This document shows positions 1-64,000 of a stretch of DNA of 64,000 nt, one piece after another. The stretch's first letter is position 1. Every line of letters starts with the position of its first letter. The position numbers and the translations under genes are program-made. The notes under the pieces were generated by a model. It was not told the DNA's origin. It worked only from the letters and a program-made list of their open reading frames with translations, and did not search any database. The stretch is from positions 1,517,501 to 1,581,500 of the forward strand of contig NZ_CP020370.1 in assembly GCF_002813775.1 (NCBI RefSeq), read 5' to 3'. The DNA comes from Candidatus Thiodictyon syntrophicum (lineage in GTDB: Bacteria; Pseudomonadota; Gammaproteobacteria; Chromatiales; Chromatiaceae).

Positions 1-248
1 CGGTGCTCGCCGAAGGCGTGGAGACCGCCGGCCAGCGCGATTTGCTCGCCGGCCTGGGCTGTCACCTCTACCAGGGCTACCTGTTCGGCCAGCCGATGCC
101 GCTTGAGGAGTTTGCGCGGTTGGTCCAACAAACTGAGGGACATTCGACCGGGCTACACCCGCATCGCGCAGAGCGGCACCAGCAGTTCGGTCCGACTCAG
201 ACCCCCATGCTGGCCGATCAGTGTCTTGGGTTCCTCGAAGGGCAGTGA
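1..248 (+). CDS. EAL-domain protein, C-terminal end (partial)
   Basis: Only the last ~80 codons are in the window; the gene enters from the left edge in the frame of base 3. The residues LAEGVET, then GCHLYQGYLFGQPMP, are the conserved C-terminal end of the EAL cyclic-di-GMP phosphodiesterase fold (the E of AEGVE and the QGY.FG.P loop). The EAL homology ends near base 125. The remaining ~40 residues to the stop have no family character, and the last 96 bases overlap the convergent phosphatase gene. An earlier stop may have been lost. Whether the protein is catalytic cannot be judged because the EAL motif is outside the window. Confidence 0.8.
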   Translation, partial: VLAEGVETAGQRDLLAGLGCHLYQGYLFGQPMPLEEFARLVQQTEGHSTGLHPHRAERHQQFGPTQTPMLADQCLGFLEGQ

Positions 249-1343
249 CTGGCGCACGATCCGGTGCCCCTGGGGCAGCAGGCAGTAGTCCCCGATGCGG
301 TCACTGAAGCGCGGATGGGGGCGGCCGGTGCCGAACCAGCCGGCGTCCACCAGGTCCCGGCTCGGCCGGACCTCCACCAGGGCGCCCAGGGGCCCGGCGC
401 AATAGTCCAGAAAGCGGTCCTCGCGCCCGGCGCGCAGGTAGCAGAAGGCGGCGCGCGGCTCGCCGCACAGGGGTAGGGCCAGGCAGTCGGCCAGCGCCGG
501 GTGGTCCGCCAGATCGATCAGGTCGGCGGGCCCCGTGTCCACCTGGCCGTGGTCGGCGGTCACCAGCACCAGGGTATCGGTCCCGGCGGCGGCGACCAGG
601 AAGTCGGTGATCGCCTGCTCGAGCGCGCGCAGGTGGGCCGCCGCCGCCGCGCTGCCCATCCCCTGGTGGTGCCCGATCGAGTCCAGTTCCGGCCAATAGC
701 AATAGACATACTTGGGCACCCGGTCGCGGCGCAGCGCCCGGGTGGTCTGGCGGAACAGGTCGTGCAGGTCCGCGTAGGGCACGACCTGCGCCGGCCCCAC
801 ATGCGCCAGGTTGTAGTCCGAGCGGGCGATGCGGCTGGGGCTCACCACCAGGGCGCGGGTGCGGATGCGCGCGAAGATCGACTGGTGCCCGAAGAGCCGC
901 AGCGGGTCGATCCCGGCCTTGCGGTAGGGCACGCCGCCGTAGCGGGGGACGCCCGGCAGCACCGTCATCACACAGGCGAGTTCGGAAAACCAGGTGTACC
1001 AGCCGGTCAGTCCGTGCTGAAGCGGTCCATCGCCGGTCAGAAAGCTGGTGATCGCGGTGGCCGTGGTCGAGGGGAAGACCGTGGTCAGGGTCCCCACCCG
1101 GTGCCGGCTCAAGAGCCCGGCGGGCGAACGCTCCGCCAGCCAGTCGGCCCCCAGCCCATCGATCACCAGGAGCACGATGTTGGTCGCGCGCGCCATCTCG
1201 GCGGCGGGGATCAGGGTCGACTGCGGGTAATCGCTGCGCCCGCCCCGGGCGCGGATGATCGAGGCCATCAGATTGACGATGCCGCCGCCTTGGTAGTCGG
1301 GTTTGAGGGCGGGGGTGGGAACTGGCGGGGCGTCTGGGGTCAT
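153..1343 (-). CDS. Alkaline phosphatase-superfamily phosphodiesterase/nucleotide pyrophosphatase
   Basis: About 396 residues of the type I phosphodiesterase/nucleotide pyrophosphatase family, which hydrolyses phosphomono- or diesters with two metals. Visible motifs are VLLVIDGLGADWL (first metal Asp), TTVFPSTTATA (nucleophile Thr in the FPS/T stretch) and VTADHGQVD (metal Asp/His) in family order. No signal peptide is seen, so it is probably cytoplasmic. The start at 1343 is an ATG giving MTPDAPP; a GTG ten codons upstream is also open, and neither has a clear ribosome site. The gene is convergent with the EAL gene and overlaps its 3' end. The substrate cannot be told from sequence. Confidence 0.8.
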   Translation of the reverse strand: MTPDAPPVPTPALKPDYQGGGIVNLMASIIRARGGRSDYPQSTLIPAAEMARATNIVLLVIDGLGADWLAERSPAGLLSRHRVGTLTTVFPSTTATAITSFLTGDGPLQHGLTGWYTWFSELACVMTVLPGVPRYGGVPYRKAGIDPLRLFGHQSIFARIRTRALVVSPSRIARSDYNLAHVGPAQVVPYADLHDLFRQTTRALRRDRVPKYVYCYWPELDSIGHHQGMGSAAAAAHLRALEQAITDFLVAAAGTDTLVLVTADHGQVDTGPADLIDLADHPALADCLALPLCGEPRAAFCYLRAGREDRFLDYCAGPLGALVEVRPSRDLVDAGWFGTGRPHPRFSDRIGDYCLLPQGHRIVRQSLPFEEPKTLIGQHGGLSRTELLVPLCAMRV

Positions 1344-1451
1344 CCGGGTACGTCGGTTGGGGGGCACGACCACCGCGCCCGTGCGGCTAGCGTATCACCC
1401 CGGCCCGGGCCCTTCATGGCTCGTTCTGCCGGGGCCTGCGGCGAGCCGGCT

Positions 1452-3503
1452 TCAACCGTCCTTCTTGAGCCTGCTTTGCTGCGCCATCCCAAGCAGGCCC
1501 AACAGCAGACAGAACAAGGTCGTCGAGACCTTGGATGTCACCTGCGGATCGGCCGCCTCGATCGCCGCCGCCACATCGATCATGGGCACCGCCATGGCAT
1601 CCTCGACCCGGTAGATCGTCGCGGCCCCAGGAATCGCGGGCGACGCGGGGCGCGGATAGACCTGGGGGTTCTCTGGAATCAGGTCTTTCAGCGTGTTCGC
1701 TGCTGCCGAGCGGGGCGTCAAGCTGCCGTCGAGTCCGAACTGGGCGCAGACCGTGCTGATCAGGCTGGTATGATCGAACAGGTTCGTACGGTCCTTGCCG
1801 GGCGGCGGATAGATGGTGTTGGGCGGGATGCAGGGATTGACGAGGATGGCGGGAACGCGGACTCCATAGCGCGTGTAGGCAAAGTTGTCGACCTCATGCG
1901 CAAAGGGCGACACGGCCTCCGGCGGTCCGACATGATCGTAGAGACCGCCATGCTCGTCGTAGATGACGATCAGCAACGTCTTCTTGAAGGTGTCCGGATA
2001 CTTGGCGAGAATATCGTACACCTCTTTCAGCAGGCGCTCGCCGTCGGTCACCGCGATGGCCGGAGGCAACGAGCTGCCGTTGGGGTCGTGGCAATCGATG
2101 CCGGCGCCGCCGGGATGGGATGAATTCACCGGCCCATCCTTTAAGATATCGGTATAGCGCGGCTCGATGAACGAGTACTTGGGCAGCCGGTTGTGGATGA
2201 TGTCGTACTCGAGATTGGTCTGACTGCCGGAGTGCTCGTGAAAGCGAAAGACGTTGCCGCCGTCCCAACTCACCCAGCGCCAGTGGTCGTAGACATAGCG
2301 GCAGATCGCGGACGCGGGGGCGTCGTGATAATACACTTTCCAGTTGATCTCTCCGGGATAGGCCTCGTCCAGGAGCTCGAACACCGTCTTTTCGACCACC
2401 GGCGGCTCGTAATTCTTCGAGGTTGACCAGCCATAGGTGAAATCGGGGTTATTGATACGGGAACAGTTGGTTCCCGGCTTCAGTCCGGGCGTCCCGCAAT
2501 GCGCAAAGACCCGGTTGGCCAAGGTCTGTACCGGCCCGGCCGCAAACCATCCGTCGCAGACGGCAAACTGTGTAGCCAGAAACGAGGTCATGGGCACCGC
2601 TGCGGCGCTGTAGTATTGCATTATATTGCGCGGATCGGGCATGACGTCGGGTTCGCCCTGGTGCAACGGCGCCCCCGGCTGCAGGCTGTAGTTCCAGGCA
2701 AAGCCCTGCATCGTCGGCACGGCCTCCGGTCCGGGATTCTTGCAGCCGAAGATCTGCTCGTTCATATCGTCGAAAAGCTCGCCCGGATCGGGATAGGGCA
2801 TAATCCAGGTCGCGGAATCGGCCGGACCTTGAAATACCGTCACGCGGCCCTTGCCGGGATCGCCGGGATCGCGTGGATTGCTCGCGTCGACCGGCAGGCC
2901 CCGGTAGCAACCCGCCACGGTCTTCTCCGGGTATAATCCGCCAAGCATGTTATCGAAGGATCGGTTCTCCAGCATCAGCACCACCACATGCTCGATCTGG
3001 GCGGTCAGCGGCTGCTTGGGAAGTACCGGCAGCGGGATCGGTGCGAGCGTCGCATCCAGCACCGTGTAGGCATCCCAGGCGTACAAATACTGATTTTCCA
3101 TGGAGAAGAAGGACAGTTGTTGGCCGTTGTGGTCGGCCACCAGATGCGTGCCCTGTACGGTGAAGCCGGTGGCACCGCACCAATTATAAAAGCCGATATA
3201 GGCCCGGTTGCTCACCGACATATAGCGCTGGGACCCTTTGATCCGATAATAATTGACTCCCTGGTAAGGACAATGCTCCAAGGCCAGGGCCTGTTTCGGA
3301 TCGGTCGTCAGGATGGCCCACTCGCTGTCGTTTTCCCCCAGCCAACCCAATGGCTTGCCCTGGCTGAACAGGGCCAGCTTGTAGCTCGTGCCGCCGGTGA
3401 TCACCGGCTCCGAGCAGGCGGCTCCGAGCTGCGGTCGTTGCTCCGAGCGCAATGCCTCAGAAAAGCTGGAGGTCGGTTTTTCATCAACCGGATTCATGGC
3501 CAT
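1452..3503 (-). CDS. Phospholipase C/acid phosphatase-type phosphoesterase
   Basis: A 683-residue member of the phosphoesterase family PF04185 (non-haemolytic phospholipase C, AcpA). The signature HVVVLMLENRSFDNMLG lies about residues 170-185, and the second metal-site block YDEHGGLYDHVGPP lies near residue 520. Phe/Trp/Tyr-rich segments and DPNGSSLPP between them fit the family. The first ~150 residues are an extra domain not typical of the core. The start at 3503 is chosen because GAGGTG lies six bases before ATG, whereas the open frame upstream lacks one. No twin-arginine or Sec signal is obvious, which is unusual because most relatives are exported. Substrate is unknown. Confidence 0.8.
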   Translation of the reverse strand: MAMNPVDEKPTSSFSEALRSEQRPQLGAACSEPVITGGTSYKLALFSQGKPLGWLGENDSEWAILTTDPKQALALEHCPYQGVNYYRIKGSQRYMSVSNRAYIGFYNWCGATGFTVQGTHLVADHNGQQLSFFSMENQYLYAWDAYTVLDATLAPIPLPVLPKQPLTAQIEHVVVLMLENRSFDNMLGGLYPEKTVAGCYRGLPVDASNPRDPGDPGKGRVTVFQGPADSATWIMPYPDPGELFDDMNEQIFGCKNPGPEAVPTMQGFAWNYSLQPGAPLHQGEPDVMPDPRNIMQYYSAAAVPMTSFLATQFAVCDGWFAAGPVQTLANRVFAHCGTPGLKPGTNCSRINNPDFTYGWSTSKNYEPPVVEKTVFELLDEAYPGEINWKVYYHDAPASAICRYVYDHWRWVSWDGGNVFRFHEHSGSQTNLEYDIIHNRLPKYSFIEPRYTDILKDGPVNSSHPGGAGIDCHDPNGSSLPPAIAVTDGERLLKEVYDILAKYPDTFKKTLLIVIYDEHGGLYDHVGPPEAVSPFAHEVDNFAYTRYGVRVPAILVNPCIPPNTIYPPPGKDRTNLFDHTSLISTVCAQFGLDGSLTPRSAAANTLKDLIPENPQVYPRPASPAIPGAATIYRVEDAMAVPMIDVAAAIEAADPQVTSKVSTTLFCLLLGLLGMAQQSRLKKDG

Positions 3504-3605
3504 CGTCGTCACCTCGGCATTTGGTTGTGGGAGGGCGGTCGCGCGGCGGACCCCGCGAGCCGTCACTCACAGTGCGCAACCGAGGAAAATACTCGGACTT
3601 TTGCG

Positions 3606-6600
3606 TTATGCCTTCAACTTTCTGGAAAATAAGGTATCTCCCACTGGTCGGCCGGGTGCTCGGGGCCGCCACAGCACCGGCTGGGAGACGCCGTCCCAGC
3701 CCCAGCGCAGCCAACTGAGCAGGCGCAACGCCAGCCACAGGGCCCAGGCGAGCATGAGGGCGCGATAGACCCAGATGGGCACGCTGATCACCCAGATCGG
3801 GGGCAGGGGGCCGGTGGTGCGGTCCTGGTACCACTGGAGCAGCCCGTTGCCGGAGCCGTTGCCCATGATCTGCATGGCGGGCGCCCCCAGCAGGCCTTGG
3901 GAGACGGCGCCGATCAGACCGGCCGCGGCGGCGACTGTCAGCACCGCCAGGGCGACCTGGACCAGGTTAAAGCGCCAGCGTGGCGTCTGCTGGCCCAGTT
4001 GTCGGCGCAGGCCCAGGGCCAGCAGCCAGCCGGCCACCAGCACCAGCACCCAGATCTCCGCCAGGCTGAGCCCGATGCCGAGCAGCAGCCAGTCGTGGGT
4101 CTTGAGCGGCGTGAGCCGCAGGCGCCCGAGCGCCGCCGCGAGCCCGGCCAGGATGAGGAGTACGCCCCAGAACAGGACCACCGGGCCGATCCGCGGGCCG
4201 CCGGTGAAGAGCACCCAGCGCCCCTGCGGTACCCGCAACGCGAGGGTCACATTGACCGCCGGGCTGTTCAGGTCCGGCAGCCCCGGGGCACTGCGCAGAC
4301 CCATCCCCTGGGGTTGGCGCCACTGGACCAGGATGGACTGGCGCCCCGGCACCAGGGGTAGCTCCAGGGGGGCCCCGGGCCCGGGCAGGGGCAGGTCCAG
4401 GAGGCCAGCCTGCAAGCGGGTCGGCACGGCCTCCGGCGGCAGGCGGATGGGGTGCAGACCGCCCTGGGTGGCGCGCAGTTCCAGGCGCAGTTCGCCCTCG
4501 CCGGTGCGTCGCCCCAGGGTCATGCGCAGGTCCACCCGTTCGAGCGTGAGGGTGCGCCCGGGAACCGCACCCGGCCGGGTGAGGCTCAGGTCCAGGGTCT
4601 CGCCCGGCAGGGGCCGCCAGGTGGGCTGCCAGCGGTCGGCGGCCGCGGCCTGCTGGATCGGCGCCGGGCCGCTCCAGTCCAGGTGCCAGCGGGGGCTCAG
4701 CGCCAGTGACCAGGACTCGGTGAGCCGCGGGTCGATGACCGCGGTTAGCCGCAGGGTCGCCGCCGGCTCCAGGGTCGAGGCCCAGGCGAACTCGGTCTCG
4801 CCGGGGGCCAGGTTGACCAGCACCCGTGCGTCCTGGATGGCGAGCCCCGGGGTCTGGACCGCTTCCCCGGGCAGCAGCGCGACCGGCAGGGAGACCGGGA
4901 ACTCGGCCGGCGACAGGCGCCGGACCCGGGTCTCCACCCGCCAGTCGAGGCCGATCCGCAGGCCCCGCTCCACCCGCAGCAGGGGCGGCAGGGCGCCCTG
5001 GTTCAGGGGGCCGGCCGCCGCGCCGTCCCCGCCGGAGAGGCGCAGCAGGCGCACCTGGGGACCAGGCAGGCCGCCGCTGTCCAGACCCTCCAGGGTCCAG
5101 CCGTCCAGGGTGGCCTCGAGCTGTCGGGGTCGCAGCGGGAAGGGGATCTCGACCTGGGTGCGCTCCGGCAGGGGGCCGGACAGGTCCAGACGGTGGCGCC
5201 CGGCGGGCAATGGGACCAGGAGACGGTCGTCGCTGCCGCGGCGCAGTCCGTCCACCGGGGCGCCGTCCAGGTCGACCTGGGTGGGCAGCCAGCCGCCGGC
5301 CCCCCCAGGGACCGCCGCGGCCACGGCGGCGGCGGCGTCCAGGGTCAGGGTGAGGCGCAGCCAGTGGGGTTGCGCGCTCAGGGAGAGGCTTGGCAGGTCC
5401 ACGCAGTCGGGCAGGCAGTCCGGGGGGGCGAGCAGGCGGGCGCGCAGTTCCTCCAGCAGCGCGGTGCCGGGCAGGTCGGCGGCACGCGCCGGGGTGGCGC
5501 CCGGCCCGGCCAGACCGGCGGCGCCCAGCAGGGCGGCCAGGACCAGGGGCGGGAGCGGCGGGAGCATCAGGCGCAGCACGGACTCCGGGGCGAGTTTGGT
5601 TACCGGTTCCACCGCCGGTTCGGCGCTTCGCGCGGGCGACGGCGCGGACGCGGGTTCCGCCACCGCGTCCGACCTCGGCGCCGACGGCGCCGGTGGTGTC
5701 GCGGTGTCCGGCGGCGGCGGGGCTGGGCGCCCGATCAGTCCGGCCACCCGCAGCCCCAGCAGGACCGTGAGCAGGGCCCCGAGGAGCGACCACCAGAGGT
5801 GCCAACCGGGGCTCAACAACCACAGGCGCGCGTCCTCGCCCGGTGTCACCGGCCCGCTCCAGGCCAGCTCGAAGCGGTTCCACTGCCAGTCCGGGACCCC
5901 GGGGCCGCTCTGCAGCACCGCGTCCGGGTCCGGCCGGTCGGTTGGCGGGGGGGCGGGGGCGGGGCCGTCGCTGGGCCCCGCCGTCCGCTTTCCTTGCTGG
6001 TTGCGACCGTGCCGCCCATGACGGCGAAATCGGTCGCTTCGTCGCCCTCGGCCGGGTCGCCCGCCGAGGTGCCTTGCGGCTCCGCCAGGGACTCGAACTG
6101 GGACTGGGTTGCGCCCGGGGGCATGGTAGGAGCCGGGGCGGTCGCCAGGGCGAACGGCCGTTCGACTGCGCGGCGCGCCGGCGCGCCGCGCGCACCCGCG
6201 CTCGTGCCCAGCCCGACCATGGGGCGCTCCAGGTGCGGATAGAGCCCGGTGCGGACCTGGGCCGCGAGGAAGGGCAACCCGATCAGGAGCAGTGCCGCCA
6301 GGGCCAGTCGCCGGTACCACTCGACCAAGCCGCGAAAGCGCCCCAGGGCGACCCCCGCGGGGTGCCGCGGCAACTGCCGCAGGAGGGCGACGGCGATCAG
6401 CACATTGACCCACACCAGGCGCGGTGCGTCCGCGACCTGCCAGGTCAGCACCAGGGTGAGGCCGGCGAGCAGCCCCCAGGGGGTGCCCCACAGGCGCCCG
6501 ATACCCAGGGCCAGCAGCAGCACCAGAAAGAGGTCGAGCAGGGTCCAGCGGCCGATCCAACTGTCGGGGAGATTGTCGGTTCCGGAGGCCGCGAGCAGGT

Positions 6601-7989
6601 CCCAGCCGGGGGGCAGCCAGAGGTGCGCGCGGCTGCCGGCGACCTCCAGTCCCCAGCCGGTGGCGGGGATGGTCTTGGGGTTGCGTGGCGCGTCCGCCGC
6701 GAGGCGGCTGTCGGCGACCAGGTCGAGCCGGCCGCGCCGTACCTCGACCCCGGGCGGGTCGCCCGGCGCCAGGCGGGTGATGAGCCGCGGCTCCCCGTCC
6801 ACCGCGACCCGTCCCAGGTCCAGCGGCGGCATGGCGGTGAGCCGCCAACTGCGGGTGAGCTCGCCGCTGATGCGGTCACGGACGCTGAAGGCCCCGCCGG
6901 CCAGGTCCAGCCACAGGTCGCGCTCCAGGGTGAGCCGATCCGGACCCGGGTCGGGGTTGCCGCGGCGCCGCTCGACCAGTGTCAGTGACTCCCCGCCCGC
7001 CAGGCGCCAGGCCGGCAGGTCGGACCAGTCCGCGGGGACCCCGGCCTGGCGCGGGTCTGCGGGGGCCGGACCGCGCACCTCTACTTGGCGCAGGTCGGGC
7101 CGGGCGGCGAAGGACCAGACTTCAAGTGCCGGCCAGGGTGCGGGGGGGTGCCCCGGGTCAGCGTCGTCACGGCCCCGCCGACCTGGGCCTCGACCTCCAG
7201 GACCCAGTGGCCGGGGCGCGCCTGCACCCGCAGGGCGCCGTCGGGGTCGAGGCGCGAGGGCAGGGGGCTCTGCACCCGCAGCGGGATGGTCCCCGGCAGC
7301 AGCACCGGTCCGAGCAGTACCTGGCGGGCGCGCCCGGCCACGTCCAATTCCAGGCGGGTGGTCACCCGCAGCGGCAGGTCGTCGTCGATCCGGCGGTAGA
7401 CCTGGAGGGCCAGGCGGTCGCCGTCCTGTCCCTCGGCCGCGAGCGGCTCGCCAAGCCACAGACGCCCGCCCCGGTCCAGTCGGGGGAAGGGCACCGGGGC
7501 GCCATCGAGGACCAGGGACAGCAGGCCGATTTCAGCCGGCAGGCTCAGCCCGTCGGGGGGGCTGCGCCATTGAAAGTTCCCGGTGAGGACGTGCGTGCCC
7601 GGGGTCAATTGCACCGCCGGCGCCCCGTCGCGCAGCACCACCGGCAGCGGTTGATCGCCGTCGCGCAACCCCTGGGGCCAGGTCTCGGTGTCGCCGGGCA
7701 GGGTGACCCAGGTCTGTGCGTAGACCTGCCAGCGCTGCGTGAAGGAGCCGCCGCGCTGGTTCAGGTCGAGCTCGAGCCGCCCCGGCCAGGCGCAGACACG
7801 GGCGCCGGTCGGGGCCGGGTCGCCCCGGTCCGGGGACCCGGCGTCGAGCGGACAGGTCCGTTGGTCCTGCGGGTGCAGCACCCAGGGCACCCAGGCCCAC
7901 AGGTCCGGCGGCACCACGGGTTCGGACGGGGCCGCGGCCACGGGGAGCGCGGCGCACAGGAAGATGAACGAGCACAGGATCAGACGCAT
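3606..7989 (-). pseudogene. Very large secreted/membrane protein, frame broken twice at G7 runs
   Basis: A single ~1461-residue coding region can be read in three successive frames. Segment 1 starts at 7989 with a signal peptide (MRLILCSFIFLCAALPVAAA), segment 2 continues from about 7145 and segment 3 from about 5950 to 3606. Each switch coincides with a run of seven G on the + strand (7142-7148 and 5947-5953), and one extra base in each run restores an uninterrupted frame. Segment 2 has a hydrophobic pair near 6500-6280; segment 3 has a Pro/Ala-rich linker, more transmembrane segments near 5750-5500 and a polytopic C-terminus (about 4190-3650). The middle is beta-rich with many Arg/Leu/Pro. 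I do not recognise the family. It may be a real pseudogene, a phase-variable gene or two homopolymer sequencing errors. Confidence 0.7.
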
Positions 7990-8435
7990 GGCTGGGGCCG
8001 CCGTGGGACTGGGGTGTGCCTAGTGTAGCCAAATCGTGGCGGGGACTGGTCGGGATGAACAGTCGGCGGCCAGGTCCCATCCGTGATCGGCGGTGCCCAG
8101 GTACGGGCAATCCGGACTGCCCCCCGTTCGTCGGAAATCGAGTCATCCGCCTGTGGACATCGCGGCTGTATGCTATAAAAGTGAACTACGTTACAGTTCG
8201 CGCAGAAATCGTCATCCAGCGGTCGTGCGCGAAGGTGAGACGGTTCGGACGGCAACCCAGGCGTAGCCTCGGGAGTCCGTCGTTGTGGTCGGACCAGCAC
8301 CGTCGCGGGGTGCCGGCTATCGGCACAAACGGTCGTTTTGCGTCGTCACTCAGAGCGGCTGCGGGGCTTCCAACGGGTTGGCTGCAGGCCAGGCCCGGCG
8401 CCACGCGGCCTGTTCCGAATCCTCTGGGGGGTTGC
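7990..8435. other. Divergent intergenic region, no gene seen
   Basis: This 446-base stretch separates the divergent starts of the giant membrane protein and the PEP-CTERM-like protein. It contains an AT-rich segment (tatgctataaaa, about 8168-8179) that could serve as a -10 region, but I see no convincing -35 partner, riboswitch or conserved structure. The open frames crossing it have no family character. Confidence 0.5.
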
Positions 8436-9473
8436 GTGAATCCGAAACTTGCCAGGATCCTGGCCCGGTTCGCCGCGTCTGCGGCCATGTCGTTACTCGC
8501 ACTGTCCGCTGCCCGGGCAGACCTGATCGCCAACGGCGACTTCTCCGCTTCCACCGACCTGGCCGGTTGGACGGCCGAGTTCACCATCATCGGCGAGCCC
8601 ACGCACAACTACGCCCAGCTCGGCACCGACGGCGAACCCCGGCGCACCCTGTCGCAGACCTTCAGCCTCCCGGCGCTGCCCGCGACCCTCGGCTTCGACT
8701 TCAGCTTCCACACCTCGGCCTCTTCCGTAGGCGACATCCCCGGCGGCGTCTTCCCCGACTCATTCGCCGCCTCCTTGATCACCGCCGGCGGCGATTTCCT
8801 CGACATCCTGGTCGTCGACCTGGCGGGTGCGGACGCGTACCCCTCTGCCAACCGGGAGTGGTTCACCGGCGCACTGCCCATCCTGGTCGACCTGGACCCC
8901 GGCATCGCCATACCCGACTTCCCGCTGTTCGTCACTGGAAGCGCCTACTCGGGGCGCATCACGGTGTGGCTTCCCGACGCCATCCTGGGTCAAGACGCGA
9001 CCCTCTATTTCGATCTGTATGACCAAGCCGACAATGCCTCGACCATCGCCGGTATCGACAACGTCTCTGTGCAGCCAACCCGCGCGGCGCCCGCGCCCGC
9101 GACGCTCGGCTTGCTGCTCGTCGGGCTGGCGGCAGGCGCCGCCGTGCGCCGCACGGCAAACGCAACGGCTAACCAGCATGGGCGCCGAGCGCACGCGGGC
9201 GGGACGGGGTATGTGGGCGCGGGCGGGACGGGGCATTCGCCCCGTCCCGAACGTTCATTCCGTCGCCAGCCGTCGGCACGCGCCCGCAGGTCCGAAGAAA
9301 ACGTTTCGGACGGGGCGAATGCCCCGTCCGGCATTTTGAGTGAGCGTTCGGGCGGGACGGGGTATGTGGGCGCGGGCGGGACGGGGTATCCACCCATAGG
9401 CGCCAACTTAAGCAACCAGTTGATTTCCTGGCGCACTCAGGAACGCGATGACGGCGGCCGGGAGCGTTTGTAA
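8436..9473 (+). CDS. Secreted PEP-CTERM-like protein with runaway C-terminus
   Basis: Start is GTG 8436, preceded by a G-rich ribosome site (ctgggggg) and followed by a signal peptide (NPKLARILARF... to ARADL). The mature part (about residues 29-215) opens with LIANGDFS and is beta-rich with no Cys, like PEP-CTERM and choice-of-anchor proteins (NGDF near the N-terminus, IDNVSV near the end). It ends in a sorting-like tail: APAPATLGLLLVGL, a hydrophobic stretch, then RR. The motif reads PAP rather than PEP. Normally a stop follows a few codons after the Arg pair. Here the frame runs ~95 more codons through the palindromic repeats and into the left end of the IS4 element, so the native stop seems to have been lost. 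Secretion and processing by exosortase are inferred. Confidence 0.65.
   Translation: MNPKLARILARFAASAAMSLLALSAARADLIANGDFSASTDLAGWTAEFTIIGEPTHNYAQLGTDGEPRRTLSQTFSLPALPATLGFDFSFHTSASSVGDIPGGVFPDSFAASLITAGGDFLDILVVDLAGADAYPSANREWFTGALPILVDLDPGIAIPDFPLFVTGSAYSGRITVWLPDAILGQDATLYFDLYDQADNASTIAGIDNVSVQPTRAAPAPATLGLLLVGLAAGAAVRRTANATANQHGRRAHAGGTGYVGAGGTGHSPRPERSFRRQPSARARRSEENVSDGANAPSGILSERSGGTGYVGAGGTGYPPIGANLSNQLISWRTQERDDGGRERL
9225..9332. repeat. Palindromic repeat, copy A (full)
   Basis: Full copy of a dispersed element. The left arm is a short palindrome (gacggggcattcgccccgtc) followed by cgaacgtt. The right arm, about 55 bases on, is aacgtttcggacggggcgaa continuing into its complement. 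The two arms are inverted relative to each other. Copies recur at 10791, 10983, 11690, 12588, 13327 and, more weakly, 24463 and 31859. Confidence 0.85.
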
Positions 9474-10792
9474 GCGACGTCGGCATGGGCGCTCCGTTAT
9501 TACCTCAAGGCATGCCGCCCAGCGCTCGGGGCGCCAGCGGTGGACTTCGAGAATCCAGGCATCGACCTGCCGGCGGGCGAGCGCCACCAAGCGCCAGGGG
9601 GTTACCCGGCGGGGCTGGTCCAGACGGTCCCAAGCCGCCGGGCTCTGGTGCTGAATGTGTCGTTCGATCACCAACGCATACAGCAACTTGCCGAGGATCC
9701 AGACGGTGCCCAGCGCACTGTTCTGCTGGGTGCGCAGGTGGTCCAGGTCGAGCAGGCTTTTCAGTCGCTTGAACATCAACTCCACTTGCCAGCGGCAACG
9801 ATAGAGCGCCAGTACGGCGCTCCCATCCACGGCGTCCGGCGGCACGGTGGTGAACACCATCATCCAGCCAGTCAGAAAGAGGGCCGCGGCGCTCGGCGTC
9901 CAACCCTTGCGCTTGGCGACCTTGCGGCAGCGCTGACACGCCGCGGCGGCCGCGGCCGGCGGCAAGCGCACGGCGTGTAGCCAGCCCGGTCCACTGGTCT
10001 GCTGGCCGCGCAGCCACACGGGGACCGTGACCGTATCATCCGTCGCCGCGCGCAGGTGCGCGGCGACGTCCAGCCGCGCCGCGGTGGGATCGCGTTGCTC
10101 CTCGCCCATCTCACGCAGGTATAACGGCATGGCCGTCGGCATCAGACGCACGACCACCCACACCTGACGGGCGCTTAGTTCGAGGATCACCTGCGGCTGA
10201 TTGTAGCCCCGATCGGCCAGCACGATGTCGCCAGCCTGCCAGGGGTAACGCGCCAGGCTTTCCGCACCCTCGACCCCGGTCACTTGCACCACATGCATGG
10301 TCAGATTGGTCAGGTCCAAGACCAAGTGCACCCGGTAATCCGTGCCCGTCGCACCCGGTCCTTGCAGCGACGACCCGTCCACCACCAGCAACCGGAAGCC
10401 TGTCACTGCCGTCATCGCCGCCGGCAACATGCGATGCAACAACGCCTTCAGCCACGGACCGCACGCCATCAGGCGCTGGCGGATCGCGGTATCCGTGAGC
10501 CGTTGCTGCCACAACGTGAACGTTCCGGCGGTGGTGCGCAGCGCTTGGTCCAACCCGCAGTACAACATCAGCAACTGCAGCAGGTCCGCGGGTGTCCTGA
10601 CCTTGCGACTGCGCGTAAACGCCTTGAACTCCCGCGCTTGCTCGGCATAGTCGGCCGGCAGTTCCTTCAGAAATTCCTCAAAAGCGACGGCGGCGGGCTT
10701 GGGTGCTGGCATAATGGCGGTCGAATCCCCGCACTATCGCCGATCTGCGCTTATTACTCAAGGGCTTGCAGGCTTAAGTTGGCGCCTATGGG
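9393..10792. mobile_element. IS4-family insertion sequence
   Basis: A 1400-base element bounded by perfect 21-base inverted terminal repeats (9393-9413 and 10772-10792; inner sequence ggcgccaacttaagc). It carries one transposase gene on the minus strand. The left end interrupts a gacggggtat repeat tract and the right end abuts a palindromic repeat missing its first bases (copy B), so the element landed in the repeat array. I could not identify an exact target duplication. Confidence 0.88.
9408..10712 (-). CDS. IS4-family DDE transposase
   Basis: 434 residues, usual length for the family. RNase H-fold DDE transposase: LLVVDGSSLQGPGA carries the first Asp, VLADRGYNQPQVI the second. The diagnostic IS4 YREK signature is intact (Y-R-C-R-W-Q-V-E with K seven residues later, in YRCRWQVELMFKRLKSLLD). 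The stop lies inside the left terminal repeat. No frameshift is seen, so the element may still be active. Confidence 0.92.
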   Translation of the reverse strand: MPAPKPAAVAFEEFLKELPADYAEQAREFKAFTRSRKVRTPADLLQLLMLYCGLDQALRTTAGTFTLWQQRLTDTAIRQRLMACGPWLKALLHRMLPAAMTAVTGFRLLVVDGSSLQGPGATGTDYRVHLVLDLTNLTMHVVQVTGVEGAESLARYPWQAGDIVLADRGYNQPQVILELSARQVWVVVRLMPTAMPLYLREMGEEQRDPTAARLDVAAHLRAATDDTVTVPVWLRGQQTSGPGWLHAVRLPPAAAAAACQRCRKVAKRKGWTPSAAALFLTGWMMVFTTVPPDAVDGSAVLALYRCRWQVELMFKRLKSLLDLDHLRTQQNSALGTVWILGKLLYALVIERHIQHQSPAAWDRLDQPRRVTPWRLVALARRQVDAWILEVHRWRPERWAACLEVITERPCRRRLQTLPAAVIAFLSAPGNQLVA

Positions 10793-10892
10793 CATTCGCC
10801 CCGTCCCGAATGTTTGATCCGTGGCCGACCGTTGATTGGAACCGGCAGGCTCGGGGAAAACGTTTCGGACGGGGCGAATGCCCCGTCCGGCC
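10791..10892. repeat. Palindromic repeat, copy B (5' end cut by the IS)
   Basis: Same family as copy A, but its first bases are replaced by the right terminal repeat of the IS4 element. It begins at ggcattcgccccgtcc. The central part (gatccgtggccgaccgttgattgg) and the right arm are complete. Confidence 0.8.
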
Positions 10893-10956
10893 CATGATTG
10901 AACGTCCGTCACCAAACAGGACGGGGTATGCCAAAGCAGCCAGTGCCAACAAGCCA

Positions 10957-11131
10957 GACGGGGTGTGCCCCATCAACCGCGGCGGGACGGGGCATTCGCC
11001 CCGTCCCGAACGTTTGATCCGTGGCTGACCGTTGATTGGAACCGGCAGGTTCGGAGAAAACGTTTCGGACGGGGCGAATGCCCCGTCCGGCCATTGCCGA
11101 TGGCCCTTTCCCTGATCGAGCGTCATTCACT
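10957..11131. repeat. 175-bp composite repeat, copy C, upstream of the RAYT gene
   Basis: Contains a full palindromic repeat (10983-11092) plus flanks: gacggggtgtgccccatcaa on the left and a tail ending gatcgagcgtcattcact on the right. The same 175-base unit recurs nearly unchanged at 13300-13474. It ends 33 bases before the RAYT start codon. Confidence 0.85.
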
Positions 11132-11164
11132 TGAGCGTTATTTACCCGAGCGACAGCAAACATC

Positions 11165-11665
11165 ATGCCCTCACGCCGCGTGCCAGTGGACCTGAATGCC
11201 GGGACCTATTTCCTGACTCTCACGGTGCAGCGCTGGTATTACCTGTTCGACCGCCACAACCGCTGGCTGATCCTGGCTGACTCAATACGCTATTGTCAAA
11301 GTCACAAGGGTCTGGAACTCAACGGCTATGTGTTCATGTTGAACCACATCCACCTGATCGTGACCTCCCCGGACATCGCCGGCTTTCTGCGCGACTTCAA
11401 GCGGTTCACGTCCAAGCAACTGAAGGAGAATATCGCGGCCACCGAGCCGGGCGTCCTTAAGTTATTCGTCGATGACGCGGGGACCTATCGACTGTGGATG
11501 GATACGAATGCGCCGAAGAAGATCGAGAATCCGGATTTCTATGTGCAGAAGCTCAATTATGTGCATGAGAATCCGGTGCGCAAGGGTTACGTGGCCCGCG
11601 CTGAGCATTGGGTCTGGTCTTCAGCAAATCCGGATTCGCCGCTGGAGGTCGGGATTCTGTCGTGA
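11165..11665 (+). CDS. REP-associated tyrosine transposase (RAYT)
   Basis: 166 residues of the Y1/HUH transposase family PF01797. It has an N-terminal beta strand (GTYFLTLTVQRW), the HUH metal motif in MLNHIHLIV (about residues 59-67) and the C-terminal block YVQKLNYVHENPVRKGYV, which holds the catalytic Tyr region, followed by WVWSSA. RAYTs nick and move REP-type palindromes as single strands in other bacteria. Here copies C and D of a palindromic repeat flank the gene, the expected arrangement. The length is near the family norm and no frame damage is seen, so it may be functional. Start is ATG 11165, giving MPSRRVPVDL. Confidence 0.9.
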   Translation: MPSRRVPVDLNAGTYFLTLTVQRWYYLFDRHNRWLILADSIRYCQSHKGLELNGYVFMLNHIHLIVTSPDIAGFLRDFKRFTSKQLKENIAATEPGVLKLFVDDAGTYRLWMDTNAPKKIENPDFYVQKLNYVHENPVRKGYVARAEHWVWSSANPDSPLEVGILS

Positions 11666-11689
11666 CCCGGACTTGAGTTATTCCGTCGC

Positions 11690-11756
11690 CGATCATTGGC
11701 ATGAGCCCGCAGGTCCGGAGAGAACGTTTCGGACGGGGCGGATGCCCCGTCCGGCC
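11690..11756. repeat. Palindromic repeat, copy D (right half)
   Basis: Half copy directly downstream of the RAYT gene. It keeps the spacer-like part (gatcattggcatgagcc) and the right arm with its own short palindrome, but lacks the left palindrome. Confidence 0.75.
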
Positions 11757-11860
11757 CATGTCACGGCGCTGGCCGGTATTCGCGACCTCGTTTGGGTGGC
11801 TCGGTTGCGGTTGGGTGGGTTACAAGGCGGACGCCTAAGCGGGCATCCGCCTTACAGCAC

Positions 11861-12229
11861 TCACAGGGGCAGCACGCGCACCCGGCTGCGCCCGGGTTCG
11901 ATCACCACCAGGGCGCCCGCCTCCAGGTCCGCACGGAAGCGGCGCAGTGACGCGAGCAATGGTCCGCCGATCTGCTCCGGCAACACCCGCGGCCCGCGCA
12001 ATTGGATCACACTCGGCCGTCCGGCGTGGGTCAACGCCAGCATGGTCGAGAAATCGAGATCGTGCGTGAACACCGTGTAACCATGTGTGCTCGCCCAGGC
12101 CATGATCTCCCGATCGGTGGCCGTTGGATCGCCGACCTGCGCCCAGTGACGGGCAATCACCCCTGCCTCGGCCAGGAATGGAACCCACTCCGGCGAGAGG
12201 TTGATGTCGATGATCAGCCGCAATGTCAT
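11861..12229 (-). CDS. DUF5615 PIN-like toxin
   Basis: 122 residues. IIDINLSPEW at the N-terminus and FTHDLDFSTML near residue 60 carry the acidic residues of the DUF5615 PIN-like fold, a putative ribonuclease toxin. The start at 12229 overlaps the stop of the upstream DUF433 gene by four bases (ATGA), which is why I reject a longer reading frame. The pairing with DUF433 is a recognised toxin-antitoxin arrangement. Activity is inferred from the family. Confidence 0.85.
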   Translation of the reverse strand: MTLRLIIDINLSPEWVPFLAEAGVIARHWAQVGDPTATDREIMAWASTHGYTVFTHDLDFSTMLALTHAGRPSVIQLRGPRVLPEQIGGPLLASLRRFRADLEAGALVVIEPGRSRVRVLPL

Positions 12230-12453
12230 GCGCCGACCAAGTCTTCTTCGCGTTCCTCGAGCCGCCAGGCGGCGTAGGCCAACGCGGCATCCAGGTCTTC
12301 CGGCTCGAGGTAGGGGTAAGCCGCGAGGACTCGCTCGCGGCTGACACCGGTCGCCATGAGTCCGAGCAAGGTACCAACCGTGATGCGCAAACCGCGGATG
12401 CAGGGCTTGCCGCCCATCACGGCCGGATCGAGAGTGACGCGATCGAGGTTCAT
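12226..12453 (-). CDS. DUF433 antitoxin
   Basis: 75 residues with the DUF433 signature: VMGGKPCIRGLRITV (the GGxPxIxGTRI-type motif) followed by a helix-turn-helix-like stretch ending EPEDLDAALAYA. DUF433 proteins act as antitoxins or DNA-binding partners of DUF5615 toxins. It is translationally coupled to the downstream toxin by an ATGA overlap. A ribosome site (aggggaatt) precedes ATG 12453. Confidence 0.88.
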   Translation of the reverse strand: MNLDRVTLDPAVMGGKPCIRGLRITVGTLLGLMATGVSRERVLAAYPYLEPEDLDAALAYAAWRLEEREEDLVGA

Positions 12454-12587
12454 AGCTAATTCCCCTGTGGTTGGCCCTGGACGAAACGGGATCTGGCAAT
12501 GGCTGGACGCCGCTCGTTGTCACCGCTAGCGTACTCCAGATCGCGCGCGCCGTGGCGCGCGTGTCAGCGCCACCCAGCCAGGCTTAC

Positions 12588-12615
12588 TTTCGGACGGGGC
12601 GAATGCCCCATCCGG
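12588..12615. repeat. Palindromic repeat, copy E (arm only)
   Basis: A single arm of the palindromic repeat (ttcggacggggcgaatgcc, then ccatccggc) with one change in the palindrome. It lies between the toxin-antitoxin pair and the Rpn remnant. Confidence 0.65.
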
Positions 12616-12650
12616 CATGTTGAAAGGCGGTCTGCGCGGGATCATAGTGC

Positions 12651-12668
12651 CTGAAATAGCTATTTCAG
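12651..12668. promoter_or_regulatory. Perfect 18-bp palindrome
   Basis: ctgaaatagctatttcag is a perfect palindrome in otherwise GC-rich DNA. It resembles a dimeric repressor operator or a small hairpin. It sits about 200 bases upstream of the DUF433/DUF5615 operon start, and about 100 bases before the Rpn remnant on the other side. No promoter is evident beside it. Confidence 0.4.
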
Positions 12669-12772
12669 TACATCCATGTTGAAACTCGTTTTCGGCAATG
12701 TGGCAGGACGCGATGGCGCAGCCGGCTGGAGTGCGGCGTACGGGCGCGCGGGGGTATAGCTCAAGCCCGCGT

Positions 12773-13290
12773 GAGGACTGGCTGTCGCTTATCGACTTCA
12801 GCACGCTGGAGAAACAGGGTGGCAGCTATGTCACCGACGGGCTGCGCGAGCGCGAGGACGACATCATCTGGTGCTTTACAACGGCACAGGACGCTGGACG
12901 GCGGCGCGCGACATCGCCGAACTGATCGTCCCGCTGCCCAACGCCCTGGCCCGCTACCGGCCCCAACACCGCTATCATCTGATCGATGAGGGCCGCATTG
13001 GGGAGGAAACCTTGGGGCAGGCGACCAGTGTGGCGGCCGAGCTGGTGCGGCTGGAAACCCTGGCCGTCGAGGGTCCGGAGGCGCTCCGCCCGATCCTGCG
13101 TCGGCTTGGTACCCGGTTGCAGGGCCCGCGCTACGCCAGCCTGCGGCGGGCGCTGACGGTCTGGTTTGCACGGGTCTTGCTGCGGCGCCTGCTGCCGGGC
13201 GAGAATTTGCCGCAACTGCACGATTTAGGGGAGGTCGAGACGATGCTTTCCGAACACGTTGACGAGTGGACTCGGGCCGGGCGGGGTATG
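12773..13290 (+). pseudogene. Rpn/transposase_31-family nuclease remnant
   Basis: Two fragments of the same family in different frames. The first, DWLSLIDFSTLEKQGGSYV then REREDDIIW, is the N-terminal part with the D..W motif. It is followed at once by LYNGTGRWTAARDIAELI, which normally lies ~70 residues further on, then LRRLGTRLQGPRY and a C-terminal helical tail. The central PD-(D/E)XK core with the catalytic Glu/Gln is missing, and the 5' end lacks the family's usual first residues. The frame then runs into the repeat at 13300. Rpn proteins are recombination-promoting nucleases; this copy cannot be active. Confidence 0.75.
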
Positions 13291-13299
13291 CTCAAACCG

Positions 13300-13474
13300 G
13301 ACGGGGTATGCCCCATCAACCGCGGCGGGACGGGGCATTCGCCCCGTCCCGAACGTTTGATCCGTCGCCGACCGTTGATTGAAACCGGCAGGTTCGGGGA
13401 AAACGTTTCGGACGGGGCGAATGCCCCGTCCGGCCATTGCCGATGGCCCTTTCCCTGATCGAGCGTCATTCACT
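13300..13474. repeat. 175-bp composite repeat, copy F
   Basis: Second full-length copy of the composite unit seen at 10957-11131. It contains the full palindromic repeat (13327-13434) and the same tail (tgatcgagcgtcattcact). The two copies have exactly equal length and only scattered base differences. Confidence 0.85.
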
Positions 13475-13541
13475 CATGCGGAATTTGATGGCCTCCACCG
13501 GGTCAGCAGGGCCGACGGGGTAGTGTCGATTCTCGTAAGCC

Positions 13542-14999
13542 TCAACCAACGTCACGAGCACCCTCCGCCCGGCGGCAGATCTCCCGGGTCAGGCCAGCGA
13601 AGATGACCTGGTGGAAGGGCTCCATCGCGAGCCAGTACATGAGTCCCCAAACCCCGGCGGGGTGCCAGTAGGCAGTGGCGGTCAGCCGGGTGCGGCCGCC
13701 CGGCAGGGGCTCCAACTCGAACTCCAGCACCCCGGCCCCGGGGGCGCGCAGGCCGAAGGTCATGGTCAGGCGCCGCTCGGGTTCGACCCCGATCACCTCC
13801 CAGGTGTCGATCCGGTCGCCCACCCGCACCTGTGTGGGGTGGCGTCGACCGCGGGCCAGCCCCCGGCCGCCGACCATCCAGTCCATGGTCTCGCGGATGG
13901 TCCAGAGTGAATTCAGATAGTAGTACCGGTTGTCCCCGCCGATGGCGGTCACCACGGCCCACACCGCCGCCGCGGGGGCGGTGGTGACGGCGCTGCCGCC
14001 GGCGCGCTTGGCGTAATAGGCGTAGTCGAGTCGGCCTTGGCGCATGTTGAAGGCTCCTTCGGTCCAGCGGGCCAGGACCTGGGCGTTGCGTTCCGCCGCA
14101 AAGGCGGCCTCGACCGATTCCCGGAAGTCGAGCAGGCGCTGCGGGACCAGTCGCCGCAGTTGCTCCGGGTTGGCGGTAAAGTCGTGCTTCAGGCCCTCGA
14201 TCAGGGCGCGGGCCACGTTGGTGGGTACGGCGGTGACGAAGCGCAGCCAATAGGCCGAGAGCTTGGGGCTCAAGACCGGTACCGGGATGATCCAGGGCGG
14301 GCGCCGACCCGCCGCCTCCGCCAGGGTGCGCATCATCTGGGCGTAGGTGAGCGTTTCCGGTCCGGCCGCGTCGAGGACTTGGTTGGCGGTCTCGGGGAGA
14401 CCCGGGGCCAGCGCCAGGTATTCCAGCAGGTTGTCCAGCGCGATCGGGGGTGACTTGGCCGTGACCCACCGCGGCGTGATCATCACCGGCAGGTGGTAGA
14501 CCAGGTCGCGCATGACCTCGAAGGCAGCCGAGCCCGGGCCGACGATGATCCCGGCCCGCAGTTCAGTGACCGGCACCGCCCCGCGGCGCAGTACCTCCCC
14601 GGTGTCGCGCCGCGAGACGATGTGTTCACTCACGGCGTCCGCCGGCACCAGGCCGCCCAGGTAACAGATGCGCTCCACCCCGGCGGTGGCCGCCGCGGCG
14701 GCGAAGTTGGCCGCCGCCGCCAGGTCCAGGCGCCCGAAGTCCTTGCCGGCACCCATGGAGTGGACCAGATAGTAGGCGATGCTGACCCCGGCCAGGGCCG
14801 CGGGGAGGCTCGCCGGGTCGAGTGCGTCCGCCTCGACGATCTCCACCCCGAGCCAGCCGCGCGCCTCCAGGGTCTTGGGCCTGCGCGAGGAGACCCGCAC
14901 CCGGGCCCCGGCCGCGAGCAGGCGCGGGACCAGATAGGTGCCGATGTAGCCGCTGGCGCCGAAGACGAGTCGCAGACGGGGGTCTTGGGAGAGTGGCAT
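13542..14999 (-). CDS. NAD(P)-binding SDR-type protein fused to DUF2867
   Basis: 485 residues. The N-terminal half is an atypical short-chain dehydrogenase/NmrA-like Rossmann domain: LVFGASGYIGTYLVPRLL (GxxGxxG, residues ~10-27), then YYLVHSMG and ELRAGIIVGPGSAAFE. The C-terminal part (about residues 330-480: GDNRYYYLNSLWTIRETMDW, WEVIGVEPERRLTM, LEPLPGGRTRLT) is a DUF2867/SRPBCC-like ligand-binding fold. This two-domain arrangement is common in proteobacteria and actinobacteria; the substrate is unknown. Start is ATG 14999. A strong hairpin lies in the 5' intergenic region. Confidence 0.85.
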   Translation of the reverse strand: MPLSQDPRLRLVFGASGYIGTYLVPRLLAAGARVRVSSRRPKTLEARGWLGVEIVEADALDPASLPAALAGVSIAYYLVHSMGAGKDFGRLDLAAAANFAAAAATAGVERICYLGGLVPADAVSEHIVSRRDTGEVLRRGAVPVTELRAGIIVGPGSAAFEVMRDLVYHLPVMITPRWVTAKSPPIALDNLLEYLALAPGLPETANQVLDAAGPETLTYAQMMRTLAEAAGRRPPWIIPVPVLSPKLSAYWLRFVTAVPTNVARALIEGLKHDFTANPEQLRRLVPQRLLDFRESVEAAFAAERNAQVLARWTEGAFNMRQGRLDYAYYAKRAGGSAVTTAPAAAVWAVVTAIGGDNRYYYLNSLWTIRETMDWMVGGRGLARGRRHPTQVRVGDRIDTWEVIGVEPERRLTMTFGLRAPGAGVLEFELEPLPGGRTRLTATAYWHPAGVWGLMYWLAMEPFHQVIFAGLTREICRRAEGARDVG

Positions 15000-15073
15000 G
15001 GCGTATCCCGGGGTTCGTGGCTCGAATGGGTCTGGAGGGTCGCCTGGTCATGGTTGCGGCCGACGGCGAGCGC

Positions 15074-15132
15074 GGTCCGCACAGCGGACCCTACGGGCGC
15101 GCAGCCTTCCCGTAGGGTCCGCTGTGCGGACC
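15074..15132. repeat. Perfect 24-bp inverted repeat (cgtagggt family)
   Basis: Two perfectly complementary 24-base arms (15074-15097 and 15109-15132) with an 11-base loop lie between the DUF2867-fusion gene and the Lrp gene. The right arm reads cgtagggtccgctgtgcgg in its core. A related half copy lies at 15834-15855, and elements with the same outer cgtagggt/accctacg ends lie at 21667-21779 and 25337-25417. It could end transcription of the Lrp gene, but there is no T tract, so a repeat element is the safer call. Confidence 0.8.
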
Positions 15133-15211
15133 GACAACCTATCAGCTCACGGGATGGCCGGACTCATGATCAAGGCCGTCGCCTGGCATCCCCCGCGGCT
15201 GGCACGCGCCC

Positions 15212-15679
15212 TCAAAGCCCCACCGGCAGGTTGGTGCGCTCCACCACCTGGCGCAGGACGAAACTGGAGTGTACCCCGCTGACCCCCTCGATGCGCGTGA
15301 TCCGCTCCAGCAGCAGTTCCTGGTAGTGTGCCATGTCGCGCACCACCACCTTCAGTTGGTAGTCCGCGTCCCTTCCGGTAAGCAGCAGGCACTCCAGGAC
15401 CTCCGGCATGGCCGCGACCGCGGTGTCGAAGGCCGCGAAGCGCTCCGGGGTGTGCCGGTCCATGGAGATGCTGAGGATGGCCACCAGGGTGAAGCCCAGT
15501 TGCCGGGCGTCCAAGAGCGCCCGATAGCCGAGGATGATCCCGGCCTCCTCCAGGGCGCGCACCCGCCGCAGGCAGGGTGAGGGGGACAGGCCGATGCGGT
15601 CGGCTAAGTCCTGGTTGCTCAGGCGGCCCTCGCGTTGGAGTTCTTCGAGGATGCGCCGGTCGTAGCTGTCCAGTTTCAT
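15212..15679 (-). CDS. Lrp/AsnC-family transcriptional regulator
   Basis: 155 residues, standard length. The N-terminal helix-turn-helix is LDSYDRRILEELQREGRLSN... with LADRIGLSPSPCLRRVRALE (residues ~20-42). The C-terminal RAM/AsnC effector domain contains VLECLLLTGRDADYQLKVVV and RIEGVSGVHSSFVLR. Proteins of this type bind amino acids and control amino-acid genes. It is divergent from leuA across a 257-base gap that holds an inverted repeat directly at its start, so control of leuA and of itself is likely but inferred. Confidence 0.92.
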   Translation of the reverse strand: MKLDSYDRRILEELQREGRLSNQDLADRIGLSPSPCLRRVRALEEAGIILGYRALLDARQLGFTLVAILSISMDRHTPERFAAFDTAVAAMPEVLECLLLTGRDADYQLKVVVRDMAHYQELLLERITRIEGVSGVHSSFVLRQVVERTNLPVGL

Positions 15680-15737
15680 AATTTTGCCGGGCTTTGGCGT
15701 TTGGGGGGTTTGATGGGGTCAGTTACCCGGCAAAATT
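15680..15737. promoter_or_regulatory. Inverted repeat operator candidate between lrp-type gene and leuA
   Basis: aattttgccggg at 15680-15691 is exactly repeated in reverse complement at 15726-15737 (cccggcaaaatt). The first arm touches the start codon of the regulator. The AT-rich cores suit the degenerate Lrp/AsnC binding site. Probable autoregulatory site, by position. Confidence 0.5.
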
Positions 15738-15833
15738 AGCAGAAAATTGCCTGGATGGCACCATTCGGGAACAAGTTCGCAATCATCTTCCGGGCCTTGC
15801 GGAGTAACATTTCCCCGTCGGCCAGAATGAGTA

Positions 15834-15855
15834 CGTAGGGTCCGCTGTGTGGACC
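15834..15855. repeat. Half copy of the cgtagggt repeat
   Basis: cgtagggtccgctgtgtgg plus acc matches the right arm of the hairpin at 15109-15132 with one change. No partner arm is nearby. It lies about 80 bases upstream of leuA. Confidence 0.6.
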
Positions 15856-15936
15856 GGCGACCGTGCAGCCGAGCGGATTTTAGATGAAGACGTGGAACGT
15901 CCGAATACCCCGACGCCCCGATGACTGGAGATGGCA

Positions 15937-17631
15937 ATGACCCCCTTCGACCACCGCAAATACCGTCCGAGCCCGGTGCTCGCCATGCCGGCGCGCCAAT
16001 GGCCCGACCGGACCGTCCAACAGGCGCCGATCTGGGCCAGCGTGGATCTGCGCGACGGCAACCAGGCCTTGCTGGAGCCCATGGGGCCGGCGCAGAAGCG
16101 GCGGCTCTGGCAACTCCTGGTGCGGCTTGGCGTCAAGGAGATCGAGGTCGGCTTCCCGGCCGCGAGCGTGCCCGACTTCGACTTCGTGCGGCGCCTGATC
16201 GAGGAGGGCCAGATCCCGGCGGACGTGACCATCCAGGTCCTGGTGCAGGCGCGCGAGGACCTGATCCGCCGCACCTTCGAGGCCCTGGACGGCGCCCCGC
16301 GGGCCATCGTCCACCTCTACAACAGCACCTCCCCGGTGCAGCGCGACTGGGTCTTCGGCAGCGACCGCGAGGGTGTGAAGGCGATTGCCGTCCAGGGCGC
16401 CCGCTGGGTGCGCGAGGCCGCCGCCCGCTACCCGGACACCCGCTGGACCTTCCAGTATTCGCCGGAGAGCTTCACCGCCACCGAGCCAGACTATGCCCTG
16501 GAGGTCTGCGAGGCGGTGATCGACGAGTGGCAGCCGACCCCGGGGCATCGGGCGATCATCAACCTCCCGGCCACGGTGGAGGTGGCGAGCCCCAACCGCT
16601 TTGCCGATCAGGTGGAGTGGTTCGCGACCCATATCAGCCGGCGCGACTCCCTGATCCTCTCGGTCCACACCCACAACGACCGGGGCGGGGCCGTGGCCGC
16701 GGCGGAGTTGGCCCTGCTCGCCGGGGCGGACCGGGTCGAGGGCACCCTGCTCGGCAACGGCGAGCGCACCGGCAACATGGATTTGGTCACGCTCGCCATG
16801 AACCTCTACAGCCAGGGGATCGACCCAGGTCTTGACCTTAGCCACCCGGACGAGATCCTGACCGTGGTCGGCGAGTGCACCGGGATCGTCACCCACCCCC
16901 GGCACCCCTGGGTGGGCGAACTGGTCTATACCGCCTTCTCCGGCAGTCACCAGGACGCCATCCGCAAGTGTCTGAAGCGCCAGGATGCGCAGACCCCCTG
17001 GCAGGTCGCCTATCTGCCGATCGACCCCATGGACCTGGGTCGGACCTACCAGGAGGTGGTGCGGGTCAACAGCCAGTCCGGCAAGGGCGGGGTCGCCTTC
17101 ATCATGGAGCGCGACTTTGGGCTCAACCTGCCCCGCTGGCTCCAGGTCGAATTGGCGCAGTTGGTCCAGCGCGAGAGCGAGCGCCTGGGCGGGGAGGTCG
17201 AGGGGGCGGGGATTGAGCGCCTGTTCCGCGAGCACTTCGTGCGCGACCAGGGACCGCGTCGGCTGCTCGGCTACCGGCTGATCCGCAACGGGCACGACCA
17301 TATCGAGGTGCGCCTCGGCGACGGCGCCGGTCAGCACACCCTGCGCGGGGAGGGCCAGGGGGCCATCGCCGCCTTCGTCTCCGCCTGGGTCGGCTTCGCG
17401 GGCCAGCGGGTGCAGGTGCTGGACTACCAGGAACACGCCATCGGCGAGGGCACCGATGCCGAGGCCGCCGCCTATGTGCTGCTCAATATCGACGGGGCGC
17501 GGGTGGCAGGGGCGGCGATCGACCGGGATGTGGTGGGGGCCTCGCTCAAGGCGGTGCTTTCGGCGCTGAATCGGGTGGTACCGGAGGCGGTGCCGCAAGA
17601 AGGACGGGTCAGGCAGGCCGAGGCGGCCTAG
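15937..17631 (+). CDS. leuA: 2-isopropylmalate synthase
   Basis: About 564 residues. Catalyses condensation of acetyl-CoA with 2-ketoisovalerate, the first committed step of leucine synthesis. The TIM-barrel catalytic domain shows WASVDLRDGNQALLEPM (residues ~33-49, metal Asp and catalytic Arg), VHTHNDRGGA (HxH metal site, near residue 245) and GTLLGNGERTGNMDL. The C-terminal ~120 residues (ending before VPEAVPQEG) form the leucine-sensing regulatory domain. The length and WPDRT/WASVDLRDGNQ signature fit the type 2 LeuA group. Start at 15937 is chosen because ctggag lies six bases before this ATG; the ATG six bases upstream leaves no spacing. Divergent from an Lrp-type regulator. Confidence 0.93.
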   Translation: MTPFDHRKYRPSPVLAMPARQWPDRTVQQAPIWASVDLRDGNQALLEPMGPAQKRRLWQLLVRLGVKEIEVGFPAASVPDFDFVRRLIEEGQIPADVTIQVLVQAREDLIRRTFEALDGAPRAIVHLYNSTSPVQRDWVFGSDREGVKAIAVQGARWVREAAARYPDTRWTFQYSPESFTATEPDYALEVCEAVIDEWQPTPGHRAIINLPATVEVASPNRFADQVEWFATHISRRDSLILSVHTHNDRGGAVAAAELALLAGADRVEGTLLGNGERTGNMDLVTLAMNLYSQGIDPGLDLSHPDEILTVVGECTGIVTHPRHPWVGELVYTAFSGSHQDAIRKCLKRQDAQTPWQVAYLPIDPMDLGRTYQEVVRVNSQSGKGGVAFIMERDFGLNLPRWLQVELAQLVQRESERLGGEVEGAGIERLFREHFVRDQGPRRLLGYRLIRNGHDHIEVRLGDGAGQHTLRGEGQGAIAAFVSAWVGFAGQRVQVLDYQEHAIGEGTDAEAAAYVLLNIDGARVAGAAIDRDVVGASLKAVLSALNRVVPEAVPQEGRVRQAEAA

Positions 17632-17655
17632 GCTTGCGGGGGCGCCGCACCCCGG

Positions 17656-18054
17656 GTGCGGCTTGAGAAATGGGTAGGAATGGGTTTGGAAAGCGTGATC
17701 GAGCAAAGCAAGGAGGGCTATTACCTCGCGCTGCGGCGGACCCAGGGAACCATCGGTCGCGCTGCCCCCGAGTGGACGCCGTGGTTGACCTTCTTCCTCA
17801 AGGCCCTGCAATGCCAGATGCGCCGCCTGCGTGAGAAGGTCGAGCGTGAGCGGCTGCTCCTCGTCCGCTTGCCGGACCTGTCGCTCCGGCTCCTCGACCA
17901 GGCTCGCGACCACGGCCGCATCAGCATCGGCGATGCGCAGACCCTGACCGGGGCCAATCGCAACACCCTGAAGCTGCATTTCAAGGCGTTGCGGGAGCGG
18001 GGGCTCTTGGTGCTCCACGGACAAGGGCGGGGGGCCTGGTATAGCCTGCCTTGA
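17656..18054 (+). pseudogene. C-terminal fragment of a Fic-family protein
   Basis: 132 residues. IEQSKEGYYLALRRTQGTI and WTPWLTFFLKALQ are the region that follows the Fic domain in Fic/DOC proteins. They are followed by a winged-helix-like C-terminus (LTGANRNTLKLHFKALRERG, then GRGAWYSL). The HPFxxGNGR catalytic motif and the whole N-terminal half are absent, and the sequence upstream is the leuA end. It is therefore a 5'-truncated remnant without AMP-transferase activity. It could still make a small DNA-binding protein, but no good ribosome site is seen. Confidence 0.75.
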
Positions 18055-18160
18055 GGTCCCGGAGGGCGTTGATGTCCATTCGGTGTAAGGACACAGAGGT
18101 CGAAGATGCCGTGATAGGAGGCATCCAGTGGCAACAAGGGTTGGGGGTTGTCGTTGCAAA

Positions 18161-18250
18161 CCGTTGTTCCACTCGTAACGGATGTCTGATTCCAGGTAAT
18201 ACTCCTTCCAATAGGTCTCCTCCGAAACCCGGAGTCCGTCCGCCGAGCGC
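18161..18250 (-). pseudogene. N-terminal scrap of a Uma2-family (DUF820) gene
   Basis: On the minus strand the residues VSEETYWKEYYLESDIRYEW, then NNG, match the N-terminus of Uma2-family putative nucleases (YW..YY..SD.RYEW..G). Homology ends abruptly after this, in the direction of the Fic remnant. The rest of the 18055-18393 gap holds no other gene I can support. Confidence 0.6.
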
Positions 18251-18393
18251 GGCTCGACGGGCACCTGGGGGGCGTCCCCGGGCGGGCGACGGCGGGGGAC
18301 TGGTGCGCCGGCGCGTCGCAGATGGCAGCGGCGGTTGGGGACATAGCGACAAACCTTGCGTGGTGTATTGCCCGAATTGTAGCCTGGCACGCC

Positions 18394-19155
18394 TCAGTCC
18401 GCGGTGTCGTCCGGGTCCAAGCCTAAGGCCCGCAGACGCTCGGCCAGACGTTCGGCGCGTTGCCGCTCCTGCTCGGCGCGCGCATCCGCCTGTTCGGCAC
18501 GCGCATCCGCCTGTTCGGCACGCGCATCCGCCTGCTCGGCACGCGCATCCGCCTGCTCGGCGCGCGCGGCCTCGCTGGCCGCCCGTCTGGCCAGTTCCAC
18601 GGACGACAGGAAAGGCTGCCCCGCGGGATCGAAGACCGCGAGGCCCGCGGGTGTCAGTGCGAAACGCACCCCTAGACGCGGGCTGGTCCAGCCCCCGACA
18701 TGGGCCATGGGGGCGAGTCGCCCCCCCTGGCGCAGCCAGATACGCAACGCGTTCTCGGCCGGGTCGTAGACGTAATACTCCTCGACGCCGTAGAGGTCGT
18801 AGCAGGCGAGCTTGTCCGCCATCTCCTTGACGCTGTTGGAGGGCGAGCGAATCTCGAAGACCACTTGGGGCGCGATACCGTCCTCCTCCCACTGCTTGTA
18901 GGAGCCGCGCGGACCCTTGGGTCGGCCGAACGCCACCAGCACGTCCGGGGCAATGGGGCCGGCCAGGCGGCGGTCCGGCACCGGGTACCACAGCAAGTCC
19001 CCGGCCACGAACACGTCCGGGCGGTCGGCAAACAGGATCTCCAGGTTTTCCTTGATCTTGACCAGCCAGTCGTACTGTTGCGTGTTTTCCGCCATGGGTT
19101 GGCCGTCGCTTTCCGGATAGGGATCATCGGGGTCGATATAGGACAGGGGGTTCAT
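18394..19155 (-). CDS. Uma2-family (DUF820) putative endonuclease with heptad-repeat tail
   Basis: 253 residues. The Uma2/DUF820 PD-(D/E)XK-like fold is visible: FVAGDLLWYPV, PDVLVAFGRPKG (conserved PD), PQVVFEIRSPSNS (E.SP core motif) and YYVYDP. The C-terminus (about residues 205-240) has four tandem heptads ARAEQAD encoded by near-identical 21-base units (about 18474-18560), then a charged coiled coil. Copy-number change of the units would alter coiled-coil length without shifting frame. Start is ATG 19155 (MNPLSYIDPDD). Family function is uncertain; such genes are very abundant in cyanobacteria and Chromatiaceae. Confidence 0.85.
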   Translation of the reverse strand: MNPLSYIDPDDPYPESDGQPMAENTQQYDWLVKIKENLEILFADRPDVFVAGDLLWYPVPDRRLAGPIAPDVLVAFGRPKGPRGSYKQWEEDGIAPQVVFEIRSPSNSVKEMADKLACYDLYGVEEYYVYDPAENALRIWLRQGGRLAPMAHVGGWTSPRLGVRFALTPAGLAVFDPAGQPFLSSVELARRAASEAARAEQADARAEQADARAEQADARAEQADARAEQERQRAERLAERLRALGLDPDDTAD

Positions 19156-19283
19156 GGGCCGGCTCCGCGAGTGTGTCAGGGTGACGGGCAAGAGGGGAGG
19201 CAAGTGCAATCGCCCGGGACCGAGTGTGGCCTTGATGTTAGCCGTGCCGGGGGTGGCGGACAAGGTGGGGTCTTGCTTGTCGG

Positions 19284-19658
19284 CTAACTCGACTCGCCGA
19301 AGATGTAGCCCAGGTCGATGTCGATCGACTCGAAGGGCGGGATGCGTGCCCGGGCCGGGGTCTCCGGCGGGCGATACGCGACCGAGAAACACACCCGATA
19401 GCTGCCGCCGTCGAGTGCATAGACGATGAGGGTGCGGTCCTCCGGGGAGAGTATCCAGTAATAGGGGACGGCGGCACGCTGGAGCAGCAGCAGGTGGTGG
19501 ACGGTGTCCTTGCGCTCGTGGCCCGGGGAGAGGATCTCGCATACCCAGTCCGGGGCCAGGGTCATGATGCCGCTGGGGCGCTCGGGTACGCGCTCTTTGC
19601 GCCAGCCGGCGAGGTCATGGGAGGGGCATTGGTGCTCGCTGTAGCGTCGTAAAGAATA
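19284..19658 (-). pseudogene. Uma2-family (DUF820) gene, 5' end replaced by a mini-element
   Basis: The residues HDLAGWRKERVPERP, PDWVCEILSPGHERKD (core E.LSP motif) and YYWILSPEDRTLIVY are the C-terminal two thirds of a Uma2-family protein. The normal N-terminal ~65 residues are missing because the coding sequence runs into the palindromic element at 19659. The C-terminal part is intact to its stop. Confidence 0.75.
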
Positions 19659-19761
19659 CCTCTCACGGAGACACGGAGACACAAAGTCAAGAAATCCCAC
19701 AAGATGATAAATCCAAGATGATAAATTCTTTTTCTCTGTGTCTCCGTGTCTCTGTGAGAGG
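19659..19761. repeat. 103-bp MITE-like inverted-repeat element
   Basis: Terminal inverted repeats of 25 bases with one mismatch (19659-19683 and 19737-19761; core cacggagacacggagacaca) surround an AT-rich centre with two agatgataaat direct repeats. The composition differs sharply from its surroundings. It interrupts a Uma2-family gene. Repeats of the cacggagacacggag type are known from intergenic regions of many bacteria. Confidence 0.8.
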
Positions 19762-19833
19762 ATTTGCAGCGCTCGGCCTGGCGAGGTGCTCTAAGGGGGC
19801 TATCGGCGCGCCATCCCTGGCGCGTCGCCCGCC

Positions 19834-21498
<1,665 letters not shown>

Positions 21499-21666
21499 CT
21501 ACATTGATGCGGTTCGGGTCGCGCGGCCGTCGCGCACTGGTGCGGCGGACCCGCGGCCACGGCGGGAAGTCCGGATTGTAGCCCCGGTACGGCGTGCGAC
21601 AATAACACCGTCGGTGGTGCGCGTGCCGTCGAACGCCCCTTATCCCGTCGAACGGCGTCAGGCCGA

Positions 21667-21779
21667 CGTAGGGTGCGCCGCGCGCACCTGCTGCGTCACG
21701 CCGTGGCACCGGAGTGTCGATCGGCGCAGACCTGGCCGCCACGACACGGCGGCCCCCGGTGCGCACGGCGCACCCTACG
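21667..21779. repeat. Inverted repeat (cgtagggtgcgcc family)
   Basis: Arms at 21667-21688 and 21758-21779 are complementary over 22 bases with one mismatch and carry cgtagggtgcgcc at the outer ends. They lie between pgm and htpG, which are divergent. The 21469-21855 gap holds this element and otherwise no gene or clear promoter; I found no heat-shock type promoter. Confidence 0.75.
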
Positions 21780-21855
21780 ACTTTCGGTTTGTCGGCAGGC
21801 CAGGGCGCCCCGGCGAACACTAACAGATCGATTTTTCAAAGAGGTAGGCAAACGT

Positions 21856-23817
21856 ATGACTGTCGAAGCGCACAAGGAAACACTGGAGTTCAAGGCGGAG
21901 GTGAGCCAGGTCCTGGATCTCGTCATCCGTTCACTCTATTCAAACAAGGAGATCTTCCTGCGCGAGCTGATCTCCAACGCTTCGGACGCGGCGGAGAAGC
22001 TGCGGTTCGAGGCCCTGAGCGACGATGGGCTCTACGAGGGCGACGGGGGCGAACTGCGCATCCGTGTGACGGTGGACAAGGAGGCCGGGACCCTGACCGT
22101 GTCGGACAACGGCATTGGCCTCAGCCGCCAGGAAATCGTGGAGACCATCGGCAGCATCGCCAGTTCCGGTACCAAGCGTTTCTTCGAGAAACTGACCGGC
22201 GATCAGGCCAAGGACAGCCAACTCATCGGCCAGTTCGGGGTCGGCTTCTATTCGAGCTATATCGTCGCCGACCGGGTGACGATCGTCTCGCGCCGCGCCG
22301 GTCTCGGCGCCGAGCACGGGGTGCACTGGGAGTCCGACGGACGCGGCAGCTACACGCTCGAGACGGTGGAGCGGGCCGCCCGCGGCACCGACGTGACCCT
22401 GCACCTGAAGGAGGACGAAAAGGAATTCCTGGACCCCTGGCGGCTGCGCTCCATCATCAGCAAGTTCTCCGACCACATCGCCCTGCCGGTGGAGATGCTC
22501 AAAGACGCCGATGAGGGTCCGGAGGGTGACGAGGCCGAAGCGGGCGAGGACAAGCCCAAGGACAAGGGTCCCGTCTGGGAGAAGGTCAACCGCGGCACGG
22601 CGCTGTGGATGCGCAACAAGGCCGACGTGACCGAGGAGGAGTACCAGGAGTTCTACAAGCACCTCTCCCACGACTACGACCCCCCGCTCGCCTATGTCCA
22701 CAACCGGGTCGAGGGCACCAACGAGTACACCACCCTGCTCTTCGTCCCCTCCAAGGCCCCCTGGGACCTTTGGGACCGGGACCAGAAGCACGGCATCAAG
22801 CTCTATGTGCGCCGTGTCTTCATCATGGACCAGGCGGACAAGCTGCTCCCCCACTACCTGCGCTTCGTCAAGGGCGTGGTGGACTCCGATGACCTGCCGC
22901 TCAATGTCTCGCGCGAACTGCTCCAGCACAACCGCAAGATCGACACCATCCGCCAGGCCAACACCAAGCGCATCCTGGGCCTGCTGGAGACCCTGGCCAC
23001 CGATGAGCCGGAGAAATATGCCGAGTTCTGGAAAGAGTTCGGCCGCGTGATCAAGGAGGGTCCGGCGGAGGACTTCGCCAACCGCGAACGCCTGGGCGGC
23101 CTGCTGCGCTTCTCCACCACCCACGGCGAGGGTGAGGCCCAGACCGAGACCCTGGACGGCTATATCGAGCGGATGAAGGAGGGTCAGGACAAGATCTATT
23201 TCATCACCGCCGACAGCCCCGCCGCCGCCCGCCACAGCCCGCACCTGGAGGTCTTCCGCAAGAAGGGCGTGGAGGTCGTGCTGCTGTCCGACCGGGTGGA
23301 CGAGTGGCTGGTCAACCACATGCACGAGTACAAGGGTAAGCATCTGCAGTCGGTGACCAAGGGCGACCTGGACCTCGGAAGCCTGGCGGATGCCGAAGAG
23401 AAGGCCAAGACCGAGCAGGCGGCCAAGGAACACGGCACCCTGCTGGAGCGTCTCAAGACCGCTTTGGGCGAGCGGGTGGACAAGGTGCGCCCGAGCGCCC
23501 GCCTGGTCGACTCCCCGGCCTGCCTGGTCGTGGGCGAGTACGACATGAGCGCCAACCTGGCCCGGGTGCTGAAGGCGGTCGGCCAGGACGCCCCGGTGCA
23601 GCGCCCGACGCTGGAGGTGAACCTGGACCACCCCCTGGTCAAGCGCCTGGAGACGGAGGAGGATGAGACCCGCTTCGCCGACCTGGGCCTGATCCTGTTC
23701 GATCAGGCGCAACTCGCCGAGGGCGGTCAGTTGGACGACCCGGCCGCCTTCGTCGGGCGGCTCAACAGCCTCATGTTGGCAACATTGGACCCACAGGGGA
23801 GGATCATCCTGCCCTAG
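21856..23817 (+). CDS. htpG: Chaperone HtpG (Hsp90)
   Basis: 653 residues, slightly longer than typical. N-terminal GHKL ATPase: LISNASDAAEKLRFEA (about residue 35), DNGIGLSRQEI, IGQFGVGFYSSYIVADRV (about residue 123). Middle domain: FVPSKAPWDLW, KLYVRRVFIMD and DSDDLPLNVSRELLQ. The C-terminal dimerisation domain is complete. A Glu/Asp/Lys-rich linker (EGDEAEAGEDKPKDKG) joins the first two domains and is longer than in E. coli. Start ATG 21856 with gaggta nine bases upstream. Confidence 0.96.
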   Translation: MTVEAHKETLEFKAEVSQVLDLVIRSLYSNKEIFLRELISNASDAAEKLRFEALSDDGLYEGDGGELRIRVTVDKEAGTLTVSDNGIGLSRQEIVETIGSIASSGTKRFFEKLTGDQAKDSQLIGQFGVGFYSSYIVADRVTIVSRRAGLGAEHGVHWESDGRGSYTLETVERAARGTDVTLHLKEDEKEFLDPWRLRSIISKFSDHIALPVEMLKDADEGPEGDEAEAGEDKPKDKGPVWEKVNRGTALWMRNKADVTEEEYQEFYKHLSHDYDPPLAYVHNRVEGTNEYTTLLFVPSKAPWDLWDRDQKHGIKLYVRRVFIMDQADKLLPHYLRFVKGVVDSDDLPLNVSRELLQHNRKIDTIRQANTKRILGLLETLATDEPEKYAEFWKEFGRVIKEGPAEDFANRERLGGLLRFSTTHGEGEAQTETLDGYIERMKEGQDKIYFITADSPAAARHSPHLEVFRKKGVEVVLLSDRVDEWLVNHMHEYKGKHLQSVTKGDLDLGSLADAEEKAKTEQAAKEHGTLLERLKTALGERVDKVRPSARLVDSPACLVVGEYDMSANLARVLKAVGQDAPVQRPTLEVNLDHPLVKRLETEEDETRFADLGLILFDQAQLAEGGQLDDPAAFVGRLNSLMLATLDPQGRIILP

Positions 23818-24102
23818 CTGACCGGTCCCGGGGGCAGGGACGCCGACCGGGGAAACTGGTCCCTCCTTCAGGGAAGGTCCCGCGGGTAGGAATAATGGCA
23901 GGATTTACGGTGTTATCTGTCTCGGGAAAGGGGCGCATCCCTTGTTCAACCTACCTCGGAAAGCACATGACTAAAAACCCCCATGATGGTTACTTAAGAC
24001 CACCACGGGGGTGAACTTCTACCTCCACAACCAAGACACCCACCTGCGCTTCTTCGCGCAGTGAAGCGTAGATGACCTAAAAACTACAATCTGGGTGAAA
24101 TT
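23818..24102. other. Intergenic region downstream of htpG
   Basis: No gene supported. It holds partly symmetrical GC-rich sequence just after the htpG stop (ggtccctccttcagggaagg) that might fold, and a segment (about 24012-24063) reading NFYLHNQDTHLRFFAQ then stop, which could be the tail of a lost gene. I do not recognise it. Confidence 0.4.
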
Positions 24103-24441
24103 ATGAAACGATCGGCGATCGGCGCTGCTGTTCTCAGTTCGGTTGTCCTGACCGCCTGTACTATGACCTTGCCTGTACGGGGGAAGGTTCAAGATTCAAG
24201 CGAAACGCTCACGGGGACCGCCACGGGTTACCTGAATGGCGGGGGTAATATGACGATCAAGTCAAGCAAGGGCGTTACCTGTACGGGGGGCTTCGTTTAT
24301 GTGACGCGCCGCAACGGCGAGGGCGTTATCAATTGTGACGATGGGCGTAGCGGCCCGTTCCAGTTTGTGTCAACGGGGACCAGCGGAACGGGCCATGGCG
24401 ACTTTGGAAAGGAACGGTTCACCTTTATCTTTGGCTCCTAG
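24103..24441 (+). CDS. Small lipoprotein of unknown function
   Basis: 112 residues. A lipoprotein signal peptide ends in the lipobox LTAC (Cys about residue 19), so the mature protein is probably anchored in the outer membrane. The mature part is Gly/Thr-rich and contains two further Cys (VTCTGGFVYV and VINCDDGRSGPF) that could form a disulfide. Beta-rich, single domain. No neighbours in an operon. I do not recognise the family. A ribosome site (gggtgaa) precedes ATG 24103. Confidence 0.75.
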   Translation: MKRSAIGAAVLSSVVLTACTMTLPVRGKVQDSSETLTGTATGYLNGGGNMTIKSSKGVTCTGGFVYVTRRNGEGVINCDDGRSGPFQFVSTGTSGTGHGDFGKERFTFIFGS

Positions 24442-24462
24442 GGGGAAAAGGCGATAGCTGCG

Positions 24463-24488
24463 GCGGGACGGGGCATGCGCCCCGTCCC
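24463..24488. repeat. Palindromic repeat, copy G (left arm)
   Basis: gcgggacggggcatgcgcc then ccgtccc, the short palindrome of the repeat family with one change (catgcg for cattcg). It is followed by spacer-like sequence (gaccgttggcatgagtcggc) but no right arm. Confidence 0.6.
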
Positions 24489-24594
24489 TCACGTTTATTG
24501 CATTGCCGACCGTTGGCATGAGTCGGCTGGCCTGACGAAAATATCAGGCTGCTCCGCGGCCCAGGCATATTGGTTCTTTGCGCTGAACCGCGAC

Positions 24595-25038
24595 TCAGAC
24601 TGGTTTGCTCCCCGCTGGCCCATCGCTGTCAAAACTTCCGTAGCGGGCCAAAAACCGAGCAAACTGTTCACGCTGCAACCGGACCCGCTGCACTTGGCGG
24701 GGGTGGTTCTCGTGCTCGAAGGCATCCACGCCAAAGGCCGCGGGCGGCGGCAGCGCGTCCAGCAAGTCGATCCCTTGATGGAAGAAGGTGCGCTTGCCCG
24801 CATCCGTCAGGGCGAGATCAAAGACCCGGTTGGCGGTCTTGATCGCTTCGTGCGCTTTGCCTTCGGCGATCAGACGCAGCAGATAGCCGTGACACACCCG
24901 GATCGCGGCCCGCAGTTGGTCGTAGCCGCGGGGGGTGCGCTTACCGGGAATAAGCGTGATGTTGGACAGGCGACTGGCCAGGCAGTCAAATGGATGCGCT
25001 CGATCTTCACAATTCGTCCAAGAACGCGGCATAGTCAT
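24595..25038 (-). CDS. Hypothetical helical protein, possibly joined to the upstream frame
   Basis: About 147 residues. From CEDRAHPFDCLASRLSNITL onward it looks like genuine coding sequence, with amphipathic helices (YDQLRAAIRVCHGYLLRLIA, IKTANRVFDLALTD) and a conserved-looking C-terminus (EQFARFLARYG). I do not recognise a family. Its first ~10 codons overlap the end of the upstream small gene in another frame, and the best protein-like reading continues from DDYAAFLDEL of that gene directly into EDRAHPF. The two are probably one gene split by a single frameshift near 25010. Confidence 0.5.
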   Translation of the reverse strand: MTMPRSWTNCEDRAHPFDCLASRLSNITLIPGKRTPRGYDQLRAAIRVCHGYLLRLIAEGKAHEAIKTANRVFDLALTDAGKRTFFHQGIDLLDALPPPAAFGVDAFEHENHPRQVQRVRLQREQFARFLARYGSFDSDGPAGSKPV

Positions 25039-25216
25039 CCGGGGACCGATCCACCACCCGCACCTCCAACCCCGCGAACACGCAACCGATCTCTGCGGAC
25101 TTACGGGGTCGCAGTGGCGGTGCCAAAGGAGTGCTTGGCAGCGTGGCCGCGGCATTGTCCCGGTCCGTCGGCAGGGCCGACTGGGCGTGATCTGGCGGGG
25201 GGTTCCTGATACTCAT
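25007..25216 (-). CDS. Small hypothetical protein, probable 5' half of a split gene
   Basis: 69 residues starting at ATG 25216. The first ~38 residues are low-complexity and Pro/Ala-rich; the rest (IGCVFAGLEVRVVDRSPDDY) looks folded. It stops where the next frame picks up protein-like sequence. No recognisable family. Confidence 0.45.
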   Translation of the reverse strand: MSIRNPPPDHAQSALPTDRDNAAATLPSTPLAPPLRPRKSAEIGCVFAGLEVRVVDRSPDDYAAFLDEL

Positions 25217-25336
25217 GGGCGCATACTATACCGTCAGGTTTTCAGTTTCGGTTGTTCGTTCTTGGTTACGCGATGCCAGCCAGCATCTTACGAAAAACCA
25301 GAAACTGAAAACTCAGGCCTCGATCAAGGTTCTGGC

Positions 25337-25417
25337 CGTAGGGTGGACAAGCGATAGCGTAGTCCACCGAATTCCGCACCACCGCTGGTGGACTGCGCTG
25401 CGCTTGTCCACCCTACG
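25337..25417. repeat. Inverted repeat (cgtagggtggac family)
   Basis: Outer arms cgtagggtggacaagcg and its complement, followed by partly matching inner arms ending at tagtccacc/ggtggact, span 81 bases in the gap between two minus-strand genes. It shares its outermost bases with the elements at 15074 and 21667. The rest of 25217-25486 holds no gene I can support. Confidence 0.75.
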
Positions 25418-25486
25418 ATGCCGCCTGGCCGGGACGATGATCAAGGCCAAGACTGAACACGGTTGGATATAACGCCGAAGGCCGGA

Positions 25487-27970
25487 TCACGCACCTGGGG
25501 CGCCAGGCGCCGGCGCGACGTTCTCAGAGGACAATAGTCTCACCTCCCGCTGCGGGAACGGGAAGCTCAGCCCGGCCGCATAGACGGCCTGGTAGACCGC
25601 CGCCGCGAGCGCGCTACGGACCTCGGTCGTGTCATCGTAGTCGGTCCAGGCGCGCAGCTCGAAATTGATCGAGCTGTCGCCGTAGCTCATGAAATAGCAG
25701 CGGGGCGGGGGCTCGGGCGAGACCTTCGGGTGGGCCTGGGCGACCCCCTCCAGCAACGCGATCACCCGCTGGGGCTCACTGCCGTAGCCGACGCCGACCG
25801 GGAGTTCAAACCGCCGCTGCCGGTCGCTCAGGGTCCAGTTGGTTACCTGATTGGCGGTCAGTTGGGAATTGGGGATGATGACCTCGGCGCCCTGCAGGGT
25901 ACGCACCACGCTGGCGCGGATGCCGATCCGGCGCACCCGGCCCTGCAGTTCGCCGACCTGGACCGCATCCCCCACATGGATCGGCTGCTCGAACAGCAGG
26001 ATGAGCCCGGAGGCGAAATTCTGTACCACGCTCTGGAGGCCGAACCCGATGCCGATCCCCAGGGCCCCGGTGAAGACCGTCACCTGGGTGAGTGTGATGC
26101 CCAGGAATCCGAGCGCGATGAAAAAGGCCAGGATCGCGATGCTGTACTGGAGCAGGCTCGATGCGGCATAGGAGATGCCGCTGGAAACACGGGTCCTGGG
26201 GTAGACCTCCTCCTGCAGGACGAAGCGCAGCCCGGCCGACACCAGGTGGGCGGCCCAGAGGGTGACGGCGAAGGCCAGGACGTCCCCGGCGGAGGTACTG
26301 AAGCTGCCGAGCGTCAGCCGGGCGGCGAGACTGTACTGGATGGCTGCCGTGAAGGGCGCCCAGAGGCCGAGGTAGTCCAGATAGCGGTACCACCAGCTCA
26401 GGACCGCAACCCAGATGAGCAACCGTTGGGCGCGCAACAGCAGCCACTTGCGGTGATCGCGGACCATGTTCAGGGACCGCAAGGGCCAGACCCGAAGCGC
26501 AAAGGCGAGGACGGCGGTCAGCACCCGGACCGCGGCATAGAACCACAGGACGTAGACCCACCCGACCAGGACCGCCGGTGTGCTGAGGCGGGCGAGGCGC
26601 AGACTGCCCACCAGGCTGGCGGCGAGCCCGACCGCCAGCGCGGCCAGGGCCGCGCCTGCCAGGAGGCGCCAGACCCAGGTCGTGCCCGGCGGCACCCGTT
26701 CATCGTCCCCGGCCCGCTGCTTCAGGTGATAGAGCAGCCACAGGAGCGCGATCCCCCCGGCCAGGGACTCCACGAAGATGAGGGCCTGATCGACCAAGGG
26801 GGGGGCGCCGCCGAAGGCGTGGCGCGCCCGGTCCAGGGCGAAGAGCAGGCCCAGGGTCAAGAGCGGCGGGCGCAGCGCCGCGTCCAGCAGGGGGCGGGCG
26901 AGCAGGATCAAGGGCGCCAGTGCCAGGGCCCCGAGCAGTTCCTTCACCTCGGCCGGGGCCGGTGACGCGAGGCTGGTCGCAAAGATGAGTGCCACCACCA
27001 GGGCGGCGGCTACGGGGCGGTCGAAGACGACGGTGATGCGCGCGATGTCCTCGCCCGCCGCCGCCCAGTGCCGCAGTCGTCCCCGGGCCGCCCGCAGGGC
27101 GATCAGGGTGGCGAGAAAGATCGCGAGATGCAGCGGCATCCGTTTCGCGGGTTCGTGCAGGTACAGACCGACCTGGACGCGCAGTGTCGCGGCGACCTGG
27201 TGGGCACGCCCCGGGATGGCGGCCAGCCCCTGGGTCCAGAGCGTCGGGCTCCAGAGGGGGCGGCCGGTAAGGGCGAAGACCCCGCCCACATTGCCCTCCT
27301 GGGCCTCCAGGATGCGCGTCCTGGCGCCCTCGCAGCGGGTGACCTCGCGGGCGACCGCGGCCTGAAGGTCGAGTGCGTCGTCGCGCTGGGCGCGATAGAG
27401 CGGCTGTGCCGCCGCCAGGGTCGCGAGCGTGTTGTCGACCTGCGCGAGCACCGCGGCGGGGCTGGCGGCAGCCTGCGCCGCCTGGCGGGTCAGGGTCCAG
27501 GTCTCGTGCAGCCGCGTGAGACTGGTGGCCGCGTCCTGGAGCCTGGCGGCCCGCCCGGTGAGGGTGTCGAGCCACGCGGTGAGGGCGAGCTGACGGGCGT
27601 GCCAGCCTTCCTCCTGGGCCTGGAGCGTCTCCAGGGAGGGCTGATCCCGCAGCAGGTCCAGGAGTTGCCCCTCGTCGGTCGCGAGCGCGGTGACGATACC
27701 GGGTAGGGTCGTGCGGATCGATTCGATCTCGGCGCCTGGGATCAGGTCCGCGGCCAGGTGGCGCAGGAGCTGCGCCACCGCGGTGGCCGATGGGGCGATG
27801 TGTTCGATCGGGATCGGGGCTGGGGCTGCCGGGATGGTCGCTGCGGCTGGCGCCGCGGCTGGCCCGTCCGCGGCGCCCGCCAATGGTGCAGGCACCCACA
27901 GGACCAGCAGCAGCGCGGCGGCTGGCCTCAGGACTGCCGAACTGATTCCCCACTGCTGCCTGCTACTCAT
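25487..27970 (-). CDS. Large MscS-family mechanosensitive channel
   Basis: 827 residues, with an MscK/YjeP-like architecture. A Sec signal peptide (residues ~1-35, ending LAGAADG) is followed by a periplasmic helical region to about residue 260, then about eight to ten transmembrane segments, then the conserved MscS pore and beta domain (LGFLGITLTQVTVFTGALGI, GIGFGLQSVVQNFASGLILL, then FEQPIHVGDAV and NSQLTANQVTNWTLSD). It would release solutes on hypo-osmotic shock. The start at 27970 (MSSRQQWG) follows from the signal peptide; the gene overlaps the end of the upstream DUF1214 fragment by eight bases. Confidence 0.88.
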   Translation of the reverse strand: MSSRQQWGISSAVLRPAAALLLVLWVPAPLAGAADGPAAAPAAATIPAAPAPIPIEHIAPSATAVAQLLRHLAADLIPGAEIESIRTTLPGIVTALATDEGQLLDLLRDQPSLETLQAQEEGWHARQLALTAWLDTLTGRAARLQDAATSLTRLHETWTLTRQAAQAAASPAAVLAQVDNTLATLAAAQPLYRAQRDDALDLQAAVAREVTRCEGARTRILEAQEGNVGGVFALTGRPLWSPTLWTQGLAAIPGRAHQVAATLRVQVGLYLHEPAKRMPLHLAIFLATLIALRAARGRLRHWAAAGEDIARITVVFDRPVAAALVVALIFATSLASPAPAEVKELLGALALAPLILLARPLLDAALRPPLLTLGLLFALDRARHAFGGAPPLVDQALIFVESLAGGIALLWLLYHLKQRAGDDERVPPGTTWVWRLLAGAALAALAVGLAASLVGSLRLARLSTPAVLVGWVYVLWFYAAVRVLTAVLAFALRVWPLRSLNMVRDHRKWLLLRAQRLLIWVAVLSWWYRYLDYLGLWAPFTAAIQYSLAARLTLGSFSTSAGDVLAFAVTLWAAHLVSAGLRFVLQEEVYPRTRVSSGISYAASSLLQYSIAILAFFIALGFLGITLTQVTVFTGALGIGIGFGLQSVVQNFASGLILLFEQPIHVGDAVQVGELQGRVRRIGIRASVVRTLQGAEVIIPNSQLTANQVTNWTLSDRQRRFELPVGVGYGSEPQRVIALLEGVAQAHPKVSPEPPPRCYFMSYGDSSINFELRAWTDYDDTTEVRSALAAAVYQAVYAAGLSFPFPQREVRLLSSENVAPAPGAPGA

Positions 27971-28595
27971 GTCCGTTGCGGAGCCTCCTGAGCTCGATTT
28001 CTCCCGGTCGCCAGGTCTTGTCGAACCAGGGCTCCAGCGGTCCGTAGAGCCGCAGGATAGTGTTCCAAGCCTTGCCGGGGGCGGTCTGTACCCAGTTCTT
28101 CTCCTTTCCGGCCGGCGCCGTCGGGCCGAACCAGACGTCCACCGAGCCGTCCGCATTGACCAGCAGGCCCTCGGTCTGACTGCTCACGCTGGGGAAGCGC
28201 TGGTCCGTCTGGATCATCGAGCGGGTCTGGTTGCTGTACAGGATCACGGACCAGAAGTCCTTGACCGGGACATGCGGCGGCAGGTGGAGTTGGTAGTGCT
28301 TGCCGCCGTCGAGCGGGTCGCCCTTCGCATCCCGGGCGGTCCAGGCGTACTGGGAACCTCTGCCCACCATCTTTTCCTGCATCGCCGGGGTCACGCCAGT
28401 GGCCATGAAGTAATAGAAGGCGTAGCCGTCGAGGTTAAGCACCCCCGGCTGAGATTGGAACCTGTAGCCGCCGACGAACGGGAGCTGCCAGTGGCTGTCG
28501 GCGTAATAGTAGTCGTCGCGATCGCGCATGTGGAATGCGATGGTACGCGCCGTGGCGTCGCCCACCGCGGCGGCCTCTGCGAGTATCTTTTTCAT
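27963..28595 (-). pseudogene. DUF1214 half of a broken DUF1254/DUF1214 gene
   Basis: 210 residues. From ILAEAAAVGDATARTIAFHM through DYYYADSHWQLPF, GYAFYYFMATGVTP, WSVILYSNQTRSMI and NWVQTAPGKAWNTILRLYGP it matches the C-terminal DUF1214 domain of exported DUF1254 proteins. It begins in the middle of the protein and has no signal peptide. With the upstream fragment it lacks about 150-200 central residues. It overlaps the upstream fragment's stop by four bases (ATGA), which could let it be translated, but export would need the lost half. Confidence 0.7.
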
Positions 28596-29053
28596 CCGCG
28601 CGTCAGGTGCGAATGGCTTGCCCTTGTGTAGGGCGTATTGTCGTTGGCGGTGAGCTCCACGGTGCGGGCATCCACCAGTTGCTCCCAGATCGGCACGGTC
28701 GCATTCGCCGGACCCAGCGTCAGGATGGCATTGCGATTGCCCGCCTGATTGACGGCTGGCAGGGCCAGCAGGTACGCCTGCACGGCGCGCTGGAAGTCGA
28801 GGTTGTCGTAGAGCTTCTCGGCGGTGGCCTGATCCGGGAAGCCGTCGAAGAAATGCAGGGTCCCGAGGCGCGTCTGCACCTTGTCCGGGGAAGCGATCCC
28901 GGGCGGGATGGGGGTCGAATACTTGAACTGGCCTTCCCTGGGCTGGTGCGAGCCCTCAGCGGCCGCCAGGGCGTCCTGGAGGGCGAGGCTGCCGGACAAG
29001 GCGAGGGCCAGGACGAGGGTTCCGATCAGACGAGTTGGGCGTGGTATCGGCAC
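28592..29053 (-). pseudogene. DUF1254 half of the same broken gene
   Basis: 153 residues from a GTG start at 29053 with ggaga upstream. A signal peptide (residues 1-30) is followed by the DUF1254 start: LHFFDGFPDQATAEKLYDNL, DFQRAVQAYLLALPAVNQAG and VELTANDNTPYT. The normal continuation (the aromatic/Gly-rich block and the DUF1254-1214 linker) is missing. Ten unrelated residues follow before the stop, and the next frame continues within DUF1214. A single deletion that also shifted the frame explains both halves. Confidence 0.7.
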
Positions 29054-29170
29054 AACGATTTCTCCGGGTGTCTGAACAATTACGACGAAGCGGGGGCGGG
29101 CCGCGGATCGCCCGGCGGACCGTCCGCTGCCGAGCGATCCGCCAGACTGGCGGATGGCGGACTGCGGCGA

Positions 29171-31690
29171 CTACTCCCTGGCCGCCGCCGCCTTGGCATC
29201 GGCCTCCTTGAGCTTCTCGATGTCCGCGGGCGTCAGTTCCGGACGATTGACCTTGATCGTCAGCTTCACGAGCTTGGCGGTCAGCGGGAAGGGCGGCCGG
29301 TAGTCCGCGTCATTCACGCCAGTCAGGGTATCGGAGCCGATGTCGAATGACTCGTCCCATTGCAGGATCATCGGCAGCGTCTTCTCCATCCGCTTGGTCG
29401 CGACTGCCTTACCATCGACCTTGAGCGTTCCGGTACCGGGCCGGCCGACACCGCTGAAGTTGTTGAGCGCCAGCGTACCGGCGCCCAGGCCCTCGTATTG
29501 AAAGTCGAACTCAAGGGTGTGGGGACCGGGGGTCAGCGCGTCCGGACCTTCCCACTTGAGACGCTCCAGGTCGACCAGGTTCCACAGAAACACCGGCTTG
29601 CCCCCGAGCAGGTAGAAGCCGTAGCCGGCGAAGCGCCCGCCCGAGGTCAGGATCATGCCCTCGGCACCGCCTTGCGGAACCTCGATTGCGGCGGTAATGG
29701 TGTAAGAGGCGTTGAGCAGCGACGGCGAGTCGCCCTGGGGCAGGCCGGTCATCGGCCGGGTGTAGACGAACTCAGAACGCCCGGCGGTGATGTTCGGGCG
29801 CGGGGCCACGATCCGGGCCGCCACCGAGGCATCGAGCGGGAAGACCTGGTGCTTCTTCGCCTCCGCCACGAATATCGTCTTCAGGTCCTTGACCTTCTCC
29901 GGGTGCTTTGCTGCGATGTCCTCGCTCTGGGTGAAATCGCGGCTCAGGTCGTAGAGTTGAAACTCCTGGTTGTTCAACGGATCGGGATTGGCCGGACCGA
30001 AGGCCTCCCAGGGCGCACGATTGACCTTGGTGCCGAGCAGCCAGCCGTCGTGGTACAGCGCCCACTGGCCCATCATCTCAAAGTACTGGGTCTTGTGGCG
30101 TGACGGCGCCTTGGCATTGGCGGCATCGAAGGTGTAGGCGAAGCTCGTGCCCTCGATCGGCGCTTGCTTGATGCCGTCGACGACCTCGGGCGCACTGAGG
30201 CCGGCCGCCTCCAGGATGGTGGGGACCACGTCGATCACATGGACGAACTGCTCGCGCAAGGCCCCCTTGTCCTTGATGCGGGCCGGCCAGGACACGACCA
30301 TGTTCTGATTGGTGCCGCCGAGTCGGGAGGCGTTCTGCTTGAACCAGTCAAACGGTGTGTCGAAGGCCCAGGACCAGCCGGCGGACATGTGGTTGTAGGT
30401 CTGCTCGGTGCCCCAGACGTCGTAGAACTTCATCTGCTCGTCCACCGGCATCATGCCCACACCGTTGAACCACGCGACTTCGTTGGGCGTGCCGAGCGGC
30501 CCGCCTTCGGCGCTGGTGCCGTTGTCGCCGTTGATGTAGATGACCAGCGTGTTGTCGAGCTTACCCAAGTCCTGAAAGGCCTGAATCACCCGCCCGATCT
30601 CGTGATCGTTATAGGCGGCAAAGGCGGCGAAGACCTCCACCTGGCGGATGAAGAGCCTCTGCTCGTCCGCGGTGAGTTTATCCCAGGGCTTCAGGACCTC
30701 TGCCGGCCAGGGGGTCAACTGCGCATCCTGGGGGATCACGCCCAGCCGCTTCTGGTTGGCGAAGATGCGCTCGCGCAGCTTCTCGTAGCCGTCGTCGAAG
30801 AGATGCATCGCACTGATCTTGTCCACCCATTCCTTCATCGGGTGATGCGGCGCGTGGGTGGCGCCGGGGGCGTACTTGATGAAGATCGGCCGATTCGGGT
30901 CGGTCTGGTGGATGCGCGTCATGTAGTCGATCGCATCGTCGGCCATGGCGGTGATCAGGTTCCAGGTGCCGGGCGCCTTGCCCTCGAAGGGGTAGATCTG
31001 GGTGGTGTTGCGGAACAGGTTCGGCTGCCACTGGTTGGAGTCGCCGCCGACGAAGCCATAGAAATACTCGAAGCCCATGCCGGTCGGCCACTGGTCGAAG
31101 GGTCCGACCTGGCTGGCCGCGAAGGCCGGGGTATTGTGATCCTTGCCGAACCAGGAGGTGGCATAACCATTGTCGAGCAGGATGCGCCCGATGGTCGCCT
31201 TGTCCTTGCCGATGATGCTGTTGTAGCCGGGAAATCCCGTGGACTGTTCCGAAACTACGCCGAAGCCGGCCGAGTGATGGTTACGTCCGGTGATGAGCGC
31301 CGCCCGGGTCGGCGAGCAGAGCGCGGTGGAGAAGATGCGGTTGTAGCGCAGGCCTTCGCTCGCGATGCGGTCCATCGAAGGCGTTGGGATGACGCCGCCG
31401 AAGGTGCCCGGCACGCCGAAGCCGGCGTCGTCGGTGATGATCAGCAGTACGTTGGGCGCGCCCTTGGGCGGCACGACGCGCGGCGCCCACCAGGGCTTGG
31501 ATTGCAGCGCGCCGTCCTTGATGACGCCACCGAACTTGGGGTCGGGCGGCGGCAGTTGATTGCCGGGTATGGTCGTGGTGGCACCGGGCGAGCCCGGGGT
31601 GCCGGTGACCTGTTGGGCATGGATGGGCGTGACGCCGACAATCGCGATGGCGATTGCCGCACGCACGAAGGTTCTCAAGTTTTTCAGCAT
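29171..31690 (-). CDS. Arylsulfatase
   Basis: 839 residues. Exported sulfatase (signal peptide MLKNLRTFVRAAIAIAIVG... to IHAQ). N-terminal catalytic domain: APNVLLIITDDAGFG (metal Asp pair) and the activation motif CSPTRAALITGR (about residues 124-135), where the Cys becomes formylglycine; later NGDNGTSAEGG and FHVQ-like blocks. The C-terminal ~230 residues (from about 610) form a beta-sandwich typical of large bacterial arylsulfatases. Releases sulfate from sulfate esters in the periplasm, probably for sulfur supply. Start is ATG 31690 with gaggag seven bases upstream. No formylglycine-generating enzyme is in the window. Confidence 0.92.
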   Translation of the reverse strand: MLKNLRTFVRAAIAIAIVGVTPIHAQQVTGTPGSPGATTTIPGNQLPPPDPKFGGVIKDGALQSKPWWAPRVVPPKGAPNVLLIITDDAGFGVPGTFGGVIPTPSMDRIASEGLRYNRIFSTALCSPTRAALITGRNHHSAGFGVVSEQSTGFPGYNSIIGKDKATIGRILLDNGYATSWFGKDHNTPAFAASQVGPFDQWPTGMGFEYFYGFVGGDSNQWQPNLFRNTTQIYPFEGKAPGTWNLITAMADDAIDYMTRIHQTDPNRPIFIKYAPGATHAPHHPMKEWVDKISAMHLFDDGYEKLRERIFANQKRLGVIPQDAQLTPWPAEVLKPWDKLTADEQRLFIRQVEVFAAFAAYNDHEIGRVIQAFQDLGKLDNTLVIYINGDNGTSAEGGPLGTPNEVAWFNGVGMMPVDEQMKFYDVWGTEQTYNHMSAGWSWAFDTPFDWFKQNASRLGGTNQNMVVSWPARIKDKGALREQFVHVIDVVPTILEAAGLSAPEVVDGIKQAPIEGTSFAYTFDAANAKAPSRHKTQYFEMMGQWALYHDGWLLGTKVNRAPWEAFGPANPDPLNNQEFQLYDLSRDFTQSEDIAAKHPEKVKDLKTIFVAEAKKHQVFPLDASVAARIVAPRPNITAGRSEFVYTRPMTGLPQGDSPSLLNASYTITAAIEVPQGGAEGMILTSGGRFAGYGFYLLGGKPVFLWNLVDLERLKWEGPDALTPGPHTLEFDFQYEGLGAGTLALNNFSGVGRPGTGTLKVDGKAVATKRMEKTLPMILQWDESFDIGSDTLTGVNDADYRPPFPLTAKLVKLTIKVNRPELTPADIEKLKEADAKAAAARE

Positions 31691-31858
31691 CGGTCGCTCC
31701 TCGGGAGCCGATCGGACCGGATGGACGACCGGTCGTCGGCCGATCGCATTGATGGGGCCTGCAACGTCGGCGCTTTATTCTGCCATTGATACGGAAACGT
31801 ACAGTAAGCGCCTTGCGGTGATCTCAGAAAGCCTGCTATGAAATGCGTTTCCGAAAGA

Positions 31859-31889
31859 TTGTGCGGACGGGGCGACTGCCCCGCCCGGC
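31859..31889. repeat. Divergent palindromic repeat, copy H
   Basis: gtgcggacggggcgactgcc then ccgcccgg resembles the right arm of the palindromic repeat with changes in the palindrome centre. It lies at the end of the next gene on the minus strand, nine bases downstream of its stop. Confidence 0.45.
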
Positions 31890-31897
31890 GCGGCGGA

Positions 31898-32251
31898 CTA
31901 TTTCTTCAGGTCCTCGACCGCCTTCTGGTCTGCCGCCGCTCTGCCTTCCATGCCGCCCGCGACCGCGGCCGCATCGACCGACTCCTCAGTCTTCAGTTTG
32001 GCGGCACGCTCATTGGCCGCGGTGGGGTCGGCCTTGGCCTTGGCCCGCGCCGCGGCGGCCTCTTTCGCCAGCTTGTCCGCCTGGCTTTGGAGGCTGTCCG
32101 CCTCCTTCTGCTCCGCGGCGGCGCCGGTGGTTACCGCGTCCGCCTCGGCGGCCGCGGCAGCCTTTTCCTTATAGGACTCCGCCGCCACGCTCCCGGCCAG
32201 GATGAGCGCCAAGGCGGCGGTGGAACTGACGATCAGCTGCTTGAGTTTCAT
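31898..32251 (-). CDS. Small Ala-rich exported coiled-coil protein
   Basis: 117 residues. A signal peptide (MKLKQLIVSSTAALALILAG, cleaved near AAES) is followed by an extremely Ala/Glu/Lys/Asp-rich helix with coiled-coil character (KEADSLQSQADKLAKEAAAA) to the end. The mature protein has no Cys. No family recognised; probably a periplasmic helical protein. Confidence 0.7.
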   Translation of the reverse strand: MKLKQLIVSSTAALALILAGSVAAESYKEKAAAAAEADAVTTGAAAEQKEADSLQSQADKLAKEAAAARAKAKADPTAANERAAKLKTEESVDAAAVAGGMEGRAAADQKAVEDLKK

Positions 32252-32378
32252 TTGCCTGTTCTCCGATGTGTCGATGGTTGAGGACGCCGTTTTCCCGGCG
32301 CGATACTCAGATGGCCCCGGTCAGTAAGGCCGAGAGCATAGGCTGAAGTGACCCGCGAGCGCGGGCCGCGACAACGGT

Positions 32379-32597
32379 TCAGCGGCGCAAACCGGCGCGA
32401 TTTACCCCGCCATTTAGATTTCCTGGTTTTGGTGCGGCAACCGCGCGTGCCGCTGGTGCCACCGGCGCCTTGGCGACCGGTCGCGCGACACAGCCCTTCG
32501 GGACGCCCACCGTCTTGCAATAGACGACGGCGCTCGCGGGCGCGGCGGCGAAAGCGAGGCCCATGGCCAGCAGACTCAATGCGATCGATCGGTTCAT
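32379..32597 (-). CDS. Small exported cysteine-containing protein
   Basis: 72 residues. Start at ATG 32597, with aggag eight bases upstream, gives a clean signal peptide (MNRSIALSLLAMGLAFAAAP, cleaved near ASA). The mature segment VVYCKTVGVPKGCVARPV has a Cys pair nine residues apart, and the tail is Ala/Pro/Arg-rich. I recognise this only as a recurring small hypothetical protein; function is unknown. Confidence 0.65.
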   Translation of the reverse strand: MNRSIALSLLAMGLAFAAAPASAVVYCKTVGVPKGCVARPVAKAPVAPAARAVAAPKPGNLNGGVNRAGLRR

Positions 32598-32709
32598 CAG
32601 CGACTCCTGCGTGTGGTTGAGGATCATCGGCGGACAAGTCAGGTCAGGGCTTGTGGGCCGCGACCACGAGGTGCAGTGCGGCCCGGCGGCTTGCGCCGCG
32701 GGTCGGCCG

Positions 32710-32898
32710 TCAGCGCCGCCACATGCGCCGGCTCGCGCCGGCAAAGGAGATGGGCGTCAACGGCATGCCGATGATGTCGATGAAGAGCGAGGCCGGGCCC
32801 CCGCTGGCTGGCGGCTGACCCTCCAGGACCTTGACCGCATAGCTCAGGTCGCGCCCCGCGAGCCGGGGTTCGCGCAACTCCAGGACGATGTTCGCCAT
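32710..32898 (-). CDS. Small hypothetical protein
   Basis: 62 residues. A strong G-rich ribosome site (gaggggggcgag) precedes ATG 32898. The sequence (MANIVLELREPRLAGRDLSY) starts like a folded protein and ends in a basic tail (MWRR). No family recognised. It lies between two exported-protein genes on the same strand. Confidence 0.5.
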   Translation of the reverse strand: MANIVLELREPRLAGRDLSYAVKVLEGQPPASGGPASLFIDIIGMPLTPISFAGASRRMWRR

Positions 32899-33007
32899 CT
32901 CGCCCCCCTCCAGGACCGACAGGTTGGCGTTGGGCGGGTCCGCCTGTTCTTGACTCGTTACTCAGCCAGTCGGGCTGGGCTGGGCCGCAACAGGCGGCGG
33001 CGTGCCA

Positions 33008-33853
33008 TTACCAGCGGATGCTGACCCCCAGGCCCGGCCCGGAGAGTGTCAGCTTCGCGTCATTGCCGGTGAAGTCATACCCGAGGGCGCGCCAGGCCAG
33101 GGTGACGGCGCCCCAATCGAAGCGATACCCCAGACCCAGGAGGGCCTGCCAGGTCCAGTTCGAGGTGCCGGCCCCGATGTCCGCGTAATAGGGTACGAAC
33201 CAGTGGCCGCCCGCGAAGCGGACCTCGCCGCGGGCGCCGACGATTCCGTCCCACACCTGCCGGTCCATGGCTGCCTGGTGGTTGCGCAGGTAGCGCCCCT
33301 GCGCGTCCTGCAGGGACAGGGTGAGGTCGCTGCTGAGGTCGAGGAAACGCGCCCCCGCTACCAGGTCCAGGCCCCAACTGTCATTGTCGACCACCGCGTA
33401 ACCGCCGCCCAGGGTGACGATGGTGGTGCTCATGTCGGTCGCGGCATTGAGGGCGATCTGGCCAGACAGGTTGCCGCGCGGGCCGGTGACCCGGCGCACT
33501 CGCGTGGTCTGGCTGGCCAGGTCCGTGTACATCAGGTCGCCATAGATCAGCCAGGGGCCCTTGCGTGCCTCGGCCATCAGCATCACGGCCATCTGCAGGT
33601 TGCTCAGGTAGCTGTCCGGGCGGATGGTGCCGCTGACATCGACCGGTCGCGCCGTGCGACCGCCGGGTCCGGGCAGTCCGCTGACCACGGTATCGACGGT
33701 GCCCGAGATCGCCGGAAACCAGAGATAGGGCACCAGGTTGAAATGCCAACCGCCGTCGTCCGCCGGGGCCGCATGGGCGGACGCCGCCGCGGCCAGCAGT
33801 CCCAGGGCCGCGAGCGCCGGGGCGCGCGAGTATGTCAGTCGCTTGTTTATCAT
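33008..33853 (-). CDS. Outer-membrane beta-barrel protein
   Basis: 281 residues. Start is ATG 33853 with a signal peptide (from MINKRLTYSRAPALAALGLL to SAHA). The mature sequence alternates hydrophobic and polar residues, is rich in Gly/Tyr/Trp, and has strands ending GLGYRFDWGAVTLAWRALGY and a terminal aromatic (SIRW). These are features of a 10-12-stranded outer-membrane barrel of the OmpW/lipid A-like type. Function is not predictable. A longer upstream frame lacks a signal peptide at its start. Confidence 0.75.
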   Translation of the reverse strand: MINKRLTYSRAPALAALGLLAAAASAHAAPADDGGWHFNLVPYLWFPAISGTVDTVVSGLPGPGGRTARPVDVSGTIRPDSYLSNLQMAVMLMAEARKGPWLIYGDLMYTDLASQTTRVRRVTGPRGNLSGQIALNAATDMSTTIVTLGGGYAVVDNDSWGLDLVAGARFLDLSSDLTLSLQDAQGRYLRNHQAAMDRQVWDGIVGARGEVRFAGGHWFVPYYADIGAGTSNWTWQALLGLGYRFDWGAVTLAWRALGYDFTGNDAKLTLSGPGLGVSIRW

Positions 33854-34075
33854 CTGTCCACCGCCTCTCTCGGGTCGCGCCGAACGGGTGCGGACCGGGC
33901 GCCGGGGGACCCATCCCCAACACCCTGGCTCGCAGTCCCATGCGCAACTTTTTGTTGTTTGAGTCAACCAAAGGTCTGAGCAGGCCGGGTCACGCGCCTG
34001 GCCCAGCGGGGCAGTCGCTCGGCCGGTGGATGCAGTCCGGCCTTGCTCGGCAATAATCTATCCTTGATCACCGCA

Positions 34076-35238
34076 GGCACTGGTTCAGTTTGGTTCTTCC
34101 TTATCCTTATGTTTTTGTAGTATTTTTATAACCTGGGCTGTCGAACTCTAAGGACCTCATCCCACGAGAGTCCCTGCTGGAGAATCCCCAGAGCCACCGC
34201 AGGAACCTGTTTTGTCGTGAAGTGGCTGCGAATAAAGTTATGGACAATCCACAACATATCCAATGTTCTTTGCAAACCAGAAATGCTCTTCGCGTACGTA
34301 TTCGTTCGGCGGCGATAAGCAGAATTCTTTCGCCGAAATGAAGCGTTCGATGCTTCCAAATGATTAGCATGAATATCGGCTGGCGTCACATCTTGATCGG
34401 TTTCTGGATGCTCCGGATGAGGGGTTTCGTATTTGGGACGCGAGTGCCCCGTTCTATCAGTTCCTTTCCCTTTATTCTTAAGGCGCACCTTCACACCGCG
34501 ACGAAGCACTTTCGGTGGGCGGCCGCGTTTTCCGGTTCGCAATACTTCGTGGCAAATTTCAAACAGGAGATTGCCATACCGACGTTCCCCGTCGGTGACT
34601 AGAGTGACATCGCCAGTACGCAGGATGACATCTCTAAGTATTTGTATGGCATATGAAAATAGGCTGCGATCCTTTTTCCCGCACTGAAGCGCCCAGATAA
34701 ATCGACTTGCCCTTTCCATCAGTACGATCGTCCAGCCTTCACAATCCTCCGGGGGGACATTCCTATTCACTTTCGTATAAAGCTCATCACCTTCGATCAG
34801 TTGCTCAATAAAGGTGTGCGTCAGGGCATATATGACCAGCACATCCTTGCAATCGGCCAGGCGACGCTCCCATAGGAGCAACGTATTCTTCGCAATCGCG
34901 AAGGCCCGGCAGGCGGCGTTCAAGCCGATCCCCTCAGTGCGCGTTTTGAGCACTTGAATGATGAAGCTGGTCGGTTTCCTGAGCCCCTCGATAAGGGTGG
35001 CTTTGGTCTCGGAAAAGAGCCTATTGCAACTTTGACATCGCCACAGCAAACGCGTACCGTTATGACCGGTTTGATACGTCTTGTGATGCCGACAATTCTG
35101 TGAATTGCAATGAGGGCATGTCCATTGTCCGTTCAAGAAGTTCTCACTTATTCAAAAAGTGACGGAAACCCGCGCCGAACTAGATATATTACATATATTT
35201 CAATGTCTTGTAAACAGGAATTAAACTGAACCAGTGCC
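34076..35238. mobile_element. Low-GC insertion sequence with 8-bp target duplication
   Basis: A 1163-base element with perfect 16-base terminal inverted repeats (ggcactggttcagttt, 34076-34091 and 35223-35238), flanked on both sides by the same eight bases tcaccgca (34068-34075 and 35239-35246). It carries one transposase. The GC content is visibly lower than its surroundings, suggesting recent arrival from a different genome. The 8-bp target duplication fits the IS1/IS1595 type. Confidence 0.9.
34126..35136 (-). CDS. IS1/IS1595-type DDE transposase
   Basis: 336 residues. The N-terminal zinc ribbon WTCPHCNSQNCRHHKTYQTG and WRCQSCNRLFSETK is followed by a helix-turn-helix-like region (NAACRAFAIAKNTLLLWERR) and a DDE domain. 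IEGDELYTKV carries the first Asp, VTLVTDGERRYGNL the second; the third acidic residue lies in the EASNASFRRK region. The C-terminus (VHNFIRSHFTTKQVPAVALG) resembles IS1-type (ISMhu11-like) transposases. The frame is intact. Confidence 0.85.
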   Translation of the reverse strand: MNGQWTCPHCNSQNCRHHKTYQTGHNGTRLLWRCQSCNRLFSETKATLIEGLRKPTSFIIQVLKTRTEGIGLNAACRAFAIAKNTLLLWERRLADCKDVLVIYALTHTFIEQLIEGDELYTKVNRNVPPEDCEGWTIVLMERASRFIWALQCGKKDRSLFSYAIQILRDVILRTGDVTLVTDGERRYGNLLFEICHEVLRTGKRGRPPKVLRRGVKVRLKNKGKGTDRTGHSRPKYETPHPEHPETDQDVTPADIHANHLEASNASFRRKNSAYRRRTNTYAKSISGLQRTLDMLWIVHNFIRSHFTTKQVPAVALGILQQGLSWDEVLRVRQPRL

Positions 35239-35331
35239 TCACCGCATCGCCGATTGACATTTCGCGACATTTTTCGGCGCTCGGCGCCTGGGGGCCGCCG
35301 GGCGACCATGGGGGTTGCCCCGCGGCTGGGA

Positions 35332-35891
35332 TCAGAGGTGCCGGTGCCCGGTGCGCCAGACGGCGGGGCAGGTCCCGGACCAGCGGCGAAAGGCGCGCGA
35401 GAAGGCCGATTCGTCCGCGTAGCCAAGGGTGAGGGCTAGCTCCAGCAGTGACAATGGGCTGTCGCGTTGTAGACGATCGCGACCGCGCCGTCAGAGATCT
35501 GAGCGGTTGCGGGTACATCCGGCAGATGGATGACATACCCGAGGATGGCCGTGTCATCGTGCTCCCACAGCATCGGTACGGCGCCCTGGTCGTGCAGGTG
35601 CAGGTATCTCATCATGGTGCGCAGTCCGCTGCCCAGATCTGGCGCGTTGCGGACCAGTGGGGCCACCTGGCCCAATGCGTCCAGACCCGCTCGCCGACCG
35701 ATCAGGAGTCCCAGATGGGGACAGGCCGCGAGCGTCGCGCAGTGGGCGAGCAGGCGGCCCAGGTCCCGAAAGGGAATGGTGTTTTCCGCGTCGTCGAAGA
35801 GGCGCGGGTCAATGCCGGCCGCGGTGATGACGGGGCCCGCGGCGAGCCCCATCTCCGTCAGCAGGTCCGGCAGCAGGAGTAAGGGGGCCAT
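35332..35891 (-). pseudogene. AraC-family regulator with internal deletion
   Basis: The N-terminal part (MAPLLLLPDLLTEMGLAAGP, then IPFRDLGRLLAHCATLA... HLGLLIGRRAG) is the arabinose-binding-like domain PF12625. It ends at a frameshifted stop near 35440, and the other frame then reads LELALTLGYADESAFSRAFR and RWSGTCPAVWR, the second helix-turn-helix of AraC DNA-binding domains. About 130 residues between are missing, including the first helix-turn-helix. It cannot be a normal regulator. The IS at 34076-35238 lies just downstream and may mark the event. Confidence 0.78.
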
Positions 35892-36138
35892 CCGCAGGGA
35901 CCCCTCCTCGACCAGGGCCAGACCCGCGTGGCGCTCCGGCTTCAGTGTCTACCCCTGGTATCCTGTCGCCGCGCGTACGACGGGCTCTGGTCGGCCCCGC
36001 CGCCGGCGCCGGGATGGGGGGCTTGGCCCGGCGCATCCCGACCACGCGGGGTCTGCCCACCCGGTGCGAAAATCGCATCAACCGGCATATCGCTGGTCTC
36101 GCTGAGTTGACATTGGACCACTCGCCAAGGTAGCCATC

Positions 36139-36193
36139 GAAGGCGATTTTCCAAGGGGCTTGTGGCACACTCGAACGTTATTTATCCGGCCGC
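36139..36193. repeat. 55-bp direct repeat, left copy
   Basis: gaaggcgattttccaagggg, then cttgtggcacact and ending ttatccggccgc. It matches 41905-41959 at 47 of 55 positions without gaps. The two copies lie on either side of the histidine kinase/HD-GYP pair. The rest of the 35892-36429 gap shows no gene I can support. Confidence 0.7.
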
Positions 36194-36429
36194 AGCCTGC
36201 CGGCGGGCATGACGGCGTAAGATACCTTTGTCGCGCTATTTCGGACCATCGCAACCATGGACCCCGCCCCATTACTGCACGCCGATGCCGTCGGCCATGA
36301 CGCCTCGCCCCGCCCCCTGGTGCGGTCGCGGCTGGCGTCGGTGATCCGTGGGGCAGCCCGGCGCCTCAGGCCTTGGCCGCGGTGTGTTCCGGTATCTGCC
36401 GGCGACGCCGCTGCTCCCCGGTCCTGGTC

Positions 36430-39400
36430 ATGAACGCCGGAGTGCCGGCCCCGCGGTTGATTGGCCTCCGGCGGCGGCTGCTGCTCGCCGGGGTGGCCGT
36501 GTTGGTGGGCACGGCCATCGGCGTCGCGGCGCTCGCCTTCTATCGGGCTCAACTCCAACAATCGCGGCAAGATATCGACGATGACCTCGTCACGATCAAC
36601 GCACTCAAGGCCGATCAGCTCGTGGCCTGGCGGGCGGAGCGCAAGGGCGATGCCGGGGTACTGGCGGACAGCCCGCTGCTGATCGATGCGATCGTCCGTT
36701 GGCGGGCGGACCCGGGGTCCGCCGCGGCCGCCGCACCACTGCTCACGCACTTCCGCAGCCTCCAACACCGCTACGGCTACCAGGACATCGTCCTGGTGGC
36801 GCCGGACGGGCGGATCGACTTGAGTCTGACCGGCGTCGGCGGCGCCATGATGGATGAGGACGGCGCCGGGTTGGCTGTGGCGCTGCGCGCGCGCCAACCG
36901 ATCCTGACCGAGTTGCATACCAGCCCGGTGCGGCCGTTCCCGCATCTGAGCGTCATCGCCCCGCTGTTCCAATCCGCCGGTGCAGACGCCATCCCGCTCG
37001 GGGCGATCCAGTTGCGGATCGACGCGCGCGCATCACTCTATCCGCTGCTGGTCACCGAGGCGGACAGCACGCGGTTCTTCGCCGCCGGCCGACAGCGCGC
37101 GCTGCTCAACCTGGCCCTGCTGCTGACGGTGGTGTGCGCCCTGGTCGTCATTGGCGCCGCCCTTTGGCAGCGTCGGGAGAAGGCCCAACATCGGACCGCC
37201 GAGCAGGTGCTGCGCACCGAGATCGAGTCACGCCGCGTTCGGGAGCGCGAGATCGAACGCATCAGTCGACTCTATGACGCGCTGGGGCAGGTGAACCAAA
37301 CGCTGTTGCGCAGCACGACCCGCGAGCAGGTCTTCGCCTCGATCTGCAACATCCTGATCGAGACCAGCCATTTCGCCATGGCCTGGGTCGGTTGGGTCGA
37401 CCAGGCGACGCAACGCGTCGTGCCGGTCGCCTCCTTCGGCGATGACGCGGGTTATCTGGACCAGATCGAGATCTACGCCGACGACGGGCCGCGTGGTCAG
37501 GGTCCCACGGGTACGGCCATTCGTGAGGAGCGGGTCTACGTCTGTCAGGATTTCTGCGCCGATCCGCACACCCTGCCCTGGCGCGAGGCGGCAGCGCGGG
37601 CCGGTTGGGCCGGCTCGGTCAGCCTGCCGATCCATTTCGCCGGGCGCGCCAGCGGAGCCCTGACCCTCTACGCCCGACAGCCCGGCGTGTTCGGGGATGC
37701 GGAGGTCGGCCTGCTGGAGCAGGCGGCGGCGAATGTGTCCTTCGCCCTGGATGCGCTCGCGGGCGAGCAACAACGCCGGCGTGCGGAGCTTGAGCTCAAG
37801 CAGGCGGCGGACCGCTATACGACGATGCTCAACACCACCAATGACACCTTCTGGCTGGTGGACATCGCGACCGGGCGGCTCCTGGACGTGAATGAGGCCG
37901 CGTTGGAGATGAGCGGCTACTCCCGGGAGGAACTGCTCGGCATGCATCTCACGGATCTGGACGTCGCGCATCGCGAGGTGGATGTCGCCAACCGCAGCGA
38001 ACACATCTTGGCCCAGGGGTCTGACCTCTTCGAGACGCGGCACCGCACCCGGGACGGTCGCATCATCGATGTCGAGGTCAGCACCACGCCGGATGCCGAT
38101 TCGCGAACCTTCGTGGCCTTTCTGCGCGACATCACGGAGCGCAAACGGGTGGAGCGCGAGATCCTCGCGCTCAACGCCGAACTGGAGCAACGGGTCGCCG
38201 GGCGCACCGCGGAACTGGCAGCCACCAACGAGGAATTGCGCGCGATCTTCGACGCCGCGAGCGTGGGCATCGTCCTGATGCGTGAGCGCACCATCCTGCG
38301 CTGCAACCGCAAGCTGGAGGAGATCTTCGGTTATGCCCCCGGCGAGTTCGACGGGGCGCCGACCCGTCTGTGGTATCCGGACGAGGCCAGCTATGTCCTG
38401 GGGGGCACACCGGTCTATACGCAGATGGCGGAAGGCGGGCTGCACCAGCGCGAACAGCAGCTCGTCAAGAAGGACGGTACCCGCTTCTGGGCGCGGCTGC
38501 GGGGCCAGGTGCTCGATCCACAGCAGCCGGCCAAGGGCGCGCTGGGCGTCATCGAAGATATTACGCAAGAGCGCGAGTCCTATGAGCGCCTGCGTCAGGC
38601 CAAGGAGGCGGCGGAGGTGGCGACGCGTGCCAAGTCCCGGTTCCTGGCCAACATGAGCCACGAGATTCGCACGCCGCTGAACGCCATCCTGGGGATGACG
38701 CACCTGTTGCGCCAGGAGGACCCGGACCCGAACCGTCAGGAGCGACTGGACAAGATCGCCACCGCCTCCCGGCACCTGCTGCAGCTCATCAACGACATCC
38801 TCGACCTGGCCAAGATCGAAGAGCAGAAGCTGGTGCTGGAGCAGACCGAACTGGCCCTGGACCCGGTGCTGCGCCAGGTCTGCGCCCTGGTCGGGGAAAA
38901 GGCATACGCCAAGCAGCTCGAACTGGTCGTGGACTTGGACCCGGCGTTGGAAGGCGCGGAGCCCCTGCGCGGCGACCCGACCCGACTGACCCAGGTATTG
39001 CTGAATTTTCTCGGCAACGCGGTCAAGTTCACCGAGCGCGGCGCGATCCGGTTGCGGGTGCGGATCGAGGAGGACCGCCCCGACGACCAACTCTTCCGCT
39101 TCGAGATCCAGGACACCGGCATCGGCATTGCCGCCGATCAGCTCGGGCGCCTCTTCGATGCCTTCGAGCAGGCTGACAGCTCCACCACGCGCCGCTATGG
39201 TGGTACCGGTCTGGGGCTGGCCATCAACCGGCGGCTTGCCGAGTTGATGGGCGGTGAGATCGGCGTCACCAGCCAACTCGGGGTCGGCAGCACCTTCTGG
39301 TTCACCGCCCGGCTCGGCAAGATCGCCGGGGCGGTGCGTCGCCCGCCGCGCCCCATCGATGTGCGAGGCTGGCGGGCGCTGGTGGTGGACGACCAGCCCG

Positions 39401-40806
39401 AGGCGCGGGAGGTGCTGGCCGCCATACTCACCGCCTGGGGGGTCGCGGTGACGGCCCTCGACTCCGGGGAGGGCGCACTGGAGATCATGAAGGCCGCGGC
39501 CGCGCGCTACGACCTGGTCCTGCTGGACTGGTGCATGCCGGGGCTGGACGGCATCGAGACCGCGCGGCGCATCGCCGCCTTGCCGCTGGTCCAGCAGCCC
39601 ATCCGTCTGCTGCTCGTCACCGCCTATGACGGTGCAAACCTGCGGGAGGACGCGCGTGGCGCCGGTGTGGCCAGCGTGCTGATCAAGCCAGTCACCCCTT
39701 CGCACCTGTATGAGGTATTGAGCCGGGTCCTGGGAGACCTCACTGTGGGCGCGCCGCCGACCGACCTCAGCGCGTCCGATGCCGCCGCGACCCTGGGCGG
39801 GAACTGGCGCGGCGCCCGCGTGCTCCTGGCCGAGGACGATTACATCAATCAGGAGGTTGGCCGTGGGCTGTTGGAGGCCGTCGGTCTGGAGGTCGATATC
39901 GCCAACGACGGGGCCGAGGCCTTCACGATGGCCCAGCGCACGGACTATGCCCTGATCCTGATGGACATGCAGATGCCCGAAGTGGACGGCCTGGCGGCGA
40001 CGCGCGCGATCCGGGCCGTCCCGGCCGGACACCGCGTGCCGATCGTCGCCATGACAGCCAATGCCTTCGCCGAGGACCGCGACCGTTGCCTGGCCGCGGG
40101 GATGAACGATTTCGTCTCCAAACCGGTCGATCCGCCGGCGCTCTATGCCACCCTGCTGCATTGGTTGTCGCAGACAATACGGCAGCCTGGCCCCGTCCCG
40201 CCTCCGCAGCCAGAGGTACGGGCGGGGGCGTTGGACCTGGAACCTGGGCGGCGCAACTTCGGTGACGCCGCGCTCTATCAGCGGCTACTCGAACGCTTTA
40301 TCGAGTCTTACCCTGATTCCGGGCAGGTGATTGCCGGCCTGCTGGTCCATGGCGAGCAGGCCGCGGCCGCGGCGCTGGCCCACAAGCTCAAGGGTGCGGC
40401 CAGTGCCTTGGCGCTGACCGAGGTGGCACGTGTCGCCGCGGCGATCGAGCAAGCGATCAACGCGGGGCAGGCACCGCAGCAGGGCCTGATCAGTTTGCAG
40501 GAGGCGCTGGCGGCGGTCATCGCGGCACGCGTGCCGGCCCCGAGTGCGCCGCAGGAAAAGGGTACCGTGCCACCCGCGCCGATCGATCCGGCCGTCGCCA
40601 GCCGCCTGTTGCACGACCTGTTGCGGGCGCTGGATCGCGACAATCCAGACCACGCCGAGCCCATCCTGGCCGCGCTCGGGCCCTTGCTGCCGGCCGCGGG
40701 GGTGCGCCGGCTACGTGACTTGGTGGATGCATTCGACTTCCGTGCCGCCGAGGCGCAGGTGCGTCTGGCCGCGGCCGCGCTGGGGATCGTCCTCGATCAA
40801 ACTTGA
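36430..40806 (+). CDS. Hybrid sensor histidine kinase (sensor-GAF-PAS-PAS-HisKA-HATPase-REC-REC-HPt)
   Basis: 1458 residues. Two transmembrane segments (about residues 15-40 and 222-242) bracket an extracytoplasmic sensor with the dCache-like start [20 protein letters not shown]. Then GAF (~280-445), PAS (~457-573; [20 protein letters not shown]), a coiled linker, PAS (~595-713) and HisKA with [19 protein letters not shown] (His about residue 744). HATPase_c follows with [13 protein letters not shown] and [11 protein letters not shown], then two receiver domains ([11 protein letters not shown] with [11 protein letters not shown], phosphoacceptor about 1031; [11 protein letters not shown] with [11 protein letters not shown], about 1177) and an HPt domain ([11 protein letters not shown], His about 1317). 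All key residues are present, so it can run a full phosphorelay. Probably pairs with the adjacent HD-GYP regulator. Confidence 0.93.
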
Positions 40807-40827
40807 GTGACCACAGGCACCGACACG

Positions 40828-41832
40828 ATGAACACTGCACCCCTCTTGTGCGTCGATGACGAGCCGGCCAACCTGACTTTGCTGCGTGAGACCCTGAAAG
40901 ACGACTACTCCCTGGTCTTTGCGCGGAGCGGGGTCGACAGCCTGCGGGCTGTCGAGAAACACCACCCGTCGCTGATTTTGCTCGACGTGCAGTTGCCGGA
41001 TATGGACGGCTACAGGGTCTGCCGTCAACTCAAGGCGGCGCCCGAGACCAGGGACATCCCGGTGATCTTCGTCACCGGCCAGACGCGTGAAGAGGACGAA
41101 CAGGCCGGTTTCGATGCGGGCGGTGTCGACTACCTGACCAAGCCGGTGCGCCCCGCGATCGTCAAGGCGCGGGTGCGGGCGCATCTGTCGCTGGTGAGCG
41201 CGAACCGGCTCGAACAGGCCTATCGCGATGCCATCTATATGCTCGGCGAGGCGGGGCACCACAATGATTCGGATACCGGGATGCACATCTGGCGCATGGC
41301 CGCCTACAGCCGGGCACTGGCCAGGGCGGCGGGGTGGGGGCCGGAGCGCTGCGCACTGCTCGAGTTGGCGGCTGCGATGCACGATACCGGCAAGATCGGC
41401 ATTCCGACGCCGATCCTGACGAAGCCGGGGAAGTTGGACGCGAGCGAATGGGAGGTCATGAAGACCCATGCGCAGATCGGATACGAGATCCTGAGCCGCA
41501 GCCAGGCGCCGGTATTCCAGTTGGCCGCGGAGATTGCACTCTGCCACCACGAAAAATGGGACGGCAGCGGTTACCCCCGGGGGCTCGCGGGTACCGCTAT
41601 CCCCGAATCGGCGCGCATCATCGCCCTGGCCGATGTGTTCGACGCCCTCTCGATGACCAGGCCCTACAAGCAACCCTGGCCGCTCGCACAGATCCTCAAG
41701 CTGTTGGAAGAGGGCGCCGGGCACCATTTCGACCCGCGGTTGGTGCGTCTGTTGATCGCTATCCTGCCGGAAATCCTGGAGATCGGCCGCCAGTGGGATG
41801 CCCGGGGCAGGGCGAGCGCGCATGAACCTTGA
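40828..41832 (+). CDS. Response regulator with HD-GYP phosphodiesterase output
   Basis: 334 residues. Receiver domain: LLCVDDEPANLTLLRETL with phosphoacceptor LILLDVQLPDMDGYR (about residue 55) and the conserved Lys in DYLTKPV. HD-GYP domain: HDTGKIGIPTPIL (HD pair), then HHEKWDGSGYPRGLAG (GYP motif), and DVFDALSMTRPYK. It would degrade cyclic di-GMP in response to phosphorylation by the upstream kinase. The kinase stop is just before this gene; the ATG at 40828 is preferred, but a GTG at 40807 that directly follows the kinase stop is also in frame. Confidence 0.93.
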   Translation: MNTAPLLCVDDEPANLTLLRETLKDDYSLVFARSGVDSLRAVEKHHPSLILLDVQLPDMDGYRVCRQLKAAPETRDIPVIFVTGQTREEDEQAGFDAGGVDYLTKPVRPAIVKARVRAHLSLVSANRLEQAYRDAIYMLGEAGHHNDSDTGMHIWRMAAYSRALARAAGWGPERCALLELAAAMHDTGKIGIPTPILTKPGKLDASEWEVMKTHAQIGYEILSRSQAPVFQLAAEIALCHHEKWDGSGYPRGLAGTAIPESARIIALADVFDALSMTRPYKQPWPLAQILKLLEEGAGHHFDPRLVRLLIAILPEILEIGRQWDARGRASAHEP

Positions 41833-41849
41833 GCCGAACACAACCTTAG

Positions 41850-42662
<813 letters not shown>

Positions 42663-42682
42663 GCCGACGGGCCCTGGTGCCT

Positions 42683-42711
42683 AAAAAACCGGGTGAAGGC
42701 CCGGTTTTTTT
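42683..42711 (+). terminator. Rho-independent terminator after adk
   Basis: An A tract and the stem aaccggg, loop tgaagg, cccggtt, followed by a run of seven T. It lies 20 bases after the adk stop. The A-tract/T-tract symmetry may let it work from both sides. Confidence 0.85.
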
Positions 42712-42822
42712 GTTGTGTGATCTTAATGTAATACACTGATTCCCCTTGAAGTCAGCTAGGAAGCTGCGGCCCCCGGGGGATTCTGTTACCATCAGTCAAA
42801 CACGTTAGTACAGGTGATTCCC

Positions 42823-43224
42823 ATGGCAGTGGTGGAACTCGATAAGGTCGGCTTCGAGGCCGCGATCCGTGACAATGACTTCGTGATCGTGGACTTTTGG
42901 GCCCCCTGGTGTGGTCCCTGTCGCTCCTTCGCACCGGTCTACGACAAGGTCTCCGCCGACTTCGGCGACATCGTCTTCGCCAAGGTCAATACCGAAGACG
43001 AGCAGGAAATCGCCGCCCATTTCCAGATCCGATCCATCCCCACCCTGATGATCTTTCGTGAACAGATCGTCATCTATGCCCAGGCGGGGGCGCTGCCGGA
43101 GGGGCGCTTTCGCGACCTCGTCAGCAAGGCCCAAGAACTCGACATGGCGGAAGAAAAGCGCAAGATCGCCGCCCGGCAGGCGAGCGCCGGCCCCGACGGC
43201 GCGCCGCCGTCCGGCCACGGCTGA
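42823..43224 (+). CDS. Thioredoxin-family protein
   Basis: 133 residues. Thioredoxin fold with the active site FWAPWCGPCRSF (Cys pair about residues 30 and 33) and the cis-Pro loop SIPTLMIFREQ. The C-terminal ~25 residues (after LDMAEEKRKIAARQ) form a charged, Pro/Gly-rich extension beyond a normal thioredoxin. Start at 42823 with caggtg seven bases upstream. It has no signal peptide, so it is a cytoplasmic thiol reductase. Upstream lies the adk terminator, so it has its own promoter. Confidence 0.9.
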   Translation: MAVVELDKVGFEAAIRDNDFVIVDFWAPWCGPCRSFAPVYDKVSADFGDIVFAKVNTEDEQEIAAHFQIRSIPTLMIFREQIVIYAQAGALPEGRFRDLVSKAQELDMAEEKRKIAARQASAGPDGAPPSGHG

Positions 43225-43373
43225 GGGCGTGGGGCCCGCCCCTGCGGTGGGCCCGACGCCATGACCCTGATGACCGACCGCCGCTGCCCCTGCCGAGCCG
43301 ACCCGCCGTCGGCCGCCGTGCTTGCGCTGCGTCGCCCTGAGTGTGCGGGCACGGCGTCCGCCGCGCGCTAGCG

Positions 43374-43940
43374 ATGCAACTCGCCGGCTGCCCCCCCCGG
43401 TATCACCGCGACCTGATTGGTCTTGCGTTCGGGCGTCCCACGGTGGGCGACCTGATGACCCTGTGCGAGGAGAACTTTGTCCTCCTGTGCCGACTCGCCC
43501 CGCACCTGAAGGACCAGCGCGGGCTCGCGGTTTCCCGGCGCAAGGGCAGCGTCGACCTGTTCCTGCGGGTCGAGGAGCACTCCCGATACACCAGCCTGAT
43601 CAGGCTCACCCACCTCTTTTCAGCCGCCGACGGCGTCGGCGAGCCGGGTCCGGGGGGCGGCGACGATGGCCGCGGCGAACTGGCCGGGCCGCGCGCCGAC
43701 CCCGATGCGCGTCTGCGGATCTACCACGATGCCCGCCAGGTGGAGGTGCTCGACCTGCGCCAGACCGTCCTGCCCCTCTGCGCGGACTACCAACGCCCGG
43801 CCCTGGAGGCCAAGTGGCGGGTGAACCTGTTCCTCGGCAAGTGGCTGACCTTTTGTCTGCGCCAGGGGCACCGCTTCGGCCCCGACGGCGCCGTGGTGCC
43901 GCTGCCGCAGGGTGGCGACCTGATCGACACCCTGACCTGA
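43374..43940 (+). CDS. DUF1249 (YqiB-type) protein
   Basis: 188 residues. YTSLIRLTHLFS, LRIYHDARQVEVLDLRQ and KWRVNLFLGKWLTFCLRQGH are DUF1249 signatures. A Gly/Asp-rich insert (about residues 86-112) is not typical. The start ATG at 43374 (MQLAGCPPRYHRDLIG) fits the family's N-terminus. Function is unknown; members are widespread in Gammaproteobacteria and usually stand alone. Confidence 0.85.
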   Translation: MQLAGCPPRYHRDLIGLAFGRPTVGDLMTLCEENFVLLCRLAPHLKDQRGLAVSRRKGSVDLFLRVEEHSRYTSLIRLTHLFSAADGVGEPGPGGGDDGRGELAGPRADPDARLRIYHDARQVEVLDLRQTVLPLCADYQRPALEAKWRVNLFLGKWLTFCLRQGHRFGPDGAVVPLPQGGDLIDTLT

Positions 43941-44064
43941 GCAGGACCGCGCCGGTGGGGGTCGCCGCGGCGGTTGCCACACGTTTTGTTGTTGTTTGAG
44001 AAAGGGGGGCAGGACCGCCCCAGGGCTGGTGTGGTCCTGACGGTGTGGGGGTGCGGCCCTAATG

Positions 44065-44455
44065 GAGCTACCATGGAAATCAATAGTATGAACGCACAGA
44101 CCCAGGTCCCGTCCGCGCGTGGAAGCGTCCTGCTGCTCTCCACTGATGTCGCCCTGGTCGCGGCCATGGATCCGCATTTCACCGGATTCGGGCTGGACCT
44201 GGCGGTTTTTGACACACCCGCGCAACTGGGCCGCCGGGTCCAGGACCAGGGCGGCCCCGGCGGGGGACGGCCCCCGTCGCTGCTCGTCCTGGTGGACCTG
44301 CTGGCCTTCCCGCACGTCGAGGCCTTTGCGAGTCTTGGCGCCGACGCGCGCGCCGGGCACCCGGCGCGCCCGCCCCTGGTCTGTCTGGGTCAGCCCGAGA
44401 ACCTGCGGCAACGCCTCGCGTCGCTGCGGGTGGGTGCGGCGGCCTGGCTCCCGCG
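44065..44455. repeat. 391-bp direct repeat, left copy, abutting the IS21-type element
   Basis: Identical in length and, as far as I can compare by eye, in sequence to 47928-48318. It begins gagctaccatggaaatc and ends ggctcccgcg, immediately before the left end of the element (tgtcggcgcc). Together the copies look like a 391-base target duplication. Confidence 0.92.
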
Positions 44456-44570
44456 TGTCGGCGCCACCGTGAAAGCGGTACAAAACAGCCGACAACAAAA
44501 CGGACCACAAAAGGCATCGGCGGAACGATGGCGGGGCAAGAACAGGGTCGCCGCCGGTCACGCAGGGTGA
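44073..44570 (+). pseudogene. 5' fragment of the REC/EAL-like gene, cut by the IS21-type element
   Basis: The first 128 codons (MEINSMNAQTQVPSARGSVL ... RVGAAAWLPR) equal those of the full gene at 47936. After the element's left end the frame continues for 38 residues of no family and stops at 44570. It therefore encodes only the N-terminal part, before the receiver domain. It retains the native upstream region, so the truncated product may be what the old promoter now makes. Confidence 0.85.
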
Positions 44571-44609
44571 CTGGCGGCGGTCATGGGGGAGCGCTGGGGG
44601 GAGCGGGAC

Positions 44610-45356
44610 TCAGGCGTCGGTCTGATCGCGCATGCGATAGCTGCGACCTTCGATGACCACGGACTCGGCATGATGGAGCAGCCGGTCGAGCAAGGCTGAC
44701 GTCAGGGTACTATCGTTGTTGAAGATTTCCGGCCACTGCTTGAAGGCCCGGTTGGTGGTGATGACGGTGGAGCCGCGCTCATAGCGCTGGCTGATGACCT
44801 GGAACAGACCGTCGGCGCCGAACTTGTCGATCGGCAAGTAGCCTAGCTCATCGATCACGAGCAGTGTAGGTTTCAGCAACCGCGCCAGTTCCCGCTTGAG
44901 CCCGCCGGTGGCCTGGGCGGCGGCCAGGGCAGTGACGATATCGACCGCGCGGGTAAAGAGCACGGCGTGTCCTTGCAGGCAGGCGGTGTGCGCGAGGGCG
45001 ATGGCCAGATGGGTCTTGCCCACGCCGACTCCGCCCAGCAGGATGACGTTGCCCTGTTGGGGCAGGAATTCCAAGCGGAAGAGGTGCTGCACCTGGGTGC
45101 GGTTGATCTTCTTTGGCCAACTCCAGTCGAAGCCATCCAGGGTCTTGAGGCCGGGCAAGTGGGCGGCCTTCACTCGCCGCGCTACCCGGGCCTCGTCGCG
45201 GCGGGCCGCCTCACCGGCGACCAGTTGTTCGAGAAAGTGGCCATGGGTCCAGGACTCGCGCGCCGCCTGCGCCACCAGGTCCGGATAGTGCTGGAGGAAA
45301 TAGCGTAATTGCAGCCGTTCGAGTTGCTGCACCAGGACCTGCTCGGTGATCGACAT
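44610..45356 (-). CDS. istB: IS21 helper ATPase IstB
   Basis: 248 residues of the AAA+/DnaC-like IstB family. Walker A GGVGVGKTHLAIALAH (about residue 109), Walker B TLLVIDELGYLPIDKFG, sensor TTNRAFKQW and the C-terminal DRLLHHAESVVIEGRSYRMR. IstB oligomerises on target DNA and selects the site for IstA. The start follows the istA stop by six bases. The frame is intact. Confidence 0.93.
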   Translation of the reverse strand: MSITEQVLVQQLERLQLRYFLQHYPDLVAQAARESWTHGHFLEQLVAGEAARRDEARVARRVKAAHLPGLKTLDGFDWSWPKKINRTQVQHLFRLEFLPQQGNVILLGGVGVGKTHLAIALAHTACLQGHAVLFTRAVDIVTALAAAQATGGLKRELARLLKPTLLVIDELGYLPIDKFGADGLFQVISQRYERGSTVITTNRAFKQWPEIFNNDSTLTSALLDRLLHHAESVVIEGRSYRMRDQTDA

Positions 45357-45361
45357 GCTGC

Positions 45362-46816
45362 TTACCCCTCGCTCCCATAGGGCGATAAGTCCGGCGGCGG
45401 GAGTTCCAGGTCCAGGACATCCTGGCGCCGCAGCAATTGAAGCGGGCTGGGCGCTGGGAGTTGGCGGCCCCGCGCCTGGATCAGATGGGCGATGTACTCG
45501 CTACTGAAGGCCTCGAACGTCAGGGCATCGGCTAGGGCGCGGGCGACCGCCTCCTCGCCGTGGATGTCCGCCAGGGCCACGATTTTGCGCACGTGGGACA
45601 AGGCGTTGCCGCGCCGCTCCAGCAAGCCGGTGTGGTAGTTCGCCGCCAGCGGTGACAGGGCCAGGAACCGCTGGAGGACGTGGGCGTCCTGGGCATGGCG
45701 GCGTTGCGCCACCAGTGCTTTGGCATGATCGGGATCGGCGATATCGCGGTGCCGCTCGTAGGAGCGGACATGGCGGGCGATCAGCGCTTGATCGTGATAC
45801 ACACACAGGTAATCGGGATACGCCTTGAGCGTCACCTGAACGCCGGCAAAGCGCGCCGGCACCGAATAGCGGTTGGCCTCGAAGGTCACCCGGAACTGGC
45901 GATTGGCCCGCACCGCCAGGACCCGACCGACATCGAAGGGGCGCGGATTGACCGATTGCAGATGAGTCTGCTCTTCGGCCCACAGATCGACCGGCCGGCG
46001 CTGGGTTTCGCGGTGCAGTCGGACATTGGCCACCGTCTCCAGCCAGACCCGCAGCGCCGGGTTGAGGGCGGTAAAATCCGGTAACTCCAGGCCGTTGAGG
46101 AAGTTCGCTTTGACGTACCCCACGCCGCGCTCCACGCGCCCTTTCTCGTTGCCTTTGGCGACGTTACAGGCCACGACCTCGAAGCCGTAGTGCCGGGCGA
46201 AATCGAGATACCGGGGATTGAACCGGGGCGGCTCGCCGCGCACATGCGCCAGCACCGCGGTGCGCAGATTATCGACCATCACCTTCTGGGGTACGCCCAG
46301 AGCGTTGAAAGCGTTGATGTGCGCGGCCAGAAAGTGCTCCATGGTCTGGGCCAGGGTGAACTCCACGTACAGTTGCCGGCTGTAGGCCAGGACCATGACG
46401 AAGAAGGACAGGCGCCGACGCGTCTCCCCGACGGCGATGGTGCCCCATTCGCCCCAGTCGACCTGCGCCACCTCGCCGGGGGCAAAGGCCAAGGTCAGGA
46501 ACGCCTCCCGCGGACGTGGGCGAATGGTGTGTACATACTCCTTGACGATGCTGATCCCACCGTCATACCCGGCCTCGCCGAGGCGCTGAAAGACCTGCTG
46601 GGCGCTGAGCGGATGGGCCTCGAGCCAACCGACGATGCGCCCTTTGAAGGGATCGAGCTTGCTGGGGCGTGCCGCGGTGGCCCGCTGCTCATAGGGGCGC
46701 GCCCGCCAGCGCCGCACGGTCTTGACGTTCAGCCCCAGGTCCCGGGCTATTTGCCGCGCCGTGAGGTGCTTGGCGTTGCCGTCGCGAATTGCACACCAGG
46801 TGGCGTAGTCGATCAT
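45362..46816 (-). CDS. istA: IS21 transposase IstA
   Basis: 484 residues. N-terminal helix-turn-helix (TARQIARDLGLNVKTVRRWR), then the DDE core: QVDWGEWG (first Asp, about residue 119), KVMVDNLRTAVL (second Asp, about 180) and EKGRVERGVGYVK (third, Glu, about 222). The C-terminal domain and coiled tail are complete. It starts four bases before the upstream gene ends (ATGA overlap). Confidence 0.93.
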   Translation of the reverse strand: MIDYATWCAIRDGNAKHLTARQIARDLGLNVKTVRRWRARPYEQRATAARPSKLDPFKGRIVGWLEAHPLSAQQVFQRLGEAGYDGGISIVKEYVHTIRPRPREAFLTLAFAPGEVAQVDWGEWGTIAVGETRRRLSFFVMVLAYSRQLYVEFTLAQTMEHFLAAHINAFNALGVPQKVMVDNLRTAVLAHVRGEPPRFNPRYLDFARHYGFEVVACNVAKGNEKGRVERGVGYVKANFLNGLELPDFTALNPALRVWLETVANVRLHRETQRRPVDLWAEEQTHLQSVNPRPFDVGRVLAVRANRQFRVTFEANRYSVPARFAGVQVTLKAYPDYLCVYHDQALIARHVRSYERHRDIADPDHAKALVAQRRHAQDAHVLQRFLALSPLAANYHTGLLERRGNALSHVRKIVALADIHGEEAVARALADALTFEAFSSEYIAHLIQARGRQLPAPSPLQLLRRQDVLDLELPPPDLSPYGSEG

Positions 46817-47178
46817 GACCGCCGCTCCAAGACCGCGTGCAGTCGCTGGAGGTGGACGCTGGTCGGGACCGTCCCGGGGAGACTGAGCACCTGATAGAGC
46901 GGTGGCTCGAAGGCGATCAGATCCAGGGCGATCAACTCGCAGCGCGCCTGCGCCAGCCGGGGCGCCGGCAACCGCAGGCGCTGTGACAGGGTGGCGTCAC
47001 TGTAATAGCTCAGGCCATGCACGTCGGCGACGCTGAGCAGAAACAGATACAGCGCCCAGGCGCACACGTCAGCCCGCTCGATGTAGTGCTCACGCACCAG
47101 GCGATGATCGAGCCAACTGAAGTGCTCGGGTACCTGGCGCAACCGGTCCGGGTTCAAGACCCGCTTGATGATGGTCAT
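46813..47178 (-). CDS. IS21-associated accessory protein B
   Basis: 121 residues, coupled to istA by an ATGA overlap and preceded by a strong ribosome site (ggaggcgag) at its ATG 47178. HFSWLDHRLVREHYIERADV and LFLLSVADVHGLSYYSD, then LRLPAPRLAQARCELIALDL, suggest a winged-helix DNA-binding fold of the kind found with transposases. Not part of the classic IS21. I know similar genes only as hypothetical proteins before istA in some elements. Confidence 0.7.
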   Translation of the reverse strand: MTIIKRVLNPDRLRQVPEHFSWLDHRLVREHYIERADVCAWALYLFLLSVADVHGLSYYSDATLSQRLRLPAPRLAQARCELIALDLIAFEPPLYQVLSLPGTVPTSVHLQRLHAVLERRS

Positions 47179-47752
47179 GCTCGCCTCCGCCGCGGATATC
47201 GTGGCCCAGTTGTATCAACCGGGTCAGCGCGGTGGCGATGTCCTCTTGTAACGCACTGTCCCACAGATGCGCGATTAAGCCAATCAGGACAGCAGGTTGA
47301 GTAGCCAAGATATCTTGTAACGGGGACCCTAAGACATCTTGTAACGGGGTGCCCAAGTGCTCCTGTAACGGTGCGTGCGCGGTGGGGTCCGGCGCGTGAG
47401 CAGCGCGCGGCGCGGCAGACACGGACGCGGCCGATGCCGGGATCGGCAGGGACGCGGTGACTGGGTCCGGGGCGGCGACTGCGGGCAACTGGGCGAGCGC
47501 GCCCGGCGCACGGGCGTTGCGCTGACTGTAGCCAGGATGGGCGTGCCGCCACGCCTGCACCCGGGCGACCGCGGCGGGACCGCAGTGGTAGTGGCGATTG
47601 TCCTCCTTGGACAGCCACTTGGCCTGGCTGGCGCGCTTACTGGCGGTCCGGCACGCCGCCTGCGAGCAGTAGCGCTGGTGACGGGCATTGCGCGCGTCCG
47701 GGGTGAAATTCTCGCCGCAATGCGCACACGTCCGCCCTTGTTCCCGCCCCAT
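47090..47752 (-). CDS. IS21-associated zinc-finger accessory protein A
   Basis: 220 residues. An N-terminal zinc-binding motif (CAHCGENFTPDARNARHQRY then CSQAACR) resembles small transposon-borne zinc fingers; the central ~80 residues are low-complexity Pro/Ala; the C-terminal part has a tandem LQE/LQDVLG-like stretch (APLQEHLGTPLQDVLGSPLQ) and a helical end. Its last 89 bases overlap the next gene in another frame, so the true end may be earlier. The start ATG 47752 lies near the right end of the element. Confidence 0.6.
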   Translation of the reverse strand: MGREQGRTCAHCGENFTPDARNARHQRYCSQAACRTASKRASQAKWLSKEDNRHYHCGPAAVARVQAWRHAHPGYSQRNARAPGALAQLPAVAAPDPVTASLPIPASAASVSAAPRAAHAPDPTAHAPLQEHLGTPLQDVLGSPLQDILATQPAVLIGLIAHLWDSALQEDIATALTRLIQLGHDIRGGGEHDHHQAGLEPGPVAPGTRALQLARSSPGA

Positions 47753-47927
47753 GTTGTGTCTCTCGCCAGATCACCGATCCAGCTATGACACGCGCGCGGA
47801 AGAAGACCGAAGAAGAGCCCACAGCAAGAAAACACCAGCCTGATTATTTCTTAACCAGGAAGAAGACGGGGAAGAAGAGCCGGTTTCAGGTCGGCAAGTT
47901 CCGACCGGTTTCAGGTCGGCCGCGACA

Positions 47928-48318
47928 GAGCTACCATGGAAATCAATAGTATGAACGCACAGACCCAGGTCCCGTCCGCGCGTGGAAGCGTCCTGCTGCT
48001 CTCCACTGATGTCGCCCTGGTCGCGGCCATGGATCCGCATTTCACCGGATTCGGGCTGGACCTGGCGGTTTTTGACACACCCGCGCAACTGGGCCGCCGG
48101 GTCCAGGACCAGGGCGGCCCCGGCGGGGGACGGCCCCCGTCGCTGCTCGTCCTGGTGGACCTGCTGGCCTTCCCGCACGTCGAGGCCTTTGCGAGTCTTG
48201 GCGCCGACGCGCGCGCCGGGCACCCGGCGCGCCCGCCCCTGGTCTGTCTGGGTCAGCCCGAGAACCTGCGGCAACGCCTCGCGTCGCTGCGGGTGGGTGC
48301 GGCGGCCTGGCTCCCGCG
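47928..48318. repeat. 391-bp direct repeat, right copy
   Basis: Copy of 44065-44455 beginning immediately after the right end of the IS21-type element (ccgcgaca). It forms the first 391 bases of the intact REC/EAL-like gene region. Confidence 0.92.
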
Positions 48319-49990
48319 CGACCTGAACGCGGCGGACCTGGCGGCGCGGGCGGCGGCCCTGGTCGGGCCCGCCGATGGTGTCCCGGAGCGGGTCCTGGTG
48401 GTCGACGACCAGCCGGTATCCGCCCTCTTTGCCGCACGGGTCCTGGAGCAGGCCGGGATGATCGCGCAGCAGGTGTTCGATCCACTCCTGGCCCTGTCCG
48501 CCATGGACCGCTTCGCACCGGACCTGGTGCTCATGGACCTGCACATGCCTGGGGCCAGCGGGATCGAGTTGACCGCGGTGATCCGGGAACAGGAGCGCTA
48601 CGCCGACCTGCCGATCCTCTTCCTGTCCGTGGAATTGGACCCGGCGCGGCAGTTGGATGCACTGCGCGTCGGCGGCGACGACTTCCTGGCCAAGCCGGTC
48701 CCGCCGCAACGCCTGGTCGCGTGCGTGCGGCAGCGCCTCGCGCGGGCGCGCCATCAGGCCCAGGTCCGCAAGACGGCGGTGACGGCGTCGCGCGGGCCGA
48801 CTGGTTTGGTTGATCGGGAACGCCTGCTTGCCCGGCTCGATCGGCTGATCCATGCGCGCGCACGCGACTGGGGCCTGATCTATCTCGAACAGGCGGGGGA
48901 TGCCGCGGCCCTGCACTGGCTGGCCGGGGCGGCGAGCGCGCGGGCCGGGGCGGGTGCCCTGGCGGCGCGGGTCGGCGAACACGGGGTGGCCGTGCTCGTG
49001 CGGCGCGCCGCCCCGAGCCCCTTGGGCGCCTTTGCCGAGGCCTTGGGACAGGGCGTCCGGGTGGACTTGCAGGCAGGTGCCGCCGCCGTAGCGCCGGCCT
49101 TCGGGGTCGGTTGGTGCGCGGTTGCGGCCGGGGGCGGGGAATCGGTGACCCTGGTTTCCCGGGCGCGCAAGGTCGCCCGCATCAGTCTGCACCGCCGCCA
49201 AGGCCGGGCCGAGGGCTACCAGCGGCCGAGCGCCGGGCCGCATAGCGTCGCGGCGCCCCATCCCGTGCTGGAGGCGATCACGGCCAGCCAATTCCACCTC
49301 CTCTTCCAACCCATGGTGCCGCTGCGCGGGACGGCGGCCCCGTGCTACGAGGCGACCCTGCGTCTGGCCATGCCCGACGGCGAACTGCTGGCCCCCGGCG
49401 CCTTCGTACCAGCGGCCCTGCAAGCAGGGCAGGCGCCCCAGGTCGACCGCTGGCTGCTCGCCACGGGACTCGACGCCCTGCGCGAGCGCCGTGTGGCGGG
49501 GCAGCCGGTGGTGCTGTTCCTGCACCAGTCCTTCGCGAGCGCGGCGGACGAGGGCTGGGTCGAGCGGGTGCGGGACGCCATCGTGGCCCGCAACCTCGTC
49601 CAATGTCGCCCCGTCATCCAGTGGCAGTTGGCCGAGGTGGAGCGCTACCTGGATCTGGCGGTGCGCCGGGCCGGCCAACTGGTGATCCTGGGGATACGCC
49701 CGTGTCTCAACGCCGTCACGGAAGAGGAGTCCAGCCTGCAGGTGCTCGAGCGCCTGCCGGTGTCCTTTGTGCGGTTCGCGCGTTCGGCCGACTGGCGACT
49801 CCCGCCCGAGCGCCTGCGCGCCCTGGTGCATCGCGCCCACGCCCGCCGCGCCCGGGTGATCGTCACCGGGGTCGAGGGTCCCGAGGCCATCGCCCCCCTG
49901 CACCGCGCCGGGGTCGACCTGATCCAGGGACCCTATATCCAGCCGCCCGGCGAGGCGATGGATTTTGATTTTACGGATGGGCAGGGATAA
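47936..49990 (+). CDS. Receiver-degenerate GGDEF-EAL-like signalling protein
   Basis: 684 residues. The N-terminal ~120 residues look like a degenerate receiver. The main receiver (about 138-255) has VLVVDDQPVSALFAARVL with LVLMDLHMPGASG (phosphoacceptor Asp present) and the conserved Lys in LAKPVPPQ. A degenerate GGDEF-like region follows (RERLLARLDRLIHARARDW). The C-terminal EAL-like domain has FHLLFQPMVPL and YEATLRL where EAL should stand, LGIRPCLNAVTEEESSLQVL, and ends GPYIQPPGEAMDF. The EAL motif is altered and several metal ligands are missing, so it likely senses rather than degrades cyclic di-GMP (FimX-like). Its native upstream region was separated from it by the IS. Confidence 0.8.
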   Translation: MEINSMNAQTQVPSARGSVLLLSTDVALVAAMDPHFTGFGLDLAVFDTPAQLGRRVQDQGGPGGGRPPSLLVLVDLLAFPHVEAFASLGADARAGHPARPPLVCLGQPENLRQRLASLRVGAAAWLPRDLNAADLAARAAALVGPADGVPERVLVVDDQPVSALFAARVLEQAGMIAQQVFDPLLALSAMDRFAPDLVLMDLHMPGASGIELTAVIREQERYADLPILFLSVELDPARQLDALRVGGDDFLAKPVPPQRLVACVRQRLARARHQAQVRKTAVTASRGPTGLVDRERLLARLDRLIHARARDWGLIYLEQAGDAAALHWLAGAASARAGAGALAARVGEHGVAVLVRRAAPSPLGAFAEALGQGVRVDLQAGAAAVAPAFGVGWCAVAAGGGESVTLVSRARKVARISLHRRQGRAEGYQRPSAGPHSVAAPHPVLEAITASQFHLLFQPMVPLRGTAAPCYEATLRLAMPDGELLAPGAFVPAALQAGQAPQVDRWLLATGLDALRERRVAGQPVVLFLHQSFASAADEGWVERVRDAIVARNLVQCRPVIQWQLAEVERYLDLAVRRAGQLVILGIRPCLNAVTEEESSLQVLERLPVSFVRFARSADWRLPPERLRALVHRAHARRARVIVTGVEGPEAIAPLHRAGVDLIQGPYIQPPGEAMDFDFTDGQG

Positions 49991-50140
49991 GTCCGGGACT
50001 GCTTGACGGCAGCGAGGAATGGCTGCTGGTCCGTATCGGGGTTCAACTTGCCCGCGCGCAGGCCGAACCTTTAAGGTCTAGGCCCGGTTCCCGATGGCGT
50101 AGACTTGGCCGGGAGACCTGAAGCCAGCGGAGTCCGCCCT

Positions 50141-50374
50141 ATGCACGCGATCGAGTTTCAGACCACCGTCCACGACGGCATCCTCCAGATCCCGTTGGAG
50201 CACCAGCGGCAACTCAACGGCCGGGACCTGCGCGTCGTCGTGGTCGATACCCAGACCGAGGACGCGGGAGAGGCCGAGACCCTCTTCGCGCGCCTGCGCC
50301 GGGTGCGCATCGCCGGGCCGGCGGACCTGTCAATCGATCATGATTCCTATGTGATCGGCAATCAGGATGCTTGA
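50141..50374 (+). CDS. Antitoxin of a PIN toxin-antitoxin pair
   Basis: 77 residues. The N-terminus (MHAIEFQTTVHDGILQIP) resembles small AbrB-like/DUF2281 antitoxins, and an acidic C-terminus (LSIDHDSYVIGNQDA) is suited to covering the toxin. It overlaps the PIN gene start by eight bases. Start ATG 50141 with cggag upstream. Confidence 0.75.
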   Translation: MHAIEFQTTVHDGILQIPLEHQRQLNGRDLRVVVVDTQTEDAGEAETLFARLRRVRIAGPADLSIDHDSYVIGNQDA

Positions 50375-50771
50375 ACCGGTCTTTGTCGATACCGGGTATG
50401 TCCTGGCGCTGGTCAATGAGCATGAACAGCATCATGCCCAGGCCGTGCTGCTTGCGCAACGTTATGACCGCCACCCGGTCGTCGCCACCGATGCGGTCCT
50501 GCTTGAAATCGGCAATGCCCTGTCACGCCTTGCGCGCCCCGCCGCCGCGCAGATCATGGCAGACTTTCGCGAATCCGTGGGATCGACGGTGGTGCATTTG
50601 ACCCCCGAACTGTTCGATGCCGCATTCGCACGGTACCAAGGCCATGCCGACAAGACCTGGGGGTTGGTCGACTGTGTCTCATTCGTCGTCATGCGCCGCA
50701 TGGGGTTCAGGACCCTACTCGCATTCGACCAGCATTTCGTCCAGGCAGGTTTCGTGCTAGCCCGTCCCTGA
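50367..50771 (+). CDS. PIN-domain toxin (VapC type)
   Basis: 134 residues. The four acidic positions of the PIN nuclease are visible: VFVDTGYVLAL (first Asp), LLEIGNALSRL (Glu), WGLVDCVSFVVM (Asp) and AFDQHFVQAG (last Asp). A site-specific ribonuclease toxin by family. It pairs with the overlapping upstream antitoxin. Confidence 0.88.
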   Translation: MLEPVFVDTGYVLALVNEHEQHHAQAVLLAQRYDRHPVVATDAVLLEIGNALSRLARPAAAQIMADFRESVGSTVVHLTPELFDAAFARYQGHADKTWGLVDCVSFVVMRRMGFRTLLAFDQHFVQAGFVLARP

Positions 50772-50969
50772 CGAGCCGATTATCACGTTACCAACGTAAA
50801 GTTCGTTGGAGTGCTTTCGCGAGTGACGTTACTGTCTTTTTTGTCGGAGTTGGTGCGCTACTGTAATCTGCTGCGACCATTCTTGTGTTTTTCAGCTTGG
50901 TTCCAATGGCAATGAGAAAAACCGGGGCTACCGGTGCGGTAGGCGCTCTGGTCTCTCTTACCATTATGA
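50772..50969. other. Intergenic region, nothing recognised
   Basis: Contains AT-richer sequence after the PIN gene, with no gene, repeat or terminator that I can support. It separates the toxin gene from the EAL-like remnant. Confidence 0.4.
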
Positions 50970-51136
50970 TGGTGCATTGCGCCCATGTCCGCCGTGGCCG
51001 GGTGATCTGCACCGGCGTCGCGGGTTCCGAGGTCATCGCCCCCTGCGCCGCGCCGGGGTCGGCCTGATCCAGGGACCCTATATCCAGCCGCCGGGCGAGG
51101 CCATGGACTTCGACTTAGCGGAGGGGCAGGGTTAGG
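50970..51136 (+). pseudogene. Decayed second copy of the 3' end of the EAL-like gene
   Basis: The ~165 bases closely follow the end of the gene at 47936 (bases about 49830-49990). They contain gcccatgtccgccgtggcc, then cggggtcggcctgatcc, then the segment translating as GPYIQPPGEAMDFDLAEGQG and a stop, with small deletions that break the frame. The divergence is much greater than that of the 391-bp repeats, so this copy is older. The rest of the gap to 51250 shows no further gene. Confidence 0.78.
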
Positions 51137-51250
51137 GGCGGTCGGCGGCGAGGAATACCTCGCCGCTTCGGGTGAGAGTTGGCGCTAAACCACTGGGGAA
51201 TATGAAAGTCGTACACCTCTTCCCTTGTTCAGCGGGGAAGCACGGAAAGT

Positions 51251-54200
51251 TCAGCCCACGGCGGGTGCATTTGTCTTTTCTTCCCGTGAACTCAACTGGA
51301 ACTCCGGCAGCGGACGGAAGGAGCCGTCCTGCTCGCGTGTTAAAGCCAACGCCGCAGATTCGGTCTCAAGCATGTAGGCGATTTCGTCTTCCGATACCAC
51401 CCAGGGTCGCTTGTTCAGTTCTTTCGCGGCCTCGGCTTTGAGTTCCGCAACCGTGAAGGTCCTGCGTGTCGGTTTGTCCCCCGTGAACGCGCTTACGTGC
51501 TTGCGGCACGCGCGTAACTGCTGTCGTTTGAGGTCCATCACAAACCCATCCAATGCCGCCATCGCGGCTCCCAGCGGCCCGCCCTCGCTGCTGTCAAAGG
51601 GCGGGTCGACAAGACCCAGTGCCCGAATCTCTCGCCGCCGCGACCGGGCGTACCAGTCAGCCGAACCGCCCGAAGAATCGAGGTCGAAGCCGTAGACCTG
51701 CTCCAAGGCCATGCGGGCCGATTGGACGATATAAACGCCAGTGTATTCCTTCAGGGGGCCGCCTGCCAGTTGTACCTTCCGCATTTGATAAAGATCCCAA
51801 CTCAGGGCAATGGCATCCGCCAGCCAGCGCCCCAAAACCCAGGCCAAAGCAATGGCTGTTCGTTCGCCTAGATCAAGATCGTCCCATGACCGCGGGACCC
51901 GTAGATGCGAGTTTACGGAATCTACCTGCTTCCTTAGCCAAGGGAACTCAGGCTTATCCTCCTTTCTATCCAGGATCGTCGTCGGTTCTTGCTTGCTGTG
52001 GAGAAAGCCGGCGAGAAAACTCGCAGATTCCTTATTGTCCTCCTTAGCAACACGCATTACATACGCTATGCGTGCTTTATTATGGCAGACAACCAGCTGC
52101 GGTCCACACTCCGCCAGAAGCCCTTTGGCGGCCGAAGACATCGATGTAGCAATATCCCCGACACCAACGTATGTACGCTCGTGGGACTTCAAAGCGTTGC
52201 GTAGGAACACTTGAATATCGACATCGGCCTTCTGGCTCTTCGTGAGGGCGGACTCAAGTGCAAGTCCAAGTGCCTCGTTCAAGATGTCCTTGGCACGCGA
52301 CAGAGCCACATCTGCAGGCGAGGTCTGGGCCTCAAGGTGCTTCCACAGAGAGGACGCCAAGGTCTGTTCCTGATCTTGTGAACCAGCGAATGGTTGAAGA
52401 CACTTGACTAAGGCATCCTTAATAGCGGGCCATTGAGGGACATGCCCATCCTTTAAGGGGCCGCAGTACCTGAGAATAACTTCTGTGATCAACGTGGCCC
52501 GCTTAGCCAGCTCGTTCTCGTTTTGCGCAATGCCGAGATCTTGCGTCGTCTTAGCAAGCTGTAGCCGAATGGTTTTCTCGAGAGACTCACGGTCTGCGAG
52601 TTCTTGCCACTCAAGGACGAACTGAAGGCTCTTGCACGCCTCGGGCAGCAATGATTCCAGCTTGTTCTTTGACACGAAACCGCTGAGCGCGCCTTGTTGG
52701 AACGGATTGTCTTTCCTTGGCGGGGGGCCTGCGTGAAGATTCAGAATCGCCTTGGCGGTTTCGGCGGTACGCTCCATTAGCACTCCATCCTCGAATACTG
52801 CATAGGCCACGCCGGTTCCTTCCTTGAGAACCAGGTGGATGCCTTCTTCTCCCGCTCGACTATTGGACTCCGAGGCAAGAATGTCCGCTTCACCGTCGTT
52901 GAGAACCGTAACTACGGCAGTTTCCAGTAGCGGGACATCCTTCGCAGATTGGGCGAAATCCAATTGATGGAGCTTATGCGGATTACCCTTTGCAATAAGC
53001 GTCTCATAATTAAGCTTGTCGCCCCGCAGGACGCCGCTCACACCAACCGGAACACCATCGGCTATGGGGCCAGGATAGGCGATACCGACTGCATGAAATC
53101 CCTTGGAATCCGTTTCCGAGCCTGAAGGGTCCGCAGGGACTGAAGAATCCTCGCCATCCGGTGGGTTCTTGATACGGTCGCGTACATGCCTGAATAATGC
53201 CTTGACTGTGTTGGCTACATCTGTTTCAGAGTCGGAATTTTCGAGATCAGACCAGAAAATTGGGTCCGGATTATCGCCCGATTCGGCGAGCGATTTTGGA
53301 CTTGAAAGATTGCCGCCAATACTCGACCGCGAGTCGTAGGCCCAGTTGACCTCGAATAGATCATATTTTATCGAGGTTCCGCCGGCATCGATTCCAAGGA
53401 TTCGCAATGTCTCGGGAAATAGCTCGGGGTCTTTACTGGCCTTTGCGTCGTTGCCGATGCCAATGTCCGGCGCCCAGAATTCCCATCCACAGCCAATATC
53501 CCGTGGAAGGGGAGCCCTGGGGACCGTGTTTCCTGCAGTGTCGCACTCTGCCCGACGGGCACGCACCTGTTCAGTATAAAGTCTCATCAGGGGGCCGCCG
53601 TTCTGTTTGAACGCGGCTGCGATAAGTTTCTTCCATTCCCTGGCGCGATCGTCATCGCAGAGGTAATCAAGCACCAAGCGGCGTGGGGCAAAGGACACCA
53701 AAATTCCGATCATCATCGCGGCGGCGTAGCGTGCGATGAGTGCATCAGGCTGTCGGTCGTATTCTTCACCCCAAATTTCGGAAAGGCTTGAATCCAGGGC
53801 AGCGACATCGCCGATCTTCGGAACGTAGTGCGGAAGCCATACGGTAAACTGCACGTCACCGGCGGCCTTTGCCGCGACAGTGCGAGGTTCCTGCCCAGTG
53901 ATATGAAGGGCAATGAAGTCTCTAGGGCTGAAATCTCGGTAGGCGTGCAATATATGTCCGACAAGTGGCGACGGGAAATAATCGGGTCGCTTATTATGGG
54001 TTGAGTCTGCGTTGGAGTGAGTTGGGTTGTCACCCTGTTGACTGGATTCCTTCCAGCCGATCAGGTCGACATAGGCCAGGTGTTCCTTTCGCACCAGATC
54101 AAACAAGTCGGCGATCTTAAGCTTTAGCTCTAAGTCCTCAGGCGTGAGTTTGATCCTTTCTTTTTCCTGCTCTCGCTTTAAGTTCGCGATCTCATCGGCC

Positions 54201-55615
54201 AGCTTTCTAACATCGAACTTCGAGTCACTGGGGAGACCGAGGTTGCATCGGACTATATCGGCTAGCTTGGCAGGATCGCTGTCTCGGTCGTCTCCAGAGA
54301 AACGATAGCACAACACCTTGCCGGCTACTTGCTCAATTGTTGACTTGATAGGCGTTTCACTGGCGTGGGGGAGTCGGTCTTCCTCAGCGGTTGCGAAATG
54401 ATCTTTGCCAGGTGCGCAGTTGTTCAGACCGGTAGCCTTAGAATCGAATAGCCGATTGTTCCAGACTCGCAGGGAGCCGACCCGAGGGAGGCAAAGGGTT
54501 AGGTGTTTAGGTGGTTCGCCGCTGGCCACTTCCGTATGACTACGAGTGAGTTCATCCACTGCATATTGTCGGATCTCTTTCCATAAGCCATCGTTGGCAC
54601 GGTGCAAGTATCGCCCATAATGGATGTAAACCAGACCAGGCAACGAACCGGTGTGGTCGTCCGGGCGCTCGATCAGATAGTCGAAAAAACGTAAGGCTTG
54701 CGACTTAATTTGGGCGATCTGGTCGCGTTGCTCGGTTTGATGGTGTCGGGCTTGCAGACAAAGACTGTGCAGAATTAACGCCGCCGCAAGCCGTCGGCGG
54801 TGAGGGGAACCATCCGCCTGTGATGGTCGGTTGACGAAATTCGGCAAAAACTCAAACAGCGTGCGGGCGATTGCCTGGGCCGCCGCTTCCGCGATTTTAT
54901 CCGCCGTCCCCTGACACCTGACGCTCTTGTCTGCTGACGTCGCATTCCCGTTCTCAAAAAAGAAGGCGAAGGTTTCTGTCGGGTCCTTCGTGTCTTTGCG
55001 GCTTGTTTGCCCTGATGGTTTTGAGTGATACGGCTTCGTATCCAGGGTCCAGGCGGTCCTGACGAGTGTCTGATGGGCCAGAATACCGGCGACGAATCGG
55101 CAATGATCCTCCGGATAGCCGGATTGGCGTAGCTCGTTATAGGCGCGCACCGCCGAGTGGATCTCCCAAAGACAGTCCTGAAACCACTCGCAATGGCTGT
55201 AGAGGATGGATTGCACTACCAGCAGCGCCGGCGACGTGACGGCGTAACTCCCTCGCACCCAGGCACCCATCGGTCTGAAGGCCGGATCGAGTCGCTCGCG
55301 CACGTCAGCGTGCTTTTTCCGCGTGAGAAAGCGCTCCAGTGCGGCGAGCATTGCGGTGGCCGTGCGGGTGAGACCGCCGCGGGTCTCACGATGGAGCCCG
55401 CGCAGGACCGGAGGTAGATCATCGAGATCGGCGCGTGCTACCGCCGCGAGAATCTGTCGTACCTGCTGGACAGCACGGTCCATGAGCAGGGCTCGGATAG
55501 TGTTGCTGCGGTCTTCTTCATGGTTCGGGCCTTGAGGACCGCCGGGGATGCGGATGTAGGGATCGAAGGCTCCGGCGCGGTCTGCTGCGTATTTCACGGG
55601 GGTTGACTCCGTCAC
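51251..55615 (-). CDS. 1454-residue protein with a ROK/hexokinase-like domain
   Basis: Residues 1-~700 are helical, with no recognised domain (segments such as MGAWVRGSYAVTSPALLVV and YPEDHCRFVAGILAHQTLV). Residues ~735-1330 form an ASKHA sugar-kinase-like core: LRILGIDAGGTSIKYDLFEV (phosphate 1 loop, about 737), FHAVGIAYPGPIADGVPV, VTVLNDGEADILASES (catalytic-Asp position, about 905), LKEGTGVAYAVFEDG, and VQLAGGPLKEYTGVYIVQSA near 1280. The usual ROK zinc site (CGxxGCxE) is absent. A large insert (about 965-1150) separates the last two blocks. The C-terminal ~90 residues are Lys/Glu-rich. It would phosphorylate a sugar or sugar derivative if active. It is the last gene of a three-gene operon, 116 bases after the NAGPA-like gene. 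Base composition is more AT-rich in the middle than at its ends, suggesting fusion or transfer. Confidence 0.75.
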   Translation of the reverse strand: MTESTPVKYAADRAGAFDPYIRIPGGPQGPNHEEDRSNTIRALLMDRAVQQVRQILAAVARADLDDLPPVLRGLHRETRGGLTRTATAMLAALERFLTRKKHADVRERLDPAFRPMGAWVRGSYAVTSPALLVVQSILYSHCEWFQDCLWEIHSAVRAYNELRQSGYPEDHCRFVAGILAHQTLVRTAWTLDTKPYHSKPSGQTSRKDTKDPTETFAFFFENGNATSADKSVRCQGTADKIAEAAAQAIARTLFEFLPNFVNRPSQADGSPHRRRLAAALILHSLCLQARHHQTEQRDQIAQIKSQALRFFDYLIERPDDHTGSLPGLVYIHYGRYLHRANDGLWKEIRQYAVDELTRSHTEVASGEPPKHLTLCLPRVGSLRVWNNRLFDSKATGLNNCAPGKDHFATAEEDRLPHASETPIKSTIEQVAGKVLCYRFSGDDRDSDPAKLADIVRCNLGLPSDSKFDVRKLADEIANLKREQEKERIKLTPEDLELKLKIADLFDLVRKEHLAYVDLIGWKESSQQGDNPTHSNADSTHNKRPDYFPSPLVGHILHAYRDFSPRDFIALHITGQEPRTVAAKAAGDVQFTVWLPHYVPKIGDVAALDSSLSEIWGEEYDRQPDALIARYAAAMMIGILVSFAPRRLVLDYLCDDDRAREWKKLIAAAFKQNGGPLMRLYTEQVRARRAECDTAGNTVPRAPLPRDIGCGWEFWAPDIGIGNDAKASKDPELFPETLRILGIDAGGTSIKYDLFEVNWAYDSRSSIGGNLSSPKSLAESGDNPDPIFWSDLENSDSETDVANTVKALFRHVRDRIKNPPDGEDSSVPADPSGSETDSKGFHAVGIAYPGPIADGVPVGVSGVLRGDKLNYETLIAKGNPHKLHQLDFAQSAKDVPLLETAVVTVLNDGEADILASESNSRAGEEGIHLVLKEGTGVAYAVFEDGVLMERTAETAKAILNLHAGPPPRKDNPFQQGALSGFVSKNKLESLLPEACKSLQFVLEWQELADRESLEKTIRLQLAKTTQDLGIAQNENELAKRATLITEVILRYCGPLKDGHVPQWPAIKDALVKCLQPFAGSQDQEQTLASSLWKHLEAQTSPADVALSRAKDILNEALGLALESALTKSQKADVDIQVFLRNALKSHERTYVGVGDIATSMSSAAKGLLAECGPQLVVCHNKARIAYVMRVAKEDNKESASFLAGFLHSKQEPTTILDRKEDKPEFPWLRKQVDSVNSHLRVPRSWDDLDLGERTAIALAWVLGRWLADAIALSWDLYQMRKVQLAGGPLKEYTGVYIVQSARMALEQVYGFDLDSSGGSADWYARSRRREIRALGLVDPPFDSSEGGPLGAAMAALDGFVMDLKRQQLRACRKHVSAFTGDKPTRRTFTVAELKAEAAKELNKRPWVVSEDEIAYMLETESAALALTREQDGSFRPLPEFQLSSREEKTNAPAVG

Positions 55616-55731
55616 GGGATCAAAGGACCAGAGCGGGGACAGGGCGTATCACGCCGTCCCCGCCGCCATTCCGAACCCGATGGACGGCCTATGCCTCGAT
55701 CGCCCGCTCGCCTTCCTGGCGGACCGCACCC

Positions 55732-56694
55732 TTACACGATACTTGCCAGCGAGTCGAAGCCGCTCGTCGTCAACTCAATGACCAGGAGCGCCCGCCCCTT
55801 GGGTCGGAAATTCGGTGCCCGCAGCAGCGGTATCCGCTCGCCGTCCACGCCTTCCGGAAGGAAGGTGGGCATGATGGAGCCGGAGTTCTCGACGCAGACC
55901 GCGCGTTCGGCGCCTAAGTCACCGGCCCGGCGGCCCACGGCTTCCAGCAGGCCATGGGCGAAGACGCAAACCAGTTCCCCCGCCGCGCCGACGCCGAGGA
56001 CGGCATGGAGATAATCGGCGCAACGCGGCGGTGTCGGGTCCAGTCCGGCCAGGGCCGCGCGCATGGCGGCGGCGGCCTGCGGTCGGTCGGTGTAGAGGTT
56101 GGCCGTGAAGGCGTCGTGCAGCTGCGCCCAAGCGGCGCGGGTGGCGTCGGTGGCCAGCGGGTGGTTGCCGCGGGGGAGGTCGAAGACGTGTGAGTGGTCG
56201 GCGGCCTCGGTGAGGATCGCGTCCAGCAGGGCCGGCGGGTCGAGCCGCTCGTCCAGGACCGGGACCGCGGCGCAGAAGAAATCGGCGGCTGACCAGTCCT
56301 CTTGGGAGTCGCCGAGTGCCTGGCCCATGACGAGGCGCGCGTCGCGCGCGCCGATCCCGTAATAGGGGCGGCGGCTCTCTTGCGGGTCCTCCCCGGCTAC
56401 CGCGTGGACGCGACCGTCGAGGATCACCGGGCAGCGGAGGTTGACCAGGCTGTTGCGCATCCCGAACGCCAGCAGGGGCCGATCCCGGGCAATCACTCCT
56501 TGGTTCACGAGGTACTCAAGGTGCTCGTCCAGGCTGAACTTGGCCTCCGTGGCGGCGGGGCCCTGCCTCAGGAGGTCCTTCTCGTCCAGGCGTGCCCCGC
56601 TCGCCAGGGCGGGGATGCAGAGCAGCGCCCGCCGGTAATCCCGGACCACCAGCTCGACCCGGGCGCCGAATGAGAAGCTGGGCGGGTTGGGCAT
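55732..56694 (-). CDS. Phosphodiester glycosidase (NAGPA)-like protein
   Basis: 320 residues. The C-terminal block GELVCVFAHGLLEAVGRRAG ... GAERAVCVENSGSIMP then PNFRPKGRALLVIEL has the layout of phosphodiester glycosidases (PF09992: ...LVV.G.S.GATL.EL...LG...ALNLDGGGST...), but the usual DGGGS appears as VENSGS. The N-terminal part (YRRALLCIPALASGARLDEK) is not assigned. No signal peptide, so cytoplasmic, unlike most relatives. The resemblance is by eye only. It follows the regulator by eight bases. Confidence 0.55.
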   Translation of the reverse strand: MPNPPSFSFGARVELVVRDYRRALLCIPALASGARLDEKDLLRQGPAATEAKFSLDEHLEYLVNQGVIARDRPLLAFGMRNSLVNLRCPVILDGRVHAVAGEDPQESRRPYYGIGARDARLVMGQALGDSQEDWSAADFFCAAVPVLDERLDPPALLDAILTEAADHSHVFDLPRGNHPLATDATRAAWAQLHDAFTANLYTDRPQAAAAMRAALAGLDPTPPRCADYLHAVLGVGAAGELVCVFAHGLLEAVGRRAGDLGAERAVCVENSGSIMPTFLPEGVDGERIPLLRAPNFRPKGRALLVIELTTSGFDSLASIV

Positions 56695-56702
56695 GATTGG
56701 GT

Positions 56703-57485
56703 TCAGCCCTCGGGGGCGCGGTTGTGGATTGAATACTGCCAGTGATCGAAATAGGTCGCCTGCATGTATTCGAGGACGAAGCGGTCTTCCGAGCCCTCGC
56801 CGCTGGCGGCGTGGGTGGCGAAGAAGGACTGCTCGGCGTGCAGCACGGGTTGCAGGTGGACGTCACGCTTCAGATGGAGCAGGAGGTTGTCCTCGTAGCG
56901 GCTGGTGAAGCGTGAATGCAGCACTGTATCCCGCGACAGCAGGCGATAGCCGGCGCTGCGATACATATCGAGAACGGATTGTGTCTCAAAGTCATAGCCC
57001 TCGATGAATCCCGGCGCGAAGCGCGCGGGGTCGAGGTAGACGCGGTGAAAGACCTTGGGCTTGCCGTTCCAGTGGCGGACGCGGGCGATGACGTGGAAGG
57101 GTTGGTCGGGCGCGAGCCCCAGGGCCTCCTGGGCGCGGCACTCGGTGGTGTGCAGGGGGTGTTCGTCGTCGAACGGCAGTCGCGTCGCGGGCTGCTCCAG
57201 GAGCGCGGTGACCAGGCGCTCGTGGTGCTGCGCGGCGGTGGTGGAAAAGGAGAAGCGCGGGGAGGCAGCAGTGACAGACGGCAGTGCGACCTCGAAGCCC
57301 CCGTCCGGCGTCCCCACGAACTTGGCCTTGGCCACGGCCGCGGCGAGTGCCGTCGCGATCTTCTGCGGTTCGTACTCGAGCCGGGCCGCCAGGTCGGCCA
57401 GGGGCGGCAGCCGGGTGCCGGGGGCCAGCTTGTCCCCAACCACCAACCGGTCCAAGAGCGCTTCGATCGCCACGGTGTCTTTCAT
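56703..57485 (-). CDS. GntR-like regulator with UTRA ligand-binding domain
   Basis: 260 residues. Residues 1-70 resemble a degenerate GntR winged helix (LAPGTRLPPLADLAARLEY). Residues ~100-255 carry UTRA features: ECRAQEALGLAPDQPFHVIA, GKPKVFHRVYLDP, AGYRLLSRDTVLHSRF and YFDHWQYSIHNRAPEG. UTRA domains bind phosphorylated sugars or other small effectors, which fits a sugar-kinase operon. It is the first gene of the operon and lies directly beneath a strong hairpin (57513-57547). The helix-turn-helix is weak, so DNA binding is inferred. Confidence 0.7.
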   Translation of the reverse strand: MKDTVAIEALLDRLVVGDKLAPGTRLPPLADLAARLEYEPQKIATALAAAVAKAKFVGTPDGGFEVALPSVTAASPRFSFSTTAAQHHERLVTALLEQPATRLPFDDEHPLHTTECRAQEALGLAPDQPFHVIARVRHWNGKPKVFHRVYLDPARFAPGFIEGYDFETQSVLDMYRSAGYRLLSRDTVLHSRFTSRYEDNLLLHLKRDVHLQPVLHAEQSFFATHAASGEGSEDRFVLEYMQATYFDHWQYSIHNRAPEG

Positions 57486-57512
57486 ATCAACCTGCCAAAG
57501 TGGTCTGGAATG

Positions 57513-57547
57513 ACTCGGAAAATCGCCCGCTGGGCGATTTTCCGAGT
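57513..57547. promoter_or_regulatory. Perfect 16-bp-arm hairpin upstream of the UTRA operon
   Basis: actcggaaaatcgccc, a three-base loop, then its exact complement gggcgattttccgagt, 28 bases before the regulator's start codon. It may be an operator for the regulator (which is likely to bind palindromes) or an RNA structure in the leader. No T tract follows in either direction, so a terminator is less likely. Confidence 0.6.
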
Positions 57548-57650
57548 GGGTAAAGATAACACGATCGCCGGTTGCGGGGTTTGGTGCCTGCCAGGGGGCG
57601 TCGTTACGAAGCTATTTGAAGGCTGAAGTCTTGGGCTTTGGGGGTGCTCC

Positions 57651-58310
57651 TCAGGGGGGCGTCGGGCGGAGGCGCGCCTGGTTGGCCTGGAGGTCGCGCA
57701 CGGCCTCCCCGACCAGGCGGGCGCTGAGCCGGGTGAAGGCGGCGACCATGGCGTCCGGGGTGCTGCCCGCGAGCGGCTCTTCACCGCTGTAGGTGCGGCT
57801 GACCATGGAACCGCGGTCGGCGGAGCGCACCAGTGCCAGGTGCAGGGTGGCGGCCACCCGCGGGGGCTGCTCGGTCGCCAGGTGCTCGAAGCGTTCCAGT
57901 TCGCCGCCGAGCAGGAAGTCGGCGCGGGCGCGCTCGGCCGGGACCACCACGAACTGGAACACCCGGGCCGCCCGCAGGGCCGCTACCAGGGCGCGGGCCA
58001 GGGCGCTGGTGGGTGGTTCTTCCCACAGCAGGTCGTCATAGCGCTGGGTCACCAGGGGCTCGGCGCGGGTGCGGAACAGGACCTGCCGGGCGCCGAGAAA
58101 GCCGCGGGCGGACAGGTCGTTGACCAGCAGGATGGCCGGTACCGGGGTGCCGGCCGGGCCTGCCAGGGGCGCCGGGTCCAGGCGGTAGAAACGTTCGGAG
58201 CGCAGCGGTGTCGACGACCCGCAACCCGTAAGCCCGCCCAGGGCCAGCAGCAGGGCGAGGACCGCCGGGACCGGGCCGGCCCCGCGGCGGGCCCACCGCG
58301 CGATGGTCAT
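57651..58310 (-). CDS. PqiC-like (ABC_trans_aux) lipoprotein
   Basis: 219 residues. Signal sequence with lipobox LTGC. Contains YDDLLWEEPPTSALARALVA and FLLGGELERFEHL typical of the DUF330/ABC_trans_aux family that pairs with MCE proteins. Start at 58310 (ATGA overlap with the MCE gene) rather than the ATG three codons upstream, because it couples the two. Outer-membrane anchored; it probably joins a lipid-transport bridge. Confidence 0.82.
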   Translation of the reverse strand: MTIARWARRGAGPVPAVLALLLALGGLTGCGSSTPLRSERFYRLDPAPLAGPAGTPVPAILLVNDLSARGFLGARQVLFRTRAEPLVTQRYDDLLWEEPPTSALARALVAALRAARVFQFVVVPAERARADFLLGGELERFEHLATEQPPRVAATLHLALVRSADRGSMVSRTYSGEEPLAGSTPDAMVAAFTRLSARLVGEAVRDLQANQARLRPTPP

Positions 58311-59398
58311 TTGAACCATGGTGCCTGCTCCTCGACCTTGCGGCCCTTGATGATGACCGCCGGGTCGCGGCGCAGGTCGCGGGAGAAGGCGGCGAGGTTG
58401 CGGCTGGCGTCCTCGATATTGACGAGGATCGGGGTCAGGGAGGCATTGAGATCCTGCAACAGGCCCTGGGTGTCCTCCAGGGAGCGTTGCAGGGCCGGCT
58501 TGTTGTCGCTGACCAGGCCGCGCAGATCGCGGGCCAGGTCGCCGTATTGACGCGCCGTCCCCTTGATCTCTTCGGTGCCGCCGCCGAGCTTGGCGGAGAC
58601 CTCGGTGAGATTCTTCGACAGGGTCTGGACCGAGTCCAGGATGGCGGCGACCTTCTTGGGGTCGATGGAGGATTCGATGTTGGCGCTGAGCTTTTGCAGG
58701 CTCTCGAAGGCCCCCGCCAGGCGGTCGCGGTTGCCCGCCTGGTCGCCGCCGGTCCCGAGCAGGGTCTCGATGGTCTCGATCTGCGCCTTGATGCTCGCCA
58801 GGGCCGGGGCGATGGTCTCCTTGACCACACCGTCGAGTGATCGGGTCAGTTCGTTGAGCTTGGCCATCAGGTCCGGCTCCCGTGCCCGGGTCATGATCTC
58901 ATCCCCATCGCGCAGCGTCGTCGGCCGGTCGCTGGGGCGGATCAGGATGGCCTCGCCCTGGAGCAGGCCCGGTGAGCCGAGTTGCGCCAGGCTGTCGGTG
59001 GGCACCGGCCAGTCCCGCTTGATGCGCAGGGTGGCGCGGAAGCAGGGCAGGGCCGGGGAGCGCGGTGCGGCGTCGGCGGCGGGCGCCGGGCAGCGCCCGA
59101 GCCGCGCGTCCCGCCCGGGGAAGAGCGGGGTGACCCCCTCGACGAGGCCGATCACCTGGCCCTCCTGGATCACCTGGATGCCGTCGCCGAGCCCCGCGGC
59201 GTCCAGAAAATAGGCGTGCAGCCGATAGCTCCCGCCGAACAGTCCGGGCATGAGGAGCGCCAGGGCCGCGATGGCGACCGCCGCCATGGCGAGCACGAAG
59301 AGCCCGGAGTAGAACAGGTCGCGGTGGCGCTGCCGCGCCTCCCGCTTGCCGGGGGCGCCGATCTCGGGCGGCGAATAGAGTCGTTCCAGGCGGCTCAT
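58307..59398 (-). CDS. MCE/MlaD-family membrane protein
   Basis: 363 residues. A membrane anchor (about residues 30-55) is followed by an MCE domain (YRLHAYFLDAAGLGDGIQVI through LGSPGLLQGEAILI), with an insert of ~20 residues containing two Cys (LGRCPAPAADAAPRSPALPC). Long C-terminal helices (DLMAKLNELTRSLDGVVKET and on) would form the tube. Substrate-binding part of an Mla-type lipid transporter. The permease and ATPase usually directly upstream are absent here, so partners must be encoded elsewhere. Confidence 0.85.
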   Translation of the reverse strand: MSRLERLYSPPEIGAPGKREARQRHRDLFYSGLFVLAMAAVAIAALALLMPGLFGGSYRLHAYFLDAAGLGDGIQVIQEGQVIGLVEGVTPLFPGRDARLGRCPAPAADAAPRSPALPCFRATLRIKRDWPVPTDSLAQLGSPGLLQGEAILIRPSDRPTTLRDGDEIMTRAREPDLMAKLNELTRSLDGVVKETIAPALASIKAQIETIETLLGTGGDQAGNRDRLAGAFESLQKLSANIESSIDPKKVAAILDSVQTLSKNLTEVSAKLGGGTEEIKGTARQYGDLARDLRGLVSDNKPALQRSLEDTQGLLQDLNASLTPILVNIEDASRNLAAFSRDLRRDPAVIIKGRKVEEQAPWFK

Positions 59399-59951
59399 CG
59401 GGGCGTGTTCATCGGTGATAACAAATCTGGGATCCAGTCGTTAAGTCTCGGTCAACCGAGGATTGAGAGTGGCTCGTCCCGTCGGCCTGACCGGCGGAGC
59501 CCCTTTCGCTGACCGATTTCCGCTTTCGGGAGCGGTCCGCCCAGCGAGCGTAGAGTGTAGAGCAGAAACGACGTCGCTTCACGATGCGGCACCGCAAGCC
59601 CAGGACAAATCCGGCGCGTTCGGTGCGCCGAAATGCGCCCGCCATGGTCTGCAACCAGTCGGCGCGTGATCGCGCAGAGGCCCTAACCGCTGGCTTCTTA
59701 CAGTGGGCAACCGCAGTCTTTGTAACCCAATTGTCATGTTTCGTTTAGCCCCAAAGGAAAACCACAAACCTTACCAGAGAACGGCGGCCGGTCCGGCTTC
59801 TTTCCAGGTAGGTCGGCGCGCGCTTGACTCCCGGCGGCGGGCGCCCGATACTCTACACTCCAGAAGTAAAGCGCTGCAATTGCTGTTATCCCCCGGTGAT
59901 ACACCCGCCGCGCGTCGAGACCATTGCGGCATCCCGAAGGTTTATACGAAA
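59399..59951. other. Intergenic region between the MCE gene and the PqqD-like operon
   Basis: 553 bases between divergent genes. Some AT-rich stretches (about 59710-59770, tttgtaacccaattgtcatg) may hold promoters for the plus-strand operon. No gene or repeat I can support; the short open frames have no family character. Confidence 0.4.
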
Positions 59952-60419
59952 ATGAAGCAGAATCGTGCGTTTCGAGTTAACCAGCCTTCTGTCGCCAGCG
60001 AGTTGATCGATGGCGAAGCGGTGATCATGAATCTCGATTCTGGTAACTATTACAGTACGCGCCAGATCGGTGGGCAGCTCTGGAGTTGGATCGAGGAGGG
60101 TGTTAGCCAGGGCGAACTCGTATCTCGCTTGATGGTTGACTATGCCGGTGAGGCCGGCCTTATAGCCAGCGCCGTCGAGACATTTATCGGCGCTTTACTC
60201 GCACACGAATTGATCGTCGAAGCATCTCCATCAGCAGCCCGGATTCAATCGCCGCCAGCCGCAGCAGCGGCGCCGTCGGCATTGGAACGGCCGCCCTTCA
60301 CGCCGCCGGTGCTCGAGGTGTTTGCCGACATGCGCGATCTCTTGCTACTGGATCCCATCCATGATGTGGCGGAAGTCGGCTGGCCGACGGCCAAGCCCAG
60401 CCGTCCGGCGGTGAATTGA
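59952..60419 (+). CDS. PqqD-like protein with a conserved-looking C-terminal tail
   Basis: 155 residues. Residues ~1-90 form a PqqD-type RiPP recognition element: ELIDGEAVIMNLDSGNYYST, GQLWSWIEEGVSQGELVSRL and FIGALLAHELIVE. A Pro/Ala linker follows, then a tail (about residues 117-143: VFADMRDLLLLDPIHDV then GWPTAKP) that resembles small stand-alone peptides I remember beside PqqD and nucleotidyltransferase genes. PqqD-type domains bind leader peptides for modification. Start is ATG 59952 (MKQNRAFRVNQPS). Confidence 0.75.
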   Translation: MKQNRAFRVNQPSVASELIDGEAVIMNLDSGNYYSTRQIGGQLWSWIEEGVSQGELVSRLMVDYAGEAGLIASAVETFIGALLAHELIVEASPSAARIQSPPAAAAAPSALERPPFTPPVLEVFADMRDLLLLDPIHDVAEVGWPTAKPSRPAVN

Positions 60420-60538
60420 ACCCGGCAACATCCGTGTTGCCGCAAGCCTTCGCGGCAACGCTTACCGAGTCGGCAGGTGCCGGCCTGACGAGCTGGCCGC
60501 GTCTTGGCGACTACAACCACACACCGGGCCGCACCTAG
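60416..60538 (+). CDS. Possible small ORF filling the gap before the glycosyltransferase gene
   Basis: About 40 codons from TTG 60416, which overlaps the PqqD-like stop, to TAG 60536-60538, directly before the next ATG. The product would end TSWPRLGDYNHTPGRT. It contains no family motif and may be chance, but it exactly fills the gap and is coupled at both ends. A GTG six codons in is another start. Low confidence. Confidence 0.25.
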   Translation: MNPATSVLPQAFAATLTESAGAGLTSWPRLGDYNHTPGRT

Positions 60539-61258
60539 ATGAAAGACCTTGGGGCCCAGATCAGTGCGATAGTGCCTTGCTATAACACGGCGACCTACCT
60601 TGCGCAGGCATTGGACAGCATCTTTGCTCAGATACCGGCGCCATGTGAGGTGATCGTCATCGACGATGGCTCAACCGATGCGAGCGCAGCCATCGCTACC
60701 GGTTACGGTGACCCGCGGGTGCGCTGTTATCACCAAAGCAATCAAGGCATCTCTGCCGCACGCAACCGCGGCCTGAGCCTTGCCAGCGGCGCAGTGATTG
60801 CGTTCCTGGATGCCGATGACCTGTGGCCGCAGGACAGTTTGGGCGCCAGGCTGCGACGCTTGGAGGCCACTCCGGACCTCGATGGTGTGTTCGGGCGGGT
60901 CGCTTGCTTCATCAGCCCGGAACTGCCGGAGCAGATACGCAACAGTTGGTTTTGTCCGCCGGGGTCGCAGCCTGGGCGCATGGCGGGCTCGCTGCTCTTG
61001 CGGCGGCGTGCCTTTGAATGCGGCGGCACCTTCGATGTGGGATTGCAGGTCGGAGAAGTTATCGATTGGTGCGCGCGCGCGCAGGAACGGGGGATGCGCT
61101 TGGCGCAAGTGGACGCGGTGGTATTACATCGCCGTATTCACGGTGCCAACACCACGTTACGAACCCAACGTCTGCAGGCCGACTACCTGCGCGTGCTCCG
61201 GGCCACCTTGGAACGTCGTCGCACTGCCGCCGATGGAGTGGAGCCGACGGTGCGATGA
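60539..61258 (+). CDS. Family 2 glycosyltransferase
   Basis: 239 residues. GT-A fold: SAIVPCYNTATYLAQALDSI (nucleotide-binding start), VIDDGSTDASA (about residue 42), QGISAARNRGLSLASGAVIA and LDADDLWPQDS (DXD metal site, about 89-92). The C-terminal part includes WCARAQERGMRL. It would transfer a sugar from a nucleotide-sugar donor. The stop overlaps the start of the nucleotidyltransferase gene (ATGA). Confidence 0.9.
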   Translation: MKDLGAQISAIVPCYNTATYLAQALDSIFAQIPAPCEVIVIDDGSTDASAAIATGYGDPRVRCYHQSNQGISAARNRGLSLASGAVIAFLDADDLWPQDSLGARLRRLEATPDLDGVFGRVACFISPELPEQIRNSWFCPPGSQPGRMAGSLLLRRRAFECGGTFDVGLQVGEVIDWCARAQERGMRLAQVDAVVLHRRIHGANTTLRTQRLQADYLRVLRATLERRRTAADGVEPTVR

Positions 61259-62415
61259 ATGACTACCTGGCCCACCCGGATCGACTGTGGCCGTCCAACG
61301 AGCAACGCCTGCTGTTGCGTGCCGCTTTACTCGATGGGGAAGAAGCCGTTGCCGCATTTCAACTCTGGCATCACGGCATCGACCTGGAGGCGGAGTTCGG
61401 ACGCTCGGCGATGCGGCTGTTGCCCTTGGTGTGCGCCAATTTGCTCCGGCTGGGGGTAAATGATCCACTGCTGGGGCGCCTCAAGGGTGTTTACCGCTTG
61501 ACCTGGTGCGAAAATCAGCGTCTGTTTCATAAGATGCAACCGGTGCTTGCCTATTTACGCCGGGGCGGAGTGGATCTGCTGCTGCTCAAGGGTGCGCCCC
61601 TAGTAGTCAGCTATTACCGCAGCCATGCCTTGCGGCCGATGACCGATGTCGATCTGGCGGTCCGTCCGGAGCAGTTGGGCCGCGCGCTTGGTCTGCTGGC
61701 AGAATTAGGATGGCATGGCATCAAGTCCGCGCCGACGCCGGACGACTTGCGGTACGGCCACGCGCTGCTGTGTACGGACGGCTTCGGCGGTGAGTTGGAT
61801 CTTCATTACCATTTTCTTCGCGACTGCTTGACTGCCGCGGCCGACCGTTGGTTTTGGTCGGCCGCGGAACCAGTGGACTTCCTCGGCGTTGACGCGCTGC
61901 AACTGGAACCGACCGCCCTGCTGTTCCACACCATTCTGCACGGGGTGCGTTGGAATGAAGAGACGCCGATCCGCTGGATTCCCGATGCCCTGTCTGTCAT
62001 TCGCGAACGCGGTGATGTAATCGACTGGGAGCGGCTGATCGATTTTGCCGCTGCGCAAGAACTGACTCACCGCCTGGCGTTGGGGCTGACTTATTTGGGG
62101 CGAAACTTTGGGCTCAACCTTCCCGCCCCGGTGTGGTCGCGCTTGCAGCGGTGCCGGTCCGGCCTCCGCGAACGCATCGTTAACACCGCCGTGCTGGGCA
62201 ATTACTCGCGTTGGTATCGTCATCCGCTCACCAAACAATGGATGATCTTCGCTGATTATTGTGGTGGTACCAAGGCCTGCGGCCCGCTCGATTTCACCGT
62301 TGGCTTCTCCCATTACCTGCGGTATCGCTGGCAATTGCGGGGACGCAGTGAGATCCTCCCGGCTGTCTGGCGTGGGCTGCGGCGGCGCTTGAGCGGCACC
62401 GGGCGTACCTCCTGA
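61255..62415 (+). CDS. NTP_transf_5-family nucleotidyltransferase
   Basis: 386 residues of PF14907 (uncharacterised nucleotidyltransferases common in peptide natural-product clusters). LLLLKGAPLVVSYY and RPMTDVDLAV (metal Asp pair, about residues 128-132) are the family core; later DLHYHFLRD, FHTILHGVRWN and IRWIPDALSVI. No known substrate. Translationally coupled to its neighbours by ATGA upstream and TGATG downstream. Confidence 0.85.
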   Translation: MNDYLAHPDRLWPSNEQRLLLRAALLDGEEAVAAFQLWHHGIDLEAEFGRSAMRLLPLVCANLLRLGVNDPLLGRLKGVYRLTWCENQRLFHKMQPVLAYLRRGGVDLLLLKGAPLVVSYYRSHALRPMTDVDLAVRPEQLGRALGLLAELGWHGIKSAPTPDDLRYGHALLCTDGFGGELDLHYHFLRDCLTAAADRWFWSAAEPVDFLGVDALQLEPTALLFHTILHGVRWNEETPIRWIPDALSVIRERGDVIDWERLIDFAAAQELTHRLALGLTYLGRNFGLNLPAPVWSRLQRCRSGLRERIVNTAVLGNYSRWYRHPLTKQWMIFADYCGGTKACGPLDFTVGFSHYLRYRWQLRGRSEILPAVWRGLRRRLSGTGRTS

Positions 62416-64000
62416 TGCTCGGTGTTTTGGCCCGCCTGTTGACCTGGCTTCCCATCCGACCAGCGGCAGAGAACAAGGTGGCTTTGGTCGATCGGGATGC
62501 CATGCGTCTGTTCGCACACTATTACCGATTTGCCGGGCGGCGTTTGGCGGCCTATGCCCTGGCGGCTTCGGCGCAGTCCCTCCTGGTCCTCCCGATTTTA
62601 TTCTTGATCCGGCGTGCCTTTGATCAGGCGATTCCCCATGGGGACGTCGCGGCCTTGATCAGGATCGGCCTTGCGATCATTCTGGTACGGGTGCTCTATA
62701 GTCTGACCGGCTTGGGCCTCCGGGCTTACATTCTCGACCTGATCAAGCAGGCGGTCGCGCACTTGCGCCGTGATCTGCTGGATCGCCTCTATGCACTGGA
62801 GCGGGACTATTTCGGCCATGCCGATCTCGATAAGATGCACGCCCGCATCGTCCTGGACAGCGAACGTTTCGACAACCTCAGCAATCGTCTCTTGTCCAGC
62901 ATGTTGCCGGCCTTGTTCGGAACTGTGGCCTTGTTCCTGGTGTTGGTAGCACTGAACTGGCGGCTGGTCGCCTTGACCGCCGTGGTGCTCCCGCCCCTGG
63001 CCGTTATCGCGCGTCTGGCCGGCAGCTGGGTCAAGCGTGATGTTTACGCCTTTCAGCGCGCCTTCGAGCAGTTCAGCAAGGCGGTGCTGTTCGCCTTGCG
63101 ACAGATGGACCTGACGCGGCTCAAGGCCTGCGAAGCGATGGAACTCGGGCGTCAGTACCGCGCTGCCGAGACCGTCAGCACGGACGGACGGCGCATGGCC
63201 ATGAGCTTTGCCATACACGGCCAACTCCAGCGCAATCTGACCGGCTTGGCCGGGATAATGATCCTGGTAGCGGGCGGGTCGGGCGTAGCGGACGGGACTA
63301 TGACGCTGGGGGATCTGATGGCCTTCTACGTCGCGGCCGGCCTGCTCAACGGACAATTGGATTCACTGATTGGAGGGATGCCCGATCTCATCGCCGGGAG
63401 CGAATCGCTGGTGACACTGCGCGGAGTGCTGCGCGACGGACAAGTCGAACCGTATCGAGGCCAGCGGAGGGTGGTTTTCGATGGTGGTCTGATATTGTCG
63501 AAGGTCACCTTCGCCTACGGCGCGCACATCATTCTGCGGGACATCGAGTTGCATATCGACCCCGGCTCCAGCAGCGCGATCATCGGACCAAACGGTGCCG
63601 GCAAGAGCACCCTGCTCAACCTTTTGGTTGGTTTTAGCAAGCCCCAACTGGGCTGGCTGAGTGCGAGCGGTGTGGTCTATGAGGAACTCGACATGCGGGC
63701 CCTGCGCGCGCAAATCGGCGTCGTGATGCAGCATCCGGGTTTCTTTGCCGGGTCGGTCTTGGAGAACATCCGTTACGGTCGCCCTGAGGCAACTCTCGAC
63801 GCCGTGCGTGACGCTGCCCGGCTGGCGTTGGCGGACGAGATCATCGTCAATCTGCCGGCCGGCTACGATACCGAAATAGGTGAGGGCGGGGTCTTGTTGT
63901 CAGGAGGTGAACGCCAGCGTCTTGCCCTTGCGCGTGCGCTTCTGGGCGAGCCCAGGCTGCTGATCCTGGACGAACCAACCAATCATCTGGATAGCGACGC
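62415..64000 (+). CDS. ABC exporter, fused permease-ATPase (3' end outside window)
   Basis: At least 528 residues; the stop is beyond the window. A permease domain (about residues 30-330; segments such as AGIMILVAGGSGVADGTM) is followed by an ATPase with GPNGAGKSTLLNLLVGF (Walker A, about 390), the Q-loop VVMQHPGFFAGSV, LSGGERQRLALARALLG (signature, about 495) and LLILDEPTNHLD (Walker B, about 515). A type I exporter half-transporter, as found exporting modified peptides. It starts one base before the stop of the previous gene. Confidence 0.88.
   Translation, partial: MLGVLARLLTWLPIRPAAENKVALVDRDAMRLFAHYYRFAGRRLAAYALAASAQSLLVLPILFLIRRAFDQAIPHGDVAALIRIGLAIILVRVLYSLTGLGLRAYILDLIKQAVAHLRRDLLDRLYALERDYFGHADLDKMHARIVLDSERFDNLSNRLLSSMLPALFGTVALFLVLVALNWRLVALTAVVLPPLAVIARLAGSWVKRDVYAFQRAFEQFSKAVLFALRQMDLTRLKACEAMELGRQYRAAETVSTDGRRMAMSFAIHGQLQRNLTGLAGIMILVAGGSGVADGTMTLGDLMAFYVAAGLLNGQLDSLIGGMPDLIAGSESLVTLRGVLRDGQVEPYRGQRRVVFDGGLILSKVTFAYGAHIILRDIELHIDPGSSSAIIGPNGAGKSTLLNLLVGFSKPQLGWLSASGVVYEELDMRALRAQIGVVMQHPGFFAGSVLENIRYGRPEATLDAVRDAARLALADEIIVNLPAGYDTEIGEGGVLLSGGERQRLALARALLGEPRLLILDEPTNHLDSD

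Follow-up and report, generated by a model that had tools for sequence, protein, structure and literature searches.

A large ROK-like protein and a VENSGS protein linked, with their relatives, in a putative accessory gene module of unrelated bacteria

ROK kinases (PF00480), of which glucokinase and N-acetylmannosamine kinase are named examples, include amino-sugar kinases, and ROK repressors exist as well. The motifs of ASKHA proteins are named phosphate-1, ND (which holds the catalytic D), phosphate-2, and adenosine, and the ROK zinc motif reads CxCGxxGC. NAGPA (PF09992) takes GlcNAc off a phosphodiester, while YvcK and GlmU are UDP-GlcNAc families. Here, we analyzed a stretch of 64,000 nucleotides from the purple sulfur bacterium Candidatus Thiodictyon syntrophicum (in the following, the window; the host genome comprises 7,738,984 bases in three contigs), in which a set of three genes, here called P1, P2, and P3, encodes proteins that resemble some of these families, mostly at a great distance. 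All three open reading frames were found where the original prediction had placed them. This prediction also held that no described system has such a makeup, and indeed we found no such description in the literature searched, where no title described the gene set (most subscription journals lay outside the search). Its view that the genes form one operon fared less uniformly: the three share a strand and P3 and P2 are separated by only 8 nt, but another 116 nt lie between P2 and P1, whose GC3 of 0.61 deviates from that of the other two genes (0.87 and 0.86). Given the close spacing of P3 and P2 on the one hand and the gap and deviating composition of P1 on the other, a single transcript is likely.

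Table 1. Features of the three-gene locus in coordinates of the window
Feature	Coordinates	Strand	Length and start	Description or basis
P3	56703-57485	-	260 aa, ATG start	ORF; GntR/UTRA transcription regulator, first gene of the set
P2	55732-56694	-	320 aa, ATG start	ORF; VENSGS protein, remotely NAGPA-like
P1	51251-55615	-	1454 aa, GTG start	ORF; putative ROK/ASKHA-like kinase with long N-terminal extension
P1 residues 1-503	54107..55615	-		Outside the range of the relatives' profile; homologue not detected
P1 residues 504-735	53411..54106	-		Block before the kinase common to relatives; weak for the window protein
P1 residues 739-1320	51656..53401	-		ASKHA/ROK-like kinase region; phosphate-1, connect-1, ND, phosphate-2, and adenosine motifs
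P2 motif EAADxSHxxxLPRGxHPxxT	residues 163-182, about 56149-56208	-		Five-member alignment
P2 motif [DE]N[GS]GS	residues 269-273, about 55876-55890	-		Five-member alignment
Palindrome	57513..57547	.	35 nt, 16-bp arms	Upstream of P3, 27 nt from its start; DNA fold z -5.3

Linkage and distribution of P1 and P2

Relatives of P1 and P2 were found together in three further loci, which stem from the Magnetococcales, the Desulfobacteraceae (L023), and genome G988. One of these linked loci was found by P1 alone and two by P2 alignments alone, and the partner was present in all three cases. Four independent loci therefore carry both genes, and among the five P2 loci only the one in the sister Thiodictyon genome lacks P1. 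Given that the pair recurs in unrelated bacteria, it would seem to be a genuine functional unit, and a P1-P2 module very probably exists. The gene association of the original prediction was thus recovered for P1 and P2, whose relatives do co-occur in other genomes, whereas the set of three as a whole proved less stable, with the UTRA gene loosely attached and P1 missing in the sister.

A search with P1 alone in 398 genomes of the phylum (E 0.01) returned the window's own genome and one other, from another proteobacterial class; within the class, the own genome was the single match among 369. None of the seven other members of the genus yielded P1, the same query having matched the own genome in both the class and the phylum search. 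P2 was present in 2 of 55 genomes (the own genome and its relatives), both within the genus, which has 8 members there. When the P2 alignment was used on the genome_contigs collection, three of 91 pattern matches were relatives, namely, the sister, the Magnetococcales contig, and L023. Among 395 genomes of the phylum of L023 (Thermodesulfobacteriota), the P2 search found L023 itself, which served as the seed, and G988, and the same two appeared again among 291 genomes of the class of G988; 48 genomes of the Magnetococcales class gave nothing beyond the seed. P1 alone produced 11 pattern matches in genome_contigs and no relative. Plasmids held no relatives of the module proteins, phages none of P2 or of the L023 P1 (the two queried there), and six viral_contigs scans none either. 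The phage, plasmid, and contig scans rely on short exact peptide patterns and therefore overlook distant relatives.

In the sister genome (G006), P3 and P2 lie in one unbroken contig, with 94% and 95% identity to the window proteins, respectively. There, about 330 bp take the place of 4950 bp in the window, indicating that P1 is absent, and the gap holds no detectable relic of it (best tblastn E value, 1.9). The GC3 of P1 and its absence in the sister led us to consider whether P1 was inserted late into a pair of UTRA and P2 genes. Since unrelated lineages have P1 and P2 together, it is simpler to assume that the sister lost P1. Between the sisters, dN and dS amount to 0.033 and 0.19 for P2 and to 0.031 and 0.20 for P3, and these low dN/dS ratios (~0.17 and ~0.15) suggest that both genes are under purifying selection. 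In five other genus members, compared over 14 kb, only ABC-auxiliary/MlaD genes matched, some of the compared stretches being short (5 to 20 kb); the remaining member, G003, gave short matches only. The locus appears to be a horizontally spread accessory module with P1 and P2 as its core, to which a GntR/UTRA regulator would have been recruited in some lineages.

P1, P2, and their remote relatives

The original prediction had described P1 as holding a kinase-like core with a phosphate loop and a catalytic-Asp region, and these motifs are intact: P1 features GIDAGGTSIK (residue 741), NDG (906), GTGVA (933), and LAGGP (1283), preceded by about 738 residues. All four P1 members have the four kinase motifs, with phosphate-1, ND, and GTG retained in each. 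Aligned by hhalign with a ROK set (12 sequences of 20 ROK loci), the P1 family profile scored 80.9 (best of 100 shuffles, 26.6), in the N-terminal half of the kinase only; a profile of the relatives without the window protein scored 71.8, and window P1 on its own 51.3 (2.9e-6; best of 100 shuffles, 24.9). In a PDB profile search, the best-ranked entry was a glucokinase (E 0.0024) and the second a hypothetical sugar kinase (0.013), with unrelated entries from E 0.18 onward. P1 had no match in Pfam, where the ROK gathering cut-off of 22.9 bits was not reached, and its three relatives likewise stayed under this cut-off with 15.2, 13.8, and 12.5 bits. The zinc motif of ROK proteins is absent from all four members. 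NCBIfam returned a sub-threshold match of P1 to polyphosphate-glucose phosphotransferase (E 0.017), and neither P1 nor P2 matched PHROGs. In the G988 P1, the C-terminal half matched HypF_C_2 (E 1.9e-4, below the cut-off), UxuA (0.017), and ROK (0.043). Judging from these comparisons, P1 is probably an ASKHA-fold protein that is nearest to the ROK kinases yet falls under the ROK cut-off; the assignment to the ASKHA fold class as such appears well supported.

The part of P1 ahead of the kinase region is more difficult to trace. A profile of the three relatives matched window P1 with an E value of 1.5e-13 over 433 columns (residues 504-993). For the pre-kinase block by itself, the Magnetococcales protein matched the two other relatives strongly (E 3.1e-11). 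Against window P1, a three-row profile of the block scored 28.1 compared with 24.5 for the best of 200 shuffles (P 0.006), a two-row profile gave a P value of 0.036, and the Magnetococcales block alone did not match (P 0.25). Searches of Pfam, NCBIfam, and PDB sequences found nothing for residues 1-503. An AlphaFold model of L023 residues 340-1075, covering the block and the kinase region and built from 3 rows, reached a pLDDT of 33.9, and a comparison of this poor model with the PDB gave 456 matches at E <=10 and none at <=0.001. Several ROK entries were among the insignificant rows shown.

The second core protein, P2, carries the VENSGS motif at residues 268-273 and, as judged by eye, no signal peptide. 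Its five members align over their length and share RNxLxNLRC, EAADxSHxxxLPRGxHPxxT, and [DE]N[GS]GS without exception. In the last of these motifs, the window and sister proteins have ENSGS, whereas the three other relatives feature DNSGS, DNSGS, and DNGGS; hence, E replaces D in the window and the sister, and the next residue is N in all five. None of the five members matched Pfam, even at E 10, nor did P2 match NCBIfam, and the P2 profile had one chance match (E 0.7) among PDB sequences. P2 founds a family of its own outside Pfam. A likeness to phosphodiester glycosidases, claimed by the original prediction, emerged for the family but not for the window protein and its sister: aligned by hhalign with seven NAGPA domains fetched by PF09992, the P2 family scored 36.2 (P 1.4e-4) over just 45 C-terminal columns ending at DGGGS, compared with 21.8 for the best of 100 column shuffles, 11.5 upon reversal, and 16.2 for ROK as an unrelated family. 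The relatives only gave a P value of 4.9e-5, whereas P2 and its sister alone gave nothing (P 0.31), so that the likeness depends on including the distant relatives. It is therefore as a very distant relative of NAGPA that P2 can plausibly be regarded, and the conserved polar residues specific to the family suggest a putative active site. An AlphaFold model of P2 (4 rows) was of too low a quality for use (pLDDT 40.0) and gave no confident fold in favor of the de-capping activity that the original prediction had raised.

The regulator and the neighborhoods of the relatives

P3 exceeds the Pfam cut-off for UTRA (32.1 versus 23.8 bits), in agreement with the original prediction, and stays under that for GntR (20.9 versus 27 bits). 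The sugar-phosphate ligand that had been predicted for it found no backing, the best NCBIfam match being the phosphonate regulator phnR at a sub-threshold E value of 1.3e-4. A UTRA gene is present in three of the five P2 loci (window, sister, and Magnetococcales), which corresponds to two of the four independent ones; none occurred among the neighbors scanned in L023 and G988, which included most ORFs there. The Magnetococcales regulator has both UTRA and GntR domains above the cut-off, and BLASTP detected no pairwise similarity between it and the window protein (E 7.4). The UTRA regulator appears to lie outside the conserved core. The palindrome upstream of P3 is identical in the sister and may be terminator-like or operator-like. 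A scan for terminators between positions 50000 and 60000 gave 7, no excess over the shuffle mean of 8.8, and did not list the palindrome site. Its shape, an A-run, a GC-stem, and a T-run, is compatible with a bidirectional terminator, and similar copies occur elsewhere in the same genome.

The module is arranged differently in each of the relatives. In the Magnetococcales contig (L024, 4236 bases, identical in sequence to the contig hit by the P1 search), a P1 relative of 676 aa whose 5' end is cut is followed by the UTRA gene with a 4-nt overlap and, 21 nt on, by a P2 relative, which carries DNGGS and is 34% identical to window P2 (E 2e-43). The order in L023 is P2, radical SAM, ThuA, and P1 (1247 aa), all in one direction; the radical SAM protein is MoaA-like (94.6 bits; model cut-off, 284), and P1 ends in a C-terminal Nudix-like domain just below its cut-off (20.9 versus 21.1 bits). 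This locus also encodes a 751-aa fusion of a CofD/YvcK-like and a GlmU-like part, which is above the Pfam cut-off for CofD and matches TIGR01826 (E 5e-22) and TIGR01173 (E 4.7e-16) without reaching either cut-off. Roughly 6 kb away from its P2 gene lies a divergent sigma-54 AAA regulator that resembles RtcR. In G988, P1 (1111 aa in its longest ORF) begins 11 nt behind P2, and the pair forms a two-gene island by multihaem cytochrome genes, in the vicinity of genes for sulfur transport. Sugar-nucleotide companions accordingly appear in one of the four loci, the Magnetococcales contig being too short to tell.

Possible functions and comparison with known systems

The reading that we favor, with a probability of roughly 0.38, is that the module constitutes a small pathway in the cytoplasm acting on a phosphodiester-linked (amino-)sugar. 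In it, P2 would cleave or bind a sugar phosphodiester, P1 would use ATP in its kinase part to phosphorylate the sugar thus freed, and the UTRA protein, where present, would derepress the genes once it has bound either the product or some related compound carrying a phosphate. In its favor stand the kept linkage of P1 and P2, the intact kinase motifs, the remote homology of P1 to ROK and, more weakly, of the P2 family to NAGPA, and the low dN/dS of P2 and P3. This presupposes that P1 and P2 are both active enzymes working on one substrate in sequence and that all three genes are under control of the UTRA protein. The Nudix, YvcK-like, GlmU-like, and NAGPA-like companions suggest that the substrate might be an amino-sugar or nucleotide-sugar conjugate, and the handling of an amino-sugar phosphodiester or a nucleotide sugar may be the most economical reading. 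Several observations count against it, namely, the mere 45 columns of the NAGPA match, the D-to-E replacement in the window and sister proteins and the N that follows throughout the family, the missed ROK cut-off, the missing zinc motif, the one relative in which HypF_C_2 and UxuA outscore ROK, the sister without P1, the dissimilarity of the two UTRA proteins, and the restriction of the companions to one locus.

Alternatively, the module might serve in signaling or defense: the ASKHA part of P1 would make or sense a phosphorylated sugar or nucleotide, its N terminus would act as a sensor or effector, and P2 would destroy or cap the signal. The sporadic, mobile-looking spread (P2 in two of eight genus members; the two-gene island of G988), the presence of one large multidomain protein, the RtcR-resembling regulator in the L023 locus, and the Nudix fusion of the L023 P1, for whose Nudix part PADLOC gave a match to its candidate model PDC-S07 (E 5.3e-5), would fit this idea. 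However, a patchy spread is equally expected of any accessory gene, phages (for P2 and the L023 P1) and plasmids held no relatives, and PADLOC, which recognized none of the three window proteins and so lent nothing to the defense role raised in the original prediction, recognized two of ten proteins in the relatives' loci, one by its Nudix part and the other by its AAA domain. We therefore consider signaling or defense rather unlikely. The same holds, with somewhat greater doubt, for an undescribed mobile signaling or conflict system with P1 and P2 at its core, in which the N-terminal half of P1 would sense a trigger and thereby switch the ASKHA part, the latter would make a phosphorylated sugar or nucleotide-sugar signal, P2 would remove it, and accessories would be exchanged between lineages. 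Such accessories would be the UTRA and sigma-54 AAA regulators and the Nudix, YvcK/GlmU-like, and radical SAM enzymes.

A role in the modification of a cofactor or small molecule, with the ASKHA protein as a carbamoyl- or phosphotransferase and P2 as its transferase-like partner, could explain why the L023 pair lies near a MoaA-like radical SAM protein and a CofD-like fusion and why the C-terminal half of one relative matches HypF_C_2, if below the cut-off. Yet such neighbors were seen neither in G988 nor in the window, and the first half of the kinase matches ROK, making this role decidedly unlikely. It is also improbable that P1 is a noncatalytic sensor or regulator of the ROK type rather than a kinase: the protein is very large and divergent, and two ROK repressor entries were among the insignificant PDB rows of the L023 model, but the phosphate-1, ND, and GTG motifs persist in all four members, and Pfam finds no domain, and hence no DNA-binding domain, in P1. 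Finally, the deviating composition of P1 and its absence in the sister could mean that the three genes are unrelated neighbors, which we regard as hardly credible; for P1 and P2, this is already contradicted by relatives that are adjacent or close in three other loci and were found in both search directions.

Compared with known systems, P1 shares with the ROK kinases the phosphate-1, ND, phosphate-2, and adenosine motifs in the same order and a significant profile match to the N-terminal half of its kinase region. It differs from them in lacking CxCGxxGC, in a long stretch between the phosphate-2 and adenosine motifs, and in the ~550-740 residues by which the kinase region is preceded in those three members that are not cut. 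The P2 family, though not the window protein and its sister by themselves, shows a weak match to NAGPA in 45 C-terminal columns with the DGGGS position in register, but it has [DE]N[GS]GS in place of DGGGS, no apparent export signal, and a motif of its own, EAADxSHxxxLPRGxHPxxT, which is invariant in its five members, none of which Pfam recognizes. The UTRA proteins of the window and the Magnetococcales exceed the UTRA cut-off like GntR/HutC-type regulators (PF07702), from which they are set apart by sitting beside P1 and P2 while being dissimilar to each other. In the case of the YvcK/CofD-like and GlmU-like families, the counterpart is a single 751-aa fusion in L023, which stays under the NCBIfam cut-offs and occurs in one locus. 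With this module, P2 contributes a protein family that has no match in Pfam, and P1 a protein of the ASKHA/ROK type that is both very large and divergent; their linkage, kept across two phyla, gives each of them a testable partner. If the amino-sugar reading is true, the module would place chemistry like that of phosphodiester glycosidases in the cytoplasm and couple it to a dedicated kinase; if the signaling reading is true, it would represent a new type of system.

The palindrome and the flanking repeat

The perfect palindrome in front of the UTRA gene (P3, a GntR/UTRA regulator) recurs as an identical copy in the sister genome, another Thiodictyon, and similar sequences lie at other sites in the genome that holds the window. 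Elsewhere in the window, a 103-nt direct repeat (copies at 49894-49996 and 51039-51141, 86%) was observed. It duplicates the response-regulator/EAL gene's 3' end on the far side of a PIN-domain gene and of the small ORF upstream of that gene; this duplication is a sign of an earlier rearrangement.

Features of the window and of the Desulfobacteraceae record L023, each in its own coordinates
Feature	Record	Position	Strand	Remark
IS21-type element	window	44610-46816	-	IstB and Mu-type transposase
PIN-domain gene and small upstream ORF	window	50105-50771		between repeat copies
Perfect palindrome, 35 nt	window	57513-57547		directly upstream of P3
Glycosyltransferase 2 gene and NTP_transf_5 protein ORF	window	60539-62412	+	overlapping
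Sigma-54 AAA regulator	L023	1121-3775	-	
CofD/YvcK-like and GlmU-like nucleotidyltransferase domains	L023	5692-7947	+	fused, 751 aa
Protein with HETGH motif	L023	8148-9710	+	520 aa

Neighbors of the P2 relative in L023

Immediately upstream of the relative of P2 (the VENSGS protein) lies the gene for the HETGH protein, whose motif is of the HExxH type and for which a Pfam search returned no match. In the sigma-54 regulator, the N-terminal part gave a very weak metallo-beta-lactamase match (Pfam E 0.085); the AAA part matched the NCBIfam "GPMC system" regulator below the cut-off and was closest to RtcR models.
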